From Candidatus Pelagibacter communis (GTDB taxonomy: Bacteria > Pseudomonadota > Alphaproteobacteria > Pelagibacterales > Pelagibacteraceae): 64,000 nt of DNA. The notes beneath the pieces were generated by a model that did not search any database, was not told the origin of the DNA, and saw nothing but the letters and a program-made list of their open reading frames with translations. The stretch spans positions 62,001 to 126,000 of the forward strand of contig NZ_CVSS01000051.1 in the NCBI RefSeq assembly GCF_001180185.1, given 5' to 3'. Below, in pieces: positions 1 through 64,000 of the stretch. Each line of letters opens with the position of its first letter. Within the stretch, counting starts at the first letter, position 1. Position numbers and translations under genes: made by a program.

Positions 1-162
1 ATAGATGAAAAATTTAAAGATATTATAATTTCAAAAATACCCTCTGCTAGACTAGGTGAACCAGAGGATATTGCAAATGCAGTTCTTTTTTTGGCCTCTA
101 ATCAGTCAGATTATATTAATGGCGAAACATTACATGTTAATGGAGGCATGTATATGGCTTGA
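1..162 (+). CDS. fabG: 3-oxoacyl-ACP reductase FabG, C-terminal end only
   Basis: The window opens inside an open frame that ends with TGA at 160-162. The 53 visible residues contain RLGEPEDIANAVLFLAS and the ending NGETLHVNGGMYMA. This is the typical C-terminus of short-chain dehydrogenases of the FabG type, where the GG-M segment lies after the last helix. FabG reduces 3-oxoacyl-ACP with NADPH in fatty acid elongation. The catalytic Ser-Tyr-Lys part lies outside the window. The acyl carrier protein gene follows 50 bases downstream on the same strand, which favours FabG over other short-chain dehydrogenases. Confidence 0.88.
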   Translation: MDEKFKDIIISKIPSARLGEPEDIANAVLFLASNQSDYINGETLHVNGGMYMA

Positions 163-212
163 CAATCTAAGTAATTAAACTAATAACGATTTTAAAACAA
201 TAAAGGATCAAT

Positions 213-452
213 ATGTCAGAAGATGTTTCAAGCAAAGTTAAAAAAATAGTTGCAGACCATTTAGGAATTGATGAAGCAAAAGTCACAGAGGAATCAAGTT
301 TTATAGATGATTTAGGTGCAGACAGTCTAGACACTGTAGAATTAGTAATGGCTTTTGAGGAGGAATTCGGTTCAGAAATTTCTGATAGTGAAGCAGAAAA
401 AATTTTAACAGTAGGTGATGCTGTAAAATTTATTGAAAGTAAAGCCAATTAA
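213..452 (+). CDS. acpP: Acyl carrier protein
   Basis: A 79-residue acidic protein that carries the growing acyl chain in type II fatty acid synthesis. The phosphopantetheine attachment motif DSLD is present with Ser38, inside the conserved run [20 protein letters not shown]. Length and charge match AcpP. The start ATG follows the A/G-rich sequence AAAGGATCAAT, which serves as a ribosome binding site. fabG lies just upstream. The next gene is gmk, only 11 bases away. In many alphaproteobacteria fabF and mltG lie between acpP and gmk; here they are absent from that position. Confidence 0.97.
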
Positions 453-463
453 AAGATTTCTCA

Positions 464-1097
464 ATGCCCAATCAAAATGATGGGGTAATGGTTATTTTAT
501 CATCTCCTTCCGGAGCTGGTAAAACAACTTTAGTAAAACTCCTATCAAAACAGAATAATTTTGAGATCTCAATTTCTCATACCACTAGAAAACCCAGACC
601 AGACGAAATTGAAAACAAAGATTATTATTTTGTTAATGATGATAAGTTTAAGAAACTTATTAATGAAAAAAGAATTTTTGGAATATGCAAAAGTTTTTAA
701 AAATTTTTATGGAACAACAAAAACACCAGTTATAGAAAATTTAAGTAAAGGTAAAAATGTTTTGTTTGATATTGATTGGCAAGGAGCTAATCAAATTAGA
801 AATCAGAAACTTAATTATAAATTAATAACATTTTTTATACTTCCACCTAGTAAAGAAATCCTATTCGAGAGATTATCTAACAGAGACATGAAAGACAAAT
901 TAATAGTAGAGGAAAGAATGAATCAATTTGAAAAAGATGTCTTGCATTGGGTCGATTACGATTATGTTGTAGTAAATGATAATTTAGAAAAATGCCATGC
1001 CAAAATTTTAAGTCTTATAGAGGCAGAAATTAATAAAGGAATAAAAAATTATGATATTGAATATATCAAAAATCACATAAAAAAACTAACCTCTTAA
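464..1097 (+). CDS. gmk: Guanylate kinase, interrupted by a +1 frameshift in a poly-A run
   Basis: Guanylate kinase phosphorylates GMP to GDP using ATP. The frame starting at 464 encodes the P-loop SPSGAGKT (about residues 14-21) and the GMP-binding stretch [11 protein letters not shown], then runs into TAA at 698-700. The rest, from EFLEYAKVF through FYGTTK and [11 protein letters not shown] to the stop at 1095-1097, is in the next frame. The switch falls at six A residues, 666-671; five As would restore [13 protein letters not shown]. The joined product would be about 210 residues, the normal length for Gmk. Because gmk is usually essential, a sequencing error or slippage rescue is more likely than a true null. 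The 3' end overlaps the end of rsmA by 12 bases. Confidence 0.85.
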
Positions 1098-1875
1098 ATT
1101 TTCATATTCTGAAGTAAGATTATAATAGGTGTCAAAATCTAAGTTTTGTGGTCTTAAATTTAGGTTGATATTAAGTTTTTTTGCCGTCTCTAAATTTTTG
1201 TTAAACAATTGATTATAAGTATTTTTAATCATTTTTCTTCTATGCATAAAAAAATTTCTAGTAATTTTTTCAAGATTTTTGGAATTTTTTTATTTTTATA
1301 AAGTTTTTTTTGGTTCAAAAAAGTAAAAGACTGCTATCAATTTTAGGTTTAGGAAAAAAACTTGAGGGTTTTATGTCACATATTTTTTTAACCTTTAATT
1401 TCCAATTAGATATTATTGATAAACGTCCATAATTTTTTGTGTTAAAATCAGAAATAATTCTATCAGCAACTTCTTTTTGAAACATTAGAATAAGATTATC
1501 AAACCAAAATTTATTACTATCTAAATTTAAAATCCATTTACATAAAATTTCAGTTGAAATGTTATATGGTAAGTTTCCATAAACAGTAAGTATTTTTTTA
1601 CTAAGTAAATTTTCATTTAAATTTAAAATATCTTGATTTATGACTTCAATTGAGTCTTTAAATTTTTCTCTTAACATGGAAGCTAATTGATTATCTTTTT
1701 CAATTACTAATAATTTGTTTGGATTTTCCTTAAGCAATGCTGATGTTAAATTTCCTGTTCCTGGACCGATCTCTAAAAGGTTTCTATCTTTTATCTCAAT
1801 GATATTAATAATTTTATTAATTATATTTGGATCAATTAAAAAATTTTGACCTAGACTTTTTTTTGCTTTTATCAC
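1086..1875 (-). pseudogene. rsmA: 16S rRNA dimethyladenosine transferase RsmA/KsgA, reading frame broken near the C-terminus
   Basis: RsmA dimethylates two adjacent adenines in the 3' hairpin of 16S rRNA using SAM. The first 186 residues show SLGQNFL, the SAM site LEIGPGTGNLT and the catalytic NLPYNIST, then stop at TGA (1315-1317) right after PKIDSSLLLF. Homology continues past the stop. The same frame gives KNFIKIK, and the next frame gives NSKNLEKITRNFFMHRRKM and runs to TAG at 1086-1088. The full span fits about 263 residues, the usual length. The shift maps to a run of seven T (plus strand 1285-1291). The early stop is either a substitution or a +T/-A pair (runs 1317-1322 and 1304-1311). 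The start is GTG, in a GTGA overlap with pdxA. Confidence 0.85.
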
Positions 1876-2840
1876 TTTTTATCTAAAAATTCTAAAGCTT
1901 TAATAAGACTAAGAGGATTTGATTTATTTTTTCCAATCATCTTAATATTAGGACCATGATCAGGAGAAACTCTCAAAAAGGGTAAGCCCATAGTTATATT
2001 AAAAGCATCATACTCAAATAAAGTTTTGATTGGTGTTAGCACTTGATCATGATACATGCCCAAAATAATATCAAATTTTTTTCTGTTTGATTTTAAAAAT
2101 ATAGTATCAGCTGAAAACGGTCCTTTAACATTGAAGTTCTTTTTAGATGCTCTTTTGATAGCAGATAATACAATTTCATTATCTTCGTTAAATTTTAGTA
2201 TACTCTCACAGTGAGGATTTAGGCCTGTAACACCTATTTTTGGTTTGAATTTTAAATTTTTTTTATAAAAGTTATCTATAATAGTTATTTTTTCTAGAAT
2301 TAATTTTTTAGTAATTCTATGACTTACCAATTTAATGGGTAAATGAGTTGTAATAGGGCAAACTGATAATTTTTTATTGTAAATAAGCATCCCAGTTTTT
2401 TTCTTATTGAAATAATCTGAGATATACTCTGTTACACCTAAATATTTTTTGTTGAAAAATAAACTTTTATTGATGGGACCATTTAAAAATTTGTAGCTAA
2501 ACTTATTTTTTAAAAGCTTAAAGGCTGTATTAAAAGAGGTTTTTACATATTTTCTTTTAGATTCCTCTAATTTTTTTTTATTAGAAAAATTTCTAAAGTT
2601 AATATTTATTAAATTTATTTCTTTATTACTAATCTTGTAATCTTTTATTTTTTCAAAATTTAAGATTCTCAATTTTTTCTTGAATTTAAATCTTTTTGCC
2701 TCTTTCTTAAAAACACCAATGTTACAAATCAAAATAATAGGGCTTCTAAATTTATTTTTCTTTATAGATTTAAAAAAAATTTCAAAGAAGACACTATTTG
2801 GGTCTCCTGGAACAATTAATACTGGATTATTATTTTTCAT
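1872..2840 (-). CDS. pdxA: 4-hydroxythreonine-4-phosphate dehydrogenase PdxA
   Basis: PdxA oxidises 4-phosphooxy-L-threonine in the DXP-dependent route to pyridoxal phosphate. Recognisable family motifs run through the 322-residue protein: VPGDPNSV at the N-terminus, GLNPHCES, GPFSADTIF, the metal-site segment GMYHDQVLTP, and the C-terminal FLRVSPDHG. The ATG at 2840 is preferred over an in-frame TTG three bases upstream. The gene overlaps surA by 11 bases at its start and rsmA by 4 bases at its end, consistent with one minus-strand operon running from lptF to rsmA. Confidence 0.93.
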   Translation of the reverse strand: MKNNNPVLIVPGDPNSVFFEIFFKSIKKNKFRSPIILICNIGVFKKEAKRFKFKKKLRILNFEKIKDYKISNKEINLININFRNFSNKKKLEESKRKYVKTSFNTAFKLLKNKFSYKFLNGPINKSLFFNKKYLGVTEYISDYFNKKKTGMLIYNKKLSVCPITTHLPIKLVSHRITKKLILEKITIIDNFYKKNLKFKPKIGVTGLNPHCESILKFNEDNEIVLSAIKRASKKNFNVKGPFSADTIFLKSNRKKFDIILGMYHDQVLTPIKTLFEYDAFNITMGLPFLRVSPDHGPNIKMIGKNKSNPLSLIKALEFLDKK

Positions 2841-3765
2841 CAATTTTGTAGTTCATTTTTATCTTATCAAAGTAAATTCGAGAAAATTGATTAAGTTGAT
2901 TATTTGTCTCATTTTTAATTAATTCCGCGAGTAATCGCTTTTTATCTATCTTAGTCTCATTAATTCTAATTTGGTCTATTTTCAGAATTAAAAAATTATT
3001 ACCTAGTGTAATCACATCGGAATATTCATTTTCTTTTAGATTTTCAAGCTTAGAAGATATTAATTTTGATAAGCTATCTTGTTTTATCCAACCTAATTTA
3101 CCTCCAAGTTTTGAGCTATCTGATATACTATAAATGCTAGCAGTATTATTAAAGCCAATTTCATTTATACTTTCTTTAATTTGCTTAATCAAATTTTCTA
3201 ATGGCTCATTTTTTTTTTTTGTAAAAATTATTTCAGATAATAAAAATTCTTTTTGCTTTTCACTTTTTTTATTATTAACTTTACTAATTAATTCTGTCTT
3301 ATTTATTTTAAGTTGATTATTATACCGGGCATAGATAAATTCGTTCCAGAATAACTCAATCTTAATTTTTTTTTTTATTTGTTCTATTGAATAATTATTA
3401 TTTTTTTTAAGTTCACTATTAAATTGATCCTCATTTTCAAAGCCTAAACTTTTATACAAATTTTCTAATTGTTTTTGTGTGTAAGGATTGTTGCTATTAA
3501 CATCAATAACTTTTTTAAGTTCTTTAGTTTTTATAATTTCAGTTACAAGAGATTTTTTTGCAAGTTCTAAAATTTTTTCATCATCTAATTTTGAAATATT
3601 AGGATTTAATATTTTGAGGTATTTACTCTCTTTTAATAAGTCGAAATTTGTTATTATTTCGTTATTTATTTTAGCTACGATAAATATTTGAGCATTTGAT
3701 ATGTAAGTAAAAAAAAATAAAATAAATATCTGAAATATTAAAATTTTAATTTTTTTTTTTATCAT
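2830..3765 (-). CDS. surA: Periplasmic chaperone / peptidyl-prolyl isomerase SurA-like
   Basis: A 311-residue exported protein. An N-terminal hydrophobic stretch ending near ISNAQ looks like a cleavable signal peptide. A SurA N-terminal segment follows (VAKINNEIITNFDLL), then one parvulin-type PPIC domain around residues 170-270 (SEIIFTKK, and GGKLGWIKQDSLS). SurA escorts outer-membrane beta-barrel proteins across the periplasm. Its place directly downstream of lptD, with an ATGA overlap, fits because LptD is a classic SurA client. Only one isomerase domain is visible, against two in E. coli SurA, which is common in alphaproteobacteria. Confidence 0.88.
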   Translation of the reverse strand: MIKKKIKILIFQIFILFFFTYISNAQIFIVAKINNEIITNFDLLKESKYLKILNPNISKLDDEKILELAKKSLVTEIIKTKELKKVIDVNSNNPYTQKQLENLYKSLGFENEDQFNSELKKNNNYSIEQIKKKIKIELFWNEFIYARYNNQLKINKTELISKVNNKKSEKQKEFLLSEIIFTKKKNEPLENLIKQIKESINEIGFNNTASIYSISDSSKLGGKLGWIKQDSLSKLISSKLENLKENEYSDVITLGNNFLILKIDQIRINETKIDKKRLLAELIKNETNNQLNQFSRIYFDKIKMNYKIDEK

Positions 3766-6146
3766 TTTAAATTTGGACTATTAGTTTCACCAAATGGAAT
3801 TATCGTTAATCTTAGAAATATACTTTCATCAGGCTTAATGTCCCTATCACTATAATAATCTTTATTATATTCAATAGAAGCTGATAAGCAGTCATTATTA
3901 TATTGATACATTAAGTTATAATATTCTGTTATGTCTTCAGTTTTATTTTCTCTTGTAGAAAATGATAGACTATTTGATGAATCGATAGTGTATTTTAATG
4001 TATTAGTAAGATAAGAATTTTTATTTAAATCGTTGTTATCATTTAGATAATCAAAAGTAGTTATAAGTTTATTGTTACCAATTTCTAAAGATAAATTTTC
4101 GTAGTTGATGTCTGCAAAATTATTTTTAATTGATGTTGTGTATTTTGTGTTCAAAAATTCATTAGGATTAAAAATGATTTCACTAAAAATATTTGATGTT
4201 TTTTGACCTATTTGATTATTTAAGGGAAGATCATCGTTTTCATCTAATCTAAAATTATTTGCTAATTTAAGATTGATTATTTCCCTAGATACATTTTTAT
4301 CAAATATCGAATACTCTCCGCCATATGCAAAAGATAAACCACCCTCAATTGTGTCATCATCAGCAATCCTATTCATAGAATATACGTTATTAATATCAAT
4401 TCTCACGTCTTTATTTCTTTCATCTTTAGTGTGTGAGGGTGCTAAATTAAAAGTAAGTTTTGGTTTTAAAATTTTTTGGTGACTTTGGTTTTCTTTTATC
4501 AATGGAAATGAAGAATTATATTGAAACATTCCAGAAAGATAAATGTTTTGGTCTTCTTTATATTTAGAGGAGTTTTTACTGTCAGTAATTGAATTTCTTA
4601 TAAGTAACTTATAGTCATTGTAAAAACCTGTTTTAGAAATTATTGGAAACGAGTTAAATACCAAATCATTAATATTCTTTTTTTCTAAAACATTCGTATT
4701 ATAATTTCTGATGAGACCCTGTGATTTGAAAGAAAAATCTCCATTTAAATTTGTGTTATTATTAAATTTTTTATAAAGACTTACTTTTGGCAGAATAAAT
4801 TCATATCTATCATTTGTATTTTTATTAAGATTTTCATAAACTGTAGTTTCAAAATTGATTGATAGATTATTTGAATATAAGTCTAAACCTAAAGAGTTTT
4901 CTAAAATATCTTTATCTGGAATAATTTCGGACCTTAGTTTATTTGATTTAAGATAGGTGTCATTTGAAGTTTTTTGCATTTTAAAATTAAATTTTCCGTT
5001 ATCAAAATTTTCAAGATTTAAGTCTTTCACATAATTATAAAAAACATGGTTTTTTGAGTCTTTATCTTTTTCAGCAAAAATACTAAAATCTAAATTGTGT
5101 TTTGTATTTAAGTTAACTTCTCTGTATTCAGTTTGAAGTAAAAATTTGTCATCCATATAAATTCTAGGAGAAAAAGTAGCATCTCTATTTTCTGCAATCG
5201 CTAAAAAGTAAGGAACGTTGAGATAATTTGTTGAGGAGGATGAATTTTTAATTGTGGGGATTAAAAATCCAGATCTTCTTTTTACCGTTGGATCTGGATG
5301 AAAAAATTTTGGGAAATACATTACCGGTTTATCATAAAGACGTAATATAGCATTATCATAAAATATAGTTTGTTTTTTTTTATCATGTTTAATATTTTCC
5401 GCTGACATTTGCCATGGTGGACAACCATCTCTTTTTTTACAAGTTGTAAAAACACCTTTTGTTATTTCTGTTATGTTGTTATCACTCCCAAAACTGTTTC
5501 CTTTTAATCTCGGCTCATTCTCTTTATTAAAAGATTTATTATTTAAACTGATATCAACATCTTTACCAAACATTTTATTAGAGCGAGTGTTTATAAAAGC
5601 AATTGAAGTTTTAACTTGATTGCCATCTTTATCAATAGATATTAAGTTTGTTACTTTTAATAAGTTTTTGTCTAATTCGTAAATTATACTGTCAACAATA
5701 TGTTGATTTTGAAGTTTATCATAAATTACAGTTTTTACATCTGATTTAATTTGATTTTTTTTTTTATCATAGAATATTTCATCAGTTTGAATTTTAAAAT
5801 TTCTATCATCAAAAAAAATGATTACATTTCCTTTTGTATATATTGTAGAATCTTTTGATTTAAAAACTCCTTCATCAAAATTCATTTCCAAATTTCTAGA
5901 TTTAATTATTGCTTTACTATTTCCGTAAGTTTTTAAAATTTTTAACTCTTTTGTAAATTCAAATTTATCTGCTTCTATTTCCATATCATCATCTGTGGAG
6001 ATAGCTTTTCCGTCATATGCTTTAATTAAGTTTCCATTTTCAAATATTTCTAAACTCTTAGTTTCAAACTTATATGTTTGGGCTAGAAGTGATGAATTAA
6101 AGAAAAATAATACTATAGAAATTATTAAACTATTTTTCATTGACAT
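3762..6146 (-). CDS. lptD: LPS-assembly protein LptD
   Basis: A 794-residue outer-membrane protein that inserts lipopolysaccharide into the outer leaflet together with LptE. It has a signal peptide (SLLAQ near residues 18-22), an N-terminal OstA/LptA-like beta-jellyroll (about 25-180) and a large C-terminal barrel. The diagnostic segment around residues 235-300 is present: CKKRDGCPPWQM, then YFPKFFHPDP and RRSGFLIP. Many alternating polar strands follow. An ATG six bases inside the chosen start is an alternative. The gene overlaps lptG (upstream) and surA (downstream), so the LPS export genes and their chaperone are co-transcribed. Confidence 0.94.
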   Translation of the reverse strand: MSMKNSLIISIVLFFFNSSLLAQTYKFETKSLEIFENGNLIKAYDGKAISTDDDMEIEADKFEFTKELKILKTYGNSKAIIKSRNLEMNFDEGVFKSKDSTIYTKGNVIIFFDDRNFKIQTDEIFYDKKKNQIKSDVKTVIYDKLQNQHIVDSIIYELDKNLLKVTNLISIDKDGNQVKTSIAFINTRSNKMFGKDVDISLNNKSFNKENEPRLKGNSFGSDNNITEITKGVFTTCKKRDGCPPWQMSAENIKHDKKKQTIFYDNAILRLYDKPVMYFPKFFHPDPTVKRRSGFLIPTIKNSSSSTNYLNVPYFLAIAENRDATFSPRIYMDDKFLLQTEYREVNLNTKHNLDFSIFAEKDKDSKNHVFYNYVKDLNLENFDNGKFNFKMQKTSNDTYLKSNKLRSEIIPDKDILENSLGLDLYSNNLSINFETTVYENLNKNTNDRYEFILPKVSLYKKFNNNTNLNGDFSFKSQGLIRNYNTNVLEKKNINDLVFNSFPIISKTGFYNDYKLLIRNSITDSKNSSKYKEDQNIYLSGMFQYNSSFPLIKENQSHQKILKPKLTFNLAPSHTKDERNKDVRIDINNVYSMNRIADDDTIEGGLSFAYGGEYSIFDKNVSREIINLKLANNFRLDENDDLPLNNQIGQKTSNIFSEIIFNPNEFLNTKYTTSIKNNFADINYENLSLEIGNNKLITTFDYLNDNNDLNKNSYLTNTLKYTIDSSNSLSFSTRENKTEDITEYYNLMYQYNNDCLSASIEYNKDYYSDRDIKPDESIFLRLTIIPFGETNSPNLK

Positions 6147-7209
6147 TTATTAACCCTATAATTGAAATTATTGAAACAATAAAAAGAGGAAAAAATATTG
6201 ATAAAATAATTGGTATCTTTCCTGTATTTCCTAGAGAGTTAAAGATAAAATTCATGTAATAAATCATAACAGACATAAATATCCCAATAACAATATGAAA
6301 TATGAGAGATTTGTCTCGTGTAAAATGGAACATTATTATAGCTGAAAGGATTGTTAATACCCCATAGAACAGTGGTGTAGTAAAGAGTTTGAGTAAATGT
6401 ATTGTAATCTCATCAGATGAGTATCCAAGATTTTCAAACTCTTTTTTTAAATCAAAAAGTCTTATCAAGTCTAATGTAGTAACATTTGAGAATAGATTAT
6501 TAATTTTATCTTCATCAAAATTTGTTTCAAGAACGATAAATTCATCACTTTTTTCATTAATATTTTCTTTTGTAATCGTCGGATTATATATTATCCAAAT
6601 TTTTTCTTTAATATCAATTTTGTTTGATTGAATAGTTCTTCTTAAATCAAAATTAGAATTAAATTCATTAATTATTACTTTTGATAAAAAGTTTTTATCT
6701 ACATAAGCAGATTTGATAATTAAAATACTGTCATTAATTTCATCTTTTATCCATAACCCACTCTCATTTACCATGGCCAAATATTTGTTATCATCTGATA
6801 AGCCGTTTTTAATATTGGAATATTGAAATTTTAGTTTTGACGCCACATTGTAATAAACCAAAACGTTAAATACACCTATGAATATCGACAAAAAAAATAA
6901 AATTCTTATGATTTTAAGATTATCCAATCCATTCTTTTTTAATAGATTTAATTCTTCTTTTTTAAATAACTCATAAATTAAAAATTGGACAGTTAATAAA
7001 AAAATGAATGGAAATATTTCAAATAAAGTAATTGGAGCATTAAGCAATGTTAAAAAAAAAGGATAAAGAATATTGTTTTCTAAATTTTTGAAAAAAGAAA
7101 TTTCCTCTAAAATTCCAAGAATCATACTTAATGAAAAAAAAATTATACTTATATTGATAAACTTAAATAAAAATTTTTTTATTAAATATTTTTGATATAT
7201 CCTAAACAT
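6130..7209 (-). CDS. lptG: LPS export ABC transporter permease LptG
   Basis: A 359-residue YjgP/YjgQ-family membrane protein with three hydrophobic helices near the N-terminus, a periplasmic beta-jellyroll region (about 130-255) and three C-terminal helices. With LptF and the ATPase LptB it extracts LPS from the inner membrane and passes it to LptC. Second position in the lptF-lptG pair and overlap with lptD argue for LptG. The start ATG overlaps the end of lptF by 8 bases. F and G are similar in fold, so the assignment rests mostly on gene order. Confidence 0.88.
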   Translation of the reverse strand: MFRIYQKYLIKKFLFKFINISIIFFSLSMILGILEEISFFKNLENNILYPFFLTLLNAPITLFEIFPFIFLLTVQFLIYELFKKEELNLLKKNGLDNLKIIRILFFLSIFIGVFNVLVYYNVASKLKFQYSNIKNGLSDDNKYLAMVNESGLWIKDEINDSILIIKSAYVDKNFLSKVIINEFNSNFDLRRTIQSNKIDIKEKIWIIYNPTITKENINEKSDEFIVLETNFDEDKINNLFSNVTTLDLIRLFDLKKEFENLGYSSDEITIHLLKLFTTPLFYGVLTILSAIIMFHFTRDKSLIFHIVIGIFMSVMIYYMNFIFNSLGNTGKIPIILSIFFPLFIVSIISIIGLINVNEK

Positions 7210-8311
7210 ATTTCACCATTTTATAAAAAAATGAGTAAGCAAAAATAAATATAACCCAAGGTATTAATAAGTATATTAAGAATGAGTAGCTTGATATTGC
7301 AGAATATCGTAATGATGCTTCAGAAATGATTAATAGAAAAAATGTTAAAACGAATATCAAATTTTTTACTTTATTATACTGAATGTCATTTTTTGAAAAT
7401 ATAATTAAAAAAGAGCAAAGAATTGTAATTACTGGAATATAAATTGGTTTATAAAATCTTTTAAGTAACTCTTGAATAATCTCTTTTTTTAAATTTTCAC
7501 CACATTTAAATGATTCATATATATTTTTACCAGCATCAAAATTAAAGATACAACTTAATAATTTAATTGAACTTATTTCTTGAACCTTAGGTACTATAAT
7601 TGTTGTAGTAGTATAGTCCTGAAGATTAAAATCTATTTGATTAAAGTCAAATATGTTAATTTTGGAATTTTCATTATTAATCATTCTACCATCTAAAAGC
7701 TTAAATATTTTTTGTTTTTCATTTTCAATTAAAATTCCACTTTTAGCATATATCATTTTTGAATTATTTTTTGTTGAGTCATCAAGAAAAATATCTGAAT
7801 AGGAGCCATCCTCATTTTTTTTATCAATGAATATTGTAAGCCCTTTCATCACATTGATAAATTTCCTTTCTTTTATGAGTGAAGTAAAAAAATCAATGTT
7901 GGATTCTTTAAGATAATTTCGAGCTTTAAATTGAGAATTGGGTGATATATATGAACCTAAAATTATTTGAAAAATCATCAAAGTAATTGAAAAAATTATT
8001 ACTTTATTAATGAAATTAATTTTACCAATCCCATTAATCCAAAAAATATTTAGCTCATTTTTAAGTTCATAACTTATAATTGTATAAAATATTGAGATAA
8101 AAAATATAAAAGGGAGTATTCGGTGTAGTATTTTAGGTAAGTTAAGAATAGTATAAAAAAAATATACTTTCAGGCCATGTCCATCTTCTGTAACAAAGTC
8201 AAAATAATTTACAGCTTGAAGAGTCCATACAATTATCCCCATTAATAGGAGAGAACTTATAAAAAACTTCGAAGTATCCCAAATGAACTTTCTAAATATT
8301 AATTTTTTCAT
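7202..8311 (-). CDS. lptF: LPS export ABC transporter permease LptF
   Basis: A 369-residue YjgP/YjgQ-family permease, partner of LptG. Hydrophobic segments lie near residues 12-32, 45-75 and 95-120, then a soluble periplasmic stretch with GLTIFIDKKNEDG and ILIENEKQKIFKLLDGRM, and C-terminal helices from about residue 285. It is the first gene of the minus-strand LPS block. Its upstream region (8312-8370) is shared with the divergent pepA gene and probably holds the operon promoter. Confidence 0.88.
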   Translation of the reverse strand: MKKLIFRKFIWDTSKFFISSLLLMGIIVWTLQAVNYFDFVTEDGHGLKVYFFYTILNLPKILHRILPFIFFISIFYTIISYELKNELNIFWINGIGKINFINKVIIFSITLMIFQIILGSYISPNSQFKARNYLKESNIDFFTSLIKERKFINVMKGLTIFIDKKNEDGSYSDIFLDDSTKNNSKMIYAKSGILIENEKQKIFKLLDGRMINNENSKINIFDFNQIDFNLQDYTTTTIIVPKVQEISSIKLLSCIFNFDAGKNIYESFKCGENLKKEIIQELLKRFYKPIYIPVITILCSFLIIFSKNDIQYNKVKNLIFVLTFFLLIISEASLRYSAISSYSFLIYLLIPWVIFIFAYSFFYKMVKYV

Positions 8312-8370
8312 TGAAAATCTAATTTAACTTAATATATACCAATCATCTAATAATCAAATTAAGTAAAATT

Positions 8371-9837
8371 ATGGCATTAAATCTAAGTTACATAAGTAAA
8401 AAAACTACAGGTGATCTGGTAATATTTTACACAGAAAAGTATAAATTAATCGAACTTAATTATTATTTTAAAAATCAGGAGATAGATTATATAAATCAGA
8501 TAATAAATTCAAAATCGATAAGAGCAAACAACAAAAAACTATCAATTTTTAATCTTAACCCCTCCCAAAGAATTGTTATTGTCCCTGTAAAACCGGGTCA
8601 AACTTCTTTTGAAAACGAAAAAAGTGGAGCAAAATTTTATGAATTTTTGAAATCTAATTTTGTTTTTTCAATCAGCATTTTAGATAAAAACGCAAAATTT
8701 TTTTCTAAGAAAAATAAATTTTTTTTAAATGAATTTCTACATGGATTACAGTTAAAGTCATATGAATTTAATAAATATAAGACTAAGGATGAAAGTAAAA
8801 ATATTAATATTAATATTCCAATTAAGATGAAATCTAATATTAAAAAGATTAATTCAAAATTCAATGCAATACTTAATGGAACAAATTTAACTAAAGATTT
8901 AGTTTCAGAACCTGGCAATATTCTTCATCCAGATGAATATGCAAAAAGAATTATGCAATTAAGAAAATTTGGTTTGAAAGTTACTATTTTGAATAAAAAT
9001 AAATTGAAAAAAATGGGAATGAACGCATTATTGGGTGTTGGCCAAGGAAGTATTAGAGGATCTTACCTAGTAATAATAGAGTGGCGCGGTTCTAGTAAAA
9101 ATAACAAACCCCTTGCTTTTGTAGGAAAAGGAGTTTGTTTTGATACTGGTGGCATATCTTTAAAACCAGCTAAATTTATGGAGGATATGACTTACGACAT
9201 GGCTGGCTCCGCAGTTGTTGTTGGATTAATGAAAAATTTAGCTTTAAGAAAAGCAAAAATAAATGCAGTTGGAGTAGTAGGATTGGTTGAAAATATGCCT
9301 GATGGAAATGCACAAAGACCAGGTGACATTGTAAGATCTTATAGTGGAAAAACTATAGAAGTTTTAAATACAGATGCTGAAGGAAGGCTAGTTTTAGCGG
9401 ACGCACTCACTTATACAGAAGAAAAATTCAAACCAAAATTTATTATTGATTTAGCAACATTAACAGGAGCAATTATAGTTGCATTAGGCTCAGAATATGC
9501 AGGTTTATTTAGTAATGACGATAAATTATCAAATCAGATTTATAATTCAGGTATCAAAGTTGACGAGAAAGTTTGGAGAATGCCACTTAATAAGAGTTAT
9601 GATAAATTAATTAATTCAAAAAAAGCAGACATGCAAAACATTAATTATGTTGGAGGAGCAGGATCTACAACAGCAGCACAATTTTTACAAAGGTTTATAA
9701 TAAATAAAACACCATGGGCACATCTTGATATTGCTGGGATGGCTTTTTCAAAATACGGTGGAGCTTTGAACTCAGGTGGTGCCACAGGTTTTGGAGTAAG
9801 ATTATTAAACCAACTTATTGAGGATAATTATGAATAA
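8371..9837 (+). CDS. pepA: Leucyl aminopeptidase (M17 family)
   Basis: A 488-residue cytosolic metallo-aminopeptidase that removes N-terminal residues from peptides. The M17 signature NTDAEGRLVLAD is present at residues 333-344, preceded by the metal-binding region GKGVCFDTGGISLKP and DMAGSA. The N-terminal M17 regulatory domain is divergent, as usual. E. coli PepA also binds DNA in site-specific recombination, but nothing here shows that role. The gene is divergent from lptF, a frequent arrangement in proteobacteria, and its last codons overlap ndk by 8 bases. Confidence 0.95.
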   Translation: MALNLSYISKKTTGDLVIFYTEKYKLIELNYYFKNQEIDYINQIINSKSIRANNKKLSIFNLNPSQRIVIVPVKPGQTSFENEKSGAKFYEFLKSNFVFSISILDKNAKFFSKKNKFFLNEFLHGLQLKSYEFNKYKTKDESKNININIPIKMKSNIKKINSKFNAILNGTNLTKDLVSEPGNILHPDEYAKRIMQLRKFGLKVTILNKNKLKKMGMNALLGVGQGSIRGSYLVIIEWRGSSKNNKPLAFVGKGVCFDTGGISLKPAKFMEDMTYDMAGSAVVVGLMKNLALRKAKINAVGVVGLVENMPDGNAQRPGDIVRSYSGKTIEVLNTDAEGRLVLADALTYTEEKFKPKFIIDLATLTGAIIVALGSEYAGLFSNDDKLSNQIYNSGIKVDEKVWRMPLNKSYDKLINSKKADMQNINYVGGAGSTTAAQFLQRFIINKTPWAHLDIAGMAFSKYGGALNSGGATGFGVRLLNQLIEDNYE

Positions 9838-10240
9838 TTTAGAACAAACACTGTCTATTATTAAACCTGATGCAGTTGAGAGAAATCTTGAATCAGAAAT
9901 TAAGTCAATGTTTATAAAAAATAATTTTAAAATTATAAAAGAAAAAAAAATTCAAATTGAAAAATCTGAGGCTGAAAAGTTTTATAAAGTCCATGAAACA
10001 AAACCGTTTTATAATGATTTATGTTCCTATCTTTCATCTGGTCCCATAATTGTTATGATATTAGAGAAAGAAAACGCAGTCATTGCTAACAGAGAATTAA
10101 TGGGTTCAACTAATCCAAAGGAAGCAAAAGAGGGGACTATTCGAAAAATATATGGAATCTCAATTGATAAAAACTCTGTACATGGTTCAGATAGCTTAGA
10201 AAATGCACAAATAGAGATAGATTTTTTTTTTAAAGTCTAG
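9830..10240 (+). CDS. ndk: Nucleoside diphosphate kinase
   Basis: A 136-residue enzyme that transfers the gamma phosphate of ATP to nucleoside diphosphates. The active-site motif NSVHGSDS carries the phospho-histidine (His118). LSIIKPDAVERN at the N-terminus and GSTNPKEAKEGTIR also match. The ATG at 9830 is preferred over an in-frame TTG at 9818, because the family begins within a few residues of the IKPDA motif. The gene overlaps pepA by 8 bases and converges on purN with an 11-base overlap. Confidence 0.96.
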   Translation: MNNLEQTLSIIKPDAVERNLESEIKSMFIKNNFKIIKEKKIQIEKSEAEKFYKVHETKPFYNDLCSYLSSGPIIVMILEKENAVIANRELMGSTNPKEAKEGTIRKIYGISIDKNSVHGSDSLENAQIEIDFFFKV

Positions 10241-10814
10241 CTATTATTTTTTTAAGAGCTTTTGGGTACAAAAGATGTTCTTGTTTAAGAATTCTTTTAG
10301 CAAGTTTTTCAGGATTATCATTTTTTAGTATAGGAACCTTTTTTTGAAGGATAATCTTTCCAGCATCAAGTTTTGAATTGACAAAATGAACAGTGCAACC
10401 AGAAAACTTTTCTTTATTTTCCAACACTTTTTGGTGTGTATTTAAACCTTTATATTTTGGTAATAATGATGGATGAATATTGATTATTTTTCCTTTAAAT
10501 TTTTTTATAAAATTTTTTGTTAAAATTTTCATAAAGCCTGCAAGACAAATCAAATCTATATAATTTTTTATCAATTCATCATTAATATGTTTTTCAGCAT
10601 TCAAAATATTATTATAATTAATCGACTTTTTTTTTATTTTAAATTTTCTTGCATACTGGAGACCTTTAGCTTTTGAGTTACTAGAAATGACTAGTTTAAT
10701 TATAAATTGAGAGTCTTTTTTAAGTGAATGCTTAATTAAATTCTTAAGATTACTTCCATTCCCAGAAATAAAAACTGCAACTTTTGTTTTAGTAATTCCA
10801 ATTAATTTTCCCAT
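10230..10814 (-). CDS. purN: Phosphoribosylglycinamide formyltransferase PurN
   Basis: PurN formylates GAR with 10-formyl-THF in the third step of purine synthesis. The 194-residue protein shows SGNGSNLKNLI at the phosphate site, LAGFMKIL, HPSLLPKYKG and CTVHFVN (catalytic Asn-His-Asp region). The stretch DAGKIILQKKVP follows, as expected. The start overlaps the end of purM by 26 bases, and purMN is a common pair. The two extra N-terminal turns before KVAVFISG have no alternative ATG. Confidence 0.94.
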   Translation of the reverse strand: MGKLIGITKTKVAVFISGNGSNLKNLIKHSLKKDSQFIIKLVISSNSKAKGLQYARKFKIKKKSINYNNILNAEKHINDELIKNYIDLICLAGFMKILTKNFIKKFKGKIINIHPSLLPKYKGLNTHQKVLENKEKFSGCTVHFVNSKLDAGKIILQKKVPILKNDNPEKLAKRILKQEHLLYPKALKKIIARL

Positions 10815-11820
10815 TTAACTTAATTCTATTCTGACTTTTAATAATCTTTCCAATTAAATAAGGTTTAAATTCTTTAGAAAAAAATTTATTTATCTTATTA
10901 ATATTTTTAGGATTAATTATTATACAAAAACCCACTCCACAATTAAACGTTTTTAACATTTCAGTATCTGATATTTTGTTATTTTTTAACCAATTAAATA
11001 TCTTTAAGGGTTTTATTTCATCCAAATTTATATTAGCACATAGGTTATCAGGTATTATCCTTTTAATATTATCAGCTATTCCTCCACCTGTAATATTTGC
11101 ACAACCATTTATTAAGTTTTTATTTGTAAGATTTAAAATTTCTTTTACATAAATTTTTGTTGGTTTAATAAGTTCTTTTTTTAAAAAATTGTTTTTAATC
11201 AATTTTATTTTTTTTTTCTTAATTACATGTCTTATTAAAGAGTAGCCGTTAGAATGAATCCCTGAGGAAGGTATAGCAAATATTAAGTCTCCTTTTTTAA
11301 TTTTGTTTTTATTTAAAATTTTTTTCTCATCAACTATGCCTACTGAAAAACCTGCAATATCGAATTTTCCTTTTTCGTAAGTTCCAGGCATTTCAGCTGT
11401 CTCACCACCAACAAGTTGGCATTTAGCGATATTACAACCTTTCATTATTCCTTTTATAATGGCTTTAACTTTTTTTAATTCAATTTTATTAATTGAAATG
11501 TAGTCGAGAAACAAAATGGGCTTTGCTCCTTGAACTATTAAGTCGTTTACACTCATGGCAACTAAGTCTATGCCTATAGTATCAAATTTATTTAAAAAGT
11601 TTGCTATTTCAACTTTAGTTCCTACTCCGTCTGTGCAAGCAACTATTTTTGGGTTTTTAAACCCTTTTGGAATGCTTGAAATAGACCCAAATCCACCAAT
11701 ATTATTAAACTTTTTGTTGCCTTTTTTTTTTGATGAAATGCTAGATATGAAATTAACAAATCTATCTGCTGTTCTAATGTTGACCCCACTTTTTTTATAG
11801 GTAAAGAGTTTTTTATTCAT
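10789..11820 (-). CDS. purM: Phosphoribosylformylglycinamidine cyclo-ligase PurM
   Basis: PurM closes the imidazole ring to form AIR in purine synthesis. Diagnostic segments of the 343-residue protein are YKKSGVNIRTADRFV, ACTDGVGTKVEIA, DLVAMSVNDLIVQGAKP, GGETAEMPGTY and GIHSNGYSL. Length is normal for the family. It is the first gene of a two-gene purM-purN unit. Its start lies only 22 bases from the divergent DUF2066 gene, so the two promoters must overlap. Confidence 0.95.
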   Translation of the reverse strand: MNKKLFTYKKSGVNIRTADRFVNFISSISSKKKGNKKFNNIGGFGSISSIPKGFKNPKIVACTDGVGTKVEIANFLNKFDTIGIDLVAMSVNDLIVQGAKPILFLDYISINKIELKKVKAIIKGIMKGCNIAKCQLVGGETAEMPGTYEKGKFDIAGFSVGIVDEKKILNKNKIKKGDLIFAIPSSGIHSNGYSLIRHVIKKKKIKLIKNNFLKKELIKPTKIYVKEILNLTNKNLINGCANITGGGIADNIKRIIPDNLCANINLDEIKPLKIFNWLKNNKISDTEMLKTFNCGVGFCIIINPKNINKINKFFSKEFKPYLIGKIIKSQNRIKLNGKINWNY

Positions 11821-11842
11821 TACAATATTGTTTAAAATAACT

Positions 11843-12904
11843 ATGCATTGTCAAAAACTCTTATATATATTTTTTTTGGTTCTAGCTCTAAATTTATCTT
11901 TTTTTTCCACAAAAAAAGTAAATGCAAAAGTTTTTTATATAGATCAAGTAGAAATTTCAGAAAAATTAGTAAATAACTTTAACAAAGACATTCTTATTAA
12001 CAAAGGATTTGAAAAAGCATTTAAGGATTTAATGACTATGATGGTTAAATCTAAAGATTTATCAAAAGCTATTGATGTAAGTTTAAATGAAATTAAAAGT
12101 ATGATAGAAACTTTTACAATAAAAAAAGAAAATTTCATTAATAATACTTATAATTTAAATTTAGGAGTATCTTTTAATAAAAAAAAAATCTTTAATTATT
12201 TAAGCTCAAAAAATATATTTCCTGCGCAAATTATTAAAGAAAAATTTTTTTTTATACCAGTTATTATAGATCAATCTACAACAGATCTATTGATTTTTTC
12301 AAATAACCCAATTTATGAATATTGGAAAAAAAATGATAAAAAAGATTATTTAATTGAATATATATTACCAACAGAAGACTTAGAGGATATTAATTTAATT
12401 AAAAAAGAATATCTCAATCTAGAAAATTACGATTTTCAAGATATTATTAAAAAATATTTTCTAGACCATTCTATCATTGCCTTATTTTTTAAAGATGAAA
12501 ATCAAGTGAAAATTTTGTCAAAAATTAATATTAAAGGGAATACATTTATTAAAAGTGATTCATTTTCAGAAATTGATTTAAAAAATATTGATAACTTAAA
12601 TTTATTAATCGGTGATTTAAAAATTATTTACGAAGATTTTTGGAAAGATAATAATTTGATTAATTCATCCATTAAGCTTCCATTATTTATACAAGTTAAA
12701 AATAATAATTTTGATTTTATTTCTAAATTTGAAGAAACTTTAAATACAATTGATCTGATAAATAGTTATTCTATAAGTAGATTTAATAAAGATTATATTT
12801 TTTACGAAATAATTTTCAATGGAACGACCAAAAACTTTATCAATATAATGGAAGACAATGATTATAAATTTAATACACAGAAAAAAACTTGGATTTTAGA
12901 ATGA
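11843..12904 (+). CDS. DUF2066 family exported protein
   Basis: A 353-residue protein with a clear signal peptide (YIFFLVLALNLSFF, cleavage probably after KKVNA). The remainder has no catalytic motif I recognise. Size, secretion and position just upstream of hda match the DUF2066 family, found between purM and hda in many proteobacteria. The ATG at 11843 gives a compact signal peptide; an in-frame TTG at 11828 would add five residues. It ends in an ATGA overlap with hda, so the two are translationally coupled. Function unknown. Confidence 0.7.
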   Translation: MHCQKLLYIFFLVLALNLSFFSTKKVNAKVFYIDQVEISEKLVNNFNKDILINKGFEKAFKDLMTMMVKSKDLSKAIDVSLNEIKSMIETFTIKKENFINNTYNLNLGVSFNKKKIFNYLSSKNIFPAQIIKEKFFFIPVIIDQSTTDLLIFSNNPIYEYWKKNDKKDYLIEYILPTEDLEDINLIKKEYLNLENYDFQDIIKKYFLDHSIIALFFKDENQVKILSKINIKGNTFIKSDSFSEIDLKNIDNLNLLIGDLKIIYEDFWKDNNLINSSIKLPLFIQVKNNNFDFISKFEETLNTIDLINSYSISRFNKDYIFYEIIFNGTTKNFINIMEDNDYKFNTQKKTWILE

Positions 12905-13563
12905 AAAATTTAAATCAATTGATTATAAAATTTGATTATGAGCAAAATTTTAAAGATGATGATTTTTATATTTCAGACAGCAATAAGCATATTTTTAATT
13001 TATTAAACAGTTGGCCAAAATGGGAAAAGAACTTTTTAAATATTATAGGTGAAAAGTTTTCAGGTAAAACACATCTCGTAAATATATTTATCAAAAGATA
13101 CAAAGGTATTAAACTTGATGCAAATTTATTGAAAGCAGATGATTTAAAAATGATTAAAATCCATGAAAATATAATTTTAGAGAATATAAGTGAAGATATT
13201 GATGAAAAATTGATTTACAGTTTATTTAATATTATTGATATTGATAATAAGTATATTATTGTAACTTCACGTAAGCCTATTGTGGATTTAAATTTTTCAT
13301 TATTAGATTTAAGATCTAGAACAAAAAATTTTCTTTTGCAAACTATTGAAAAACCCGATGATGAGTTGATGTTTGCTTTAATTTTAAAAAATTTATCTGA
13401 CCGTCAAATATCCATAGATAAGAAACTTATAGAATTTATTATTAAAAGAATAGATAGATCGTATGACAAAATATTTGATTTCATATATAAAGTTGACGAA
13501 TTAAGTTTAAAAAAGAAAAAACCAATAGATTTTAAAATTATAAAAGAGGTTTTAGGAGAGTAA
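12901..13563 (+). CDS. hda: DnaA-related replication regulator Hda/HdaA
   Basis: A 220-residue AAA+ protein related to the DnaA ATPase domain but lacking the DNA-binding domain. Hda bound to the sliding clamp stimulates ATP hydrolysis on DnaA and so limits re-initiation. The N-terminal QLIIKF (residues 6-11) sits where the clamp-binding QLxLxL/F motif lies in the family. The P-loop is GEKFSGKTH (50-58) and Sensor 1 is IVTSRKP. The Walker B position reads IILENISE rather than the usual acidic pair, so ATP hydrolysis by this protein itself is doubtful. The start is ATGA-coupled to the DUF2066 gene. Confidence 0.85.
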   Translation: MKNLNQLIIKFDYEQNFKDDDFYISDSNKHIFNLLNSWPKWEKNFLNIIGEKFSGKTHLVNIFIKRYKGIKLDANLLKADDLKMIKIHENIILENISEDIDEKLIYSLFNIIDIDNKYIIVTSRKPIVDLNFSLLDLRSRTKNFLLQTIEKPDDELMFALILKNLSDRQISIDKKLIEFIIKRIDRSYDKIFDFIYKVDELSLKKKKPIDFKIIKEVLGE

Positions 13564-15351
13564 TTGAGTAAAAAATATAGAACACATAATTGCGGTGAGC
13601 TTAATATAAAACATGTTGGAAAGGATGTATTACTTTCTGGTTGGATAAATAAAAAAAGAGATCATGGAAACTTATTATTTATAGATCTAAGAGACAATTA
13701 TGGAATTACACAGTGTATTATAGATAAAGAAAACTCAAAATTTAATGAACTAGAAAAAACTCCATTAGAAACCGTAATAAGAATTGAGGGAAAGGTAGTA
13801 AATAGGTCAGAGGATACAATTAACAAAGAAATAAAAACTGGTGAAATTGAAATTGGAATTCAAAAATTTAATGTTTTAGGCACTTGTAAAGAATTACCCT
13901 TACCAGTATTTACAGACCAAGAATATGCTGAAGATATAAGACTCAAATATAGATTTTTAGATTTAAGAAGAAAAAAAATTCATGAAAATATTATTTTAAG
14001 GTCAAAAGTAATATCATTTATAAGAAATCAAATGCATGAATTAGGTTTTTTAGAATTTCAGACACCTATTCTAACATCTTCTAGTCCAGAGGGTGCTAGA
14101 GATTTTTTAGTTCCAAGTAGATTAAATCCTGGTAAATTTTATGCGCTTCCTCAAGCTCCACAGCAATTTAAACAATTAATTATGGTCTCAGGATTTGATA
14201 AGTATTTTCAAATCGCCCCTTGTTTTAGGGATGAAGATGCTAGAGCTGACCGAAGTCCTGGTGAATTTTATCAATTAGATTTAGAAATGTCATTTGTAGA
14301 GCAAGAGGATGTATTTAATGTGGTTGAAACATTGTTGATAAATACTTTTAAAGAATTCTCAAAGAAAAAATTACTTTTTAATAATTTTCCTAAAATTTCT
14401 TATAAAGAAGCTATGCTCAAATATGGATCTGATAAACCAGATCTTAGAAATCCTCTACTCATCAATGACATCACAGAAATTTTTTTAAGAGAAGATGTTT
14501 CTTTTGAAATTTTTAAAAGACTTGTAAAGAAAGGATCAATGGTAAGATGTATTGTAACCAAAAAAACTAAAGACAAGCCTAGAAGTTTTTTTGACAACAT
14601 TGATAAATGGGCAAAAAATCAGGGAGCATCTGGATTAGCATATTTTACGTTAGAAAAAGATAAAGAAGTTTCAGGAAAAGGACCAATTGGAAAATTTTTT
14701 TCTAAAGAGTCTTTAGAGCAAATTATGAGTTTAACAGGAGCTGAAATAGGCGATAGTATATTTTTAGCTTGCTCAAATAAAAAAGATCTTGAGAGAATAA
14801 CATCTCTTGCGAGAGAAAAAATTGCAAAAGACTTAGATTTGATTGATGATGATACTTTTGCTTTTTGCTGGGTTATAGATTATCCAATGTTTGAAATAAA
14901 CGATGTAACTAATAAAATTGAATTTAGCCATAATCCTTTTTCTATGCCTCAGGGTAGTTTAGATAATATTAATTTTGAAAAACCCTTAGAAATATTAGCC
15001 TATCAGTACGACATAGTTTGTAATGGAATTGAATTATCATCAGGGGCTATAAGAAATCATATACCAGAACTAATGTATAAACTTTTCTCCATAGCGGGAT
15101 ACTCAAAAAATGATGTAAACCAAAAATTTAGTGGGATGATTAATGCCTTAAGTTATGGAGCACCTCCCCATGGTGGTATAGCACCTGGTATTGATAGGAT
15201 AGTAATGTTACTCGCAAATGAGAAAAATATTAGAGAAGTAACAATGTTTCCTATGAATCAAAATGCTCAAGATTTGATGATGAATGCACCTTCAGATATA
15301 AATGATAAACAGTTAAAAGAATTAAACTTAAGCCTTAGATCTAAAAAATAA
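13564..15351 (+). CDS. aspS: Aspartyl-tRNA synthetase
   Basis: A class II synthetase of 595 residues, the bacterial length that includes the GAD insertion. It has an N-terminal OB fold (VLLSGWINKKRDHGNLLFIDLRD), motif 2 (FRDEDARADRSPGEFYQLD) and motif 3 (GGIAPGIDRIVMLL). The start is TTG at 13564, immediately after the stop codon of hda in the same frame; no ATG lies near the N-terminus. The ribosome binding site AGGAGAG (13554-13560) sits at the right distance, inside the end of hda. Alphaproteobacterial AspS is often non-discriminating (Asp/Asn), which I cannot tell from sequence alone. Confidence 0.96.
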   Translation: MSKKYRTHNCGELNIKHVGKDVLLSGWINKKRDHGNLLFIDLRDNYGITQCIIDKENSKFNELEKTPLETVIRIEGKVVNRSEDTINKEIKTGEIEIGIQKFNVLGTCKELPLPVFTDQEYAEDIRLKYRFLDLRRKKIHENIILRSKVISFIRNQMHELGFLEFQTPILTSSSPEGARDFLVPSRLNPGKFYALPQAPQQFKQLIMVSGFDKYFQIAPCFRDEDARADRSPGEFYQLDLEMSFVEQEDVFNVVETLLINTFKEFSKKKLLFNNFPKISYKEAMLKYGSDKPDLRNPLLINDITEIFLREDVSFEIFKRLVKKGSMVRCIVTKKTKDKPRSFFDNIDKWAKNQGASGLAYFTLEKDKEVSGKGPIGKFFSKESLEQIMSLTGAEIGDSIFLACSNKKDLERITSLAREKIAKDLDLIDDDTFAFCWVIDYPMFEINDVTNKIEFSHNPFSMPQGSLDNINFEKPLEILAYQYDIVCNGIELSSGAIRNHIPELMYKLFSIAGYSKNDVNQKFSGMINALSYGAPPHGGIAPGIDRIVMLLANEKNIREVTMFPMNQNAQDLMMNAPSDINDKQLKELNLSLRSKK

Positions 15352-16170
15352 TTATTTTTTCCCTTTGAGGTTTATTTTTACATCAGACAAATCAACAAGA
15401 TTTTTTTTATAATTGTTTCTCACAAATCCTTTGCTGGTTATATCTTTTACTATTTTAAGTAATTGATTTTGATCATCTGAATTTTGTTCTATATTATTAA
15501 TATCTGACCCGCCTATTGATGGGGTATGAGCTAAATCTTCTCTATTTAGATATGAAATTGCCAATTCTCTAAAAATATAATCTAGAATTGATGTGGCGCT
15601 AAGAATTCTATCATTCCCAACTACTTTACCAGAAGGTTCAAATTTGGTACCTATGAATGCACTAATATATTCGTCCAAAGGTACCCCATATTGCAAACCT
15701 AATGATACTGCTATTGCAAAATTATTCATCAACGCTTTGACTAATTCTCCTTCTTTGCTTGTATCAATAAATATTTCTCCAATTTTACCATCTTCATACT
15801 CTCCTGTATGTAAATAAACTTTATGATCACCAATAGTTGCTTTTTGTATGTAGCCTTTTCTTCTATCTGGCATACTAAATCTTTTACCAGACTTATCAGA
15901 GTTATATAAATTTTGAGTAAAAGTTTTTTGAAAAGCATCTTTTTTTAAAGTCTCATTAGATGCAACTATATCAATTTTTTTATCAACTACTTTTTTTTCA
16001 TTAGCATCTAAATTTTTTGTTTTTCTGTTATCCAACTTAACATCTAGAATTTCAAATTTTCCATCATCTCTTTTTTCTAAGTTCTTTAGTTCTTTGTCGT
16101 TTATTTCATCAAGATAATGATTAACTTTGAATGTACACGTGTAATAAGTTTCAACTAAATATTTTGCCAT
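15352..16170 (-). CDS. Free-standing domain resembling the C-terminus of B12-dependent ribonucleotide reductase (TSCPD-type)
   Basis: A 272-residue protein. Residues about 100-225 match my memory of the C-terminal part of class II ribonucleotide reductase Nrd[56 protein letters not shown] and [19 protein letters not shown]. The catalytic ten-stranded barrel, its radical-site cysteines and the cobalamin site are absent. The first 90 residues are lysine/aspartate rich and unlike NrdJ. The gene ends flush against aspS, stop to stop, and is divergent from the NDUFA12 gene. The upstream ribosome site GGAG supports the ATG at 16170. Its role is unknown; it could be a regulator or a partner of another reductase. 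Confidence 0.7.
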
Positions 16171-16284
16171 TTTACTCCAATTTTAAAATTTTATTTTGAT
16201 TTAAGAATCAATTAATTTATATACAAATCCATATTTTAGTCTAATTTAATTTATACAATTTAAAATTGAATAAAAAAAAAATTA

Positions 16285-16650
16285 ATGTTGACACTTTTTA
16301 AAAAAATATTCACTTGGTGGAATCGGGACACTTTCGGAACTAGGTTAAAAACTATTTTTTTTGGGAAATTTGTAGGTTCAGACTCTTTTGGAAATAAATA
16401 TTATGAGAGTAGAAATGGAAAAAGATGGGTGATATATTCTGATGAAATTGATGCGACTAAAATTCCTGTAGAATGGTATTCTTGGATGCATTTCACACCA
16501 AACAAAATTGAAAAAAAACATAATCTTGATAAATATCAGTGGCAAAAACCTCATCAATCAAATTTAACAGGTACTCAAAAAGCTTATTATCCAAATAAAG
16601 ATAAAGAAAATGTTATTGATAAGAAATATAAAAGTTGGAAGTCTAAGTAA
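16285..16650 (+). CDS. NDUFA12-family NADH:ubiquinone oxidoreductase accessory subunit
   Basis: A 121-residue protein of the NDUFA12 (17.2 kDa subunit) family, a supernumerary complex I subunit shared by alphaproteobacteria and mitochondria. Typical features are TFGTRLKTIFFGKFVGSD, GNKYYESRNGKRWVIY, a proline/tryptophan segment VPVEWYSWMH-like (here IPVEWYSWMHF) and the C-terminal YQWQKPHQSNLTGT. It is expected on the matrix/cytosolic side of complex I. The next gene, a DUF2155 protein, starts 41 bases before its stop. That pairing is common in alphaproteobacteria. Confidence 0.9.
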   Translation: MLTLFKKIFTWWNRDTFGTRLKTIFFGKFVGSDSFGNKYYESRNGKRWVIYSDEIDATKIPVEWYSWMHFTPNKIEKKHNLDKYQWQKPHQSNLTGTQKAYYPNKDKENVIDKKYKSWKSK

Positions 16651-17011
16651 GTTAATTTTTATTATCAGTATTCTTATATCTGATGTTTCTTATGCACAGA
16701 CACAAAGCATGATGATTGGAACAAAAACTGATATTAAAATTTTAGATAAAATTAGTTCAAAAAATGAGTTAATTAATTTAAATAATACTGATGAATATAT
16801 ATACAAAGATTTAGCAATAAAAAGCATGAAATGTACAAACTCTGAATTTGATGATAATCCAGAAATTAAGGCATATATTCAAGTCAGAGATCTCACCAGA
16901 AATGATAATGATAAAGTTTATGTGTTTAATGGCTGGATGTTTTCTTCAAGTCCTTCGATAGCACCTTTTGATCATCCTGTGTATGATATATGGTTAGTAG
17001 ATTGTTATTAA
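16610..17011 (+). CDS. DUF2155 family exported protein
   Basis: A 133-residue protein with a signal peptide (KLIFIISILISDVSYAQ). The conserved DUF2155 core is KCTNSEFDDNPEIKAYIQV followed by VFNGWMFSSSPSIAPFDHPVYDIWLVDC. The conserved cysteines in KCTN and at the C-terminus suggest a disulfide in the periplasm. The ATG at 16610 lies inside the NDUFA12 gene. The function is not known. The stop codon overlaps that of convergent accC in a shared TTAA (17008-17011). Confidence 0.82.
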   Translation: MLLIRNIKVGSLSKLIFIISILISDVSYAQTQSMMIGTKTDIKILDKISSKNELINLNNTDEYIYKDLAIKSMKCTNSEFDDNPEIKAYIQVRDLTRNDNDKVYVFNGWMFSSSPSIAPFDHPVYDIWLVDCY

Positions 17012-18345
17012 ATTATTTTTTCTTTATCGAGCCAGCTGACATTAAAATCAGAGTCTAGAAATCTTTTGTGGCTTAGTAGTTTTTTGTGTAATGGTATAGT
17101 TGTAGTTATACCCTCTATAACAAATTCATCTAATGATCTATTCATTCTTTGAATGGCTTCTTGTCTATTCCTTCCATGACATATAAGTTTACATACCATG
17201 CTGTCATAATATGGTGTAACTTTATATCCTTGAAAAATTGCACCATCAACTCTAGTTCTAAACCCTGAAGGCTGGTGACACATTCCTATAGTGCCAGGAG
17301 AGGGTTGAAAATTTTTACTGGGATCTTCAGCATTTATTCTACACTCTATTGCATGACCCCTTGGATTTATATCTGATTGTTTTAAAGCAGTTTCACCAGT
17401 ATATGCTATCCATATTTGTTCTTTAATAATGTCAATACCGGTTACCATTTCAGACACTGGATGTTCAACTTGAACTCTCGTATTCATTTCAAGAAAATAA
17501 AACTTACCATCTTCAAAAATAAACTCTACAGTTCCAGCTCCTTCATATCCAATTTTACTTACCATTTTTACAGTTTTTTCAAAAAGATCATTTCTAATTT
17601 CGTCATTTAAAACTGGACTTGGGGTTTCTTCAATTAATTTTTGATGTCTTCTTTGTACTGAGCAATCTCTTTCATGTAAATGAACAGTTCTATTTTTTCC
17701 AGCTAATACTTGAACTTCAATATGTCTTGGATTTTGAAAAAATTTTTCTAAATAAATTTCATCATTTCCAAAATATTTTTGAGCTTCTGATTTCGCAGTT
17801 GAAAATAAAGTTTCAAAATCTTCTTCTTTTTGAACTATCTTCATTCCTTTTCCACCCCCTCCAGCAGATGCTTTTATCAAAACTGGAAAGCCTATTTTTT
17901 TACATAATTTTTTTGCCTCTATTATATTTTTAACTCCTCCCTCAGATCCCTCAATTATAGGTAAGCCATTTTCTTGGGCAATTTTTTTTGCCTGTATCTT
18001 ATCACCCATCATCTCGATCAACTTTGAGGAAGCACCAATAAACTTTATATTATTTTCCTCAAGTATTTTAGCAAAGCTCGAATTTTCTGACAAAAAACCA
18101 TAACCTGGATGAACAGCTTCGGCATTTGTAATTTCTATTGCTGACATCAAAGCCGGTATATTCAAATAGCTATTCGCTGGTTGATGAGAACCTATACAAA
18201 CACTTTCATCTGCCATTCTTACATGCATACTGTCTCTGTCTACATCTGAATGAACTGCTACAGTAGAAATGCCCCATTCCTTACAGGCTCGAATTACTCT
18301 AACTGCAATTTCCCCGCGGTTTGCGATTAGAATCTTTTTAAACAT
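17008..18345 (-). CDS. accC: Acetyl-CoA carboxylase, biotin carboxylase subunit
   Basis: AccC carboxylates the biotin on AccB using ATP and bicarbonate, the first half of malonyl-CoA synthesis. The 445-residue protein has ILIANRGEIAVRVIRAC at the N-terminus, the glycine-rich ATP loop KASAGGGGKGMK, HLHERDCSVQRRHQK, and FLEMNTRVQVEHPVSEMVTG. Length is normal. It follows accB with a one-base stop/start overlap, the classical accBC operon, so the two subunits are made together. Confidence 0.97.
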   Translation of the reverse strand: MFKKILIANRGEIAVRVIRACKEWGISTVAVHSDVDRDSMHVRMADESVCIGSHQPANSYLNIPALMSAIEITNAEAVHPGYGFLSENSSFAKILEENNIKFIGASSKLIEMMGDKIQAKKIAQENGLPIIEGSEGGVKNIIEAKKLCKKIGFPVLIKASAGGGGKGMKIVQKEEDFETLFSTAKSEAQKYFGNDEIYLEKFFQNPRHIEVQVLAGKNRTVHLHERDCSVQRRHQKLIEETPSPVLNDEIRNDLFEKTVKMVSKIGYEGAGTVEFIFEDGKFYFLEMNTRVQVEHPVSEMVTGIDIIKEQIWIAYTGETALKQSDINPRGHAIECRINAEDPSKNFQPSPGTIGMCHQPSGFRTRVDGAIFQGYKVTPYYDSMVCKLICHGRNRQEAIQRMNRSLDEFVIEGITTTIPLHKKLLSHKRFLDSDFNVSWLDKEKII

Positions 18346-18779
18346 TATTCTAAGATTAAAATTGTTTGTCCAAACTCTACTGGCTGACCATCATTTACAC
18401 AAACTTCTTTTACTATGCCATCAGCTGTAGAAGGAACATGATTCATAGTTTTCATTGCCTCGACAATCATTACTGTATCACCTTTTTTAATTTTTTTTCC
18501 TACTTCCACAAATTTTTTTGCTCCAGGCTCAGGTGCGTGATATGCTGTACCTATTATTGGAGAAGTGATCTCTATTCCTGAGGATGTTTTACTTATTTTT
18601 TTTGTATTATCATTTAAGTTTGCTGCATTTTGAGTAATAGGTGTTGTCTGGTTATTTATTGAAACATTATTTTTTGAAACTTTAATTTTAGTATCTTTCT
18701 CAGTGAATTCTATTTCTGTGAGTTTGAATTCATCAAGATATTCACTAAGTTGTTTTATTAATGTTTTATCAATTTTCAT
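18345..18779 (-). CDS. accB: Acetyl-CoA carboxylase, biotin carboxyl carrier protein
   Basis: A 144-residue biotin carrier. The biotinylation motif EAMKTMNH places the modified lysine at residue 110. The C-terminal biotinyl domain also shows SPIIGTAYHAPEPGAKKFVEVG and GDTVMIVE. Between an N-terminal helical region and this domain lies an N/T/P-rich linker (about residues 38-65), usual for AccB. It is transcribed with accC (downstream) and aroQ (upstream, 11-base overlap); aroQ-accB-accC is a frequent alphaproteobacterial order. Confidence 0.96.
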   Translation of the reverse strand: MKIDKTLIKQLSEYLDEFKLTEIEFTEKDTKIKVSKNNVSINNQTTPITQNAANLNDNTKKISKTSSGIEITSPIIGTAYHAPEPGAKKFVEVGKKIKKGDTVMIVEAMKTMNHVPSTADGIVKEVCVNDGQPVEFGQTILILE

Positions 18780-19212
18780 TTTTAAGCATCTTGTCCAATG
18801 AAATTATGGCTAAAATATATCCTTCAGGACCTAAACCAAATATTCCTCCACTTACAATACTACTGATCAAGGATTTATGCCTAAATTCCTCTCTCTTATA
18901 TATATTGGATATATGTAATTCAATAATTGGCTTTTTAAATACATCCAAGGCATCTCTAATTGCTACTGATGTATGGGTAAAGCCAGCAGCATTAATAATT
19001 ATTCCGTCATAGTTTTTTCTAGCCTCTTGAATTTTAGTAACAATTTCACCTTCTATATTGGATTGAAAAAATTCAATATGAATTTTTAAATCATCACCTT
19101 TCTTAAGACATTTTTCTTTCAATTCTTCAAATGTCACAGATCCATATTGTGATTGTTCTCTTTCACCTAATAGATTAAGATTAGGTCCATTAATAATAAT
19201 AATATTATTCAT
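18769..19212 (-). CDS. aroQ: 3-dehydroquinate dehydratase, type II
   Basis: AroQ dehydrates 3-dehydroquinate in the shikimate pathway. The 147-residue protein has the type II signature NGPNLNLLGEREQSQYG with the catalytic Tyr, then INAAGFTHTSVAIRDAL, and ELHISNIYKREEFRHKS with the catalytic His. It is first in the aroQ-accB-accC unit. Only 16 bases separate its ATG from that of divergent thiS, so the two promoters must overlap the coding starts. Confidence 0.96.
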   Translation of the reverse strand: MNNIIIINGPNLNLLGEREQSQYGSVTFEELKEKCLKKGDDLKIHIEFFQSNIEGEIVTKIQEARKNYDGIIINAAGFTHTSVAIRDALDVFKKPIIELHISNIYKREEFRHKSLISSIVSGGIFGLGPEGYILAIISLDKMLKNEN

Positions 19213-19228
19213 TCAGCATTTATATACG

Positions 19229-19447
19229 ATGAAGAAATTAAAAAAAATAAAAATTAGAGTTAACGGAAAAATAAAGATAATAATTGATAAATTAACCTTA
19301 TATCAATTATTGAATGATTTAAATATACCTATAACAAAAGTAGCAATAGAATTAAATAAGGAAATAGTAAATAAAAAAAAATTAAAAAAAATGAAATTAA
19401 AAAATAAAGATATTATTGAAATCGTTCATTTTATAGGTGGAGGATAA
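19229..19447 (+). CDS. thiS: Sulfur carrier protein ThiS
   Basis: A 72-residue ubiquitin-fold protein ending in HFIGGG; the terminal Gly-Gly is the site of thiocarboxylate formation. ThiS donates sulfur to ThiG for the thiazole ring of thiamine. The N-terminal half is unusually lysine rich (KKLKKIKIRVNGK). It is followed after one base by thiG, which confirms the call. The terminal GGTGGAGGA codons also supply the ribosome binding site of thiG, coupling the two genes. Confidence 0.93.
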   Translation: MKKLKKIKIRVNGKIKIIIDKLTLYQLLNDLNIPITKVAIELNKEIVNKKKLKKMKLKNKDIIEIVHFIGGG

Positions 19448-19448
19448 G

Positions 19449-20222
19449 ATGAGCAAAGATAAGTTAATAGTTGCAAATAAAAAATTTAGTTCCAGATTGA
19501 TTGTTGGTACAGGCAAATACCAAAATATGACTGAGTGCGCTAAAGCAATTAAAATCTCAGGTGCAGATATTGTAACAGTAGCAGTTAGAAGGGTAAATAT
19601 CTCTGATAAAAATAAACCTTTGTTAATGGATTATGTTGATCCAAAAAAGATAACATATTTACCAAATACTGCTGGATGTTTTACTTCCAAGGATGCTCTC
19701 AGAACTCTTAGGTTAGCTAGAGAAATTGGAGGGTGGAGGTTGGTAAAATTGGAAGTTTTAGGAGACAAAAAAAATCTTTTTCCAGATATGATTGAAACAT
19801 TAAAGTCTACAGAAGTTTTGTCTAAAGAGGGATTTAAAGTAATGGTTTATTGTAATGATGATCCGTTAATGGCAAAAAGATTAGAAAACGCTGGAGCATC
19901 AGCAATTATGCCTTTAGCTGCTCCTATTGGTTCAGGATTAGGAATTCTGAACGAAACAAATATTAAGATTATAAGAAATCAAACTAAATTACCTTTAATA
20001 ATTGATGCGGGACTCGGACAAGCATCCGATGCAACTGTTGCTATGGAACTTGGATGTGACGGTGTACTAGTAAATACGGCGATAGCTAAAGCAAAAAAAC
20101 CATTTATGATGGCAGAAGCATTTAAAAATGCAGTAATATCTGGAAGACAATCTTTTCTATCTGGAAGAATTGATAAAACTTTAATGGGAAAACCTTCTTC
20201 ACCAACAAAAGGAATTATCTAG
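19449..20222 (+). CDS. thiG: Thiazole synthase ThiG
   Basis: ThiG condenses deoxyxylulose phosphate, dehydroglycine and ThiS-bound sulfur into the thiazole of thiamine. The 257-residue TIM barrel begins at the ATG at 19449, after the strong site GGAGG inside the end of thiS. Family motifs are FSSRLIVGTGKYQN, VTVAVRRVNI, LPNTAGCFTSKDALRT, KLEVLGD with the Schiff-base lysine, PLAAPIGSGLGI and DAGLGQASDATVAMELG. The end overlaps convergent rne by 8 bases (TTATCTAG). Confidence 0.96.
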   Translation: MSKDKLIVANKKFSSRLIVGTGKYQNMTECAKAIKISGADIVTVAVRRVNISDKNKPLLMDYVDPKKITYLPNTAGCFTSKDALRTLRLAREIGGWRLVKLEVLGDKKNLFPDMIETLKSTEVLSKEGFKVMVYCNDDPLMAKRLENAGASAIMPLAAPIGSGLGILNETNIKIIRNQTKLPLIIDAGLGQASDATVAMELGCDGVLVNTAIAKAKKPFMMAEAFKNAVISGRQSFLSGRIDKTLMGKPSSPTKGII

Positions 20223-22044
20223 TTTTTTTATAATATTTTTTTTTGAAATTTTTTTTCTTGATAAATTTTTTTTTAACTTTTAAATTAACCTCTTGAGCAG
20301 TAATCTTTTTTTGATCTAGATTTTTAAGTTCTTCGTGGTTTTCAACAATTTCAATAGTTTTCTTAGATTTATTTTTTAGAATAATTATGTATTCGGGGAT
20401 TATGAGAGTATTGTCAGTAATAATATCAATTTTCATTTTATTTTTTTTTTCTAAGTAAGTTAAGTCATCAACAAAATTTTCTTTTAAAAAATCAGAAATT
20501 TTTTTACAAACTCTAAGTTCAACAAATTTGGCTTTATTTAATACAGATTTTAGTTCTACTATTTTTAAAAGTTTCTGAGCAAAAGACTCATCTGTTAATT
20601 CTACTTTCCATTTTACAGCACTTTCTCTTAGTCTTTGTCTTGACATTTCAAGTAATCCAAAATTACTTATTCTACCAATTTGAATTCTTGCTCTATCTGA
20701 TCTGCACTTTTCTTTTAATCGTCTTTCGACCATTCTACGATTTCCGTAACTTAACATATCAATAAAATCTATTATAATTAATCCAGATAAATCTCTTATC
20801 TTTATTTGTCTTGCAATTTCTTCAGCTGCTTCAAGATTTGTATCTAGTGCGGTGTTTTCAACGTTTTTTTGTTTGATTGAACTCCCAGAATTTATATCAA
20901 TGGACACAAGAGCTTCTGTTGGATTAACAACTAAATATCCACCAGAATTTAGTTTTATTTCTGAGTCAAATATTTGATTCAATTTTTGTTCAATTTTTTC
21001 CTCAATAAATAAAGGTATCTTTCCTCTATATTTTTTAATTTTTTTTACGTGTGAAGGCATCATCATTTTCATAAAATTTTGGGCTTTTTTATATCCTTCA
21101 TTACCTTCTACAATAATATTTTTTGTATTTTCATCATACATATCTCTTAATGTTCTTTTGATAATTTCACTCTCTTGATGAATGAGAGAGGGGGCAATGG
21201 AATTTAAAGCAATATTTTTTATTTGATTCCAGGTACTCTTTAATGTTTCTAAATCCTGGCTGATTTCATTTTTGGTTTTATTACTTCCAGCTGTTCTAAC
21301 AATTAAACCCATTCCTTTTGGAATTTCAATATCATTAAGAATAACTCTAATTTTTTTTCTGTCTGCGGGATTAAATATTTTTCTAGAAATACCACCTCCT
21401 TTGGGTGTATTAGGCATTAATACTATATATTTACCAGCAATTGATATAAATGTACTTAAAGCTGCACCTTTTTGACCTCTCTCATCTTTAATTACTTGCA
21501 CCAATATCACTTGATTAGGTTTAATTACCTCCTGGATTTTATATCGTTTAAATTTAAAAGGTTTTCTATTTTCTTTTTCTTTTTCTTCTAAGGTTGGACT
21601 AGTATTATTTAAATCACTTTCAGCGGTATTATCGTGTGAAGTATTTTCTTTTTCATCATCACTTTTATCTACCTCTAGAGGATCATCAATTTCTAGTTTA
21701 CCTTCAGCTAAATTTTTTTCTTCCTTAGCTTCAACTTCCTTTGAAAGTTCCTCTCTAGCTTTTTCTTCCTCTTGTTTAATAATCTCTAGATCACTTTGAG
21801 GTATTTGATAATAATCAGATTGAATATCGTTAAATGACAAAAAACCATGTCTTTCTCGACCAAAATCTATAAATGCTGCTTGAAGAGACGGTTCAATCCT
21901 ACTTACTTTTCCCAAGTAAATATTATTTTTAATTAAATTGTTTTTTAAGCCTTCGTATTCGTAGTCTTCAATATTGTTTTCAGACTTAAGTACAACTCTA
22001 GTTTCATTTGGATGCGAAGCATCAATATATAAATTTTTTTCCAT
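20215..22044 (-). CDS. rne: Ribonuclease E/G family endoribonuclease
   Basis: A 609-residue RNase E/G catalytic core without the long C-terminal degradosome scaffold. It has an N-terminal S1 region (LGKVSRIEPSLQAAFIDFG) interrupted by a highly acidic insertion (about residues 90-165), as in alphaproteobacterial RNase E. The DNase I-like catalytic region shows VSIDINSGSS and GLIIIDFIDM with the Mg-binding aspartates. The Zn-link CxxC expected shortly after RQRLRES is missing; the text there reads AVKWKVELTDES. The C-terminal tail is very lysine rich. It could equally be named rng; the acidic S1 insertion favours rne. Confidence 0.88.
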   Translation of the reverse strand: MEKNLYIDASHPNETRVVLKSENNIEDYEYEGLKNNLIKNNIYLGKVSRIEPSLQAAFIDFGRERHGFLSFNDIQSDYYQIPQSDLEIIKQEEEKAREELSKEVEAKEEKNLAEGKLEIDDPLEVDKSDDEKENTSHDNTAESDLNNTSPTLEEKEKENRKPFKFKRYKIQEVIKPNQVILVQVIKDERGQKGAALSTFISIAGKYIVLMPNTPKGGGISRKIFNPADRKKIRVILNDIEIPKGMGLIVRTAGSNKTKNEISQDLETLKSTWNQIKNIALNSIAPSLIHQESEIIKRTLRDMYDENTKNIIVEGNEGYKKAQNFMKMMMPSHVKKIKKYRGKIPLFIEEKIEQKLNQIFDSEIKLNSGGYLVVNPTEALVSIDINSGSSIKQKNVENTALDTNLEAAEEIARQIKIRDLSGLIIIDFIDMLSYGNRRMVERRLKEKCRSDRARIQIGRISNFGLLEMSRQRLRESAVKWKVELTDESFAQKLLKIVELKSVLNKAKFVELRVCKKISDFLKENFVDDLTYLEKKNKMKIDIITDNTLIIPEYIIILKNKSKKTIEIVENHEELKNLDQKKITAQEVNLKVKKKFIKKKNFKKKYYKKTR

Positions 22045-22133
22045 AATGTTTGATTAATTTGACTCATATTTTTTAAAATTTTGTATCTATAATGCCTTAT
22101 CTTTAACAAATTCCGCTATATAATGGAATTAAA

Positions 22134-24473
22134 ATGAATAAGTTTTTAAAAAATATTTTGTTAAGTATTTTAGGAATTATTTCAGTTTCATCTGTTGTAA
22201 TTTTGATAGTTTTATGGACATTTTCTAACAGTATTCCTGATTATAGATTTTTAAAAAATTACAAACCTCCAGTTTCAAGTAAAATGTATTCTGGAAATGG
22301 CGAATTAGTTGCAGATTTTTCGAAGGAGAAGAGAATTTTTGTTCCTTACGAAGCCATACCTAAAAATGTCATAAATTCCTTTTTATCAGCTGAGGATAAG
22401 AATTTTTTTTCTCACCCAGGAGTTGATGCAAAAGGTGTGATGAGAGCTATAATTAATAATATTCAAAATGTTATGAGTTCAAAACGTCTTGAAGGGGCAT
22501 CAACTATTACTCAACAAGTAGCAAAAAACTTCTTATTAACAAATGAAGTTAGTATCAATAGAAAAATAAAAGAGGCTATATTAGCTTTTAGAATTGAAAG
22601 AGCTCTATCGAAAGAGAGAATTCTAGAATTATACCTTAATCAAATTTATTTAGGAAGTGGTGCATATGGGGTTGCTGCTGCAAGTTTGGAATATTTTGAT
22701 AAGTCAATTAAAGAATTAAATTATAACGAGGCAGCATTGCTTGCAGCATTACCCAAAGCACCTAGCAAATATAATCCATATAGAAATAAAGATCTTGCAA
22801 AATTTAGGAGAGATCTTGTTTTAAAAAATTTGTTTGAAAATGATTTTATAAATAATAATGATTACAAAGTTTTTAAAAATAAACCCATTAAACTTAAAAA
22901 AGTTAAAAAGGTTTATTTAGAGGACTCTCAATATTACATCGAGGATGTTAGAAAAAATATAATTGATAAACTTTCTTATGAAAAAGTATATAATCAAGGA
23001 TATAACATAAATACTCCAATAAATTTAAAGTTACAAAAAATAGCAACTGAAGCATTAAGAAACGGTTTGATTGCTTATGATAGAAGAAAAGGTTGGCGGG
23101 GACCAATAGCAAATGTTAAATATTCAAAAAATTGGTTTAAAAAATTTGAAAAGGATTTTAATTTAGAAAAATCTATAGGCTGGGAAATTGCAATTGTAAA
23201 AGAGATAAATCAATTTAACTCTATTATTGAAACTCAAAATTATTCAAGTGGTATAATAGAATATAAAAACGTTTCTTGGGCTAAAAAAGAATTTAAAGAA
23301 TTACTTAAAGAAGGTGACATTATATATGTTAAGAAAATAGTTAAAAACTTTTATAGCCTTCAGCAATTACCAAGAATAAATGGTGGAATAGTAGCAATGG
23401 ACCCATTTACGGGTAGGGTGCTTGCTTTGAGTGGGGGATTTAGTTTTAAAAAGAGTGAATTTAATAGAGCTTCACAAGCTTTAAGACAACCAGGCTCTGC
23501 TTTTAAACCTTTTGTTTATGCATTAGCATTGGAAAATAAATATACACCCTCATCATTAGTTTTGGACGCACCTTTAGTTCTAGATCAAGGTGTAGATTTA
23601 AAAAAATGGAAGCCTGAAAATTATGGCAAAAAGTTTTATGGCCCTTCAACTTTAAGAGTAGGATTGGAAAAATCAAGAAATTTAATGACAGTAAGAATAG
23701 CCCAAAATTTGGGGGTAGATAAAATTGCAAGTTTTTCAGAAAAAATGAATATCTATCAAAAACCAGAGGAGCTTTTGTCTATTTCGCTTGGTTCAGCTGA
23801 AACCACTTTACTGAATCTTACCTCTGCCTATTGTTCTTTTATTAATGGGGGAAAGTTAATTAAATCTATTTTAATTGATAGAATTCAAGATGGAGAAGGC
23901 AATACAATCATAAATAATGAAAATAGAAAATGTGTCGATTGTGATAGAATATCTTTTACTGGGAAAGAATTTCCAAAGATTGACGATAATTATCAACAAG
24001 TTATTTCACCTCAAACTGCTTATCAAGTGTCATCAATTTTGCAGGGTGTTATTCAAAGAGGAACAGGAAAAAAATTGAGAAAGCTTGGATTAAACCTTGC
24101 AGGCAAAACTGGCACTACAAATGAAAATACTGACGCATGGTTTGTTGGATATACATCTAATTTAGTGATTGGTGTTTACGTTGGCATGGACAATCCTAAA
24201 CCACTAGGTAAATTTGAAACTGGATCAAAAGCAGCATTACCAATTTTTGAGGAATTTGTGAAAAAAGCCATAAAAAAATCTGATGCAAGACCATTTAAAG
24301 TGCCCGATGATATTACTCTGATGGTTGTAGATCCCAATACTGGTAATAAAGCTAAATTTAGCTCAAAAAATACTATAATTGAGTCATATAAAAGCAAAAA
24401 TATACATGATGGAAAAATCTTATATTCAAATAACAATAGATTAGATACAAATAATATATTAAGGTTCTATTAA
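22134..24473 (+). CDS. mrcA: Penicillin-binding protein 1A (bifunctional transglycosylase/transpeptidase)
   Basis: A 779-residue peptidoglycan synthase anchored by one N-terminal helix (about 8-30). The GT51 transglycosylase domain shows SAEDKNFFSHPGVD and EGASTITQQVAKNFLL, and the transpeptidase domain has SxxK at Ser455 (GSAFKPF), SRN in EKSRNLMTV, and KTGTTNENTDAWFVGY. A 1A-type OB insertion lies between them. rne is divergent upstream; a TATAAT at 22088-22093 is a plausible -10 box for this gene. Its stop overlaps the start of prfB (TAATG). Confidence 0.95.
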   Translation: MNKFLKNILLSILGIISVSSVVILIVLWTFSNSIPDYRFLKNYKPPVSSKMYSGNGELVADFSKEKRIFVPYEAIPKNVINSFLSAEDKNFFSHPGVDAKGVMRAIINNIQNVMSSKRLEGASTITQQVAKNFLLTNEVSINRKIKEAILAFRIERALSKERILELYLNQIYLGSGAYGVAAASLEYFDKSIKELNYNEAALLAALPKAPSKYNPYRNKDLAKFRRDLVLKNLFENDFINNNDYKVFKNKPIKLKKVKKVYLEDSQYYIEDVRKNIIDKLSYEKVYNQGYNINTPINLKLQKIATEALRNGLIAYDRRKGWRGPIANVKYSKNWFKKFEKDFNLEKSIGWEIAIVKEINQFNSIIETQNYSSGIIEYKNVSWAKKEFKELLKEGDIIYVKKIVKNFYSLQQLPRINGGIVAMDPFTGRVLALSGGFSFKKSEFNRASQALRQPGSAFKPFVYALALENKYTPSSLVLDAPLVLDQGVDLKKWKPENYGKKFYGPSTLRVGLEKSRNLMTVRIAQNLGVDKIASFSEKMNIYQKPEELLSISLGSAETTLLNLTSAYCSFINGGKLIKSILIDRIQDGEGNTIINNENRKCVDCDRISFTGKEFPKIDDNYQQVISPQTAYQVSSILQGVIQRGTGKKLRKLGLNLAGKTGTTNENTDAWFVGYTSNLVIGVYVGMDNPKPLGKFETGSKAALPIFEEFVKKAIKKSDARPFKVPDDITLMVVDPNTGNKAKFSSKNTIIESYKSKNIHDGKILYSNNNRLDTNNILRFY

Positions 24474-25568
24474 TGAATGACAAATATTTAATATTTAAAA
24501 AAGAAATAGAAAAAATTAATCAAAGAGTTAAGGAGTATCTTTGAAAAGCATAATATTGCGTCTAAATTAGACAATCATAATAAAGAAATGCTTGAAGCCA
24601 ACTTTTGGCAAGACAGGGCTCGTTCACAAAAAATAGTAAAAGAAAAAAAATTATATGAGGATTTAATTAATTCCTATGATCAGTCAAGTAGCCAACTTCA
24701 AGATCTTGAGGATTTATATGAATTAGCTTTAGATGAAAATAACTCAGATATACAAAATGAGATAAGTAAAAATATTTCAGATTTAAGACTACTTGCAAAA
24801 AAAAATGAAATAAAATGTTTTTTATCTAAAGAAGCAGATCCATTGGATGCCTATATTGAAATTCATGCAGGAGCAGGAGGCACTGAAAGTCAGGATTGGG
24901 CGGATATGCTTAGAAGAATGTATTTAAAATGGTCAGATAACAGAAATTATAGATATCAAATAGTCAGTGAACATAAGGGAGATGAGGCAGGAATTAAATC
25001 TACTACAATAAAAATTGAAGGTGATTATGTATTTGGGTGGTTAAAAAAAGAGTCTGGTATTCACAGATTAGTTAGAATTTCACCTTTTGACTCCGGCGCT
25101 AGAAGACATACTAGTTTTGCGAGTGTATGGGTTTATCCAGTGGTTGATGAAAACATCAATATTGAAATTTCTGATAAAGATCTAAGGGTAGATACCTATA
25201 GATCTAGTGGTGCTGGAGGACAACATGTAAATACAACTGACAGCGCTGTACGAATAACCCATATACCTTCAAAAATCGTTGTACAATGCCAAAATGAGAG
25301 ATCTCAACACAAAAACAAAGAGACATGCATGAATATGTTGAGAGCAAGATTATACGATTTTGAAATAAAAAAAAAAGAGGAGCAAAATCAAAATTCAGAA
25401 TCATCTAAATCTGATATAGGCTGGGGTCATCAAATAAGATCTTATGTTCTACAACCTTATAGACTAGTTAAGGATAATAGAACTGACCACGAAAGCACAA
25501 GTCCAAGCAAGGTCTTGGATGGAGAAATAGATGAATTTCTTGAAAAATCTTTATACCAACTAAAATGA
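24473..25568 (+). CDS. prfB: Peptide chain release factor 2, with programmed +1 frameshift
   Basis: RF2 terminates translation at UGA and UAA. The first 23 codons run from the ATG at 24473 to CTT, then meet an in-frame TGA at 24542-24544; skipping T24542 continues with GAA at 24543. The full product is 364 residues, matching E. coli RF2. Later motifs are the anticodon-like SPF in RISPFDSGARRH and GGQ at residues 248-250 (GAGGQHVNTTDSAVRITH). The start overlaps the mrcA stop, and the gene ends in an ATGA overlap with the AsmA-like gene. A reading starting only at the internal ATG 24588 would lose the N-terminal helices. Confidence 0.96.
24530..24545 (+). promoter_or_regulatory. prfB +1 recoding site (SD-like element, CTT TGA)
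   Basis: AAGGAG (24530-24535) acts as an internal Shine-Dalgarno-like element just before TAT CTT TGA. In the known prfB mechanism it pushes the ribosome forward while UGA waits for RF2, so low RF2 raises frameshifting. The spacing and the CTTTGA slip site are those of the classical site. The base after TGA is A, where the best-known site has C. Confidence 0.93.
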
Positions 25569-27754
25569 AAAAAATAATCTATAGATCAGTTATTTTTCTA
25601 ATATCAGTATCATTTTTTTTATTAATCTATTTAAGTACTATTGGAATAAAAACAAATAAATTCAATTCGCAAATAATTTCTCAGATAAAAAAAATTGAAC
25701 CAAAAATTAAATTGAAACTTAATGATGTAAGTGTGAAGTTAAATTTGATCAAATTTACAATTGATGCTAAAACAGTTGGAACCTCTATCATTTTAAAAGA
25801 TAAAATAATAAAACTTGAAAATATTAAGTCACAGATTTCCTTAAACTCTATTATAAATAATGAATTTGCGTTATCAGAGATATCAGCATCAACTAATTCA
25901 TTGCCTATAAAAGATATGATAGGTTTTATTAGAGCACTTAATAGAGATCCTAAACTTTTCATTGCTGAAAAATTTATCAAAAATGGGTACATAGTGACCA
26001 ATCTAAATTTCAAATTTGATGAATTTGGAAAATTAAAAGATAACTACAAGATAGATGGTTTAATAAATGATGGTCAAATATCGATGTTAAATAAAAATCT
26101 AAACAAATTAAATTCTGGTTTTCAGTTTTCAAATAATAAATTTCAATTTTTTGATATGAATTTACTTCTAAACAATAAAAAAATTTTAATACCATACCTT
26201 ATTGTAACTAAAAAAAATAATGGGTTTTTAGTCTCTGGAAAATCAAATACCAAAGATATTGAACTTAATAATAATGATATTAAAAATTTGATAAATTATG
26301 AATTTTTAAATAAAAATTTTCAAAAAATAAGATTAAGCTCAGATTTTGATTTCAATTTTAAAGTAAATCGAAAATTTAAATTTTATGATATTTTGATAAA
26401 ATCAAATTTAGATGTCGATTATCTAAAACTTAAAAATAGTATTGATTTAAAAGATATTTTCCCAAATATTAAAAAAGAATTTATATTAGAGAATCATAAA
26501 ATTGAATTAGTATATAATAAAAAAAATCTTAACATTGTTGGATCTGGTAATGTGTCTTTTCAGGATAAGGAAGATTCTTTAGAATATGAATTTAAAAGAC
26601 AAAAAGATAAAATATTTTTTGATACCAATCTTAAAATTTCAAATAACCCATTTATAATAGATTTTCTTAATTATGAAAAAACAAAAGGATCAATATTAGA
26701 CTTATCCTTAAAGGGTAGTTTTAAAGATAATGAAATACTCTATAATCAAATATTAATAACCGAGAATAAAAATAAATTGTTTTTTAAAGATTTAAATTTT
26801 TCTAAGGGATATAAAATTAATGATTTAGACCTTATTGAAATTGATTTCACTGATAAAGAAAACATTAAAAATAAATTACAAATTAAAAAAGATAAAAAAA
26901 GATATACTGTAACAGGTGAAAGTCTTAATATTAATAAGTTAATTAACGATTTATTAGAAAGTAAAAAAGATAATAAAAGAAAATATTTAAATAAGGATTT
27001 TAAATTTATTTTTGATATTAAAAAAATTCACTTAGATAAAATTAATAAAGGTTACGACCTAACAGGATCTTTATTATTAAATAATAATGAGATTATAGAC
27101 TTGAATTTAGTCTCTAAATTCTCTAGTGGGCAAAATATCAATTTAACAATAAAATCAAACGATAATTTGGAAAAAATTACAACTTTATTTTCAAACGAAG
27201 CAAAACCTTTAGTAGATAGATATAAATTTATAAAAGGCTTTAAAGAGGGGAAACTTGATTTTTATTCAATTGAAAAAAATAATAAATCCCAATCAACTCT
27301 AAGAATATATGATTTCAAATTAAAAGAATTACCAGCTTTAACAAAATTATTAACACTTGCATCCTTACAAGGTATCGCTGATTTATTATCTGGTGAAGGG
27401 ATTAGATTTAACGAGTTCGAGATGAATTTTGAAAATAAAGGCAATCTTATGACTATTAATGAAATTTATGCTATTGGACCTGCAATATCAGTTTTAATGG
27501 AGGGTTATATTGAAAAAGATAATCTCATTAGTTTAAGAGGCACCTTGGTACCTGCAACAACAATTAATAAAACAATAAGTTCAATTCCTTTACTAGGTGA
27601 TATTCTAGTTGGTAAGAAAACGGGAGAGGGCGTTTTTGGAGTAAGTTTTAAAATAAAAGGTCCTCCGAAAAATTTGGAAACTACAGTAAATCCAATTAAA
27701 ACTCTTACACCTAGATTTATTACACGTACATTGGAAAAATTTAAAAGAGACTAA
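25565..27754 (+). CDS. AsmA-like / DUF3971 membrane-anchored protein
   Basis: A 729-residue protein with one N-terminal membrane helix (about 7-27) and a long beta-rich, lysine/asparagine-rich body. The C-terminal third (from about residue 560) has ELPALTKLLTLASLQGIADLLSGEGI, then NEIYAIGPAISVLMEGYI and GTLVPATTINKTISSIPLLGDIL. These match the AsmA-like C-terminal region of YhdP/DUF3971 proteins, now linked to lipid transport between the two membranes. No enzymatic motif is seen. It starts in an ATGA overlap with prfB and ends in a shared CTAA with tyrS. Confidence 0.72.
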   Translation: MKKIIYRSVIFLISVSFFLLIYLSTIGIKTNKFNSQIISQIKKIEPKIKLKLNDVSVKLNLIKFTIDAKTVGTSIILKDKIIKLENIKSQISLNSIINNEFALSEISASTNSLPIKDMIGFIRALNRDPKLFIAEKFIKNGYIVTNLNFKFDEFGKLKDNYKIDGLINDGQISMLNKNLNKLNSGFQFSNNKFQFFDMNLLLNNKKILIPYLIVTKKNNGFLVSGKSNTKDIELNNNDIKNLINYEFLNKNFQKIRLSSDFDFNFKVNRKFKFYDILIKSNLDVDYLKLKNSIDLKDIFPNIKKEFILENHKIELVYNKKNLNIVGSGNVSFQDKEDSLEYEFKRQKDKIFFDTNLKISNNPFIIDFLNYEKTKGSILDLSLKGSFKDNEILYNQILITENKNKLFFKDLNFSKGYKINDLDLIEIDFTDKENIKNKLQIKKDKKRYTVTGESLNINKLINDLLESKKDNKRKYLNKDFKFIFDIKKIHLDKINKGYDLTGSLLLNNNEIIDLNLVSKFSSGQNINLTIKSNDNLEKITTLFSNEAKPLVDRYKFIKGFKEGKLDFYSIEKNNKSQSTLRIYDFKLKELPALTKLLTLASLQGIADLLSGEGIRFNEFEMNFENKGNLMTINEIYAIGPAISVLMEGYIEKDNLISLRGTLVPATTINKTISSIPLLGDILVGKKTGEGVFGVSFKIKGPPKNLETTVNPIKTLTPRFITRTLEKFKRD

Positions 27755-28980
27755 TCTAACTCTATTTTAATATGTCTCTTCTTTCCAAGAGAAAGCTTTA
27801 AAAATTTATCCTGAAATATATCTTCAGAAATTATCTTTTTGTCATCCTGCACGATTTTGTTATCAATCTTAACTCCATTACCTTTAATTAACCTTCTTAT
27901 TTCACTTTTTGAGGTTTCTAGTTTTGATAATATTATTAGATCGATTATATTAATTCCTTTACCAAAATTCTTTTTTTTGATTTTTATTGATGGTAAGTTT
28001 GACCCAGATGAGTTTTCAGAAAAAGCTTCTTTTGCAGTAGTTTCAGATTTTTTTGACTCATGTTTACCATGTAATAAAGAAGTTGTTTCGTTAGCTAACA
28101 ATATTTTAAGTTCGTTAATATCTTTATTTTTTAATTTTTCTATTTCCTCAATTTCTAAATCAGTAAAAATTTTTAAAAATTTTATTACATCTCGATCATC
28201 TATATTTCTCCAAAATTGCCAATAATCATATGGAGCTAAAAATTGTTTGTCTAACCATATAGCTCCATTTTCTGTTTTTCCCATTTTAGCACCAGAAGCT
28301 AAAGTTATTAATGGTGTGGTAAGACCATAAGCTTGATTACTAGAGTGTCTTTTTATCAGCTCTACTCCATTAATTATATTTCCCCACTGGTCAGAACCAC
28401 CGATTTGTAAAGTACAATTTTCTTTTCTGTTTAATTCTAAAAAATCATAAGCTTGTAAAATCATATAATTAAATTCCATGTAGCTTAGAGATTGTTCTCT
28501 ATCTAATCTAGTTTTAACACTTTCAAATGTTAACATCTTATTTATTGTAAAATGTTTTCCAATATCTCTTAAAAAAGAAATATAATTTAAATCTTTTAAC
28601 CAATTATAATTATTTACAAATATAGGTTTTGTATTTTTATCATTTGAGTCTAAATAATTTTTTAAAATTTTTTCAATGTTCTTAGAATTTTTTTCTATTT
28701 CATTTTCATTTAAAATTTTTCTTGTTTTATCTTTGCCTGATGGGTCTCCAATTCTTGTAGTTCCTCCTCCTAAGAGTACTATAGGTTGATGACCATGTTT
28801 TTGTAAAAGTCTAAGACACATTATTTGAAGTAGGCTGCCAACATGTAAACTTTCAGCTGTACAATCAAAACCTATATAAGCTCTAATTTTTTGGTCATCC
28901 AATAATTTAGATAATTCATCTTCATTCGTACATTGATAGTAAAGACCCCTATCTTTAAATTCTTTTAAAAATTTGTTCAT
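27751..28980 (-). CDS. tyrS: Tyrosyl-tRNA synthetase
   Basis: A class I synthetase of 409 residues charging tRNA-Tyr. The HIGH-like element reads HVGSLLQ, the tyrosine-binding segments are YIGFDCTAESLHVGS and YMEFNYMILQAYDF, and the KMSKS-like loop is KMGKTENGAIWLD. A C-terminal S4 RNA-binding domain (SKSEIRRLIKGNGVKI) is present. The start is only 48 bases from divergent anmK, so the two genes share a promoter region. Confidence 0.96.
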   Translation of the reverse strand: MNKFLKEFKDRGLYYQCTNEDELSKLLDDQKIRAYIGFDCTAESLHVGSLLQIMCLRLLQKHGHQPIVLLGGGTTRIGDPSGKDKTRKILNENEIEKNSKNIEKILKNYLDSNDKNTKPIFVNNYNWLKDLNYISFLRDIGKHFTINKMLTFESVKTRLDREQSLSYMEFNYMILQAYDFLELNRKENCTLQIGGSDQWGNIINGVELIKRHSSNQAYGLTTPLITLASGAKMGKTENGAIWLDKQFLAPYDYWQFWRNIDDRDVIKFLKIFTDLEIEEIEKLKNKDINELKILLANETTSLLHGKHESKKSETTAKEAFSENSSGSNLPSIKIKKKNFGKGINIIDLIILSKLETSKSEIRRLIKGNGVKIDNKIVQDDKKIISEDIFQDKFLKLSLGKKRHIKIELD

Positions 28981-29028
28981 AAGCTTATAATTCTACAATA
29001 TACAAATTTTTTTTAAAAAAAAATAAAT

Positions 29029-30174
29029 ATGAAAAAAAAGATATTTATTTCTTTAGGTCTAATGAGTGGAACCTCTATGGATGGGGTGGATTTATCTCTT
29101 ATTAAATCAGATGGTAATAATTATATTGAGTATATAGATGATAAATACTACGAATTTAGTGATAAATTACGGGCACAATTAATTGATTTAAGAGATGCAC
29201 AAAAAAATGCTCAAGATTTATTGAAAAATCAGTCAAAAATAAAAGAGGCTGAAAAAAATTTCACATTATTCAACAGTAAAATAGTTAATTCATTTATTAA
29301 CGATATAGGCACCAAACCAGACTTAATAGGCTTTCATGGCCAAACGATTTTTCATTCAGCAAAAGAAAAAATTTCAAGACAATTAGGAAATGCAAAACTT
29401 TTATCACAATTAACGAACTGTTCTATTGTAAACAATTTTAGAGAACAAGATTTAATTAATAATGGTCAGGGAGCTCCACTAACACCAATATTTCATTTTT
29501 TGATTTCTAGAAAAATTAAAGATGAATTTAAATTAGAATTTCCAATCAATATTATAAATCTTGGAGGCATCGCAAATTCTACTTCTGTAATAAACAATTT
29601 AGATATTGAAAATGATGTATATGCCTATGATATTGCACCTGGTAATTGTCTATTAGATGAATGGTTTAGAAAACATACTGATAAAAGATATGACTCTGAA
29701 GGTAAAGTTGCGAATTTTGGAAAAGTAAATGATTTAATTCTAAATCAAGCAATAGATAATTTTGAAATAACTTCCATTAAAGAGTCATTGGATGTAAAAG
29801 ATTTTGATACATCGTTTGTAAAAGGATTGAGTTTTGAGGATGGTTGTGCAACTTTAACAGAATTTACAGCTCATTTAATATCTGAGGGAATAAAAAAAGT
29901 TGATGAAATGAACAATATTTTTTCAAAAAATTTGATTTTTTGTGGAGGAGGAAGAAAGAACAAAACCTTGATTAATAACATTTCAAAATTGCTAAATAAT
30001 AAAGATATTAATATTTACAATATAGATAAATTTAAAATTAATGGAGATTTTGTAGAGTCCAAAGCATTTGCTTATCTTGCGATAAGAAGTTTATTAAATT
30101 TACCTATATCATTTCCAAATACCACAAGATGTTCATCATCTTCTTCCGGTGGAATATTAACAAAAAACTTTTAG
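29029..30174 (+). CDS. anmK: Anhydro-N-acetylmuramic acid kinase
   Basis: AnmK opens and phosphorylates 1,6-anhydro-MurNAc recovered from the cell wall, giving MurNAc-6-phosphate. The 381-residue protein has LGLMSGTSMDGVDLSL at the N-terminus, IGFHGQTIFH, NLGGIANST, the DIAPGNCLLDEW segment and FCGGGRKNKTL. Length is normal. anmK next to tyrS is a recurrent proteobacterial arrangement. The stop shares TTAG with the convergent hydrolase gene. Confidence 0.95.
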   Translation: MKKKIFISLGLMSGTSMDGVDLSLIKSDGNNYIEYIDDKYYEFSDKLRAQLIDLRDAQKNAQDLLKNQSKIKEAEKNFTLFNSKIVNSFINDIGTKPDLIGFHGQTIFHSAKEKISRQLGNAKLLSQLTNCSIVNNFREQDLINNGQGAPLTPIFHFLISRKIKDEFKLEFPINIINLGGIANSTSVINNLDIENDVYAYDIAPGNCLLDEWFRKHTDKRYDSEGKVANFGKVNDLILNQAIDNFEITSIKESLDVKDFDTSFVKGLSFEDGCATLTEFTAHLISEGIKKVDEMNNIFSKNLIFCGGGRKNKTLINNISKLLNNKDINIYNIDKFKINGDFVESKAFAYLAIRSLLNLPISFPNTTRCSSSSSGGILTKNF

Positions 30175-30827
30175 TACAAAGCAGTTTCTTTTTTGATATA
30201 CTTATCTAAAAATTTTACTAATTGATCCTCACTTTTTGAGAAAAAGTGATTTGCATCTGGAACAGATTGAAATTCAACTTTAATTCCTTTTTGTGCACTT
30301 AATCTTTTATTTAATTCATCTATATGTTCTAAAGGAACAAGCTCATCTTTTTTTCCATAAATCATCATACCAGAAGTTGGGCAGGGAGATAAAAAAGAAA
30401 AGTCATAAGCGTTTGGCTGAGGTGAAATGGCTATGAATCTGTTAATTTCTGGTCTACGCATTAATAATTGCATCGCAATTAAAGAACCAAATGAAAATCC
30501 TGAAACCCAACATTGAGAATTGTCAAAATTTTCTCGTTCTAGCCAATCTAAAGCCGCAGCAGCATCTGCCAATTCTCCTTGTCCATTATCAAATTCACCA
30601 TCACTTTTACCTACTCCTCTAAAATTAACCCTACAAACTGAAAAATCATTATCCATAAAAGTTTTAAATGTTTCTACAACTACTTTATTGTTCATCGTAC
30701 CACCATATTGCGGATGTGGTTGCAATACTAAAGCCACTGGTGACGTACTCTTTTTACTTTTAAAATATTTTGCTTCAAGTCTTCCGGCCGGTCCCGGAAT
30801 GAAAATTTCTAAAATTTTATTGTCCAT
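30171..30827 (-). CDS. Alpha/beta hydrolase of the small CocE/YdeN-like type
   Basis: A 218-residue alpha/beta hydrolase. The nucleophile elbow is GFSFGSL (Ser in G-x-S-x-G), the oxyanion region is LQPHPQYGGTMNNKVV, and the catalytic His lies in DANHFFSK near the C-terminus, with an Asp in YGKKDELVP. The N-terminal IPGPAGRLEA is conserved in alphaproteobacterial members, which are often annotated only as hydrolases. The substrate is unknown. It is divergent from iscR across 134 bases. Confidence 0.82.
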   Translation of the reverse strand: MDNKILEIFIPGPAGRLEAKYFKSKKSTSPVALVLQPHPQYGGTMNNKVVVETFKTFMDNDFSVCRVNFRGVGKSDGEFDNGQGELADAAAALDWLERENFDNSQCWVSGFSFGSLIAMQLLMRRPEINRFIAISPQPNAYDFSFLSPCPTSGMMIYGKKDELVPLEHIDELNKRLSAQKGIKVEFQSVPDANHFFSKSEDQLVKFLDKYIKKETALY

Positions 30828-30909
30828 ATTTGCTATTGATAATTATTCTCAAAAAAAAATTACATTTATCACAACTGCGTGACAAAATGTTAGTCTTTTT
30901 TTAAGTATG

Positions 30910-30941
30910 ATACTTGACTATTTTAGTCAGGTTTATATATA
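30910..30941 (+). promoter_or_regulatory. IscR type 1 operator overlapping the iscR-suf promoter
   Basis: The sequence from 30910 to 30934 contains the inverted repeat GACTA-TTT-TAGTC. By my alignment it fits the E. coli type 1 IscR consensus (ATASYYGACTRWWWYAGTCRRSTAT) at 24 of 25 positions. Inside it, TTGACT (30914-30919) is a good -35 box, and TATATA (30936-30941) is a good -10 with 16-base spacing. Binding would block the polymerase, giving feedback repression when [2Fe-2S] IscR is plentiful. Confidence 0.85.
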
Positions 30942-30961
30942 CCCACTAAAATAGCGGATTT

Positions 30962-31387
30962 ATGAAATTAACATCTAAAGGTAGATATGCGGTAATGGCT
31001 TTAGTGGACCTGGCTAGATTTGATAATATCAATCCAGTTTCCCTACGAGATATCTCATTAAGACAAGGAATATCCTTGGATTATTTAGAGCAAATTTTCT
31101 CTAAATTGAGAAAAAAAGAAATTGTTCAAAGTGTACGAGGTACACAGGGTGGTTATATTTTAAATAAAAAAGCCAAAGAAATAAAACTTACTAATATATT
31201 TGATGCTGTAGATGAAAAAGTAAAAACTGTTCAGTGTAAAAAAGAGTCTAAAAAAGGATGTAATGGTAAATTAACAAAGTGTTTAACTCACAATCTTTGG
31301 GACGAATTAGAAAATCATATAAATAATTTTTTTAAAGAAAAAAGTTTAGAAGATTTAGTAAAAGATAATAATGAGAGAAGATTATAA
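30962..31387 (+). CDS. iscR: Rrf2-family Fe-S cluster regulator IscR
   Basis: A 141-residue winged-helix regulator. The N-terminal recognition domain begins [18 protein letters not shown] and includes [24 protein letters not shown]. Three cysteines at residues 92, 100 and 107, before LTHNLW, match the [2Fe-2S]-ligating triad of IscR, which separates it from cluster-free Rrf2 members such as CymR. It heads the suf operon and lies downstream of an IscR-type operator, so it probably represses its own operon when clusters are sufficient. Confidence 0.93.
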
Positions 31388-31388
31388 A

Positions 31389-32831
31389 ATGGATACAAGA
31401 GAAAAAGACATAGAAAAATTAAAAGATTATAAGTACGGCTTTACTACTGACATAGAAAATATTAAAGCTCCAAAAGGCTTAAACGAAGATGTGATTAAGT
31501 TTATTTCTAACATTAAAAAAGAACCACAATGGATGTTAGACTTTAGATTAAAAGCTTATGAGCGGTTAAAACTTTTAAGAGAACCTAATTGGCAAAAACC
31601 AAAATATCCTAAAATTGATTATCAAGATTTATACTACTACTCGGCACCAAAAAGTATGAAGGATAAACCAAAAAGTTTAGACGAGCTTGACCCTAAACTT
31701 TTAGAGACATATAAAAAACTTGGAATTCCATTACAAGAGCAAGCAAGACTAAATGGAATTGCAGTAGATGCAGTATTTGACTCTGTTTCAGTAGCAACTA
31801 CCTTTAAAGGTGAATTAACTAAACATGGAATAATTTTTTGCTCAATGTCAGAAGCAATTCAAAAACATCCTGAGCTTGTAAAAAAATATTTAGGCACAGT
31901 AATACCAGTTACTGATCATTTCTTTGCTACTTTAAATTCTGCTGTTTTTACCGATGGATCATTTGTTTATATTCCTGAGGGCGTTAAGTGTCCAATGGAA
32001 CTATCGACTTATTTCAGAATTAATGCATCAGAGACAGGACAGTTTGAGAGAACATTAATTATTGCTGATAAAGGAAGTTATGTGAGTTACCTTGAGGGAT
32101 GTACTGCTCCAATGAGAGATGAAAATCAATTACATGCAGCAAATGTTGAGTTGATTGCTTTAGACAATGCAGAAATTAAATACTCAACTGTACAAAATTG
32201 GTATCCGGGAGATGAAAACGGCAAAGGAGGAATTTACAATTTTGTAACTAAAAGAGGATTATGTAAGGGGAAGAATTCTAAGATATCTTGGACACAAGTT
32301 GAAACAGGCTCAGCTATAACATGGAAATACCCAAGCTGTATATTAAAAGGTGATAATTCCATTGGTGAATTCTATTCTATAGCAATTACCAATAATCATC
32401 AAAAAGCAGATACTGGGACAAAGATGATTCATTTAGGAAAAAATACTAAAAGTAAAATAATATCTAAAGGTATAAGTGCTGGATTTTCTGATATGACTTA
32501 CAGAGGTCTAGTAGATATTAATTCAAAAGCTAAAAATTCTAATAATTACACACAATGTGACTCTTTATTAATGGGAAATAAATGTGGTGCACACACGGTA
32601 CCTTATATTAGAAACAAAAATTTTGATTCAAATATTGCACACGAAGCTACAACATCAAAAATTAGTGAAGAACAATTACATTATTGCCAACAGAGAGGAC
32701 TTAATCCTGAAGAAGCCGTAGGATTAATTGTTAATGGTTTTTGCAAAGAAGTATTACAACAATTACCAATGGAGTTTGCAGTAGAGGCCCAGAAACTTGT
32801 AGGAATTAGCTTAGAGGGGAGTGTTGGTTAA
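31389..32831 (+). CDS. sufB: Fe-S cluster assembly scaffold SufB
   Basis: SufB is the main scaffold of the SufBC2D complex on which clusters are built. The 480-residue protein includes [42 protein letters not shown], and the C-terminal [20 protein letters not shown] with the conserved cysteine. The ATG at 31389 is preferred because AGAGAAG lies 8-14 bases upstream. An in-frame ATG at 31371, inside the end of iscR, would add six residues. Confidence 0.96.
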
Positions 32832-33565
32832 TGCTTAAAATAAATAATTTAAATGCAAATGTTGAAAATAAATCCATACTAAAGGGATTTTCTTTGAATA
32901 TAAATCCTGGTGAAGTTCACGCAATTATGGGTCCGAACGGTTCAGGAAAAAGTACATTATCCAACATTTTATCAGGAAAAAAAGGTTATGAAGTATCAGG
33001 CGACATCTTATTTGAAAATAAAAATTTATTTGATCTTGAGACCGAAGAAAGAGCACATAAAGGAATATTTTTAGCTTTCCAATATCCACTAGAAATTCCA
33101 GGTGTAAATACGAATATATTTTTAAAAACATCCTTAAATGCAATTAGAAAAGCACGAGGTGAAAAAGAACTAGATGCTATTGAATTTTTAAAACTCGTAA
33201 AAGAAAAAGCTAAAGAATTAAAATTTGATGAAGAAAAACTAAATAGACAATTAAATGTTGGGTTTTCAGGTGGAGAAAAAAAGAAAAATGAAATCTTACA
33301 AATGTCTATGTTGGCACCAAAACTATCAATTTTAGATGAGACAGACTCAGGCCTAGACATAGATGCACTGAAAATAGTCGCTGATGGAGTTAATACCTTA
33401 AGAAACAAAGATAATTCTTTCTTAATAATAACTCATTATCAAAGATTATTGGATTATATAAAACCAGATTTTGTTCATGTTTTAATGAATGGAAAAATAA
33501 TTAGATCTGGGGGACCAGAATTAGCAATAGAATTAGAAAAAAAAGGTTACGAAAGTTTTAATTAA
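32831..33565 (+). CDS. sufC: Fe-S cluster assembly ATPase SufC
   Basis: An ABC-type ATPase of 244 residues that drives conformational change in SufBD. Walker A is GPNGSGKST, the signature is FSGGEKKKNE, Walker B ends in LDETDSGLD, and the switch His is in IITHYQRLLDYI. The ETDSGLD variant (DET rather than DEP) is the SufC hallmark. The start overlaps the sufB stop by one base. Confidence 0.97.
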   Translation: MLKINNLNANVENKSILKGFSLNINPGEVHAIMGPNGSGKSTLSNILSGKKGYEVSGDILFENKNLFDLETEERAHKGIFLAFQYPLEIPGVNTNIFLKTSLNAIRKARGEKELDAIEFLKLVKEKAKELKFDEEKLNRQLNVGFSGGEKKKNEILQMSMLAPKLSILDETDSGLDIDALKIVADGVNTLRNKDNSFLIITHYQRLLDYIKPDFVHVLMNGKIIRSGGPELAIELEKKGYESFN

Positions 33566-34813
33566 ATGAGTGAACAATTACAGTCAGATTTTGATAAAAT
33601 AATTAAAACCTCAACATTTTCCAACGAGGAAATACAATCAAAAAAATTTTTTTTGAAAAAGTTTATTGAAAATGGATTTCCAAATAGAAAACAAGAAGAT
33701 TGGAAGTTTTTAGATATAAGTCAGATTATTAAGAAAAATATTAGTGATCTTAACTTCTTTAATGATTACTCATTGCCAAATAAAATTGATACCTCTATTT
33801 TTGTTGATGGTTTAGAACATAATAAGATTATTTTTATTAATGGAAGAATAGAAAAAATTGATTTTAATTATGAGGATCAAAATAAAATTGAAATTAAAGA
33901 TGAGATTGAAAGAAGTATTTTATTTGATTATGAAAATTCCTTAATTGATTTGAATAGTGCATTTATAAATAAAGTTTTTAAAATTTTTGTGAAAAAGAAT
34001 TATTCTTTAAAAAAACCACTAATAATTTATCATTCTACAAATGATAAGATGAAATCAACAAATATTAATTTGAGGTTAGATTTTGAATTAGGTGAAAATA
34101 GTTGCTTAAGATTAATTGATTTTTTTACTGACAATACAAACAAAAATTTTATCAATATTTTCTATAATTTTAATTTACTAAAAGACTCAATTCTTAAAAA
34201 TTATAAAATTGATAAATTTATAAATGATAATTTAAAATATTCTTTTAATAACATTGAACAGGGCAATAACAGTGTTTCGGAAACTTTTATATTATCTGCT
34301 GGTTCAGATTATTCTAAAAATGAAATTAATTGCAATTTAAATGGTGAGCACTCTTCTGCTTTTATTAATGGAGTTTTTTCATTAAAGGAAAATCAGCAAC
34401 ATGAAATAAGAACTACAGTAAACCATTTAGTTGAAAACACTAAAAGTTATCAACTTGTAAAGAGTGTTCTTGGAAAAAATTCGAAATCTGCTTATCAGGG
34501 AAAAATATTTGTAAATTCTAAAGCTCAAAAAACTGATGGATATCAACTCAGCAAAGCAATATTGTTAGATGAAACATCAGAGTTTAATGCAAAACCAGAA
34601 TTAGAAATTTATGCTGATGATGTAAAATGTTCTCATGGATCTGCATCTGGAAGTTTAAATGAAGATTCAATTTTTTATTTAATGTCTCGTGGTTTAAGTT
34701 ATCAACAGTCAAAAAAACTTTTAATAAATGGTTTTTTGCTAGATGTAGTTGAAAAGATTACAGACTCAGAAATTAAAAACTTAATTAAAAATATTATTGG
34801 ATTAAAAGAATGA
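33566..34813 (+). CDS. sufD: Fe-S cluster assembly protein SufD
   Basis: A 415-residue SufB paralogue and the other half of the scaffold heterodimer. The N-terminus has NGFPNRKQEDWKFLDIS. The beta-helix core ends in VKCSHGSASGSLNEDSIFYLMSRGL, where the His of CSHG and the ESR-like tail are family marks (SufB and SufD pair through this region). The middle is divergent and asparagine rich, as expected in an AT-rich genome. The start directly abuts the stop of sufC. Confidence 0.94.
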   Translation: MSEQLQSDFDKIIKTSTFSNEEIQSKKFFLKKFIENGFPNRKQEDWKFLDISQIIKKNISDLNFFNDYSLPNKIDTSIFVDGLEHNKIIFINGRIEKIDFNYEDQNKIEIKDEIERSILFDYENSLIDLNSAFINKVFKIFVKKNYSLKKPLIIYHSTNDKMKSTNINLRLDFELGENSCLRLIDFFTDNTNKNFINIFYNFNLLKDSILKNYKIDKFINDNLKYSFNNIEQGNNSVSETFILSAGSDYSKNEINCNLNGEHSSAFINGVFSLKENQQHEIRTTVNHLVENTKSYQLVKSVLGKNSKSAYQGKIFVNSKAQKTDGYQLSKAILLDETSEFNAKPELEIYADDVKCSHGSASGSLNEDSIFYLMSRGLSYQQSKKLLINGFLLDVVEKITDSEIKNLIKNIIGLKE

Positions 34814-36030
34814 ACATAAATAACATTAAAAAAGAATTTCCGATTTTTGATGAAAAAATTCAGAATAATGATTTAGTTTACTTGGATAGTGCAAATTCAT
34901 CTCAAAAACCTAAAATAGTTTTAGATAGAATTAATGATTTTTACTCTAAACAGTTTTCAAATGTAGGTAGAAGTATTCATTATTTGGCTGTTGCAGCTAC
35001 TAATTTGTATGAAAATACAAGATCTTCAGTGCAAAAGTATATTAATGCCAAAGATAAAAATGAAATAGTATTTACTAAAGGTGCGACAGAAGCTTTGAAT
35101 TTAGTAGCTAATACTCTAGGCCAAGCAATTTTGGAACCGAATGATGAAATTTTAATTACAGAATTAGAGCATCATTCGAATTACGTTCCATGGCATTTTT
35201 TAAGAAAATCAAAAAATATTAAAATAAAGTTTGCAGAGATAAATGAAGATGGGGATATCCCGATTGAAAATATAGAAAAAGAAATTACAGATAAAACCAA
35301 AGTAATAGCTATAACTCATTTATCCAATGTTACTGGTGCAGTTTTACCAATTAAAGAGATTACTCAATTAGCACATTCTAAAGGTATTGTTGTTGTAGTA
35401 GATGGATGTCAAGGAGGACCTCATTTAAAATTAGATATGCAAGATTTAGATTGTGATTTTTATGCTATCTCATGTCATAAAATGTATGGACCAACAGGGC
35501 TTGGAGTTTTATATGGAAAAAAAAAATGGTTAGAGCAACTTCCACCATATCAGGGAGGTGGGGGAATGATAAATGAAGTAAAAAAAGATAGAATCTCTTA
35601 TGGTGAACTTCCAAATAAGTATGAGGCTGGAACAATGGCTACAGCTCAAGTAATTGCATTTGATGAATCAATAAAATTTTTAGAGGGTATTGGAATTGAA
35701 AACATAATTAAGCACGAGAAGGAATTAATAGAATATGGACAAGAAATTCTACAAAAAAATAATTCTGTGAAACTAATCGGAAATCCAAAGGATCGAGGTG
35801 GAGTTTTATCTTTTACTGTTGAGGGAGTTCATCCACATGATATTGCAACTATTTTAGATGAAACTGGAGTTGCTATAAGAGCTGGTCATCATTGTTGTCA
35901 AATACTTCACGATAAATTAGGTATTCCTGCAAGTGCGCGAGCGTCTTTGGGAGTTTATAATACTAAAGATGATTTAGATAAATTAAATGATGGAATTAAT
36001 AATTGTAAAAAAATTTTTGATCTAAAATGA
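34810..36030 (+). CDS. sufS: Cysteine desulfurase SufS
   Basis: A PLP-dependent group II desulfurase of 406 residues that takes sulfur from cysteine. The PLP lysine lies in SCHKMYGPTGLGVLYG, the cofactor-binding HHSNYVPW and DGCQGGPH are present, and the catalytic cysteine is Cys362 in RAGHHCCQ. The start is in an ATGA overlap with sufD. In group II operons a SufE or SufU partner accepts the persulfide; here that is the next gene. Confidence 0.96.
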   Translation: MNINNIKKEFPIFDEKIQNNDLVYLDSANSSQKPKIVLDRINDFYSKQFSNVGRSIHYLAVAATNLYENTRSSVQKYINAKDKNEIVFTKGATEALNLVANTLGQAILEPNDEILITELEHHSNYVPWHFLRKSKNIKIKFAEINEDGDIPIENIEKEITDKTKVIAITHLSNVTGAVLPIKEITQLAHSKGIVVVVDGCQGGPHLKLDMQDLDCDFYAISCHKMYGPTGLGVLYGKKKWLEQLPPYQGGGGMINEVKKDRISYGELPNKYEAGTMATAQVIAFDESIKFLEGIGIENIIKHEKELIEYGQEILQKNNSVKLIGNPKDRGGVLSFTVEGVHPHDIATILDETGVAIRAGHHCCQILHDKLGIPASARASLGVYNTKDDLDKLNDGINNCKKIFDLK

Positions 36031-36491
36031 ACCTAAAAGAATTATATCAAGAAATAATACTGGAACACGGAAAGAATCCCAGAAATTTAGGAAAAACAAA
36101 AAATTTTAATAAAGATGCAAAAGGAAATAATCCGTTATGTGGAGACAACGTACATGTATATTTGAAGTTAAATGATCAAAGAAAAGTAGAGGGTATTTCG
36201 TTTGAAGGAAGCGGATGTGCAATATCAATGGCATCAGCTTCGATAATGACTGATTTGATAAAAGGAAAAAGTGATAATGAAGCAAAAGAAATAATCGAAG
36301 ATTTTTTAGGAATGATAAAAGAAAATCCTGAGCTTAAAAATAATATTTTAAAAGAGGATGATAAAACAAAATTGATGTGTCTTTCTGGAGTAAAACAATA
36401 TCCTATGAGAGTTAAATGTGCTACTTTATCGTGGCATACGTTAATCTCAGCAATGGAAAATGATGGAAAACAAGTAAGCACAGAGGATTGA
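36027..36491 (+). CDS. sufU: SufU-type sulfur acceptor (IscU-like)
   Basis: A 154-residue IscU-fold protein. Cysteines occur in NPLCGDN, FEGSGCAISMASASIM and VKCATLSW, matching the Asp/Cys metal-binding set. An insertion between the second and third cysteines (about residues 85-115) marks SufU rather than IscU. SufU takes sulfur from SufS through a Zn site and passes it to SufBCD. It overlaps sufS by ATGA. Confidence 0.93.
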   Translation: MNLKELYQEIILEHGKNPRNLGKTKNFNKDAKGNNPLCGDNVHVYLKLNDQRKVEGISFEGSGCAISMASASIMTDLIKGKSDNEAKEIIEDFLGMIKENPELKNNILKEDDKTKLMCLSGVKQYPMRVKCATLSWHTLISAMENDGKQVSTED

Positions 36492-36496
36492 TATTT

Positions 36497-36793
36497 ATGG
36501 AAGTCAAAAATAAAATTATAGATGAAATTAGAAAAATTTATGATCCTGAATTACCAGTAAATATTTATGAACTTGGCTTAATTTATGATATAAAAGTTAT
36601 AGGCCGAAAAGCTGAAATTAAGATGACATTAACAACACCTAATTGTCCAGTTGCTGAAAGTTTACCTAAGGAAGTTAAAGAGGGAGCTATGCAAGTCGAA
36701 GAAATTGATGATGTTGATTTGCAATTAGTCTGGGATCCACCGTGGACAAAAGACATGATGTCAGATGCTGCTAAATTGGAGTTAAATTTATAA
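36497..36793 (+). CDS. sufT: SufT / MIP18 (DUF59) Fe-S maturation protein
   Basis: A DUF59 protein of 98 residues from the ATG at 36497. DPELPVNIYELGLIYDI and the cysteine segment TTPNCPVAESLP are characteristic, followed by LVWDPPWTKDMMSD. SufT-type proteins help maturation of Fe-S proteins and commonly end suf operons. A TTG at 36488 is in frame, but GAGG at 36484-36487 fits the ATG better. Confidence 0.92.
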   Translation: MEVKNKIIDEIRKIYDPELPVNIYELGLIYDIKVIGRKAEIKMTLTTPNCPVAESLPKEVKEGAMQVEEIDDVDLQLVWDPPWTKDMMSDAAKLELNL

Positions 36794-37128
36794 TGAGCCA
36801 AATCATAAAATTAAGTGATAATGCTGCAGAAAGAATTAAAGAAATAATGTCCAATGCTGAAAAAGATGCATTAGGAGTAAGAGTTTCTGTTAAATCGGGT
36901 GGTTGTGCAGGTATGTCTTATGTTATGGAGTATTCAAAAGAATTGAACCCTAGTGATGAAGTTATTGAAGATAAGGGAGTTAAGGTATTTATCGATTCTG
37001 CTGCTGTCATGTATTTGTTAGGTACTGAAATGGATTATAAAAAAGAGAATTTTTCCTCTACTTTTGTATTTAATAACCCTAATGAAACAGAGCGTTGTGG
37101 CTGCGGAGAGTCATTTAAAGTAGGGTAA
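36793..37128 (+). CDS. sufA: A-type Fe-S carrier (SufA/ErpA/IscA family)
   Basis: A 111-residue HesB/IscA protein. The three cluster-binding cysteines are visible: VKSGGCAGMSY, and the C-terminal ERCGCGESF. A-type carriers deliver clusters from the scaffold to target enzymes. The gene overlaps sufT by one base and closes the iscR-sufBCDSUT-sufA operon. SufA, ErpA and IscA cannot be told apart safely by sequence; the name follows the operon. Confidence 0.92.
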   Translation: MSQIIKLSDNAAERIKEIMSNAEKDALGVRVSVKSGGCAGMSYVMEYSKELNPSDEVIEDKGVKVFIDSAAVMYLLGTEMDYKKENFSSTFVFNNPNETERCGCGESFKVG

Positions 37129-37194
37129 TTTATAGCATCCTATAAGTTGCATAGCTGTATTGCTTAAAATGCATATCTAGTGTATAACATACAT

Positions 37195-37365
37195 ATGAAT
37201 AAGTTTGAATTTAAAAATCTTGTTAAAGGCCTTAAAGACTCTTTAAAAGAAAAATCTTTTTTTAAAGATCTACGTAAAGAAGTTGAAACCGGTGCCAATG
37301 GTACACAGGACTATGTAGTTAAAAAAGGTATTAATAAAGATTCAATTGCTACAACAAAACAGTAA
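37195..37365 (+). CDS. Small conserved-looking hypothetical protein next to glnA
   Basis: A 56-residue ORF from the ATG at 37195 (MNKFEFKNLVKGLKDSLKE). A GTG at 37180 would add five residues. It is strongly basic, and the first half is probably helical and amphipathic; GANGTQDYVVKKGINKDS follows. I recognise no family. It has its own 66-base upstream gap after sufA and lies 13 bases from the convergent glnA stop. Low-complexity content is modest, and GC at third positions is not unusual, so it is plausibly real. Confidence 0.55.
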   Translation: MNKFEFKNLVKGLKDSLKEKSFFKDLRKEVETGANGTQDYVVKKGINKDSIATTKQ

Positions 37366-37378
37366 TTAATATAATTAA

Positions 37379-38785
37379 TTAACAACTGTAATACATCTCA
37401 AACTCTACAGGGTGAGGAGCATGTTCGAACTTGTGAATTTCTTCAAACTTTAGTGCGATATAAGCATCAATTTGATCGTCAGTAAATACTCCACCTTGCG
37501 TTAAAAACTCTCTATCTTTATCTAAACTTTCCATAGCTTCTCTTAATGATCCACATACAGTTGGTATGGATTTTACCTCTTCAGGAGGTAAATCATATAA
37601 ATCTTTGTCAAAAGACTCACCAGGGTGTATTTTGTTTTTAATTCCATCGATGCCCGCCATTAGCATTGCTGCAAAAGTTAAATAAGGATTCCCTGATGCA
37701 TCAGGAAATCTAATTTCACATCTTGCACCTTTTTTACTTAAGGTAATTGGAATTCTACAAGATGCTGATCTATTTCTTGCTGAGTATGCTAAAAGAACTG
37801 GAGCTTCAAATCCAGGAATTAATCTTTTATAACTATTTGTTGTTGCATTAGCAAAAGCGTTAATTGCTTTAGCATGTTTTAAAATTCCACCTATGTAATG
37901 TAAAGCTGTTTCAGATAAGCCTGCATAAGCATCTCCAGAAAATACAGGTGTATCTCCTTTCCAAATTGATTGGTGAGTATGCATTCCTGATCCGTTGTCA
38001 CCAGCAACTGGTTTTGGCATAAATGTTGCGGTCTTACCAAATGAATGTGTTACCATTTGTACTACATATTTATAAAGTTGGACATTGTCTGCTTGTTGCA
38101 CCAAAGTTCCAAAATACATTCCAAGTTCATGTTGACTTGGAGCAACTTCATGGTGGTGTTTTTCAACTTTAATTCCAACTTCTTTTAAATTTTTAAGATA
38201 TTCACCACGCATATCTTGCTCACTATCAACAGGAGGAACAGGAAAATAACCACCCTTTACTCCAGGTCTGTGACCCATATTTCCATTTTCATATACTTTT
38301 CCAGAATTATAAGGTCCCTCTTTACTATCAAGTGCAAAACCACACTCATTCATGTCGTTCTTAATTCTAACATCATCAAATACAAAAAATTCAGGCTCTG
38401 GACCAAAAAAGGCTTTATCACCAATGCCTGAGGCTTTTAGATACTCTTCTGCTTTTTTAGCAACACCTCTTGGATCTCTTTCATATGGAGTTTTTTTAAT
38501 AGCATCTAAAATATCACAAAATAGGACCACAGTGTTATGAGAAGTAAAAGGGTCAAGAAAAAATCTTAACAGATCTGGTTTTAAAATCATATCAGACTCA
38601 TTAATAGCTTTCCAACCAGCAATTGATGATCCATCAAAAAAAACACCATCGTTTAACATATCTTCGTCAACAGCAGTTGAATCCATGGTTAAATGTTGTA
38701 GTTTTCCTCTTGGATCTGTGAATCTTAAATCAACAAATTCAGCCTCTTTATCTTTAATAAATTTTAAAACGTCACTTGCACTCAT
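37379..38785 (-). CDS. glnA: Glutamine synthetase, type I
   Basis: GlnA makes glutamine from glutamate, ammonia and ATP. The 468-residue protein has [60 protein letters not shown] and LIPGFEAPV. Tyr397 in [11 protein letters not shown] corresponds exactly to the adenylylated tyrosine of E. coli GlnA, so control by GlnE is likely. A strong ribosome site (AGGAGAG) precedes the ATG. No glnB lies next to it. The 141-base upstream region, shared with the divergent YbaK gene, shows no clear NtrC or sigma-54 site. Confidence 0.97.
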
Positions 38786-38926
38786 AATCTCTCCTGTATA
38801 ATTCTGAGCGTTGTATTACCAAAAAAAGACTGATAAATAATGTTCTTTTAGTAAATAACACCTATGCAAATTTTACATAAGTGTACTATTACTGCTTAAA
38901 TATGACTAACAATTAAAAGTTGAATA

Positions 38927-39406
38927 ATGATTTTACTAGATAAAGAACCTGTCAAAAGAGCGGAGAAATCACTTAAAAAATTTGATCCTAGTTTGAGTGT
39001 TATCACCCTTAATTCCTCTGCAAGAACTGCTCAAGAAGCAGCTTCATCTTTAGGTTGTGAGGTAGGAGCGATCGTAAAAAGTTTACTTTTCAAGACTGAC
39101 AATACTTTTACATTAAATTTGATAGCGGGTGACCAAAAAGCTTCACTTAATAAAATAAAGAAATTATTAAAAAAAAAAGATGTTTCAATGGCATCAGCAG
39201 AAGATGTAAAAAACATCACTGGCTACACTATTGGAGGGGTTTCTCCAGTTGGTCATATAAATAAAATAGAGATATTAATTGATCATTCACTTAGTAGATT
39301 TAATGATTTATATGCCGCGGCTGGGCATCCCAATTGTGTTTTTAAAATCAATTTTAAAGATTTACAAAGTATTACAAATGGATCAATCGAGGATATTACT
39401 GAATGA
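38927..39406 (+). CDS. YbaK/EbsC-family aminoacyl-tRNA deacylase
   Basis: A 159-residue protein of the YbaK/ProX-like editing family, which hydrolyses mischarged tRNAs such as Cys-tRNA-Pro. Typical segments are LGCEVGAIVKSLLF, AGDQKASLNKIKKLL, TGYTIGGVSPVGH with the conserved Gly-Gly-x-Pro, and AAAGHPNCVFKI. Substrate specificity cannot be read from the sequence. It is coupled by an ATGA overlap to a DMT transporter gene. Confidence 0.88.
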   Translation: MILLDKEPVKRAEKSLKKFDPSLSVITLNSSARTAQEAASSLGCEVGAIVKSLLFKTDNTFTLNLIAGDQKASLNKIKKLLKKKDVSMASAEDVKNITGYTIGGVSPVGHINKIEILIDHSLSRFNDLYAAAGHPNCVFKINFKDLQSITNGSIEDITE

Positions 39407-40290
39407 AACAACCAAAATTGTTTGATTATATATTGCTAAGCATTTTAGCATTAATTTGGGCTTCAGCCTTTTTTAATATCAAAATAGCAACTTACTCTTA
39501 CGGACCAGTAACAATAGCATTTTTAAGAGTTTTTTTTGGATCTTTGCCAGTCTTATTAATTTGTTATTACAAAAAAATCAAGATTGAAGCTTTCACTAAA
39601 GATTGGCACTGGTTTGCAATGATAGGATTTATAAACTTGGTTGCGCCTTTCTTTTTAATCGCATATGGAATTAAATCTGTCCAAAGTAATTTAGCTGCAA
39701 TTTTGATGTCAACTACTACATTAAGTTCAACAGTTTTGGGTCATTTTTATACCAAGAATGAGAAATTTAATTTGATAAGAACAATAGGTGTTTTAATTGG
39801 TTTTTCAGGAATAATTTATTTATTTTCAGATAATATACTTATTGATGAAAACAACTTTTTTTCTGCTATTTTAATTCTTCTGGGAGCTACTTGTTATGTA
39901 ATTGGAGGAGTTTTAACATTAAAAATAAGTAAGAAAAAAAATGAAAATGTAACAGGATCTATATTAATTTGGGCATCAATTATCTTAATTCCACTTGTAA
40001 TTTTGATTGAACCACCTTTGCATTATACTCCAAGATTAGATTCAACTATTTCAGTTATTTATCTTGGATTAGTCTCAACAGGAATAGCTTGGCTTTTGAG
40101 ATTTAGAATTCTAGTTAATAATGGTTTGATTTTTCAATCCCAAGTTTCTTATTTGATACCTATTTTTGGCATTATTTTAAGTTACATTTTTTTAAAAGAG
40201 TTAATTACTGCTAAAATTATCGTATCATTGATTGCAGTTATCATTGGAATTTATTTTGTTAGAAAAGCGAATTATAAGAAAATTAAATAA
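39403..40290 (+). CDS. EamA/DMT-family transporter
   Basis: A 295-residue membrane protein with about ten predicted helices in two EamA repeats, the first beginning LLSILALIWASAFFNIKIA and the second around ILILLGATCYVIGGVL. SYLIPIFGIILSYIFLKE is the typical end of the second EamA repeat. Drug/metabolite transporters export amino acids and other small molecules; the substrate here is unknown. It converges on the homocysteine methyltransferase gene with an 8-base overlap (TTAAATAA). Confidence 0.9.
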   Translation: MKQPKLFDYILLSILALIWASAFFNIKIATYSYGPVTIAFLRVFFGSLPVLLICYYKKIKIEAFTKDWHWFAMIGFINLVAPFFLIAYGIKSVQSNLAAILMSTTTLSSTVLGHFYTKNEKFNLIRTIGVLIGFSGIIYLFSDNILIDENNFFSAILILLGATCYVIGGVLTLKISKKKNENVTGSILIWASIILIPLVILIEPPLHYTPRLDSTISVIYLGLVSTGIAWLLRFRILVNNGLIFQSQVSYLIPIFGIILSYIFLKELITAKIIVSLIAVIIGIYFVRKANYKKIK

Positions 40291-41191
40291 GTTTTGAAAA
40301 AGCCTCTATGTGTGAAGGCCTAGTTTCACAACAACCACCAATAATAGTTGCTCCAGCATCTTTAAATTTTTTTGCAAACCTAGACATTTTCTCTGGAGTT
40401 AAGTCTTCTCGTTTTCCTAACAATTCATTTGGATTGCCAGTTTTACTTATATTATAAGTGTCAGTGTAATTAGGTTTTGGATTTGTCTCTATGAATCCAT
40501 TCAATTTAAATCCAAAAGGAACCCCTAATTTTTTTACCTCTTCCATGTTTAGCTCATAGTTTTCTGGAGATACACATGATAAAATTAATCCAAGTAATTT
40601 TACATGATTAATTTTTGTAATAATTTCAGAAATTTTTTCTCCACTTGGAAGACTTTTACCTTCTGATATATGTGCCCCAATAAGATATGGTTTATTAAAT
40701 TCTTTAATACAGTTGATTGCAATTTGAAATTCTTTAACACTGCTTAAAACATCTAAATAAAAAAAATCTACATATTGATTTAAGATTATTGCTTGACTGT
40801 AAAAATCATTATAGATCTCATTTTCTGGTCTTAAATCTGCCTTGTAGGTGAAATTTTGAGGAGGCAATCCTCCAGCAATCAAAGTGTGAGGATATTGTTT
40901 TTTTGCCTGTTGGGCAATTTCACCAGCTTTTTTATTTAAATACTCAAATTTATCCTCAACCTTGTTATCCCTTAACCTATTTTTTCTTGTAGTAAAAGTA
41001 TTGGTTACAATTATTTCTGCACCAGCTTTAATAAAATCAATATGAGTTTCTAACAACATATTATGATATTTTTCATTAAGCAAAGCATTAGCGCTCCATA
41101 AAGTCCCATTTGGCTCCATTCCTCTTGCAAGAAGTTCTTGACCCATTCCTCCATCTAAAATTTTAGTTTCTTTAAAAAAATTTAAGTTCAT
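40283..41191 (-). CDS. Homocysteine S-methyltransferase family protein
   Basis: A 302-residue Zn-dependent TIM barrel. LDGGMGQELLARG begins the protein, TNTFTTRKNRL follows, and zinc-binding cysteines are in SCVSPENYE and GGCCETRP. Members use betaine, S-methylmethionine or similar donors to make methionine. The donor cannot be decided here. No SAM-type riboswitch is visible directly upstream; its ATG lies 7 bases from the stop of the 2OG oxygenase gene. Confidence 0.88.
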   Translation of the reverse strand: MNLNFFKETKILDGGMGQELLARGMEPNGTLWSANALLNEKYHNMLLETHIDFIKAGAEIIVTNTFTTRKNRLRDNKVEDKFEYLNKKAGEIAQQAKKQYPHTLIAGGLPPQNFTYKADLRPENEIYNDFYSQAIILNQYVDFFYLDVLSSVKEFQIAINCIKEFNKPYLIGAHISEGKSLPSGEKISEIITKINHVKLLGLILSCVSPENYELNMEEVKKLGVPFGFKLNGFIETNPKPNYTDTYNISKTGNPNELLGKREDLTPEKMSRFAKKFKDAGATIIGGCCETRPSHIEAFSKLI

Positions 41192-41198
41192 AACATTC

Positions 41199-41789
41199 TC
41201 ATTTTTTTAAAACCAACTTAGCATTAAAAGAAAATGATCTTCTCTCACCTTCAACATTGAAAGGATAGGCAGTATGCATTAAATAATTTGGAAACAAATA
41301 CATATCACCAATTTTAGGAATTACATTATAAATACTTTTACTTAAAAAACCTCTTTGTCCATTTATAAAATCTATAGTACCGTTAGTTTTAATTTTTTTA
41401 TTTTTAACCATTTTGTTAGTTGTCATTTTCCTGGGTAGTTTTAAATAACCAACACCTGACAAATCACCTTCATGATAGTGTATAGGATTATATTCACCCT
41501 TAAATTGTCGAACTACCCATAGATTCAAAATCTTAACTTTTTTTATATTCTTAATATTCTCATTTGATAAAAACTTAATAATAATTTTCTTCAATTCTTT
41601 TTCTAAGTTATCTTTGATAAATTTTGAGGATATTTTTACTTCTTTATTTATTTGACTTGCAAGCTTTGGGCCATAGTCAATTTTTTTAAATTTTGATTTT
41701 TTCTCAAATTCTTTATTCAATGTATCAAAAAATTTTTTTGATAATCTAGTTTTACCTACAGAGGGACCGAATGGTTTGATATTTTTCAT
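41199..41789 (-). CDS. Putative 2OG-Fe(II) oxygenase (TIGR02466-like)
   Basis: A 196-residue double-stranded beta-helix protein. The metal region reads NPIHYHEGDLSGVGYLKLP, the distal His is in FPNYLMHTAYPF, and the 2-oxoglutarate-binding Arg is in EGERRSFSFN. The N-terminal FGPSVGKTRLSKKF and the run on family resemblance suggest the TIGR02466 group of putative oxygenases. The substrate is unknown. It sits just upstream of the homocysteine methyltransferase gene in the same direction. Confidence 0.8.
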   Translation of the reverse strand: MKNIKPFGPSVGKTRLSKKFFDTLNKEFEKKSKFKKIDYGPKLASQINKEVKISSKFIKDNLEKELKKIIIKFLSNENIKNIKKVKILNLWVVRQFKGEYNPIHYHEGDLSGVGYLKLPRKMTTNKMVKNKKIKTNGTIDFINGQRGFLSKSIYNVIPKIGDMYLFPNYLMHTAYPFNVEGERRSFSFNAKLVLKK

Positions 41790-41827
41790 AATATTATCTA
41801 ATATAGTAAAAGATAATTAAATCAAGA

Positions 41828-42574
41828 TTATGAAAAAAGTCTCAAGCCCATTCTAGCAGCAACAAAAATAACTAATAGTGAAGTAATTAAAGCTAGCGTT
41901 TTATTAGATAAAAATTTTATATTTAGAAAATTTCCAATTTGACCTCCAATTAAAACTGCCAAAAATAGTAGCCAAAATTTTGAGAAGTTATCTATCACTA
42001 GATCTTTTGTGAACTGTCCAAAAACACCAAAAACAGAATTAATTAGAATAAACAGTGAGGCTGCACAAGCTATTTGTTTTGGGTATCCCGCTTTTAGAAG
42101 AAATAGTATAGGACTAAGAAAAATACCACCACCAATTCCAACGATGCCTGAAAAAAAACCTATTATAGATCCAATTATTATGGAAAAAACTTTTGAAAAT
42201 TCATTAATTTTAAAATCACTTTTATTCAAAATTCTACTCTCTATAAAAAGCATAACTCCTGCAACAAACAATATTAGAAATAACAAAATTTCAAAAAGTT
42301 CTTTTGAGATTTGTAAAGTTGCTCCAAAAAATGTAAATGGTATGGATCCTATAAGATAAGGAAAAAGTAATTTTAAACTTAAATTTCCTGATCTTATGTA
42401 ATTAATTGAGTTTCCTGAAACTACTATAATGTTGCAAAATAAAGCTATTACTGGAAAAATGTAGTATGGAATATCCCAAATTAGCATTAAAGCTAAATAA
42501 GTAGATCCGCCACCAAAACCTACACTGGAATATAATAATGCTGTTATAAAAAAAAATATTGATAATATAATCAT
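41828..42574 (-). CDS. TauE/SafE-family sulfite/sulfonate exporter
   Basis: A 248-residue membrane protein with about eight helices. LYSSVGFGGGSTYLALMLI near the N-terminus and GIVGIGGGIFLSPILFLLKAG in the middle are the two glycine-rich repeats of the family. Members export sulfite, sulfoacetate or other organosulfur anions. The neighbouring homocysteine methyltransferase suggests but does not prove a sulfur link. It is divergent from moaB by 15 bases. Confidence 0.9.
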   Translation of the reverse strand: MIILSIFFFITALLYSSVGFGGGSTYLALMLIWDIPYYIFPVIALFCNIIVVSGNSINYIRSGNLSLKLLFPYLIGSIPFTFFGATLQISKELFEILLFLILFVAGVMLFIESRILNKSDFKINEFSKVFSIIIGSIIGFFSGIVGIGGGIFLSPILFLLKAGYPKQIACAASLFILINSVFGVFGQFTKDLVIDNFSKFWLLFLAVLIGGQIGNFLNIKFLSNKTLALITSLLVIFVAARMGLRLFS

Positions 42575-42589
42575 ATTAAAAAAAATTTT

Positions 42590-43090
42590 ATGAGTGTTAA
42601 TATAGCCTTATTAACTGTAACAGATACAAGAACTTTTGATAATGATAAATCAGGCGATATTCTTGAGAAAAAGATAAAAGAGGCAAGTCACAATTTAATT
42701 GATAGAAAAATTTGCAAAGACAATAAAGACGACATCATATTTATTTTAAAGGAGTGGATTAGTAAAAAAGATATTGATGTAGTGATTACGACAGGGGGGA
42801 CAGGACTAACAGGTAGGGATATAACTCCTGAGGCATTAGATGAAGTAGCAGAAAAACATATACCTGGTTTTGGAGAAATATTTAGAAATTTGAGTTTAAA
42901 AACAGTTGGAACTTCAGCTATTCAGTCTAGAGCCTGTGCAGTACTTTCGAATGGTAAGTATATTTTTGCTCTACCTGGATCTTCAGGTGGGGTAACAGAT
43001 GCTTGGGATGGAATATTAAAACATCAACTAGATATTAACCACAAACCATGTAATTTTGTGGAGCTATTCCCAAGATTAAAAGAAAAGTAA
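42590..43090 (+). CDS. moaB: Molybdenum cofactor biosynthesis protein MoaB
   Basis: A 166-residue MoaB/MogA-fold protein that adenylylates molybdopterin before metal insertion. TVTDTRTFDNDKSGD is the N-terminal signature, and VVITTGGTGLTGRDITPEAL is the MPT-binding loop; SRACAVLSNGKYIFALPGSSGGVTDAW completes the fold. It is 8 kb from the moaACDE cluster. The gene ends flush against the convergent DUF1244 gene (TAATTA). Confidence 0.93.
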   Translation: MSVNIALLTVTDTRTFDNDKSGDILEKKIKEASHNLIDRKICKDNKDDIIFILKEWISKKDIDVVITTGGTGLTGRDITPEALDEVAEKHIPGFGEIFRNLSLKTVGTSAIQSRACAVLSNGKYIFALPGSSGGVTDAWDGILKHQLDINHKPCNFVELFPRLKEK

Positions 43091-43336
43091 TTATTTTTGA
43101 TATTTACTTTTCCACTCTGAATAAGGCATTCCATAAATTCGTTCTCTTGCCTCAGGATCAGAAATAGTGACACCTTTTTTTTCTGCTTCTTCTCTGTACC
43201 ATCTCGATAAACAGTTTCTACAAAAGTTAGCTAGGTTCATTAGATCAATGTTTTGAACATCTTTTCTTTCATTTAAATGTTTTAACAATCTTTCAAAAGT
43301 TGCAGACTGGATTTCTATTTTTTCATTTTTATTCAT
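43091..43336 (-). CDS. DUF1244 family protein
   Basis: An 81-residue protein. RDVQNIDLMNLAGFCRNCLSRWY-type sequence is present here as NIDLMNLANFCRNCLSRWYRE, followed by ERIYGMPYSEWKSKYQK. That is the DUF1244 signature. The paired cysteines in CRNC may bind metal. The ATG at 43336 (MNKNEK) is preferred over an in-frame ATG at 43372, which would add a hydrophobic stretch not seen in the family. Function unknown. Confidence 0.9.
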   Translation of the reverse strand: MNKNEKIEIQSATFERLLKHLNERKDVQNIDLMNLANFCRNCLSRWYREEAEKKGVTISDPEARERIYGMPYSEWKSKYQK

Positions 43337-43455
43337 AAAAAAAAATATTAATGACTTATAAAATAAGCACAAGATATAGTATTAATTCAATTAAAAGTAG
43401 AAAATTTAAATTTTAACAAATAGACACAAGTAATAATTGTTAGTTTAATGAGTTA

Positions 43456-45192
43456 ATGGCTAAAAAGAAAAAGAAAAAAGCTAAGCCAAAGGCCAAGAAA
43501 AAAAAAGTAAAGTTGGCCAAATCATCTAGAAAAAAGATAAAAACGAGAAGAAAGGTTGTGGCAAAAAAGTCTGCGACTAAGAAGCGTTCTAAAAAATCTA
43601 GAAAAAATAATAAACTTAAATCAATAAAAAAAACAAGAGGAGTAAAAATGAGTGCAGAAGCTATGAAAGTGTCATCTGTATTAGATACTTCTCATTTGAA
43701 AGTGAAATTCCCGTTTAAGTCAAAATACGGGAACTACATTAACGGTAAGTTTGTAGAACCAAAATCTGGAAAATATTTTGATAATACATCGCCGATTTCA
43801 AATGAAGTAATCTGTTCGATTGCACGATCAAATGAAAAAGACGTAGACGCTGCATTGGATGCAGCTCACGCAGCTTTCCCAACTTGGGGTAAAACTTCAA
43901 TTACGGAAAGATCGAACATTCTTCTTAAGATTGCTGATGTAATTGAAAAAAATCTTAATGTATTAGCAACAGCAGAATGTTTAGATAATGGTAAACCTAT
44001 AAGAGAATGTATGGCTGCTGATTTACCTTTGGTAATAGATCATTGGAGATATTTTGCAGGTGTAATCAGAGCAGAAGAAGGTTCAGTTGCTGAAATTAGT
44101 AACAGTGAATATTCTTATCACATTCCAGAACCGTTAGGTGTAGTTGGACAAATTATACCATGGAATTTTCCATTATTAATGGCAACTTGGAAACTTGCTC
44201 CAGCTTTAGCAGCAGGAAACTGTGTCGTGCTGAAACCAGCTGAGCAAACACCAGCATCAATCATGTTACTTATGGAACTAATTGGAGATTTATTACCTCC
44301 AGGAGTAGTTAACGTTGTAAGTGGCTTTGGTTTAGAAGCTGGAAAACCACTAGCATCATCAAAAAGAATCAAAAAGATTGCTTTCACTGGTGAGACAACA
44401 ACTGGTCGTTTGATTATGCAATATGCATCACAAAACTTGATTCCAATCACTTTGGAATTAGGTGGAAAATCTCCTAACATCTTCTTTGAAGACGTCATGG
44501 ATAAAGATGATGATTTCTTTGATAAATGTTTAGAGGGTTTTGCGATGTTTACATTAAACCAAGGTGAAGTTTGTACTTGTCCAAGCAGAGTACTGGTTCA
44601 AGAGTCTATCTATGACAAGTTTATGGAAAAGGCTATTGCTAGAACAAAAGCTGTTAAGCAAGACAATCCTCTAAAAATGGAAACAATGATTGGAGCGCAA
44701 GCATCATTAGAACAAATGGAAAAAATCAAATCTTATCTGGATTTAGGTAAGAAAGAAGGTGCTAAAGTTCTATGTGGTGGAAATGTTGCAAAAATCAATA
44801 GTGGTTTAGAAAAAGGAAACTACATTGAACCAACTATTTTTGAGGGTAATAACTCAATGCGTATCTTCCAAGAAGAAATTTTTGGACCAGTGGTATCAGT
44901 AACTAAATTTAAAGATGAAGCAGAAGCATTAGAAATTGCTAATGATACACTTTATGGATTAGGCGCTGGTGTATGGACTAGAAATGGAAATATCGCTTAC
45001 AGAATGGGTAGAGAAATACAAGCAGGTAGAGTTTGGACAAACTGTTATCACGCTTATCCTGCACATGCTGCATTCGGTGGATACAAACAATCTGGTATCG
45101 GAAGAGAAACACATAAAATGATGCTTAACCACTACAGACAAGTGAAGAATCTTCACGTGTCTTACAGTGAAAAGAAATTAGGCTTCTTTTAA
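43456..45192 (+). CDS. Aldehyde dehydrogenase (ExaC/AcoD-like) with polybasic N-terminal extension
   Basis: The ALDH body starts at residue 65 (MSAEAMKV) and is complete: [34 protein letters not shown], catalytic Cys373 in [11 protein letters not shown] (residue 309 counted from the second start), and [14 protein letters not shown]. The end [14 protein letters not shown] and the DUF779 neighbour place it in the acetaldehyde dehydrogenase group. The 64 residues before the body hold 30 Lys and 6 Arg with no acidic residue, like histone H1 tails. A strong internal ribosome site precedes residue 65, so two products are possible. The first ATG is preceded only by a weak site and a two-codon ORF (ATG AGT TAA) at 43448. 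Confidence 0.9.
43636..43650 (+). promoter_or_regulatory. Strong internal ribosome binding site and start codon of the ALDH body
   Basis: AGAGGAG at 43636-43642 lies five bases before ATG 43648-43650. This is a better site than the one before the upstream ATG at 43456. It would start translation at MSAEAMKV, giving a 514-residue ALDH of ordinary length. Both starts are in the same frame. Confidence 0.75.
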
Positions 45193-45210
45193 AAATAATC
45201 TAATATATAA

Positions 45211-45234
45211 TGGCTCGTGAGGAATCACGGGCCA
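45211..45234 (+). other. Stable hairpin between ALDH and DUF779 genes
   Basis: TGGCTCGTG pairs with CACGGGCCA (nine pairs, one G-U) around the six-base loop AGGAAT. It is far more GC-rich than its surroundings. It lies 8 bases before the DUF779 start, and no T-run follows, so it is not a standard terminator. The loop holds AGGA, the only Shine-Dalgarno-like sequence near the start. Confidence 0.7.
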
Positions 45235-45241
45235 TAGTTCT

Positions 45242-45595
45242 ATGAAAGTAAAAGCAACCAGTTCAGCACTTAAACTAATTGAAGAGCTTAAAGCTCAACA
45301 TGGAGAAGAACTATTATTTCACCAGTCTGGTGGATGTTGTGATGGGAGTGCACCAATGTGTTATCCTAGAAATGAATATATGGTTGGCTCGAGTGATGTA
45401 AAATTAGGAGAAATTGGTGGAGTACCATTTTATATGAATGATGACCAGTATGAAAAATGGAAACACACAGATTTAACTATTGATGCTGTAAAAGGTATTG
45501 GTGGAATGTTTTCATTAGATAATGGCACAGGCAAGAGGTTCTTAACAAAATCTGAAATCTGCTTAGTAGTCGATAACGATGAAAAGAAAAATTAA
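45242..45595 (+). CDS. DUF779 family protein
   Basis: A 117-residue protein with LLFHQSGGCCDGSAPMCYPRNEY, the conserved cysteine-rich DUF779 core, then GGMFSLDNGTGKRFLTKSEIC. DUF779 genes typically follow acetaldehyde-type ALDH genes, as here. The cysteines may bind metal or a thiol adduct; the function is unproven. The stop shares TTAA (45592-45595) with convergent msrQ. Confidence 0.92.
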   Translation: MKVKATSSALKLIEELKAQHGEELLFHQSGGCCDGSAPMCYPRNEYMVGSSDVKLGEIGGVPFYMNDDQYEKWKHTDLTIDAVKGIGGMFSLDNGTGKRFLTKSEICLVVDNDEKKN

Positions 45596-46164
45596 TTACC
45601 TTTTTTAAACTTAATTCTAAAACTCAGAAGTAAAATTATAATTACTAAATAAATCAATGGTTTAAAAAATATTGTTTTAGATAACCAAATAAAATGCAAA
45701 ATCCCAAGTATTGCGATTATATAGATAGATTTATGTAGTTTTTTCCAATTTTGTTTTAATAGATGCATCATTTTTTTTGATGATGTAAAGGCAAGAGGAA
45801 TCAATAATAGCCAAGCTGAAAAACCAATATATATATATTTTTTTTTAATAATATCATCTATTATTGGGCTCCAATTAAATCTGTAATCGATACCGATATA
45901 AGTAAGTAAATGAAGAGTTGCATAAAAAAAAACAAATAGACCTAACATTCCTCTTATTTTAATCCAAAAAATTAAATTTGTAATTTTTTTGAGTGGGCTC
46001 ATTGCCAAAGTTAAGCAAATAAATATTAAAGTCCACTCTCCAGTAAAATGAGTTATTTCTTTTACTGGCTCTGGGCCTAACTTATTAAGTATAATTTTAT
46101 ACATTATAAAAACAAATGGAATAATACTTAAAATAAATACTCCTGACTTTAAAAATTTTGTCAT
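45592..46164 (-). CDS. msrQ: Membrane heme protein MsrQ (YedZ)
   Basis: A 190-residue inner-membrane protein with about six helices and histidines suited to heme ligation (FFYATLHLLTYIG, KLHKSIYIIAILGILHFIW). MsrQ passes electrons from the quinone pool or flavins to MsrP. The HFTGEWTLIFICLTLAMSPL start is typical of the ferric reductase-like family. It follows msrP directly with a one-base overlap. Confidence 0.92.
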   Translation of the reverse strand: MTKFLKSGVFILSIIPFVFIMYKIILNKLGPEPVKEITHFTGEWTLIFICLTLAMSPLKKITNLIFWIKIRGMLGLFVFFYATLHLLTYIGIDYRFNWSPIIDDIIKKKYIYIGFSAWLLLIPLAFTSSKKMMHLLKQNWKKLHKSIYIIAILGILHFIWLSKTIFFKPLIYLVIIILLLSFRIKFKKGN

Positions 46165-47069
46165 TAGAAGTATTTTTTTAGATCCATGCCAGAATATAAA
46201 TTTGCAACTTCATCTCCATAACCATTGAACATTAAAGTTTTCACTCTTGGAGCTAAAATACTTTCTCCAATAACTCGTTCGGTGGCCTGAGACCATCTTG
46301 GGTGATCTACTTCTGGATTTACATTAGAGTAAAATCCATATTCTCTTGGAGAAGCATTTTTCCAAGCTGTATTAGGCATATTTTTTACTAGCTTTATTTT
46401 CACAATAGCTTTTGCACTTTTAAAACCATACTTCCATGGAATGAATATTCTTAAAGGTGCACCATTTTGATTTGGCAAAGGTTTGCCATATAAACCAGTT
46501 ACTACAGTTGTAAGTGGATGCATTGCTTCATCAATTCTAAGGCCTTCAATATATGGCCAGTTTAAGATAGGATATCTTTGTCCAACCATTTCTTCCGGGT
46601 TATAAACTGACTCAAATTCAACAAATTTTGCAGATGACTTAATTTTTACTTTGTTAAGTAATTTACTCATTGAAAATCCTAACCAAGGAATTATCATTGA
46701 CCAACCCTCAACACATCTAAGTTTCAATACTCTTTCTTCTGACGGAATTGCTAAGACTTCCTCAATTGGTAATTCAATTGTTTTTTCAACTTCACCTTCA
46801 ATTTTAATACTCCACGGCCGAGTGATAAAATTTTGTGATCGTCTATAAGGATCACTCTTACTTGTGCCAAATTCATAATAATTATTATATGTTGTCACAT
46901 CTTTGAAAGAAGTTAAATTAGAAATATTGTTATTAGCTATGCTATGATTTGAAAATGGCAATAAACTTAAAGACAATGAACTAAAACCGTAACCCAAATT
47001 TTTAAGAAACTTTCTTCTATTTTTGTAAACTTTTTCTGGAGTTATCTCTGAATGTTTAAATTTTTTCAT
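46164..47069 (-). CDS. msrP: Molybdopterin-dependent methionine sulfoxide reductase MsrP (YedY)
   Basis: A 301-residue sulfite-oxidase-fold enzyme that reduces methionine sulfoxide in periplasmic proteins. A twin-arginine export signal (NRRKFLKNLG, Arg18-Arg19) is present. The Moco-ligating cysteine is Cys119 in LKLRCVEGWSM. PLTTVVTGLYGKPLPNQNGAPLR and IPWKYGFKSAKAIVKI complete the fold. It ends on msrQ, and moa genes lie just upstream, supplying its cofactor. Confidence 0.95.
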   Translation of the reverse strand: MKKFKHSEITPEKVYKNRRKFLKNLGYGFSSLSLSLLPFSNHSIANNNISNLTSFKDVTTYNNYYEFGTSKSDPYRRSQNFITRPWSIKIEGEVEKTIELPIEEVLAIPSEERVLKLRCVEGWSMIIPWLGFSMSKLLNKVKIKSSAKFVEFESVYNPEEMVGQRYPILNWPYIEGLRIDEAMHPLTTVVTGLYGKPLPNQNGAPLRIFIPWKYGFKSAKAIVKIKLVKNMPNTAWKNASPREYGFYSNVNPEVDHPRWSQATERVIGESILAPRVKTLMFNGYGDEVANLYSGMDLKKYF

Positions 47070-47728
47070 TTTTTAAAAAAATTTCTCAAAATCATTTTTA
47101 TTTTCTTCAAAAACGGATAGATAATCTTTATAAAGCCATTGTAATTCCACACCTGTTTAATTGGATTTGCTTCAATTTCGAAATTTCCTTTTTTATGTAT
47201 CATCGCTAAACCATTTTCTTGATTATCTAAGAATATTTTAAGAGAACAAAGATTCATGTTGCTATAGTAAAACTCTTTGATCGCATCAAGAGTTAAATCA
47301 TAAACAATAGAATTTCGAGTATCTTTTTTTAATCTAAGCGGATAGTTGTCAATATCATCAATAAATATTGCACCATCTTTCTTAACATATTTAAAATATT
47401 TCAATAACAACTCTTTAACATGAAAATCTTCATGGTTACTATCGATGAAAATTAAATCTAATCCTGTTTCTTTTATTTCTGGAAAATTACTGATTACATT
47501 TTCTATATCTAGATCATTTGATTTTAAAAATTTCCATTTGGAAGATTTGCTTACATTGCTATAATCTTCAATATCTACACTCAATACTGAGGCATTATTT
47601 TTTTCAGCAAAAGAAATAAATTTATTTGTGGATAACGCTCTTTGTACACCAAACTCTAATATTGTAGGATTTTGTTTTGTTGATGCAAACTCTACCATTC
47701 GATCTAAATGATTAAAAAATTTATACAT
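47066..47728 (-). CDS. Class I SAM-dependent methyltransferase-like protein
   Basis: A 220-residue protein with a Rossmann-type N-terminal part: ILEFGVQRALSTNKFISFA, VLSVDIEDYSNV, LDLIFIDSNHEDFHV and KKDGAIFIDDIDNYP. This resembles methyltransferases of the cephalosporin hydroxylase/Methyltransf_24 group. The first glycine motif (EFGVQR) is weak, so SAM binding is not certain. It overlaps msrP by ATGA and lies 4 bases from moaE. A link to Moco or methionine sulfoxide is only positional. Confidence 0.68.
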   Translation of the reverse strand: MYKFFNHLDRMVEFASTKQNPTILEFGVQRALSTNKFISFAEKNNASVLSVDIEDYSNVSKSSKWKFLKSNDLDIENVISNFPEIKETGLDLIFIDSNHEDFHVKELLLKYFKYVKKDGAIFIDDIDNYPLRLKKDTRNSIVYDLTLDAIKEFYYSNMNLCSLKIFLDNQENGLAMIHKKGNFEIEANPIKQVWNYNGFIKIIYPFLKKIKMILRNFFKK

Positions 47729-47732
47729 AAAT

Positions 47733-48176
47733 CTATTTATTCAATTTTTTTCCAATAAGCCACTCACTTTTTTGGTCTTCATAATATTCTTTTTTCCAAA
47801 TTGGTGATCTCTTTTTTATCTCCTCAATGATAAATCTTGATAGCACATATGCTTGATCACGATGTTTACAAGCAACAGCAATAATAATACTTATTTCACC
47901 TAATTTAAGATGTCCTTTAGCGTGTTCTATAAATACAGCTTTATCTTTGATGTTTAATTCTTTATCTGCTTCATTGTAAATGTCCTTAAAACTTTTTATA
48001 ACCATCTCATCATGAGTATCATAAGTTATTCCAGTCACTTTTTTATTCACATTTGTATTTCTTACTGTTCCTAAAAAATAAATTGATGCTCCAAATTTAG
48101 AGTCCTTGATAAACTTTTCAGCATTTGAAGTAAGTATCTTTTCTTTTTTTAAGTCTACTATTTTTGTGTGAAGCAT
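47733..48176 (-). CDS. moaE: Molybdopterin synthase large subunit MoaE
   Basis: A 147-residue protein. GASIYFLGTVRN, AVFIEHAKGHLKLGEISIIIAVACKHRDQAY and KRSPIWKKEYYED are the MoaE signature, including the conserved catalytic Lys in PIWKKE. With MoaD it converts precursor Z to molybdopterin. The stop-start overlap with moaD is one base. It lies in one minus-strand run with moaD, moaC and moaA. Confidence 0.95.
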   Translation of the reverse strand: MLHTKIVDLKKEKILTSNAEKFIKDSKFGASIYFLGTVRNTNVNKKVTGITYDTHDEMVIKSFKDIYNEADKELNIKDKAVFIEHAKGHLKLGEISIIIAVACKHRDQAYVLSRFIIEEIKKRSPIWKKEYYEDQKSEWLIGKKLNK

Positions 48177-48445
48177 TAACCTCCTCCGATAGGGGGTATA
48201 ATACCAATCTTTTGATCTTTTGTGATTTTATAATTGTCGCTAATTATTTCATTATCCTCAGAACAAAAAGCTGAGGATTTTATAACTTTGATAAAATTTT
48301 CATTACCTTGAAATTTTTGGTCTATATATTTTATGATCTCATTCCTTAAATCATCTATTGAAGCTTTATGTTTAAGGTTAAATTCTAAGTGATCCTTATC
48401 ACTGAAATCTCTACTAGCTCCAAATAGTTCTAATTTAATTTTCAA
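48176..48445 (-). CDS. moaD: Molybdopterin synthase sulfur carrier subunit MoaD
   Basis: An 89-residue ubiquitin-fold protein ending in IPPIGGG, the Gly-Gly needed for the thiocarboxylate. KIKLELFGASRDF is the usual MoaD start. The start codon is TTG at 48445, in a TTGA overlap with the serine hydrolase gene; no ATG lies near. AAGG in the end of the previous gene could serve as ribosome site. Confidence 0.93.
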   Translation of the reverse strand: MKIKLELFGASRDFSDKDHLEFNLKHKASIDDLRNEIIKYIDQKFQGNENFIKVIKSSAFCSEDNEIISDNYKITKDQKIGIIPPIGGG

Positions 48446-49734
48446 TTTATTTCTTTACCTTTTTTAAATGGATCTAATAGTAGTTTTTTGTGATTATATT
48501 TATATTGTCCATTATTATAATGGAGTGAATTAACAACCAGAATTCTTGAATTTTCTACATCAATTAAAATCATATTCCCACCATAGCCACCCATGCCAAA
48601 TATAATTTTGTCTTTTAATCCTGGAAAATCCATATGAAATTGACCCCCATATGATTTTGTACGATTAAATGCAGGCTCTTCTTTTTCTTTGCTTCCTTTT
48701 GGTATTCTTCTTTTATAAATTTCTTTTAAATATTTTCCAACACAAGTATCATTCTGATAATCATCCATTATAGCCTTAGCTATTCTAAGATAGTCAAATC
48801 TCGTTGCCATTATGTTAGGATGTCCATTTCCCCAAATTTCATTTAAACTTGTATAGCCATAACGAATGCTATTTTTGATCTTTATTTTATCGTTGAAAAC
48901 TTTGCTATAAAATTTGTCATAATCTTCACCAATTTTAAATTTCATATAGTTTAAAATTAGCTGAGTGACAAATCCATTGTAATTGTATCTTTCCTTAGAT
49001 TTTTTTGTATTTTGGTTGTTAAAGTAAGAGCGCATTGTTGTTGCAATATCTCTATCTTCATATGCACCTAATTTACTGGTACCATCTTCAAATTCATCGA
49101 TGTATTTTTGATCACCAGTATTCATATTTAAAAAATTAATTAATTTTTGATCATGATAAAGAGAATCTTTTATTATAGGCCAGTCATTTACTCTAGCATC
49201 AACTCCATCAATATAACCATCACATATTGCGTGACCTACTAAATAAGAAGTTACTGACTTACCCATTGACATTGAGTAAAATTTTGTTTCATTATTCAAA
49301 AACTCTCCCAGTCTCTCTTTAGGAGAAAGTTCATCAATTAATACTTCACCATCTTGATAATATAAATAACTAAGGATACCTTTGGTTTTCATTTGCTTTT
49401 TTACAAATTTATCTTCAATTAAGTTGAATTTAAAATCGTAGGAACTATTTGTCGGTTTAAACTCTTTTAAATGTTGACTTCTATCTCTATATGAATATTT
49501 CCATAAATAATAAATCAGCGTATCTCTGTTTGGGTTTGAATGATAGGCAATATTAGTAGCTGATAATGCTTTATTTTTTATTTTGATATTTAGATTGTGA
49601 GATCCTTGCTCATTTAAATATTGATGATGTCCGTTTTCAGAAAGCCACTTACTAAAAAACCAATTTAATCTCTCAGCAAATGCATTGCTTGAAGCAAATA
49701 AGCTCAAAGTAAGGATGATAACTATTTTTTTCAT
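48442..49734 (-). CDS. Exported serine hydrolase (beta-lactamase fold)
   Basis: A 430-residue protein with a signal peptide (IVIILTLSLFASSNAFA). The penicillin-binding/beta-lactamase nucleophile motif is SMGK at Ser156-Lys159 in FYSMSMGKSVTSYLVG, and RYNYNGFV supplies the YxN. A C-terminal GGYGGN occupies the KTG position. Class C-like hydrolases of this kind include esterases and peptidases. It sits between moaD and a thioesterase gene in tight overlaps. Its substrate and any connection to Moco are unknown. Confidence 0.82.
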   Translation of the reverse strand: MKKIVIILTLSLFASSNAFAERLNWFFSKWLSENGHHQYLNEQGSHNLNIKIKNKALSATNIAYHSNPNRDTLIYYLWKYSYRDRSQHLKEFKPTNSSYDFKFNLIEDKFVKKQMKTKGILSYLYYQDGEVLIDELSPKERLGEFLNNETKFYSMSMGKSVTSYLVGHAICDGYIDGVDARVNDWPIIKDSLYHDQKLINFLNMNTGDQKYIDEFEDGTSKLGAYEDRDIATTMRSYFNNQNTKKSKERYNYNGFVTQLILNYMKFKIGEDYDKFYSKVFNDKIKIKNSIRYGYTSLNEIWGNGHPNIMATRFDYLRIAKAIMDDYQNDTCVGKYLKEIYKRRIPKGSKEKEEPAFNRTKSYGGQFHMDFPGLKDKIIFGMGGYGGNMILIDVENSRILVVNSLHYNNGQYKYNHKKLLLDPFKKGKEIN

Positions 49735-50201
49735 TTTTTAAGCTTAGATGAAAACTTTAAATTTTCATTATTAAATTTAGATTTATTCTTATCTATAAAG
49801 TCGTCCATTATCTTTACTTTTTCTTCCTCAAATTCGGCAACTTTTCTTTCATTGAGATCTACATACAAAGCTAGAATTTCAATTGTTGAGGCTAGGAATT
49901 TTTTTTCTTTATGTATCATTTCCATTTTATATTGAAGTCTTTTTTTATCATGATCAAAAAAAACACAATTAATATCAACTTCATCATTTAGTTGGAGTTC
50001 TTGATTATAAGTTATATGAGACTCTACAATCATTGTACTTTTTTTAGTTGTTTTTGCGGAGTGCTCACCCATTTTAAAGATATTATTAAGAGTATCAGCA
50101 CCATATTTATCAAACATTAAAAGATAATATGAAACATTCATATGATCGTTATAATCAATCCAATCTTTGATAACTTTTTGAGAACTTAAATAAACAGACA
50201 T
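49731..50201 (-). CDS. Acyl-CoA thioesterase, hot-dog fold (betainyl-CoA thioesterase-like)
   Basis: A 156-residue 4HBT-type protein. DWIDYNDHMNVSYYLLMFDKY contains the N-H-M segment with the active-site Asp, and VESHITYNQELQLNDEV is a normal hot-dog strand. The DYNxHMNV variant resembles carnitine-pathway betainyl-CoA thioesterases. The true substrate is unknown. It overlaps the serine hydrolase by ATGA and lies 6 bases after moaC. Confidence 0.8.
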   Translation of the reverse strand: MSVYLSSQKVIKDWIDYNDHMNVSYYLLMFDKYGADTLNNIFKMGEHSAKTTKKSTMIVESHITYNQELQLNDEVDINCVFFDHDKKRLQYKMEMIHKEKKFLASTIEILALYVDLNERKVAEFEEEKVKIMDDFIDKNKSKFNNENLKFSSKLKK

Positions 50202-50207
50202 TAAATA

Positions 50208-50753
50208 TTAAAAAATATTTTTAAGAAATTCAGGTAATCCATCTGGATTAGTCCATAATCCACTTTTTCCACCTTCCTTAATTAATAATTTAACATTATC
50301 AATTTTTAGATGAGGATTTACTATTTTGCTTAAATCATAAATTGTTATTAATGCAGCGTTAACACCCATTATAGCTTCCATCTCAACTCCTGTTTTAGCA
50401 ACAGCTGAAACAACACAAAAAACCTCTAGTGAGTTATCAACTTCATTCATAATTATTTTAGTAGCAGTATGATCGATTGGTAGTGGATGACACAAGGGAA
50501 TTAATTCACTTGTTTTTTTTACACCTAATACTGCTGACACCTCAGCTAAAGTGATAGGATCTCCTTTAGGCATTTTTTTATTATTGATTAAATTGAAAAC
50601 TTCTTTTCCAACATAGATCTTTCCTGATGCTAACGCTCTCCTAAATGTTTCTTTCTTAGAAGAAACATCAACCATATTAAAAGAATTTTTTTTGAATATT
50701 TCTTTTGCCCAATCTTTAAGCTCTTCCTGATTTATAATCTTTAATTTTGACAT
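50208..50753 (-). CDS. moaC: Cyclic pyranopterin monophosphate synthase MoaC
   Basis: MoaC finishes precursor Z formation from the MoaA product. NMVDVSSKKETFRRALASG, LIPLCHPLPIDHTATKI and VSAVAKTGVEMEAIMGVNAALITIYDL are diagnostic. The 181-residue protein has about 26 residues before the usual MVDVS start. The ATG at 50753 is chosen because it is coupled to moaA by TAATG, and no ribosome site precedes the internal ATG. Confidence 0.94.
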   Translation of the reverse strand: MSKLKIINQEELKDWAKEIFKKNSFNMVDVSSKKETFRRALASGKIYVGKEVFNLINNKKMPKGDPITLAEVSAVLGVKKTSELIPLCHPLPIDHTATKIIMNEVDNSLEVFCVVSAVAKTGVEMEAIMGVNAALITIYDLSKIVNPHLKIDNVKLLIKEGGKSGLWTNPDGLPEFLKNIF

Positions 50754-51745
50754 TAACCACCTGTTGTTGATAAATTTTTAGTCAAACCTGTTTCACCAAG
50801 TTCTAAATAATGAGACTCCTTTTTAAATTTCATTTGCCTCATTATCAAATCTTGTAATTCTTTAGTTTGATCATCTTTTTGTAATAAGTGCCTAAGGTTT
50901 ATTCCAGTATTACCAAATAAACATAATCTTAAGTCTCCTCTAGAAGTAATTCTTAAACGGTTACAAGTTTTACAAAAATCTTTGGAGTAGGGAGCTATAA
51001 TTCCAAATTTACCTTTATATTTTGGATTGATATAATTTAAAGAAGGACCTGCGTCTTTGCCAAAAGTTTGATAGATCCAATTATTTTTATTTAAGTAATT
51101 TTTAAATATTTTTGCAGATATATGATATTTGTTAAAATAATTTAAATTATCTCCGGTCCTCATTAACTCTATAAATCTAAAATCAACTTCGTTTTTTTTT
51201 ATAAATTCTGCCCAATTATTAAAATCTTTCTCACTTGCATTAATATTCTTTAAGAGAACAGCGTTAATTTTAATATTTGTAAAATTAAGTTCTTGTAGAT
51301 TTTTGATACCTTGTAATATTTCTGGTAATCGATTATGACCTGTAATATCTCTAAAGATATTACTATCTAAACTATCAATACTTATATTTATACCACTGAT
51401 ACCACTATCAACTAACATCTTTGCTTTTTTATCTAAATTATAGCCGTTAGTTGTAACTACAACTTTTTCTATTCTAGCCTCTTTCTTTAAAACTTTTATT
51501 ATTTCAAAAAAATCTTTTCTTACTGTCGGCTCACCACCAGTAAGTCTTATTTTAGACACACCTAATTTTGAAAAAACTTTAGCTAAACGTTTTATTTCAT
51601 CTAAATGAAGAAATTTTCTATTATCACTTTTGTCAACTTGATAACCGTCGGGCAAACAATATCCACACTTAAAATTACAGACATCGGTTATTGACAACCT
51701 TATATAAGGAAAGGTTCTTCCAAAAGAGTCTTTTAGTTTTTGCAT
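50753..51745 (-). CDS. moaA: GTP 3',8-cyclase MoaA (radical SAM)
   Basis: MoaA rearranges GTP in the first step of Moco synthesis. The radical SAM cysteines are C23, C27 and C30 (CNFKCGYC), and the C-terminal cluster is CKTCNRLRITSRGDLRLCLFG. The protein ends in Gly-Gly (LSTTGG), needed for activity. The ATG at 51745 matches the family start (KLKDSFGRTFPYIRLS). An in-frame ATG at 51763 would add six hydrophobic residues. A hairpin lies in the leader (51793-51815). Confidence 0.96.
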   Translation of the reverse strand: MQKLKDSFGRTFPYIRLSITDVCNFKCGYCLPDGYQVDKSDNRKFLHLDEIKRLAKVFSKLGVSKIRLTGGEPTVRKDFFEIIKVLKKEARIEKVVVTTNGYNLDKKAKMLVDSGISGINISIDSLDSNIFRDITGHNRLPEILQGIKNLQELNFTNIKINAVLLKNINASEKDFNNWAEFIKKNEVDFRFIELMRTGDNLNYFNKYHISAKIFKNYLNKNNWIYQTFGKDAGPSLNYINPKYKGKFGIIAPYSKDFCKTCNRLRITSRGDLRLCLFGNTGINLRHLLQKDDQTKELQDLIMRQMKFKKESHYLELGETGLTKNLSTTGG

Positions 51746-51792
51746 TATCAAAAGATAACACATTAAACTTTAACAATCATCAACTATGAATT

Positions 51793-51815
51793 ACCTCCAG
51801 TCCGCAGCTGGAAGT
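51793..51815 (-). other. GC-rich hairpin in the leader between the GYD gene and moaA
   Basis: On the minus strand ACTTCCAG pairs with CTGGAGGT (eight pairs, one G-U) around the seven-base loop CTGCGGA. It lies 20 bases after the GYD stop and about 48 bases before the moaA start. No T-run follows, so it is not a classical terminator. It could be an mRNA-stabilising element or a small regulatory leader. The span is too short for the known Moco riboswitch. Confidence 0.6.
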
Positions 51816-51834
51816 TTTCACATAAACTCTTTAA

Positions 51835-52152
51835 TTATTGACCTGGTGCTTTATAACCGATTTTACTTGCTTTAGACGTAGCTTTACTAAAATCAATTGC
51901 CTCTAAAATTGTTAGGTTTTCAACAGCACCTGATGCTTCCACAACTAATTTAATTGCAGCAAAGTCATCAAAACTTGGTACGTCAGTAACAACTATAAAA
52001 TCATAAGACCCTCTTACAATATCCATGCTGTGCATTGTACCACCCATAGCTTTTGTTAGTTGTTCTACTACAGCTTTTCTGTCACTCGTAGGATCTTTAA
52101 GAAATCCTTGAAAAGCTTTTGCAGTATAATTTCCCATTATATATGCTTTCAT
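51835..52152 (-). CDS. GYD-domain protein
   Basis: A 105-residue ferredoxin-like-fold protein of the GYD family. The repeat GSYDFIVVTDVPSFDDFAAI is the GYD motif, and TKAMGGTMHSMDIV precedes it. GYD proteins are small and of unproven function. A strong ribosome site (GGAGAG) precedes the ATG. It is transcribed in the same direction as the ABC transporter upstream and moaA downstream. Confidence 0.88.
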   Translation of the reverse strand: MKAYIMGNYTAKAFQGFLKDPTSDRKAVVEQLTKAMGGTMHSMDIVRGSYDFIVVTDVPSFDDFAAIKLVVEASGAVENLTILEAIDFSKATSKASKIGYKAPGQ

Positions 52153-52241
52153 AATTAATCTCTCCTTTTTTAAAAAAAAATTATAACAAATTTAATTGTG
52201 ACGAGATATGTATTTTGGGAATTCCTAGTATGATTAATAAA

Positions 52242-53036
52242 TTAATTACTAGCAATTCTATCCATTTCTTTTAATTCAACTTCTAGTTTATTTAATTCTT
52301 CACCACCAGCCATCATACTTAGAAGTTTTTCTCTTGAAATATCATCTTTTTTAAATGTACCCATGCTTCTACCTCTATTTAAAACCGTAAAACTATTTCC
52401 AACTGGATAAGCATGATGAACATTATGTGTAATTAATATTACAGCTAAACCTTGAGATGCTGCTTTAACTATATATTTTAAAACCATAGAGGCTTGATGA
52501 ACTCCTAGTGCAGAAGTTGGTTCATCTAAAACTAAAACTTTTGCGCCAAAATATATTGCTCTTGAAATTGCCAAGCATTGTCTTTCACCGCCAGACATTG
52601 TCCCAACTGCTTGAGAAGGATCTCTAACATCAATACCAATTTGACCCATTCTTTCAGCAGCAATTTTATTAGCTTTTTCAATATCAAATGTTTTAAAGAA
52701 TGGTAAACCTTTTTGAGGTTCTCTTCCCATAAAAAAATTTCTAGTAACACTCATCAATGAAACTAAAGCTAAATCTTGATACACTGTACCTATACCAATA
52801 TCCAATGCATCTCTTGGTGAGTCAAAAATAATTTTTTTATCTTCAAAAATAATCTCACCTTCATCAGGTTTATGAACACCAGCTAATGTTTTGATTAGAG
52901 TTGATTTTCCAGCACCATTATCTCCTAAAAGACACATGATTTCTCCTTTTTTTAATTTCATAGTAACGTCTTTTAAAGCGATTACTTTTCCAAAAAATTT
53001 ACTGATATTATTAAATTGGACTAAATACTCGGACAT
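52242..53036 (-). CDS. CUT2-type sugar ABC transporter, ATP-binding protein
   Basis: A 264-residue single ABC domain. Walker A is GDNGAGKST, the signature is [14 protein letters not shown], Walker B ends in [12 protein letters not shown], and the switch His is in ITHNVHHAY. Most CUT2 ATPases (RbsA, XylG) have two fused domains; this short form is common in alphaproteobacteria. It is coupled to the permease by a one-base overlap. The iol-like genes nearby suggest import of myo-inositol or a related cyclitol. Confidence 0.92.
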
Positions 53037-54163
53037 TATTTAGTCTCCGTAACTTTTTTTCTGATATAATTGTTAAATACAACAGCAATTAACATCATTG
53101 CTCCTAAAAATACTTTAAACCAATCTGTGTCTACATCTGTATAGAATATACCCATAGAAACTGTACCAAAAATTATTGCGCCTAATGCAGCTCCTATAGC
53201 TGACCCATACCCTCCAGTTAATAAACATCCACCTACCACTGCAGCAGCTATTGCTTCCAATTCTTTTAATGTCCCTCTCATAGTGTCGGCAGAGCCAGCA
53301 TCTAGAACTTGAATACACGCAAATATAGTTGAAGCAACTGCAGTTCCTATAAATAAACTTATTTTAACTCTTCCAACAGGCACTCCAACATTTGTTGCAC
53401 CTACTTTGTCTCCGCCTGAAGCAAAGATCCAATTTCCATATCTTGTTTTCATAAGTATCCAAGTTGCAAATAAAGTTAGAGCTATAAACCATATTACCGA
53501 TGGTGGGATACCAGTTGCTAAAGGAGTTCCATCAGTTCTTAATTCAATTAGCTTCATTGATCCAAGCCAGGTGAAGAGCCATTGAAAAGTATCAGTGGCA
53601 AATATCCATGCTATTGGATCATCTTCAATTAATACTCGTAATCCTGGGACTTGAGTTCTACCTGTTATCAATCTTGTAATTGCTAAAGTAGCACCTCTTA
53701 AGATAAACAACATTGCAAGCGTAACTATAAAAGATGGAAGTCCAGACTTTACAACCATTATTCCATTAAAATATCCAATCAATACTGCCATCGCAAAAGC
53801 AAAAATAATACTAGTCCACAATGGCCAACCCCAATAAATTGCTGGAATAGCTATACATATCCCAGCGAACCCAATCATAGATCCGATTGAAAGATCAAAT
53901 TCTCCTCCAATCATTAACATAGCAGCTGCAATCGCAATGATACCTAAGTTTGCTGACACATCTAAAAAATTTAGTGTACCATAAGCACTAAACATTCCTG
54001 TGTCACCAGCAACTATCCCAAAAAATATAAATACTAATATTGCTCCACCTAAAGCTCCAAGCTCAGGTCTATTCAATAATACTCTTAGTGGAGAAATTTT
54101 TTTAAGTCTTTCATCTTTTCCAGTTTCTTTCTTAGATTCGATACTTTGAGATTTTACAGACAT
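53036..54163 (-). CDS. CUT2-type sugar ABC transporter, permease
   Basis: A 375-residue inner-membrane protein with about ten helices. The BPD_transp_2 signature is visible in [18 protein letters not shown] and [12 protein letters not shown]-like text, here [21 protein letters not shown], and in [21 protein letters not shown]. These match RbsC/XylH-type permeases. The gene is separated from the binding-protein gene by a 72-base gap containing an intrinsic terminator, so it is expressed at a lower level than the binding protein. Confidence 0.94.
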
Positions 54164-54194
54164 AAAAAACTATAATTTAAAAAACGCCAAAAAA

Positions 54195-54225
54195 AAAGGC
54201 CTGACTGATATTCAGTCAGGCCTTT
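54195..54225 (-). terminator. Intrinsic terminator between the binding-protein and permease genes
   Basis: On the minus strand AAAGGCCTGACTGA pairs perfectly with TCAGTCAGGCCTTT (14 pairs) around a three-base loop, followed by a run of T. It lies 10 bases downstream of the binding-protein stop. It probably ends most transcripts there, leaving partial read-through to permease and ATPase, or protects the 3' end of the binding-protein mRNA. Confidence 0.95.
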
Positions 54226-54235
54226 AAATTATCTT

Positions 54236-55159
54236 TTATCTATAACCTTGAGCTGCCCACTTTATAACTTTAGACGCATTGTCAGGAGTTACAAATCCAG
54301 GTCCAGTCATTACTATACCAGCTGGCATTGTTCCCCATCTCATGTATTGTCCAAAGATAGCAATAGGTAGGTAACCTTGTAGGTATTGTTGTTGGTCAAT
54401 TAAAAACTCTACTTTTCCTGCAGCAGCAGCCTTTAACATATTTGGAGACATATCAAATGTTCCAAGTCTTACTTTACCAACTTTTCCAGAAGCTTCTAAA
54501 GCTTTTAGAGCTGCTTCACCAGATAAACCAGCACCTAAAGTTAGGATAGTGTCATATCCACCACCTAATTTAGCAGCAACGGCTTTTTGAATTTCTGTTG
54601 GGTCATTTGATGTACCTAAAATATCTACTGATCCACCAAATCCTTTTTTGAAACCTGCACATCTTCTATCTAGTGCAACGTTACCAACTTCATGGTTAAC
54701 ACATAATGCTTTTTTTCCACCGGCAGCTTTCATTTTTTGTCCACCACCTACACCAGCTTCAAACTCAGTTTGACCAACATGTGCACTTATTCCTAAAGAT
54801 GCATAGTCATCAGAACCAGAGTTCATTGAAATAACTGGGATACCAGCAGCAATTGCAGCTTTAACAGATTTTCCTAAAGCAGCAGCATCTGGTAATGTAA
54901 TCACGATACCTTTCGGTTTTTGCGATACAGCATTGTCAATTAGTTTTGCCATTTCCACCATGTCAAAAGTAGCAGGTGCAGTATATTTACAAGATACTCC
55001 CATATCTTTACATCCAGCATCTACTCCGTTTTTAGCAACAGACCAAAAAGGGTCATTAGCTTGACCGTGAGAAACTACAATTATATCTACAGCTAAAGCA
55101 GACACAGACATCATAGCCCATGCAACTAAAGCTAAAATAAAGTTTTTAATTGTTTTCAT
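54236..55159 (-). CDS. CUT2-type sugar ABC transporter, substrate-binding protein
   Basis: A 307-residue periplasmic binding protein with a signal peptide (LVAWAMMSVSALA, cleaved before VDIIVV). The fold is class I (LacI/RbsB-like), with IIVVSHGQANDPFWS, KGIVITLPDAAALG and GIPVISMNSGSDD. The very strong ribosome site (AGGGGAAC), alanine/glycine-rich sequence and terminator suggest high expression. Position in the inositol-type locus favours a cyclitol or sugar substrate. Confidence 0.93.
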   Translation of the reverse strand: MKTIKNFILALVAWAMMSVSALAVDIIVVSHGQANDPFWSVAKNGVDAGCKDMGVSCKYTAPATFDMVEMAKLIDNAVSQKPKGIVITLPDAAALGKSVKAAIAAGIPVISMNSGSDDYASLGISAHVGQTEFEAGVGGGQKMKAAGGKKALCVNHEVGNVALDRRCAGFKKGFGGSVDILGTSNDPTEIQKAVAAKLGGGYDTILTLGAGLSGEAALKALEASGKVGKVRLGTFDMSPNMLKAAAAGKVEFLIDQQQYLQGYLPIAIFGQYMRWGTMPAGIVMTGPGFVTPDNASKVIKWAAQGYR

Positions 55160-55260
55160 TGTTCCCCTTTAATTAAAGTTAAGTTTTAAAAACAAAATCT
55201 AATCAAAATATTATTTGGTTGTAAAGATGATAGGTTGTGTTCTAGTGTTAGTTGATTCAA

Positions 55261-56262
55261 TTAGAAAGTAAGTTTTTCAAACTTTTTAGAACCGAGAGAT
55301 TTTTTCGCAGCATTTGCCATTATTAAAGCACGTCTACCCTCCTCAAATTCTGCAAGTGGGCGAATATTTTTATTAATAAATTTTGAAAAATCATTCAATT
55401 GTTTTTTATATGCATCTTTATATCTCTCAATAAAAAAATTTAGCAAAGGAGATTTGTTTGAAGTTGAATTTGATGAATAAAATGATGTTTCGTTCTCTCT
55501 TATGTTTTCGGATATAATCATTCCTTTAGATCCAAATATTTCAACACGCTGATCATATCCGAAACTACAATGCCTTGAGTTTGTAATTATGCACTGAACA
55601 CCATTTTTAGATTGAATCATACACGATGCCAACTCAAAGTCTCTGATTTTATCAAATCTTTTATCTGAGATGTTGCTACCTGATGCAATTAATTTTAAGG
55701 GTTCATCTTTTCCAAGATAGAAACGTACTAAATCAAAATCATGTATCATCATATCTCTAAATATTCCACCTGACTCTTTTAAATATCTAATTGAAGGTGG
55801 TGCAGGATCTCTACTTGTAATAATAATTTTTTCTAATTTTCCGATCTTACCATTCAATAATTGTTTTTTAAGGTTGTTATGACCTGGATCATATCTTCTG
55901 TTGAAACCAAGCTGAATCTTTGGATTTAAGTTTTTAATTTTTTTTTTACATTCATTTATTTTTTCTATACTTAAATCTAATGGTTTTTCACAAAAGATTA
56001 TTTTTTTATTTTTAACTCCCTCTAAAATAAATTTAATATGAGTATTTGTTGTTGATGCTATAAAGACAGCCCTAATTTTTTTATCTTTAAATATTATATT
56101 TGGATTATCAACACTCTCTGCTTTGAGTATTTTTGAATACTTGTTTGTTAAATTTTTATCGATATCATAAACATATTTTAGATTAAAATCTTTATTACGC
56201 ATCAAATTCTTGCCATGCATAATACCAATTCTTCCAAGACCAAATAAAGCTATATCAATCAT
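55261..56262 (-). CDS. Gfo/Idh/MocA-family dehydrogenase (inositol 2-dehydrogenase-like)
   Basis: A 333-residue NAD(P)-dependent oxidoreductase. The dinucleotide fold is GLGRIGIMHGKNL, and the conserved EKP is in IFCEKPLDLS. Catalytic GGIFRDMMIHDFDLVRFYLG has the Asp-x-x-x-His pair seen in inositol dehydrogenase IolG. In context it likely oxidises myo-inositol or another cyclitol to a ketone. It is divergent from iolE (43-base gap) and runs with the transporter genes. Confidence 0.86.
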   Translation of the reverse strand: MIDIALFGLGRIGIMHGKNLMRNKDFNLKYVYDIDKNLTNKYSKILKAESVDNPNIIFKDKKIRAVFIASTTNTHIKFILEGVKNKKIIFCEKPLDLSIEKINECKKKIKNLNPKIQLGFNRRYDPGHNNLKKQLLNGKIGKLEKIIITSRDPAPPSIRYLKESGGIFRDMMIHDFDLVRFYLGKDEPLKLIASGSNISDKRFDKIRDFELASCMIQSKNGVQCIITNSRHCSFGYDQRVEIFGSKGMIISENIRENETSFYSSNSTSNKSPLLNFFIERYKDAYKKQLNDFSKFINKNIRPLAEFEEGRRALIMANAAKKSLGSKKFEKLTF

Positions 56263-56305
56263 TTAAAATTTGTATTAAAAGATATTTTAACTAAAAACAA
56301 TTATT

Positions 56306-57208
56306 ATGTCAGTAAAATTAGGAGTAGCACCAATTGCATGGAGTAACGATGACATGCCAGAACTAGGTGGCGACACATCATTAGAACAATGTTTAGATGA
56401 AGCAAGTCAAGCAGGATACATTGGAATTGAGTCTGGTGGAAAATTTCCGAAAAAATCATCAGAATTACTTCCAAAATTAAGTCAATTTAATCTTCAACTT
56501 TGCTCAGGTTGGTATGGAGCAAATTTAAGAAAAAATACAGTAGAGGAAGAAAAAAAACTAATCCAAGAACAATTAAAATTATTTAAAGAGTGTAATTCAC
56601 CCTGCATAGTATTTGCAGAAGTATCTGGATCAATTCAAGGAGATCCTAATCGAAAATTATCAACAAGACCTCAAATGGAAAAAGATGAATGGGACGGATT
56701 TTGCAATAAAATTTCAGAAATGGGAAAATATCTTGAAGATCAAGGAATGCCATTAGCATATCATCATCACATGGGCACCATTATTGAGACACAAAGAGAT
56801 ACAGAAAGACTTTTAGATAATACACATGATAGCGTTAAATTAACTCTGGATACAGGTCATATGCTCTTTGCAAAAGGGGACTCTAAATCGATATTAGAGA
56901 ATTATAATGAGAGACTTTTTCATGTTCATTGTAAAGATATAAGAAAAGATGTTCTTGAAAAATCTTTAAAAGAAAATTTGAGTTTTAGAGCAGCTTTTCT
57001 TGAAGGTGCATTTACTGTTCCAGGTGATGGTTGTATCGATTACGAACCATTATTTGAAGTTTTAAAAAAGAATAATTATTCAGGTTGGTTGGTAGTAGAA
57101 GCTGAACAAGATCCAGCAAAAGCTAATCCATTTGAGTATGCAAAGATAGGTTATAAATATTTAACTGAGACTTTGAGTAAATCTAAAATTGAAGTTTTCA
57201 AAAATTAA
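56306..57208 (+). CDS. iolE: Inosose dehydratase IolE-like
   Basis: A 300-residue TIM barrel. It begins KLGVAPIAWSNDDMPELGGD, the IolE signature, and has YHHHMGTIIETQRD, TLDTGHMLFAKGD and HVHCKDIRKDV for the metal site. It dehydrates scyllo-inosose to the diketone. The sequence is full length for the family. It ends stop-to-stop with the pseudopilin-like gene (TAATTA). Confidence 0.95.
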   Translation: MSVKLGVAPIAWSNDDMPELGGDTSLEQCLDEASQAGYIGIESGGKFPKKSSELLPKLSQFNLQLCSGWYGANLRKNTVEEEKKLIQEQLKLFKECNSPCIVFAEVSGSIQGDPNRKLSTRPQMEKDEWDGFCNKISEMGKYLEDQGMPLAYHHHMGTIIETQRDTERLLDNTHDSVKLTLDTGHMLFAKGDSKSILENYNERLFHVHCKDIRKDVLEKSLKENLSFRAAFLEGAFTVPGDGCIDYEPLFEVLKKNNYSGWLVVEAEQDPAKANPFEYAKIGYKYLTETLSKSKIEVFKN

Positions 57209-57709
57209 TTATCTATAAAGCGAAGTTAATTCGTTGTTACCTGCTGCAACACATGGGGATTTAAAACATGTTCCCACAACCCATTCAGAACCAGGTTCAG
57301 ATAAAAAATTTGATGACATAACAAAAATTACTCCCATCTCTACTGATTGTCCTGCTTTTCCTTCGGCTTTAATTCTTGGATCTGGATCAGTTTTTACTTT
57401 TGAGTCTGTTGAAAAAGGATTTTCAATATTTAAATTATTATTTATATAGTTTACTATTTTTGATGAAATCCATTCTTCATTGCAGGCATCACCCCAAATA
57501 GTTTTCTTATCCTCATCATTATTTCCACAATTATTTATTTCGCCATTTATAAAATCTACTACTTTTTGATGATTTTCTTTTACCAGATTTGCTTTTGCCT
57601 CAACCGCAGGTCTGGTACTTGCTGTCCATATAAGCATTCCAACAACATAGATGACTGACATAGTTACTAAAGCTTCCAAAAGACCAAAATTTTTAAAATT
57701 TATTCGCAT
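57209..57709 (-). CDS. Pseudopilin-like exported protein of unknown function
   Basis: A 166-residue protein. The N-terminus has a short basic head, then NFGLLEALVTMSVIYVVGMLIW, resembling a type IV prepilin helix with Glu at +5 from Phe, but with Asn rather than Gly/Ala at -1. The rest is soluble and carries four cysteines: two in the middle (NNCGNN, DACNEE) and two near the end (GTCFKSPC). I recognise no family, and no other pilus gene is nearby. It lies between convergent and codirectional catabolic genes. Confidence 0.65.
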   Translation of the reverse strand: MRINFKNFGLLEALVTMSVIYVVGMLIWTASTRPAVEAKANLVKENHQKVVDFINGEINNCGNNDEDKKTIWGDACNEEWISSKIVNYINNNLNIENPFSTDSKVKTDPDPRIKAEGKAGQSVEMGVIFVMSSNFLSEPGSEWVVGTCFKSPCVAAGNNELTSLYR

Positions 57710-57711
57710 AA

Positions 57712-58674
57712 TTAAAGTTTAATTATTTTAGATTTGTCTAATTTTTTTTCAAAAAAATCAATAATATTTTGTATTGTTTCTTTTCCCATTCTTATCATGC
57801 ATTCTTCAGTGAATGCTGCAGTGTGAGGACTTAAAAAAACTTTATCATTTTTAAGTAATGGGTTATCAGACTTAGGTGGTTCTGTCTCAAATACATCTAA
57901 ACCTGCACCGAAGATTAGATTTTCTCTTAATGCTTTATCTAAATCAACTTCATTAATAATTCCACCTCTAGCTGCATTAACAACAATACAATTTGTTTTC
58001 ATAGATCTTAAAAGATCATAGTTTACAATATTTTTTGTCTCATCGTTAAGAGGCATATGTAAAGAGATAGCATCCATCTCTTTAACTGCTTCTTTTAAAT
58101 CATTTACTTTTTTTCCACCCAAAGATTTTATTTTTTCATCATTTATATAAGGGTCATAAACAAAAACATTCATTTCAAAACCCAAACATCTTTTTATCAA
58201 TGCTTGTCCAATTCTACCAAAACCAGCAATTAAAATATTTTTTCCCCAGAGTTCAATTGTTTTTGGTAATTTATTTCTGTCATTAAATTTTCCTAATTTT
58301 ACTGATTGATCGTACATATCTTTTCTTTTTGAAATATTTAAAAGCATAAACATCACATGCTCTGCTACCGCAACAGCATTAGCAGTTGCTGTTATAGTTA
58401 AGGTTGCTCCAATTTCCTTTGTGCTTTTAAGATCAATATTATCGTAACCAACGCCGTGTCTTGAAATAACCTGAAGTTTTTTAGCAGAGCTAATTATTTC
58501 ATTGGGTAATTTTGCTGTTCTTATTGAGATTGCATCGCAATCAACTATTTTTTGTTTCAAGTCCTCATTAATTTCATCAAAGATCTCAAATTCATAACTG
58601 GAATTACCTTTGAGCAAATTTATACCTTCTTGATGAATGTTTTGAATTACAAGAATTTTCTTTTTTTCTGGCAC
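57712..58674 (-). CDS. D-isomer-specific 2-hydroxyacid dehydrogenase
   Basis: A 320-residue NAD-dependent dehydrogenase of the SerA/glyoxylate reductase type. The dinucleotide fold is GFGRIGQALIKRC, with the catalytic Arg in VNAARGGIINE, the Glu in VFETEPPKSDN and the His in LSPHTAAFTEEC. It reduces a 2-keto acid or oxidises a 2-hydroxyacid; 3-phosphoglycerate dehydrogenase activity is possible but not required. The start is GTG at 58674; no ATG lies near. It follows the aldolase gene by 3 bases. Confidence 0.9.
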   Translation of the reverse strand: MPEKKKILVIQNIHQEGINLLKGNSSYEFEIFDEINEDLKQKIVDCDAISIRTAKLPNEIISSAKKLQVISRHGVGYDNIDLKSTKEIGATLTITATANAVAVAEHVMFMLLNISKRKDMYDQSVKLGKFNDRNKLPKTIELWGKNILIAGFGRIGQALIKRCLGFEMNVFVYDPYINDEKIKSLGGKKVNDLKEAVKEMDAISLHMPLNDETKNIVNYDLLRSMKTNCIVVNAARGGIINEVDLDKALRENLIFGAGLDVFETEPPKSDNPLLKNDKVFLSPHTAAFTEECMIRMGKETIQNIIDFFEKKLDKSKIIKL

Positions 58675-58677
58675 TTT

Positions 58678-59472
58678 TTAATATGCTTTTGACTCTTCTT
58701 TTTTATTTGATGAGCCTTTCATTTTATCAACTATTGCTTTAGCACCAGTACTCATAGCTCTTTGATCTGCTCCAATAGTTACAAAATTAAATCCTTTATC
58801 AATCATTTTTAAAGCATATTCAGGTGTACCATTATGAATACCCGCAAAAATTTTATTTTTTTTAGCATGCTCTAAAATTTTTAGAATTTGAGAATATGCT
58901 TTTGAATTTTCCGGTTTATCAAATCCTGGTTCTTCACCAATAGCTAAACTTAGGTCCGCTGGCCCAATATAAATACCGTCTAAACCTTTTACAGACATTA
59001 TTTCATCAAGCTTGTCTAAAGATTCTTTAGTTTCTATCATTGCAAACTTAAGCATTTCTTGATCTGCATGTTTAGCATAATCAGATCCCCCGTAAATAAG
59101 CCCTCTTACTGGTCCAAAACTTCTATATCCATTAGGTGGATACATACAAGCTTGTACAAATTTTTCAGCCTCTTCTTTGTTACTGACCATTGGACAAATA
59201 ATTCCATAACAACCTGCATCTAATATTTTCATTATTTGACCTGGTTCATTCCAATTAACTCTTGCTAATGGAGTTACATTTGTAGATGAAATAGTTTGCA
59301 ACATTGGAAGAGCATTTGAATAATCAACTAAACCATGTTGCATATCTATAGTTAAAGAGTCCCAACCCTGATGAGCCATTGCCTCTGCAGACACGGTGCT
59401 TGGTATTTGAAGCCAACCATTGATGACTGGTTTACCCTCATTCATCATCTTTTTTATTTTATTTTCTCTCAT
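58678..59472 (-). CDS. HpcH/HpaI-family class II aldolase
   Basis: A 264-residue metal-dependent aldolase. INGWLQIPSTVSAEAMAHQGWD, TIDMQHGLVDYSN, ARVNWNEPGQIMKILDAG and IGPADLSLAIGE are family signatures. The enzyme cleaves 2-keto-3-deoxy (or 4-hydroxy-2-keto) acids to pyruvate plus an aldehyde. The adjacent aldehyde dehydrogenase (ending flush against it) and hydroxyacid dehydrogenase would handle the products. The precise substrate is unknown. Confidence 0.92.
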   Translation of the reverse strand: MRENKIKKMMNEGKPVINGWLQIPSTVSAEAMAHQGWDSLTIDMQHGLVDYSNALPMLQTISSTNVTPLARVNWNEPGQIMKILDAGCYGIICPMVSNKEEAEKFVQACMYPPNGYRSFGPVRGLIYGGSDYAKHADQEMLKFAMIETKESLDKLDEIMSVKGLDGIYIGPADLSLAIGEEPGFDKPENSKAYSQILKILEHAKKNKIFAGIHNGTPEYALKMIDKGFNFVTIGADQRAMSTGAKAIVDKMKGSSNKKEESKAY

Positions 59473-60915
59473 TTAATTTTTAAGACCGAGATGAGTATAT
59501 TTAATATTTAAATAATCTTTAATTGCCATTGATCCACCTTCACGACCATAACCAGTCTGTTTAATTCCTCCAAAAGGTGCTTCAGCAACTGCTACAGCGG
59601 CTGTATTAACTGCAACACATCCAGTTTCCATTAACTCAGAAGCCTTGTGAGCTTGCTCCATTGAGTTTGTATAAACATAACTACATAAACCTAAATCATT
59701 ATCATTAGCTCTCTCAATTACCTCATCGAAAGTTTTGAATGACAGCATAGGAACTAGTGGTCCAAAAGGCTCTTGTTTCATGATTGTAAAATCATCTTTT
59801 ACATTATCAAACACAGTAGGCTCATAAAAATAACCTTTATTAAAACCAGATGGTCTTTTTCCACCTAGTAAAACTTTAGCACCTTCTTTTTTTGTTTTTT
59901 CAACAAGCTCCTCAATTTCACTAAGTCTTTTTGCTGTTGTCATTGGTCCAAGCTGAACACCTTCATCTAAACCATTTCCTATTTTAAGCTTTTTAGTTTT
60001 TTCTATAAATTTATTTATAAACTCATCTTTTTTACTCTCTTGAATATAAAATCGATTAGGAGATATACAAACTTGACCATTATTTCTAAATTTTGCTGTA
60101 ATCGCCATGTCAGCTACAGTATCTATATTTGAGTCCTCAAAAACAATAAAAGGCGAATGACCACTTAATTCCATGGTAACTCTTTGAACTTTATCTGCAG
60201 CTTTTTTCAAAATTAGTTTTCCAACTCTAGTAGAACCAGTAATAGAAACTTTTTTAACAATATCCGAATCTATAAGTTGTTCCGAAACAGATGCTGGATC
60301 ACCAGAAAGCAAGTTTACGACCCCTTCAGGTACTCCACTTTCCTTACAAATATCAACCAATTCCATTACGGTTCCAGGTGTAATTACATCTGGTTTACAA
60401 ATCACTGAACAACCTGCAGCAAGAGCAGTTGATATTTTTCTTGATGCTAATATTAATGGAAAATTCCATGGTACTAATGCAGCAACTACACCAACTGGTT
60501 GATAATAAACATGGACTCTAGTATTTGGAAATCGACTTTCTACAGTTTGGCCATATATTCTTTTTGTTTCTTCAGCATTCCATTCAAATATATCAGCAGC
60601 TCCTCCAGCTTCACCTACACCCTCTGCTAAAGGCTTTCCAACTTCTAAAGTTAACCATTTTGCGAGAACGTTTTGCTTTTCCCTTATCTTGTCTGCTATT
60701 TTTCTTATTATATAAGATCTTTGCCATGGGGCTGTGTTTCTCCAAACTTTTAATCCTTTTTCTGCAGATTTAAGAGCCTTTTCAACATCAGATCTTCCAG
60801 CTTTAGACGCTTTACCAATTATTTCCTCAGTTGCAGGGTTGATTACTTCGTAACTTTCATTTTTCTCAGATTTTTGCCACTTCCCATCAATGAATTGCCC
60901 AAATTTTTCGTACAT
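59473..60915 (-). CDS. NAD-dependent aldehyde dehydrogenase (GabD-like)
   Basis: A 480-residue aldehyde dehydrogenase. VAALVPWNFPLILASRKIS, the catalytic Cys in NNGQVCISPNR, the Glu in TMELSGHSPFIVFED, and FGGIKQTGYGREGG are present. Sequence style is that of succinate-semialdehyde or glycolaldehyde dehydrogenases. It heads the minus-strand unit ALDH-aldolase-hydroxyacid dehydrogenase, and is divergent from iolD across 60 bases. Confidence 0.9.
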   Translation of the reverse strand: MYEKFGQFIDGKWQKSEKNESYEVINPATEEIIGKASKAGRSDVEKALKSAEKGLKVWRNTAPWQRSYIIRKIADKIREKQNVLAKWLTLEVGKPLAEGVGEAGGAADIFEWNAEETKRIYGQTVESRFPNTRVHVYYQPVGVVAALVPWNFPLILASRKISTALAAGCSVICKPDVITPGTVMELVDICKESGVPEGVVNLLSGDPASVSEQLIDSDIVKKVSITGSTRVGKLILKKAADKVQRVTMELSGHSPFIVFEDSNIDTVADMAITAKFRNNGQVCISPNRFYIQESKKDEFINKFIEKTKKLKIGNGLDEGVQLGPMTTAKRLSEIEELVEKTKKEGAKVLLGGKRPSGFNKGYFYEPTVFDNVKDDFTIMKQEPFGPLVPMLSFKTFDEVIERANDNDLGLCSYVYTNSMEQAHKASELMETGCVAVNTAAVAVAEAPFGGIKQTGYGREGGSMAIKDYLNIKYTHLGLKN

Positions 60916-60975
60916 AAAAATATTTCTAAGTTTTTTAGTGAAATTAATTTATAATTTTGTTTTATATACTCAATT

Positions 60976-62820
60976 ATGAGAAAATTAAAGCTTACATGTG
61001 CTCATGCAATAGTTAAGCACTTGATTGCTCAAAAAATATTAATTGATGGTAAAAAACAACCACTTTTTCCTGGAGTGTTTGGTATCTTTGGTCATGGAAA
61101 TGTTGCTTGTCTAGGTCAAGCTTTAGAGGAAAATAAAGATAAACTTCCGACTTATAGAGGCCATCACGAGCAGAATATGGCTTTGACTGGAGTAGCATAC
61201 TCAAGAGCCAAAAGAAGAAAACAAATTTTTATCGCTACAAGTTCAGTTGGACCGGGATCTACAAATTTGCTTACAGCAGCAGCCGTTGCTATGAGTAATA
61301 GAATACCAATATTATTTTTACCTGGTGATACATATGCAAATAGAATGCCGGATCCTGTTCTTCAACAAGTTGAACATTTTAATAATCCAGGAATAACTGC
61401 AAATGATGCTTTTAAATCAGTTACGAGATATTTTGATAGAATTACAAGACCAGAACAAATTTTGCAATCTTTACCACAAGCTATTCAATTAATGATAGAT
61501 CCTGCTGATGCTGGTCCAGCTTGTTTATCTTTATGTCAAGATACTCAAGGTGAAACGTTTGATTATCCAGAAGAGTTTTTTAAAGAGAGAGTTCACAACA
61601 TTAGAAGACCAAAACCAGATGATTTTGAAATTAAGAAAGCAGCAGAGAAAATTAAAAGTTGCAAAAATCCAATAATAATTTCTGGTGGGGGCGTTTTTTA
61701 TTCAGATGCTATGGAAGAATTAGGAAACTTTGCAATTAAACATAATATACCTGTTACTCAAACAGTGATGGGGTATTCTACTATGAAAAGAGATCATTCA
61801 CATTTTCTTGGACCTATTGGAGGTTTAGGCGGTAAAGCGGCAAATAATTTTGCAAAAAAAACTGATCTTGCAATAGCCGTTGGAACTAAATTAGCTGATT
61901 TTACAACAGGCTCGTGGGCAAATTTTGAAAATCCGGATTTTGGATTAGTTTCATTAAATATAACAAGACATGATGCAAATAAACATTTAGCTCAAGCCGT
62001 GGTTGGAGATGCAAAAGTTTCATTAATCGAACTTTCAAATGCTTTAGGAAGTTGGAAAGCAAATGATGATTGGTATAAAAAGTCTAGAGATGAATTAAAA
62101 TCCTGGAATGAATACGTTGATAAAGAAAGTGGTCCAACAAATCAAAAATTACCAAGCTATGCCCATGCAGTTGGTGCAATTTATAGAAATTCAGATCCCT
62201 CGGATATTGCTGTGACAGCAGCAGGTGGTTTGGTTGGAGAAGTGGTTCAAGTTTGGAGACCAAGAGAATTAAATACTCATGAAACCGAGTGGGGATTTAG
62301 TTGTATGAGTTATGAAATTTCTGGAGCTCTCGGGATTAAAATGGCCAATCCAAATAAAGATGTAATTGCATTCGTTGGAGACGGTTCATACTTATTATAT
62401 AATTCTGATATTTATTCATCGGTTATAACAAATAATAAATTAATCATCATCGTCTGTGACAATGGTGGTCACGCTGTAATTAATAGACTTCAACTCTTTA
62501 AAGGTGGAAAAGAATATAATTGTTTACTAGAAAGTTCTAATACACCAAATCTAGTTGGTGTTGATTTTGCTAAACATGCAGAAAGCATGGGAGCTAAATC
62601 TGAGCAAGTAAACTCTATTTCTGAATTAGAAGAAGCATTTAAAAGAGCAAAAAAATCTGATGTGACCTATGTTATTTCAATTAAAACTCATTCATATCAA
62701 TGGCTAGAGGGATCAGCTTACTGGGAAAGTCCAACATTAGAAATTCCAAACACCAAAGAAAATGAAGAGGCTTTAAAATTACATAAAGAGGGAAAAGCTA
62801 AACAAAGACAAGGTGTATAA
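60976..62820 (+). CDS. iolD: 3D-(3,5/4)-trihydroxycyclohexane-1,2-dione hydrolase IolD
   Basis: A 614-residue thiamine diphosphate enzyme that hydrolyses the cyclic diketone made by IolE, opening the ring. FGHGNVACLGQAL and RGHHEQNMALTGVAYS near the N-terminus, SSVGPGSTNLLTAAAVA, and the TPP motif GDGSYLLYNSDIYSS followed by DNGG identify it. Length and order match IolD. It starts a plus-strand unit with the second Gfo/Idh/MocA gene. Confidence 0.95.
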   Translation: MRKLKLTCAHAIVKHLIAQKILIDGKKQPLFPGVFGIFGHGNVACLGQALEENKDKLPTYRGHHEQNMALTGVAYSRAKRRKQIFIATSSVGPGSTNLLTAAAVAMSNRIPILFLPGDTYANRMPDPVLQQVEHFNNPGITANDAFKSVTRYFDRITRPEQILQSLPQAIQLMIDPADAGPACLSLCQDTQGETFDYPEEFFKERVHNIRRPKPDDFEIKKAAEKIKSCKNPIIISGGGVFYSDAMEELGNFAIKHNIPVTQTVMGYSTMKRDHSHFLGPIGGLGGKAANNFAKKTDLAIAVGTKLADFTTGSWANFENPDFGLVSLNITRHDANKHLAQAVVGDAKVSLIELSNALGSWKANDDWYKKSRDELKSWNEYVDKESGPTNQKLPSYAHAVGAIYRNSDPSDIAVTAAGGLVGEVVQVWRPRELNTHETEWGFSCMSYEISGALGIKMANPNKDVIAFVGDGSYLLYNSDIYSSVITNNKLIIIVCDNGGHAVINRLQLFKGGKEYNCLLESSNTPNLVGVDFAKHAESMGAKSEQVNSISELEEAFKRAKKSDVTYVISIKTHSYQWLEGSAYWESPTLEIPNTKENEEALKLHKEGKAKQRQGV

Positions 62821-62829
62821 ATCAACTAA

Positions 62830-63990
62830 ATGAATAAAGTTTTTAAAGTTGGATTGATAGGTTGTGGTCATATAGCTGAAACTTATTTTAGAGCCCATAA
62901 GTATTTTAATAACTTCAAAATTATCAAATGTGCAGATGTAAAGAGTGAAGCAGCAAAAAAGTGTGCTAAGACCTATAGAATCCAAGCTGTGCCTGTAAAT
63001 GAATTATTAAAGGATAAAAGAGTAGAGATCATTTTAAATTTAACACCACCAAAAGTTCATTATCAAATTGCAAAAAAATCTTTATTAAATGGAAAACATG
63101 TTTATTCGGAAAAACCTTTGGCTATTAATCTCAAAGATGGAAAAGAATTACTAAAAATTTCAAAAAGAAAAAAATTATATTTAGGAAATGCTCCAGATAC
63201 ATTTTTAGGTGGTGGTAATCAAAAATCTAAAGAATTGTTAGAAAATAAGAACATTGGAAAGGTAAATTTAGGAAATGCAATTTTTGCCTTTCCCGGTGTT
63301 CAATCTTATCACCCTAATCCTGAGCCATGGTTTGCTAAAAAAGAAGGGGGACCAGTTATTGATATGGGTCCATATTATCTTACTGCTTTAGTAAATTTAC
63401 TTGGACCAGCTAAAGAAGTTAAAGCCGCAAGTTTAATGAGAGGAGCTAGTTTTAGAACAATTGGCATTGGACCAAAAAAAGGAAAAAAAATTAAAGTAGA
63501 GTGTCCGACAACATATTTCACAACTATAATCTTTAAAAATGGAAGTATTATTAGATTAACTCTTTCTTTTGACGTTATTGCCCATCAAAGAAATCATATA
63601 GAACTTTATGGCACTAAAGGATCAATGATCGTCCCTGATCCAAATATGTTTGGTGGATCAGTTTTTGTTTGTAAAAAATTAGGTAATCCTTGGAAAGAAT
63701 TTAAAACAAATCATATGAAATTAGGAAGAATAAATATCAGAACTCAAAGTTCTAGAGCAAATGAGTCTCCAACTAACGCTAATTATAGAGGAGTAGGGCT
63801 AGCAGAAATGGCTTATTGTATTGATAAAAAAAAAATTCACCGATGTAACGGTGAAGTATCTTTACATGTTCTTGATTTAATTCAATCAACTATGAACTCT
63901 GCAAAAACTAATAAGGCAGTTAAATTAACTACTTCATGCAAAATACCAAAATTGTTTACCTATAAAGAAATTCAAAAAATAATGAGATAA
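62830..63990 (+). CDS. Gfo/Idh/MocA-family oxidoreductase
   Basis: A 386-residue NAD(P)-dependent oxidoreductase. Dinucleotide fold: GLIGCGHIAETYFRAHKYF; EKP site: VYSEKPLAIN; catalytic region: GPVIDMGPYYLTALVNLLGP, with Tyr where IolG-type enzymes have His. The family oxidises or epimerises sugars and cyclitols. It may act on an inositol stereoisomer or a side-branch ketose. It follows iolD by 9 bases, and the window ends just after it. Confidence 0.88.
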   Translation: MNKVFKVGLIGCGHIAETYFRAHKYFNNFKIIKCADVKSEAAKKCAKTYRIQAVPVNELLKDKRVEIILNLTPPKVHYQIAKKSLLNGKHVYSEKPLAINLKDGKELLKISKRKKLYLGNAPDTFLGGGNQKSKELLENKNIGKVNLGNAIFAFPGVQSYHPNPEPWFAKKEGGPVIDMGPYYLTALVNLLGPAKEVKAASLMRGASFRTIGIGPKKGKKIKVECPTTYFTTIIFKNGSIIRLTLSFDVIAHQRNHIELYGTKGSMIVPDPNMFGGSVFVCKKLGNPWKEFKTNHMKLGRINIRTQSSRANESPTNANYRGVGLAEMAYCIDKKKIHRCNGEVSLHVLDLIQSTMNSAKTNKAVKLTTSCKIPKLFTYKEIQKIMR

Positions 63991-64000
63991 TTTATGCAAA

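Follow-up and report, generated by a model that had tools for sequence, protein, structure and literature searches.

The locus analyzed here, from Candidatus Pelagibacter communis, raises the question of why a genome would encode, as a protein in its own right, the domain that forms the C-terminal tail of the vitamin B12-dependent (class II) ribonucleotide reductase (RNR) NrdJ, and what such a protein might do once separated from the enzyme. Within the window (the whole stretch of 64,000 nucleotides that was analyzed), the free-standing TSCPD protein of 272 aa, hereinafter the orphan, is encoded at 15352..16170 on the minus strand, from an ATG start through the stop codon, which are exactly the coordinates proposed in the earlier note, where no strand was given. 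The protein consists of four parts, all on the minus strand: a head (aa 1-55; 16006..16170) that is conserved throughout the window's own family (f1; the sister family in the same order is denoted f2, and family and genus labels are codes), does not derive from NrdJ and contains a single cysteine, C12; a variable linker (aa 56-96; 15883..16005) that is mostly predicted to be disordered and is modelled with low pLDDT; the TSCPD, or IscU-like, domain (aa 97-220; 15511..15882) that contains no cysteine, matches Pfam and yields a confident AlphaFold2 model; and a basic C-terminal tail (aa 221-272; 15355..15510) that is homologous, up to approximately aa 261, to the stretch that follows TSCPD in NrdJ. 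The flanking genes, which belong to a conserved slot, are the divergent NDUFA12 (16285..16650, plus strand) and the convergent gene for aspartyl-tRNA synthetase, aspS (13564..15351, plus strand; named from sequence alone), which abuts the orphan. A scan of 15250-16400 detected 5 promoter-like sites, compared to a mean of 8.1 in shuffled sequences, and no terminator.

The earlier note interpreted this protein as a free-standing C-terminus of the B12-dependent NrdJ with a head unrelated to that enzyme, and both parts of the interpretation hold. The Pfam profile for TSCPD, PF12637, covers aa 109-204 with a score of 51.3 bits (cut-off 22.8), which makes the orphan a member of this family. The NCBIfam profile for alphaproteobacterial NrdJ, PRK07562, aligns with aa 58-261 through positions 931-1133 of its 1222 (E 1.3e-66); the score of 225 bits falls short of the 1737 bits set for the whole enzyme, so that the orphan is not itself an NrdJ. 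In a profile-profile comparison with six intact NrdJs, aa 86-261 of 20 f1 orphans match NrdJ positions 947-1121 with a probability of 100 (E 1.2e-62), and the head gives a probability of 0.1 only. Regarding the catalytic barrel (PF02867), the Pfam search of the orphan shows TSCPD alone above the cut-off, and the best blastp match of the orphan to the barrel of an intact NrdJ aligns 21 residues with E 0.14. The two outcomes that the note regarded as fatal to its interpretation, the lack of any NrdJ or TSCPD profile match and the presence of a catalytic half elsewhere in the contig, were not observed: both profiles match, and PF02867 finds no such half there.

The zinc ribbon that in NrdJ comes after the post-TSCPD stretch is missing from the orphan, and aa 97-272 are free of cysteine. 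No cysteine was found in the TSCPD part and the tail in 110 loci, and C12 of the head, the sole cysteine of the orphan, is kept in 109 of these (some contigs, such as L016 and L102, are apparently counted twice, so that these loci, as well as the 80 used for the identity estimates below, are partly non-independent). Because there is no cysteine outside the head, electron relay, the known job of the NrdJ tail, is ruled out for the orphan; metal binding, a role that had also been proposed, is likewise unsupported in any cysteine-based form.

Among known systems, the cysteine-rich C-terminal domain (CRD) of class II NrdJ (available text of Loderer 2017, PMC5704485) shares with the orphan the homologous IscU-like/TSCPD domain and some of the sequence that follows, and the f2 nrdJ occupies the same chromosomal slot; in contrast to the CRD, the orphan stands alone, without a catalytic chain, the zinc ribbon and the terminal pair of cysteines, and possesses a new, conserved head. 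Pseudomonas aeruginosa has a split class II RNR in which the tail is likewise a separate protein, NrdJb (Crona 2015, PMC4520616, in the portion available). Given that the type of domain is shared with NrdJb (PMC9669993, PMC4520616, as far as the accessible text goes), the orphan could be envisaged as the relay subunit of a split class II reductase, with the catalytic chain encoded elsewhere. The six C-terminal cysteines of the NrdJb or CRD relay (zinc ligands plus redox pair) are missing from the orphan, however, and the reductases of the carrier genomes do not fit this interpretation either.

The orphan's own genome (G000; 1.01 Mb, 77% complete) contains a single match to the RNR large subunit (PF02867), namely a class I NrdA of 645 aa that ends in CLSCQ, is encoded on another contig, scores 1010 bits with the NCBIfam profile PRK09102 (cut-off 620) and is adjoined by NrdB (PF00268); thus, the search for other reductases that the note recommended uncovered a class I pair and no class II chain. 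In 19 of the 20 further f1 genomes searched, the sole RNR match is an NrdA-type frame of 646-664 aa; the remaining one, G157, yielded no match. NrdJa, the class II partner that NrdJb requires in the same genome, was not found with PF02867 in any of the 21. Thus, in contrast to NrdJb, which is paired with NrdJa and carries the relay cysteines, the f1 orphan lacks both and occurs together with class I NrdA, so that a role as the second half of a split class II enzyme is practically untenable. The orphan is a variation on the separate CRD and NrdJb that falls outside the definitions of both NrdJ and NrdJb. The four f2 genomes that were searched encode NrdJ alone; the sister families f1 and f2 rely on different reductases.

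The orphan is present, as a single copy in its own genome, in 34 of the 37 genomes of the genus, the present one included. A match to the TSCPD tail was found in 186 of the 197 sampled genomes of the order. In f1, 138 of 144 sampled genomes matched, across six genera and always in an open frame of 269-307 aa; all 11 single-contig genomes of the family encode the orphan, and the six misses are all assemblies in 20-30 contigs with a completeness of at least 90% (frames and single-contig genomes were counted by hand). This presence in 34/37 genomes of the genus and 138/144 of the family shows that the open reading frame is not a chance occurrence. In f2, 48 of 53 sampled genomes matched, with frames of 908-1204 aa among the 12 matches listed; in a genus-level search, 23 of 24 f2 genomes contain the match in a frame of at least 1196 aa, and G053 in a piece of 141 aa. 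A search for the head across the class matched 4 of 289 genomes, three of them from f1; the fourth match (G443; E 2.6e-4), which is short and lies inside an open reading frame of a ribosomal-protein operon, was rejected as a chance similarity. Thus, among these 289 genomes, no other family has the head, and no f2 genome was among the matches of that sample.

The genomic context points to the origin of the orphan. In two f2 genomes (G037 and G039), the gene order is accB-accC-DUF2155-NDUFA12-nrdJ-aspS, with intact NrdJs of 1194 and 1203 aa (the names of accB and accC were read from sequences), and a third (G045), with nrdJ encoding 1202 aa next to NDUFA12, shows the same order up to the contig end. 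In the window and in one genome from each of the other five f1 genera (G061, G065, G075, G105, G124), the orphan occupies the place between NDUFA12 and aspS; the exceptions to the extended order are that DUF2155 was undetected in G065 and that the order beyond DUF2155 differs in G124. Because f1 shares the NDUFA12-aspS slot with the intact nrdJ of f2, the catalytic part of nrdJ was lost at its original site in f1. About 950 residues preceding the tail are gone, and the slot is now filled by a new head of 55 residues, a linker, the old TSCPD domain and the basic stretch.

The phylogeny of free-standing and fused forms, which the note called for, is in accord with this scenario. A domain tree built from 59 rows groups the f1 orphans into a single clade (support 100/99) that is nested within a clade of 14 rows (96/89) together with the NrdJs of f2 and f117 and decayed forms from f65 and f147; the inner branching of the 14-row clade is not settled, and the bootstrap had not converged. 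An origin of the orphan from phages was considered and rejected on the basis of synteny. None of the phage matches in 7 phage records extends into the head (the query starts at 91 or 97).

The selective pressure on the orphan was gauged from the best 80 of 589 confirmed related loci, all from Pelagibacterales/Pelagibacteraceae. The TSCPD domain (aa 97-220) has a median identity of 96.0% (minimum 91.1%), followed by the head with 90.0% and the tail with 81.7%; for the linker, the median is 41.5%, based on 12 of these 80 loci, those with an alignment that covers 80% of its length. The medians for the neighboring proteins are 89.7% for AccC, 81.3% for AspRS, 77.7% for NDUFA12 and 62.4% for DUF2155 (PurN was represented by 3 loci and Ndk by none), so that, of all segments measured at the locus, the domain shows the highest conservation, above the adjacent housekeeping proteins. 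Compared to the window, the other five f1 genera show 84-87% identity in the domain and 62-72% in AspRS. Strong conservation of this part is seen also in intact enzymes, the domain being 93-99% identical between f2 NrdJs compared to 82-84% for the barrel; this difference all but vanishes in comparisons that involve the divergent L266 (51-55% for the domain, 51-54% for the barrel).

These patterns bear directly on the suggestion of the earlier note that the protein was either a relic or a domain that gained an independent use: it is both, a relic by virtue of the locus shared with the f2 nrdJ and yet strongly conserved. A transitional, functionless leftover in the process of decay is suggested by its descent from a lost enzyme and by the 6 of 144 sampled f1 genomes without a match; nevertheless, the 96% median identity of the domain, above AspRS and AccC among the best 80 of 589 loci, the occurrence in every one of the 11 single-contig f1 genomes and in six genera, and the conserved new head render this explanation very improbable. 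The orphan is almost certainly a remnant of nrdJ that formed in place and is retained under selection, and the persistence of the tail as a separate, extremely conserved protein suggests that it has a job of its own.

A comparable free-standing form was identified in another family, f10, which we guess to be HIMB59-like. The domain was matched in 27 of 32 genomes of the f10 order, in frames of 270-301 aa with the exception of two of 211 and 172 aa. As in f1, the f10 protein is free-standing and, in the three genomes where the locus was inspected, adjoins NDUFA12; it differs by its head, which looks helical by eye, by the retention of the four ribbon cysteines (with the final redox cysteine missing) in the six proteins aligned, and by its placement in a separate clade of the domain tree (100/100). 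Eight of the nine f10 carriers searched have an NrdA-type match, one of them (G518) also a second NrdA, of class Ia; the ninth (G539) has none. The AU test did not reject a single clade of f1 and f10 (p-AU 0.079); we favor separate origins because f2 keeps nrdJ at the locus, the heads differ and so does the fate of the ribbon.

Barrel decay with retention of the domain was observed in five further families (f28, f65, f101, f147 and f152; L260-L265), which encode decayed NrdJs of 526-912 aa. In the Pfam search of one protein per family, f65 excluded, f147 and f28 showed no barrel match at E 0.01, f101 and f152 showed a partial one, and the two active-site patterns that were sought are absent from all five families. 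When compared with a single intact NrdJ (L268), the domains from f65, f147 and f152 are 82-84% identical, and their barrel matches show 30-42% identity over 91-203 residues; the domains from f28 and f101 are just 51% and 42% identical to the same protein, indicating that conservation is not uniform. The decayed genes of f28, f101, f147 and f65 adjoin NDUFA12; that of f152 does not. On the domain tree, the state with a lost barrel requires at least 7 changes (several rows are long branches). Thus, the tail of this enzyme has outlived the enzyme more than once. In one f147 genome (G408), the decayed, tail-keeping NrdJ coexists with an NrdJ_Z of 582 aa (G408:C4:49139-50536), and the two possibly form a trans-complementing pair. 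The decayed pseudoenzymes (L260-L265) can be expected to carry annotation as B12-dependent reductases, a label ('vitamin B12-dependent ribonucleotide reductase') that on such genes would wrongly predict a need for B12.

To what, then, could the domain owe its retention? We propose that the job of the orphan would be a non-catalytic binding that was already present inside NrdJ and survived the swap of the enzyme. As the best guess for the partner, the orphan may dock to class I NrdA, which we put forward tentatively, as somewhat less likely than not: we place NrdA first because the domain evolved together with a homologous barrel, NrdJb docks on NrdJa and the CRD shifts oligomers. In the available portions of the respective papers, NrdJb is described as docking at a site close to the C-terminus of NrdJa and to the edge of the cofactor cleft (PMC4520616), and the CRD as changing the oligomer state in the presence of dATP and dGTP (PMC5704485). 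The complete account, a selected nrdJ remnant with NrdA as the partner, seems to us about evenly balanced between right and wrong. No operon link between NrdA and the orphan was seen.

The co-occurrence of the domain with class I reductases weakens the case for NrdA. Within the class, 64 of 289 genomes have NrdA-type matches alone, and the domain is kept in 9 of the 64 (from f1, f10, f28, f101 and f152), a tally made by hand from matches with a best E weaker than 1e-90, our own cut, that includes fragments (G443, G447, G467) and incomplete genomes; in G325 (f101), which is 10% contaminated, the co-occurrence of domain and reductase is unsure. Present in just 9/64 genomes of this kind, the domain is no partner on which class I RNRs depend in general. 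The NrdAs typed from f1, f10 and f28 genomes score above the cut-off of PRK09102. The ATP-cone was found in a single frame of 151-167 aa, the size of NrdR, in each of eight domain-less genomes with class I RNR alone that were checked (G236, G279, G280, G297, G344, G358, G389, G417); G276 contains a further ATP-cone in a 693-aa frame. In f1, ATP-cone frames of 153 aa (G062) and 154 aa (G061) were detected, with none found in the incomplete G000. Because the domain-less genomes share the pattern of an NrdR-size ATP-cone, an NrdA without an ATP-cone, which could have created a need for such a regulator, does not set the keepers of the domain apart. The picture is further complicated by other reductases in the carriers, namely the second NrdA of G518 and the NrdJ_Z of G408, which the decayed protein of that genome might serve. 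Together with the RNR-less viral forms described below, the 9/64 co-occurrence and the NrdR-sized ATP-cone protein in f1 speak against docking to NrdA.

Structural models offer a different perspective on the domain. The AlphaFold2 model of the whole orphan has a mean pLDDT of 69.4, being good for the domain, moderate for the head and mostly low for the linker and tail; the domain alone (aa 97-222, 60 diverse rows) is modelled with a mean pLDDT of 94.6 and pTM of 0.88, in the order three strands, two helices, a short strand and a final helix. With the full model, VIA-align places IscU (1q48) at the top (Z 5.0, rmsd 6.7, 103 aligned residues), but a variant of LplA (Z 4.9, rmsd 4.3, 87 aligned), the PUR repeats in PURA (Z 4.6, rmsd 4.1, 86 aligned) and another IscU (2z7e; Z 4.5, rmsd 3.1, 91 aligned) are all tied with it; SufU, CsdE of the SufE family and LplA C-terminal domains have Z of about 4-5. 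IscU and SufU scaffolds use three conserved cysteines as cluster ligands, and the orphan has no cysteine in aa 97-272 that could serve in this capacity. Neither model had a Foldseek match with an E of 0.001 or better, and a PDB sequence search with the orphan gave nothing at E 1; bacterioferritins, the sole PDB matches of the domain profile (E 0.25 or worse), were taken as chance. PADLOC gave no hit. The predicted structural neighbors agree with the IscU-like fold described for the tails of class II reductases in the available text of PMC9669993, without establishing it by themselves.

The ranking of IscU 1q48 first, with SufU, CsdE and LplA next, along with the adjacency of NDUFA12, a subunit of complex I, could suggest that the orphan is an accessory factor in a process other than ribonucleotide reduction or nucleic acid metabolism, for example, protein assembly, with a fold of the IscU/SufE/LplA type from which cluster or sulfur chemistry was lost. 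This appears rather improbable to us, given that the lack of domain cysteines in 110 loci leaves no scaffold or persulfide chemistry to the domain, the linkage to NDUFA12 is old synteny common to intact nrdJ, and the Z values are low.

Free-standing domains occur in viruses as well. Among the matches listed (159 loci), at least 51 on viral contigs have the free-standing domain, representing 39 distinct contigs by hand count, several of them near-copies and many fragments. Within 3 kb of the domain, 5 of the 39 listed contigs contain sequence from the RNR catalytic part and 6 a terminase large subunit, and the ribbon with two CxxC motifs is missing in 15. In the 16 viral records that were searched whole, many of them fragments, PF02867 is absent from 15 and present in 1. 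The TSCPD gene is located upstream of the terminase large subunit in L329, L332, L333, L335, L336 and L342 (PHROGs confirms the terminase of L332 and L342; that of the other four is assigned by similarity), with one small gene in between in L329, L332 and L342; PF02867 is absent from L329, L332, L333 and L342, which were searched whole. Three contigs (L310, L317, L341) contain TSCPD-only genes of 129-144 aa without the zinc ribbon, that of L310 near a DNA helicase gene and that of L317 near a virion structural gene.

Such viral forms are relevant to another possible function, namely that the domain is an independent module for binding nucleic acids or nucleotides, for which the placement in NrdJ is incidental and which in SAR11 acts at replication, repair or translation. 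Under this scenario, R97, R103, R104, K105, K110, K117, R188 and R201 would hold DNA, RNA or dNTPs, and all eight are invariant in the 20 aligned f1 rows; the lack of PF02867 in 15 of 16 viral records, the terminase within 3 kb in 6 of 39 contigs and the weak structural similarity to the PUR repeats in PURA (Z 4.6) point in the same direction. Still, basic patches are common, the viral records are often fragments and include several near-copies, and a Z below 5 may reflect a common arrangement, LplA, IscU and SufU being tied with PURA; we consider nucleic acid or nucleotide binding, as well as the assignment of this role to the eight residues, unlikely, if less so than a part in protein assembly. 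A more far-reaching reading, which in our estimate falls slightly short of an even chance, is that the IscU-like/TSCPD domain is a module with its own job, independent of ribonucleotide reduction, with NrdJ as one carrier, which SAR11, f10 and several phages use alone. If true, the module can outlast the enzyme because those lineages depend on its other job.

SAR11 are, according to abstracts, the most abundant bacteria in the ocean. The portion of Burnim 2022 (PMC9669993) available to us describes, in the long C-termini of class II reductases, an IscU-like domain of the same type as the orphan, for which a role 'has not been reported', and places it inside NrdJ or NrdJb, with no orphan form without a class II RNR described there. 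Titles and abstract beginnings in the open-access literature name no free-standing NrdJ tail without a catalytic chain, and no co-mention of TSCPD with NrdJ or ribonucleotide reductase was found in that literature. RNR terms are absent from PMC10308909 and PMC3815206 (HIMB59), and the accessible parts of PMC9531940 and PMC10547690 contain nothing on a free-standing tail. The state seen in SAR11, in another family whose genomes are small and, through decay of the barrel, in further lineages amounts to the natural reverse of a domain-deletion experiment, with the enzyme removed and the tail kept. Work on the CRD and NrdJb has been hampered by aggregation, as stated in the available text of PMC5704485. 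With a domain of about 125 residues that stands alone, lacks cysteine and is modelled with confidence, the function of the tail should become open to direct tests.

Two additional observations concern the neighborhood and the intact enzymes. A short Hda-like protein is encoded at 12889-13563 of the window, on the plus strand, and matches the Hda lid domain (PF22688) with 28.9 bits (cut-off 27). An intact f2 NrdJ (L249:7278-10859) contains an insert at aa 290-363 that resembles the N-terminal domain of YebC/TACO1, with matches to PF20772 (E 3.5e-5) and PRK12378 (E 1.3e-6), both under the cut-off.
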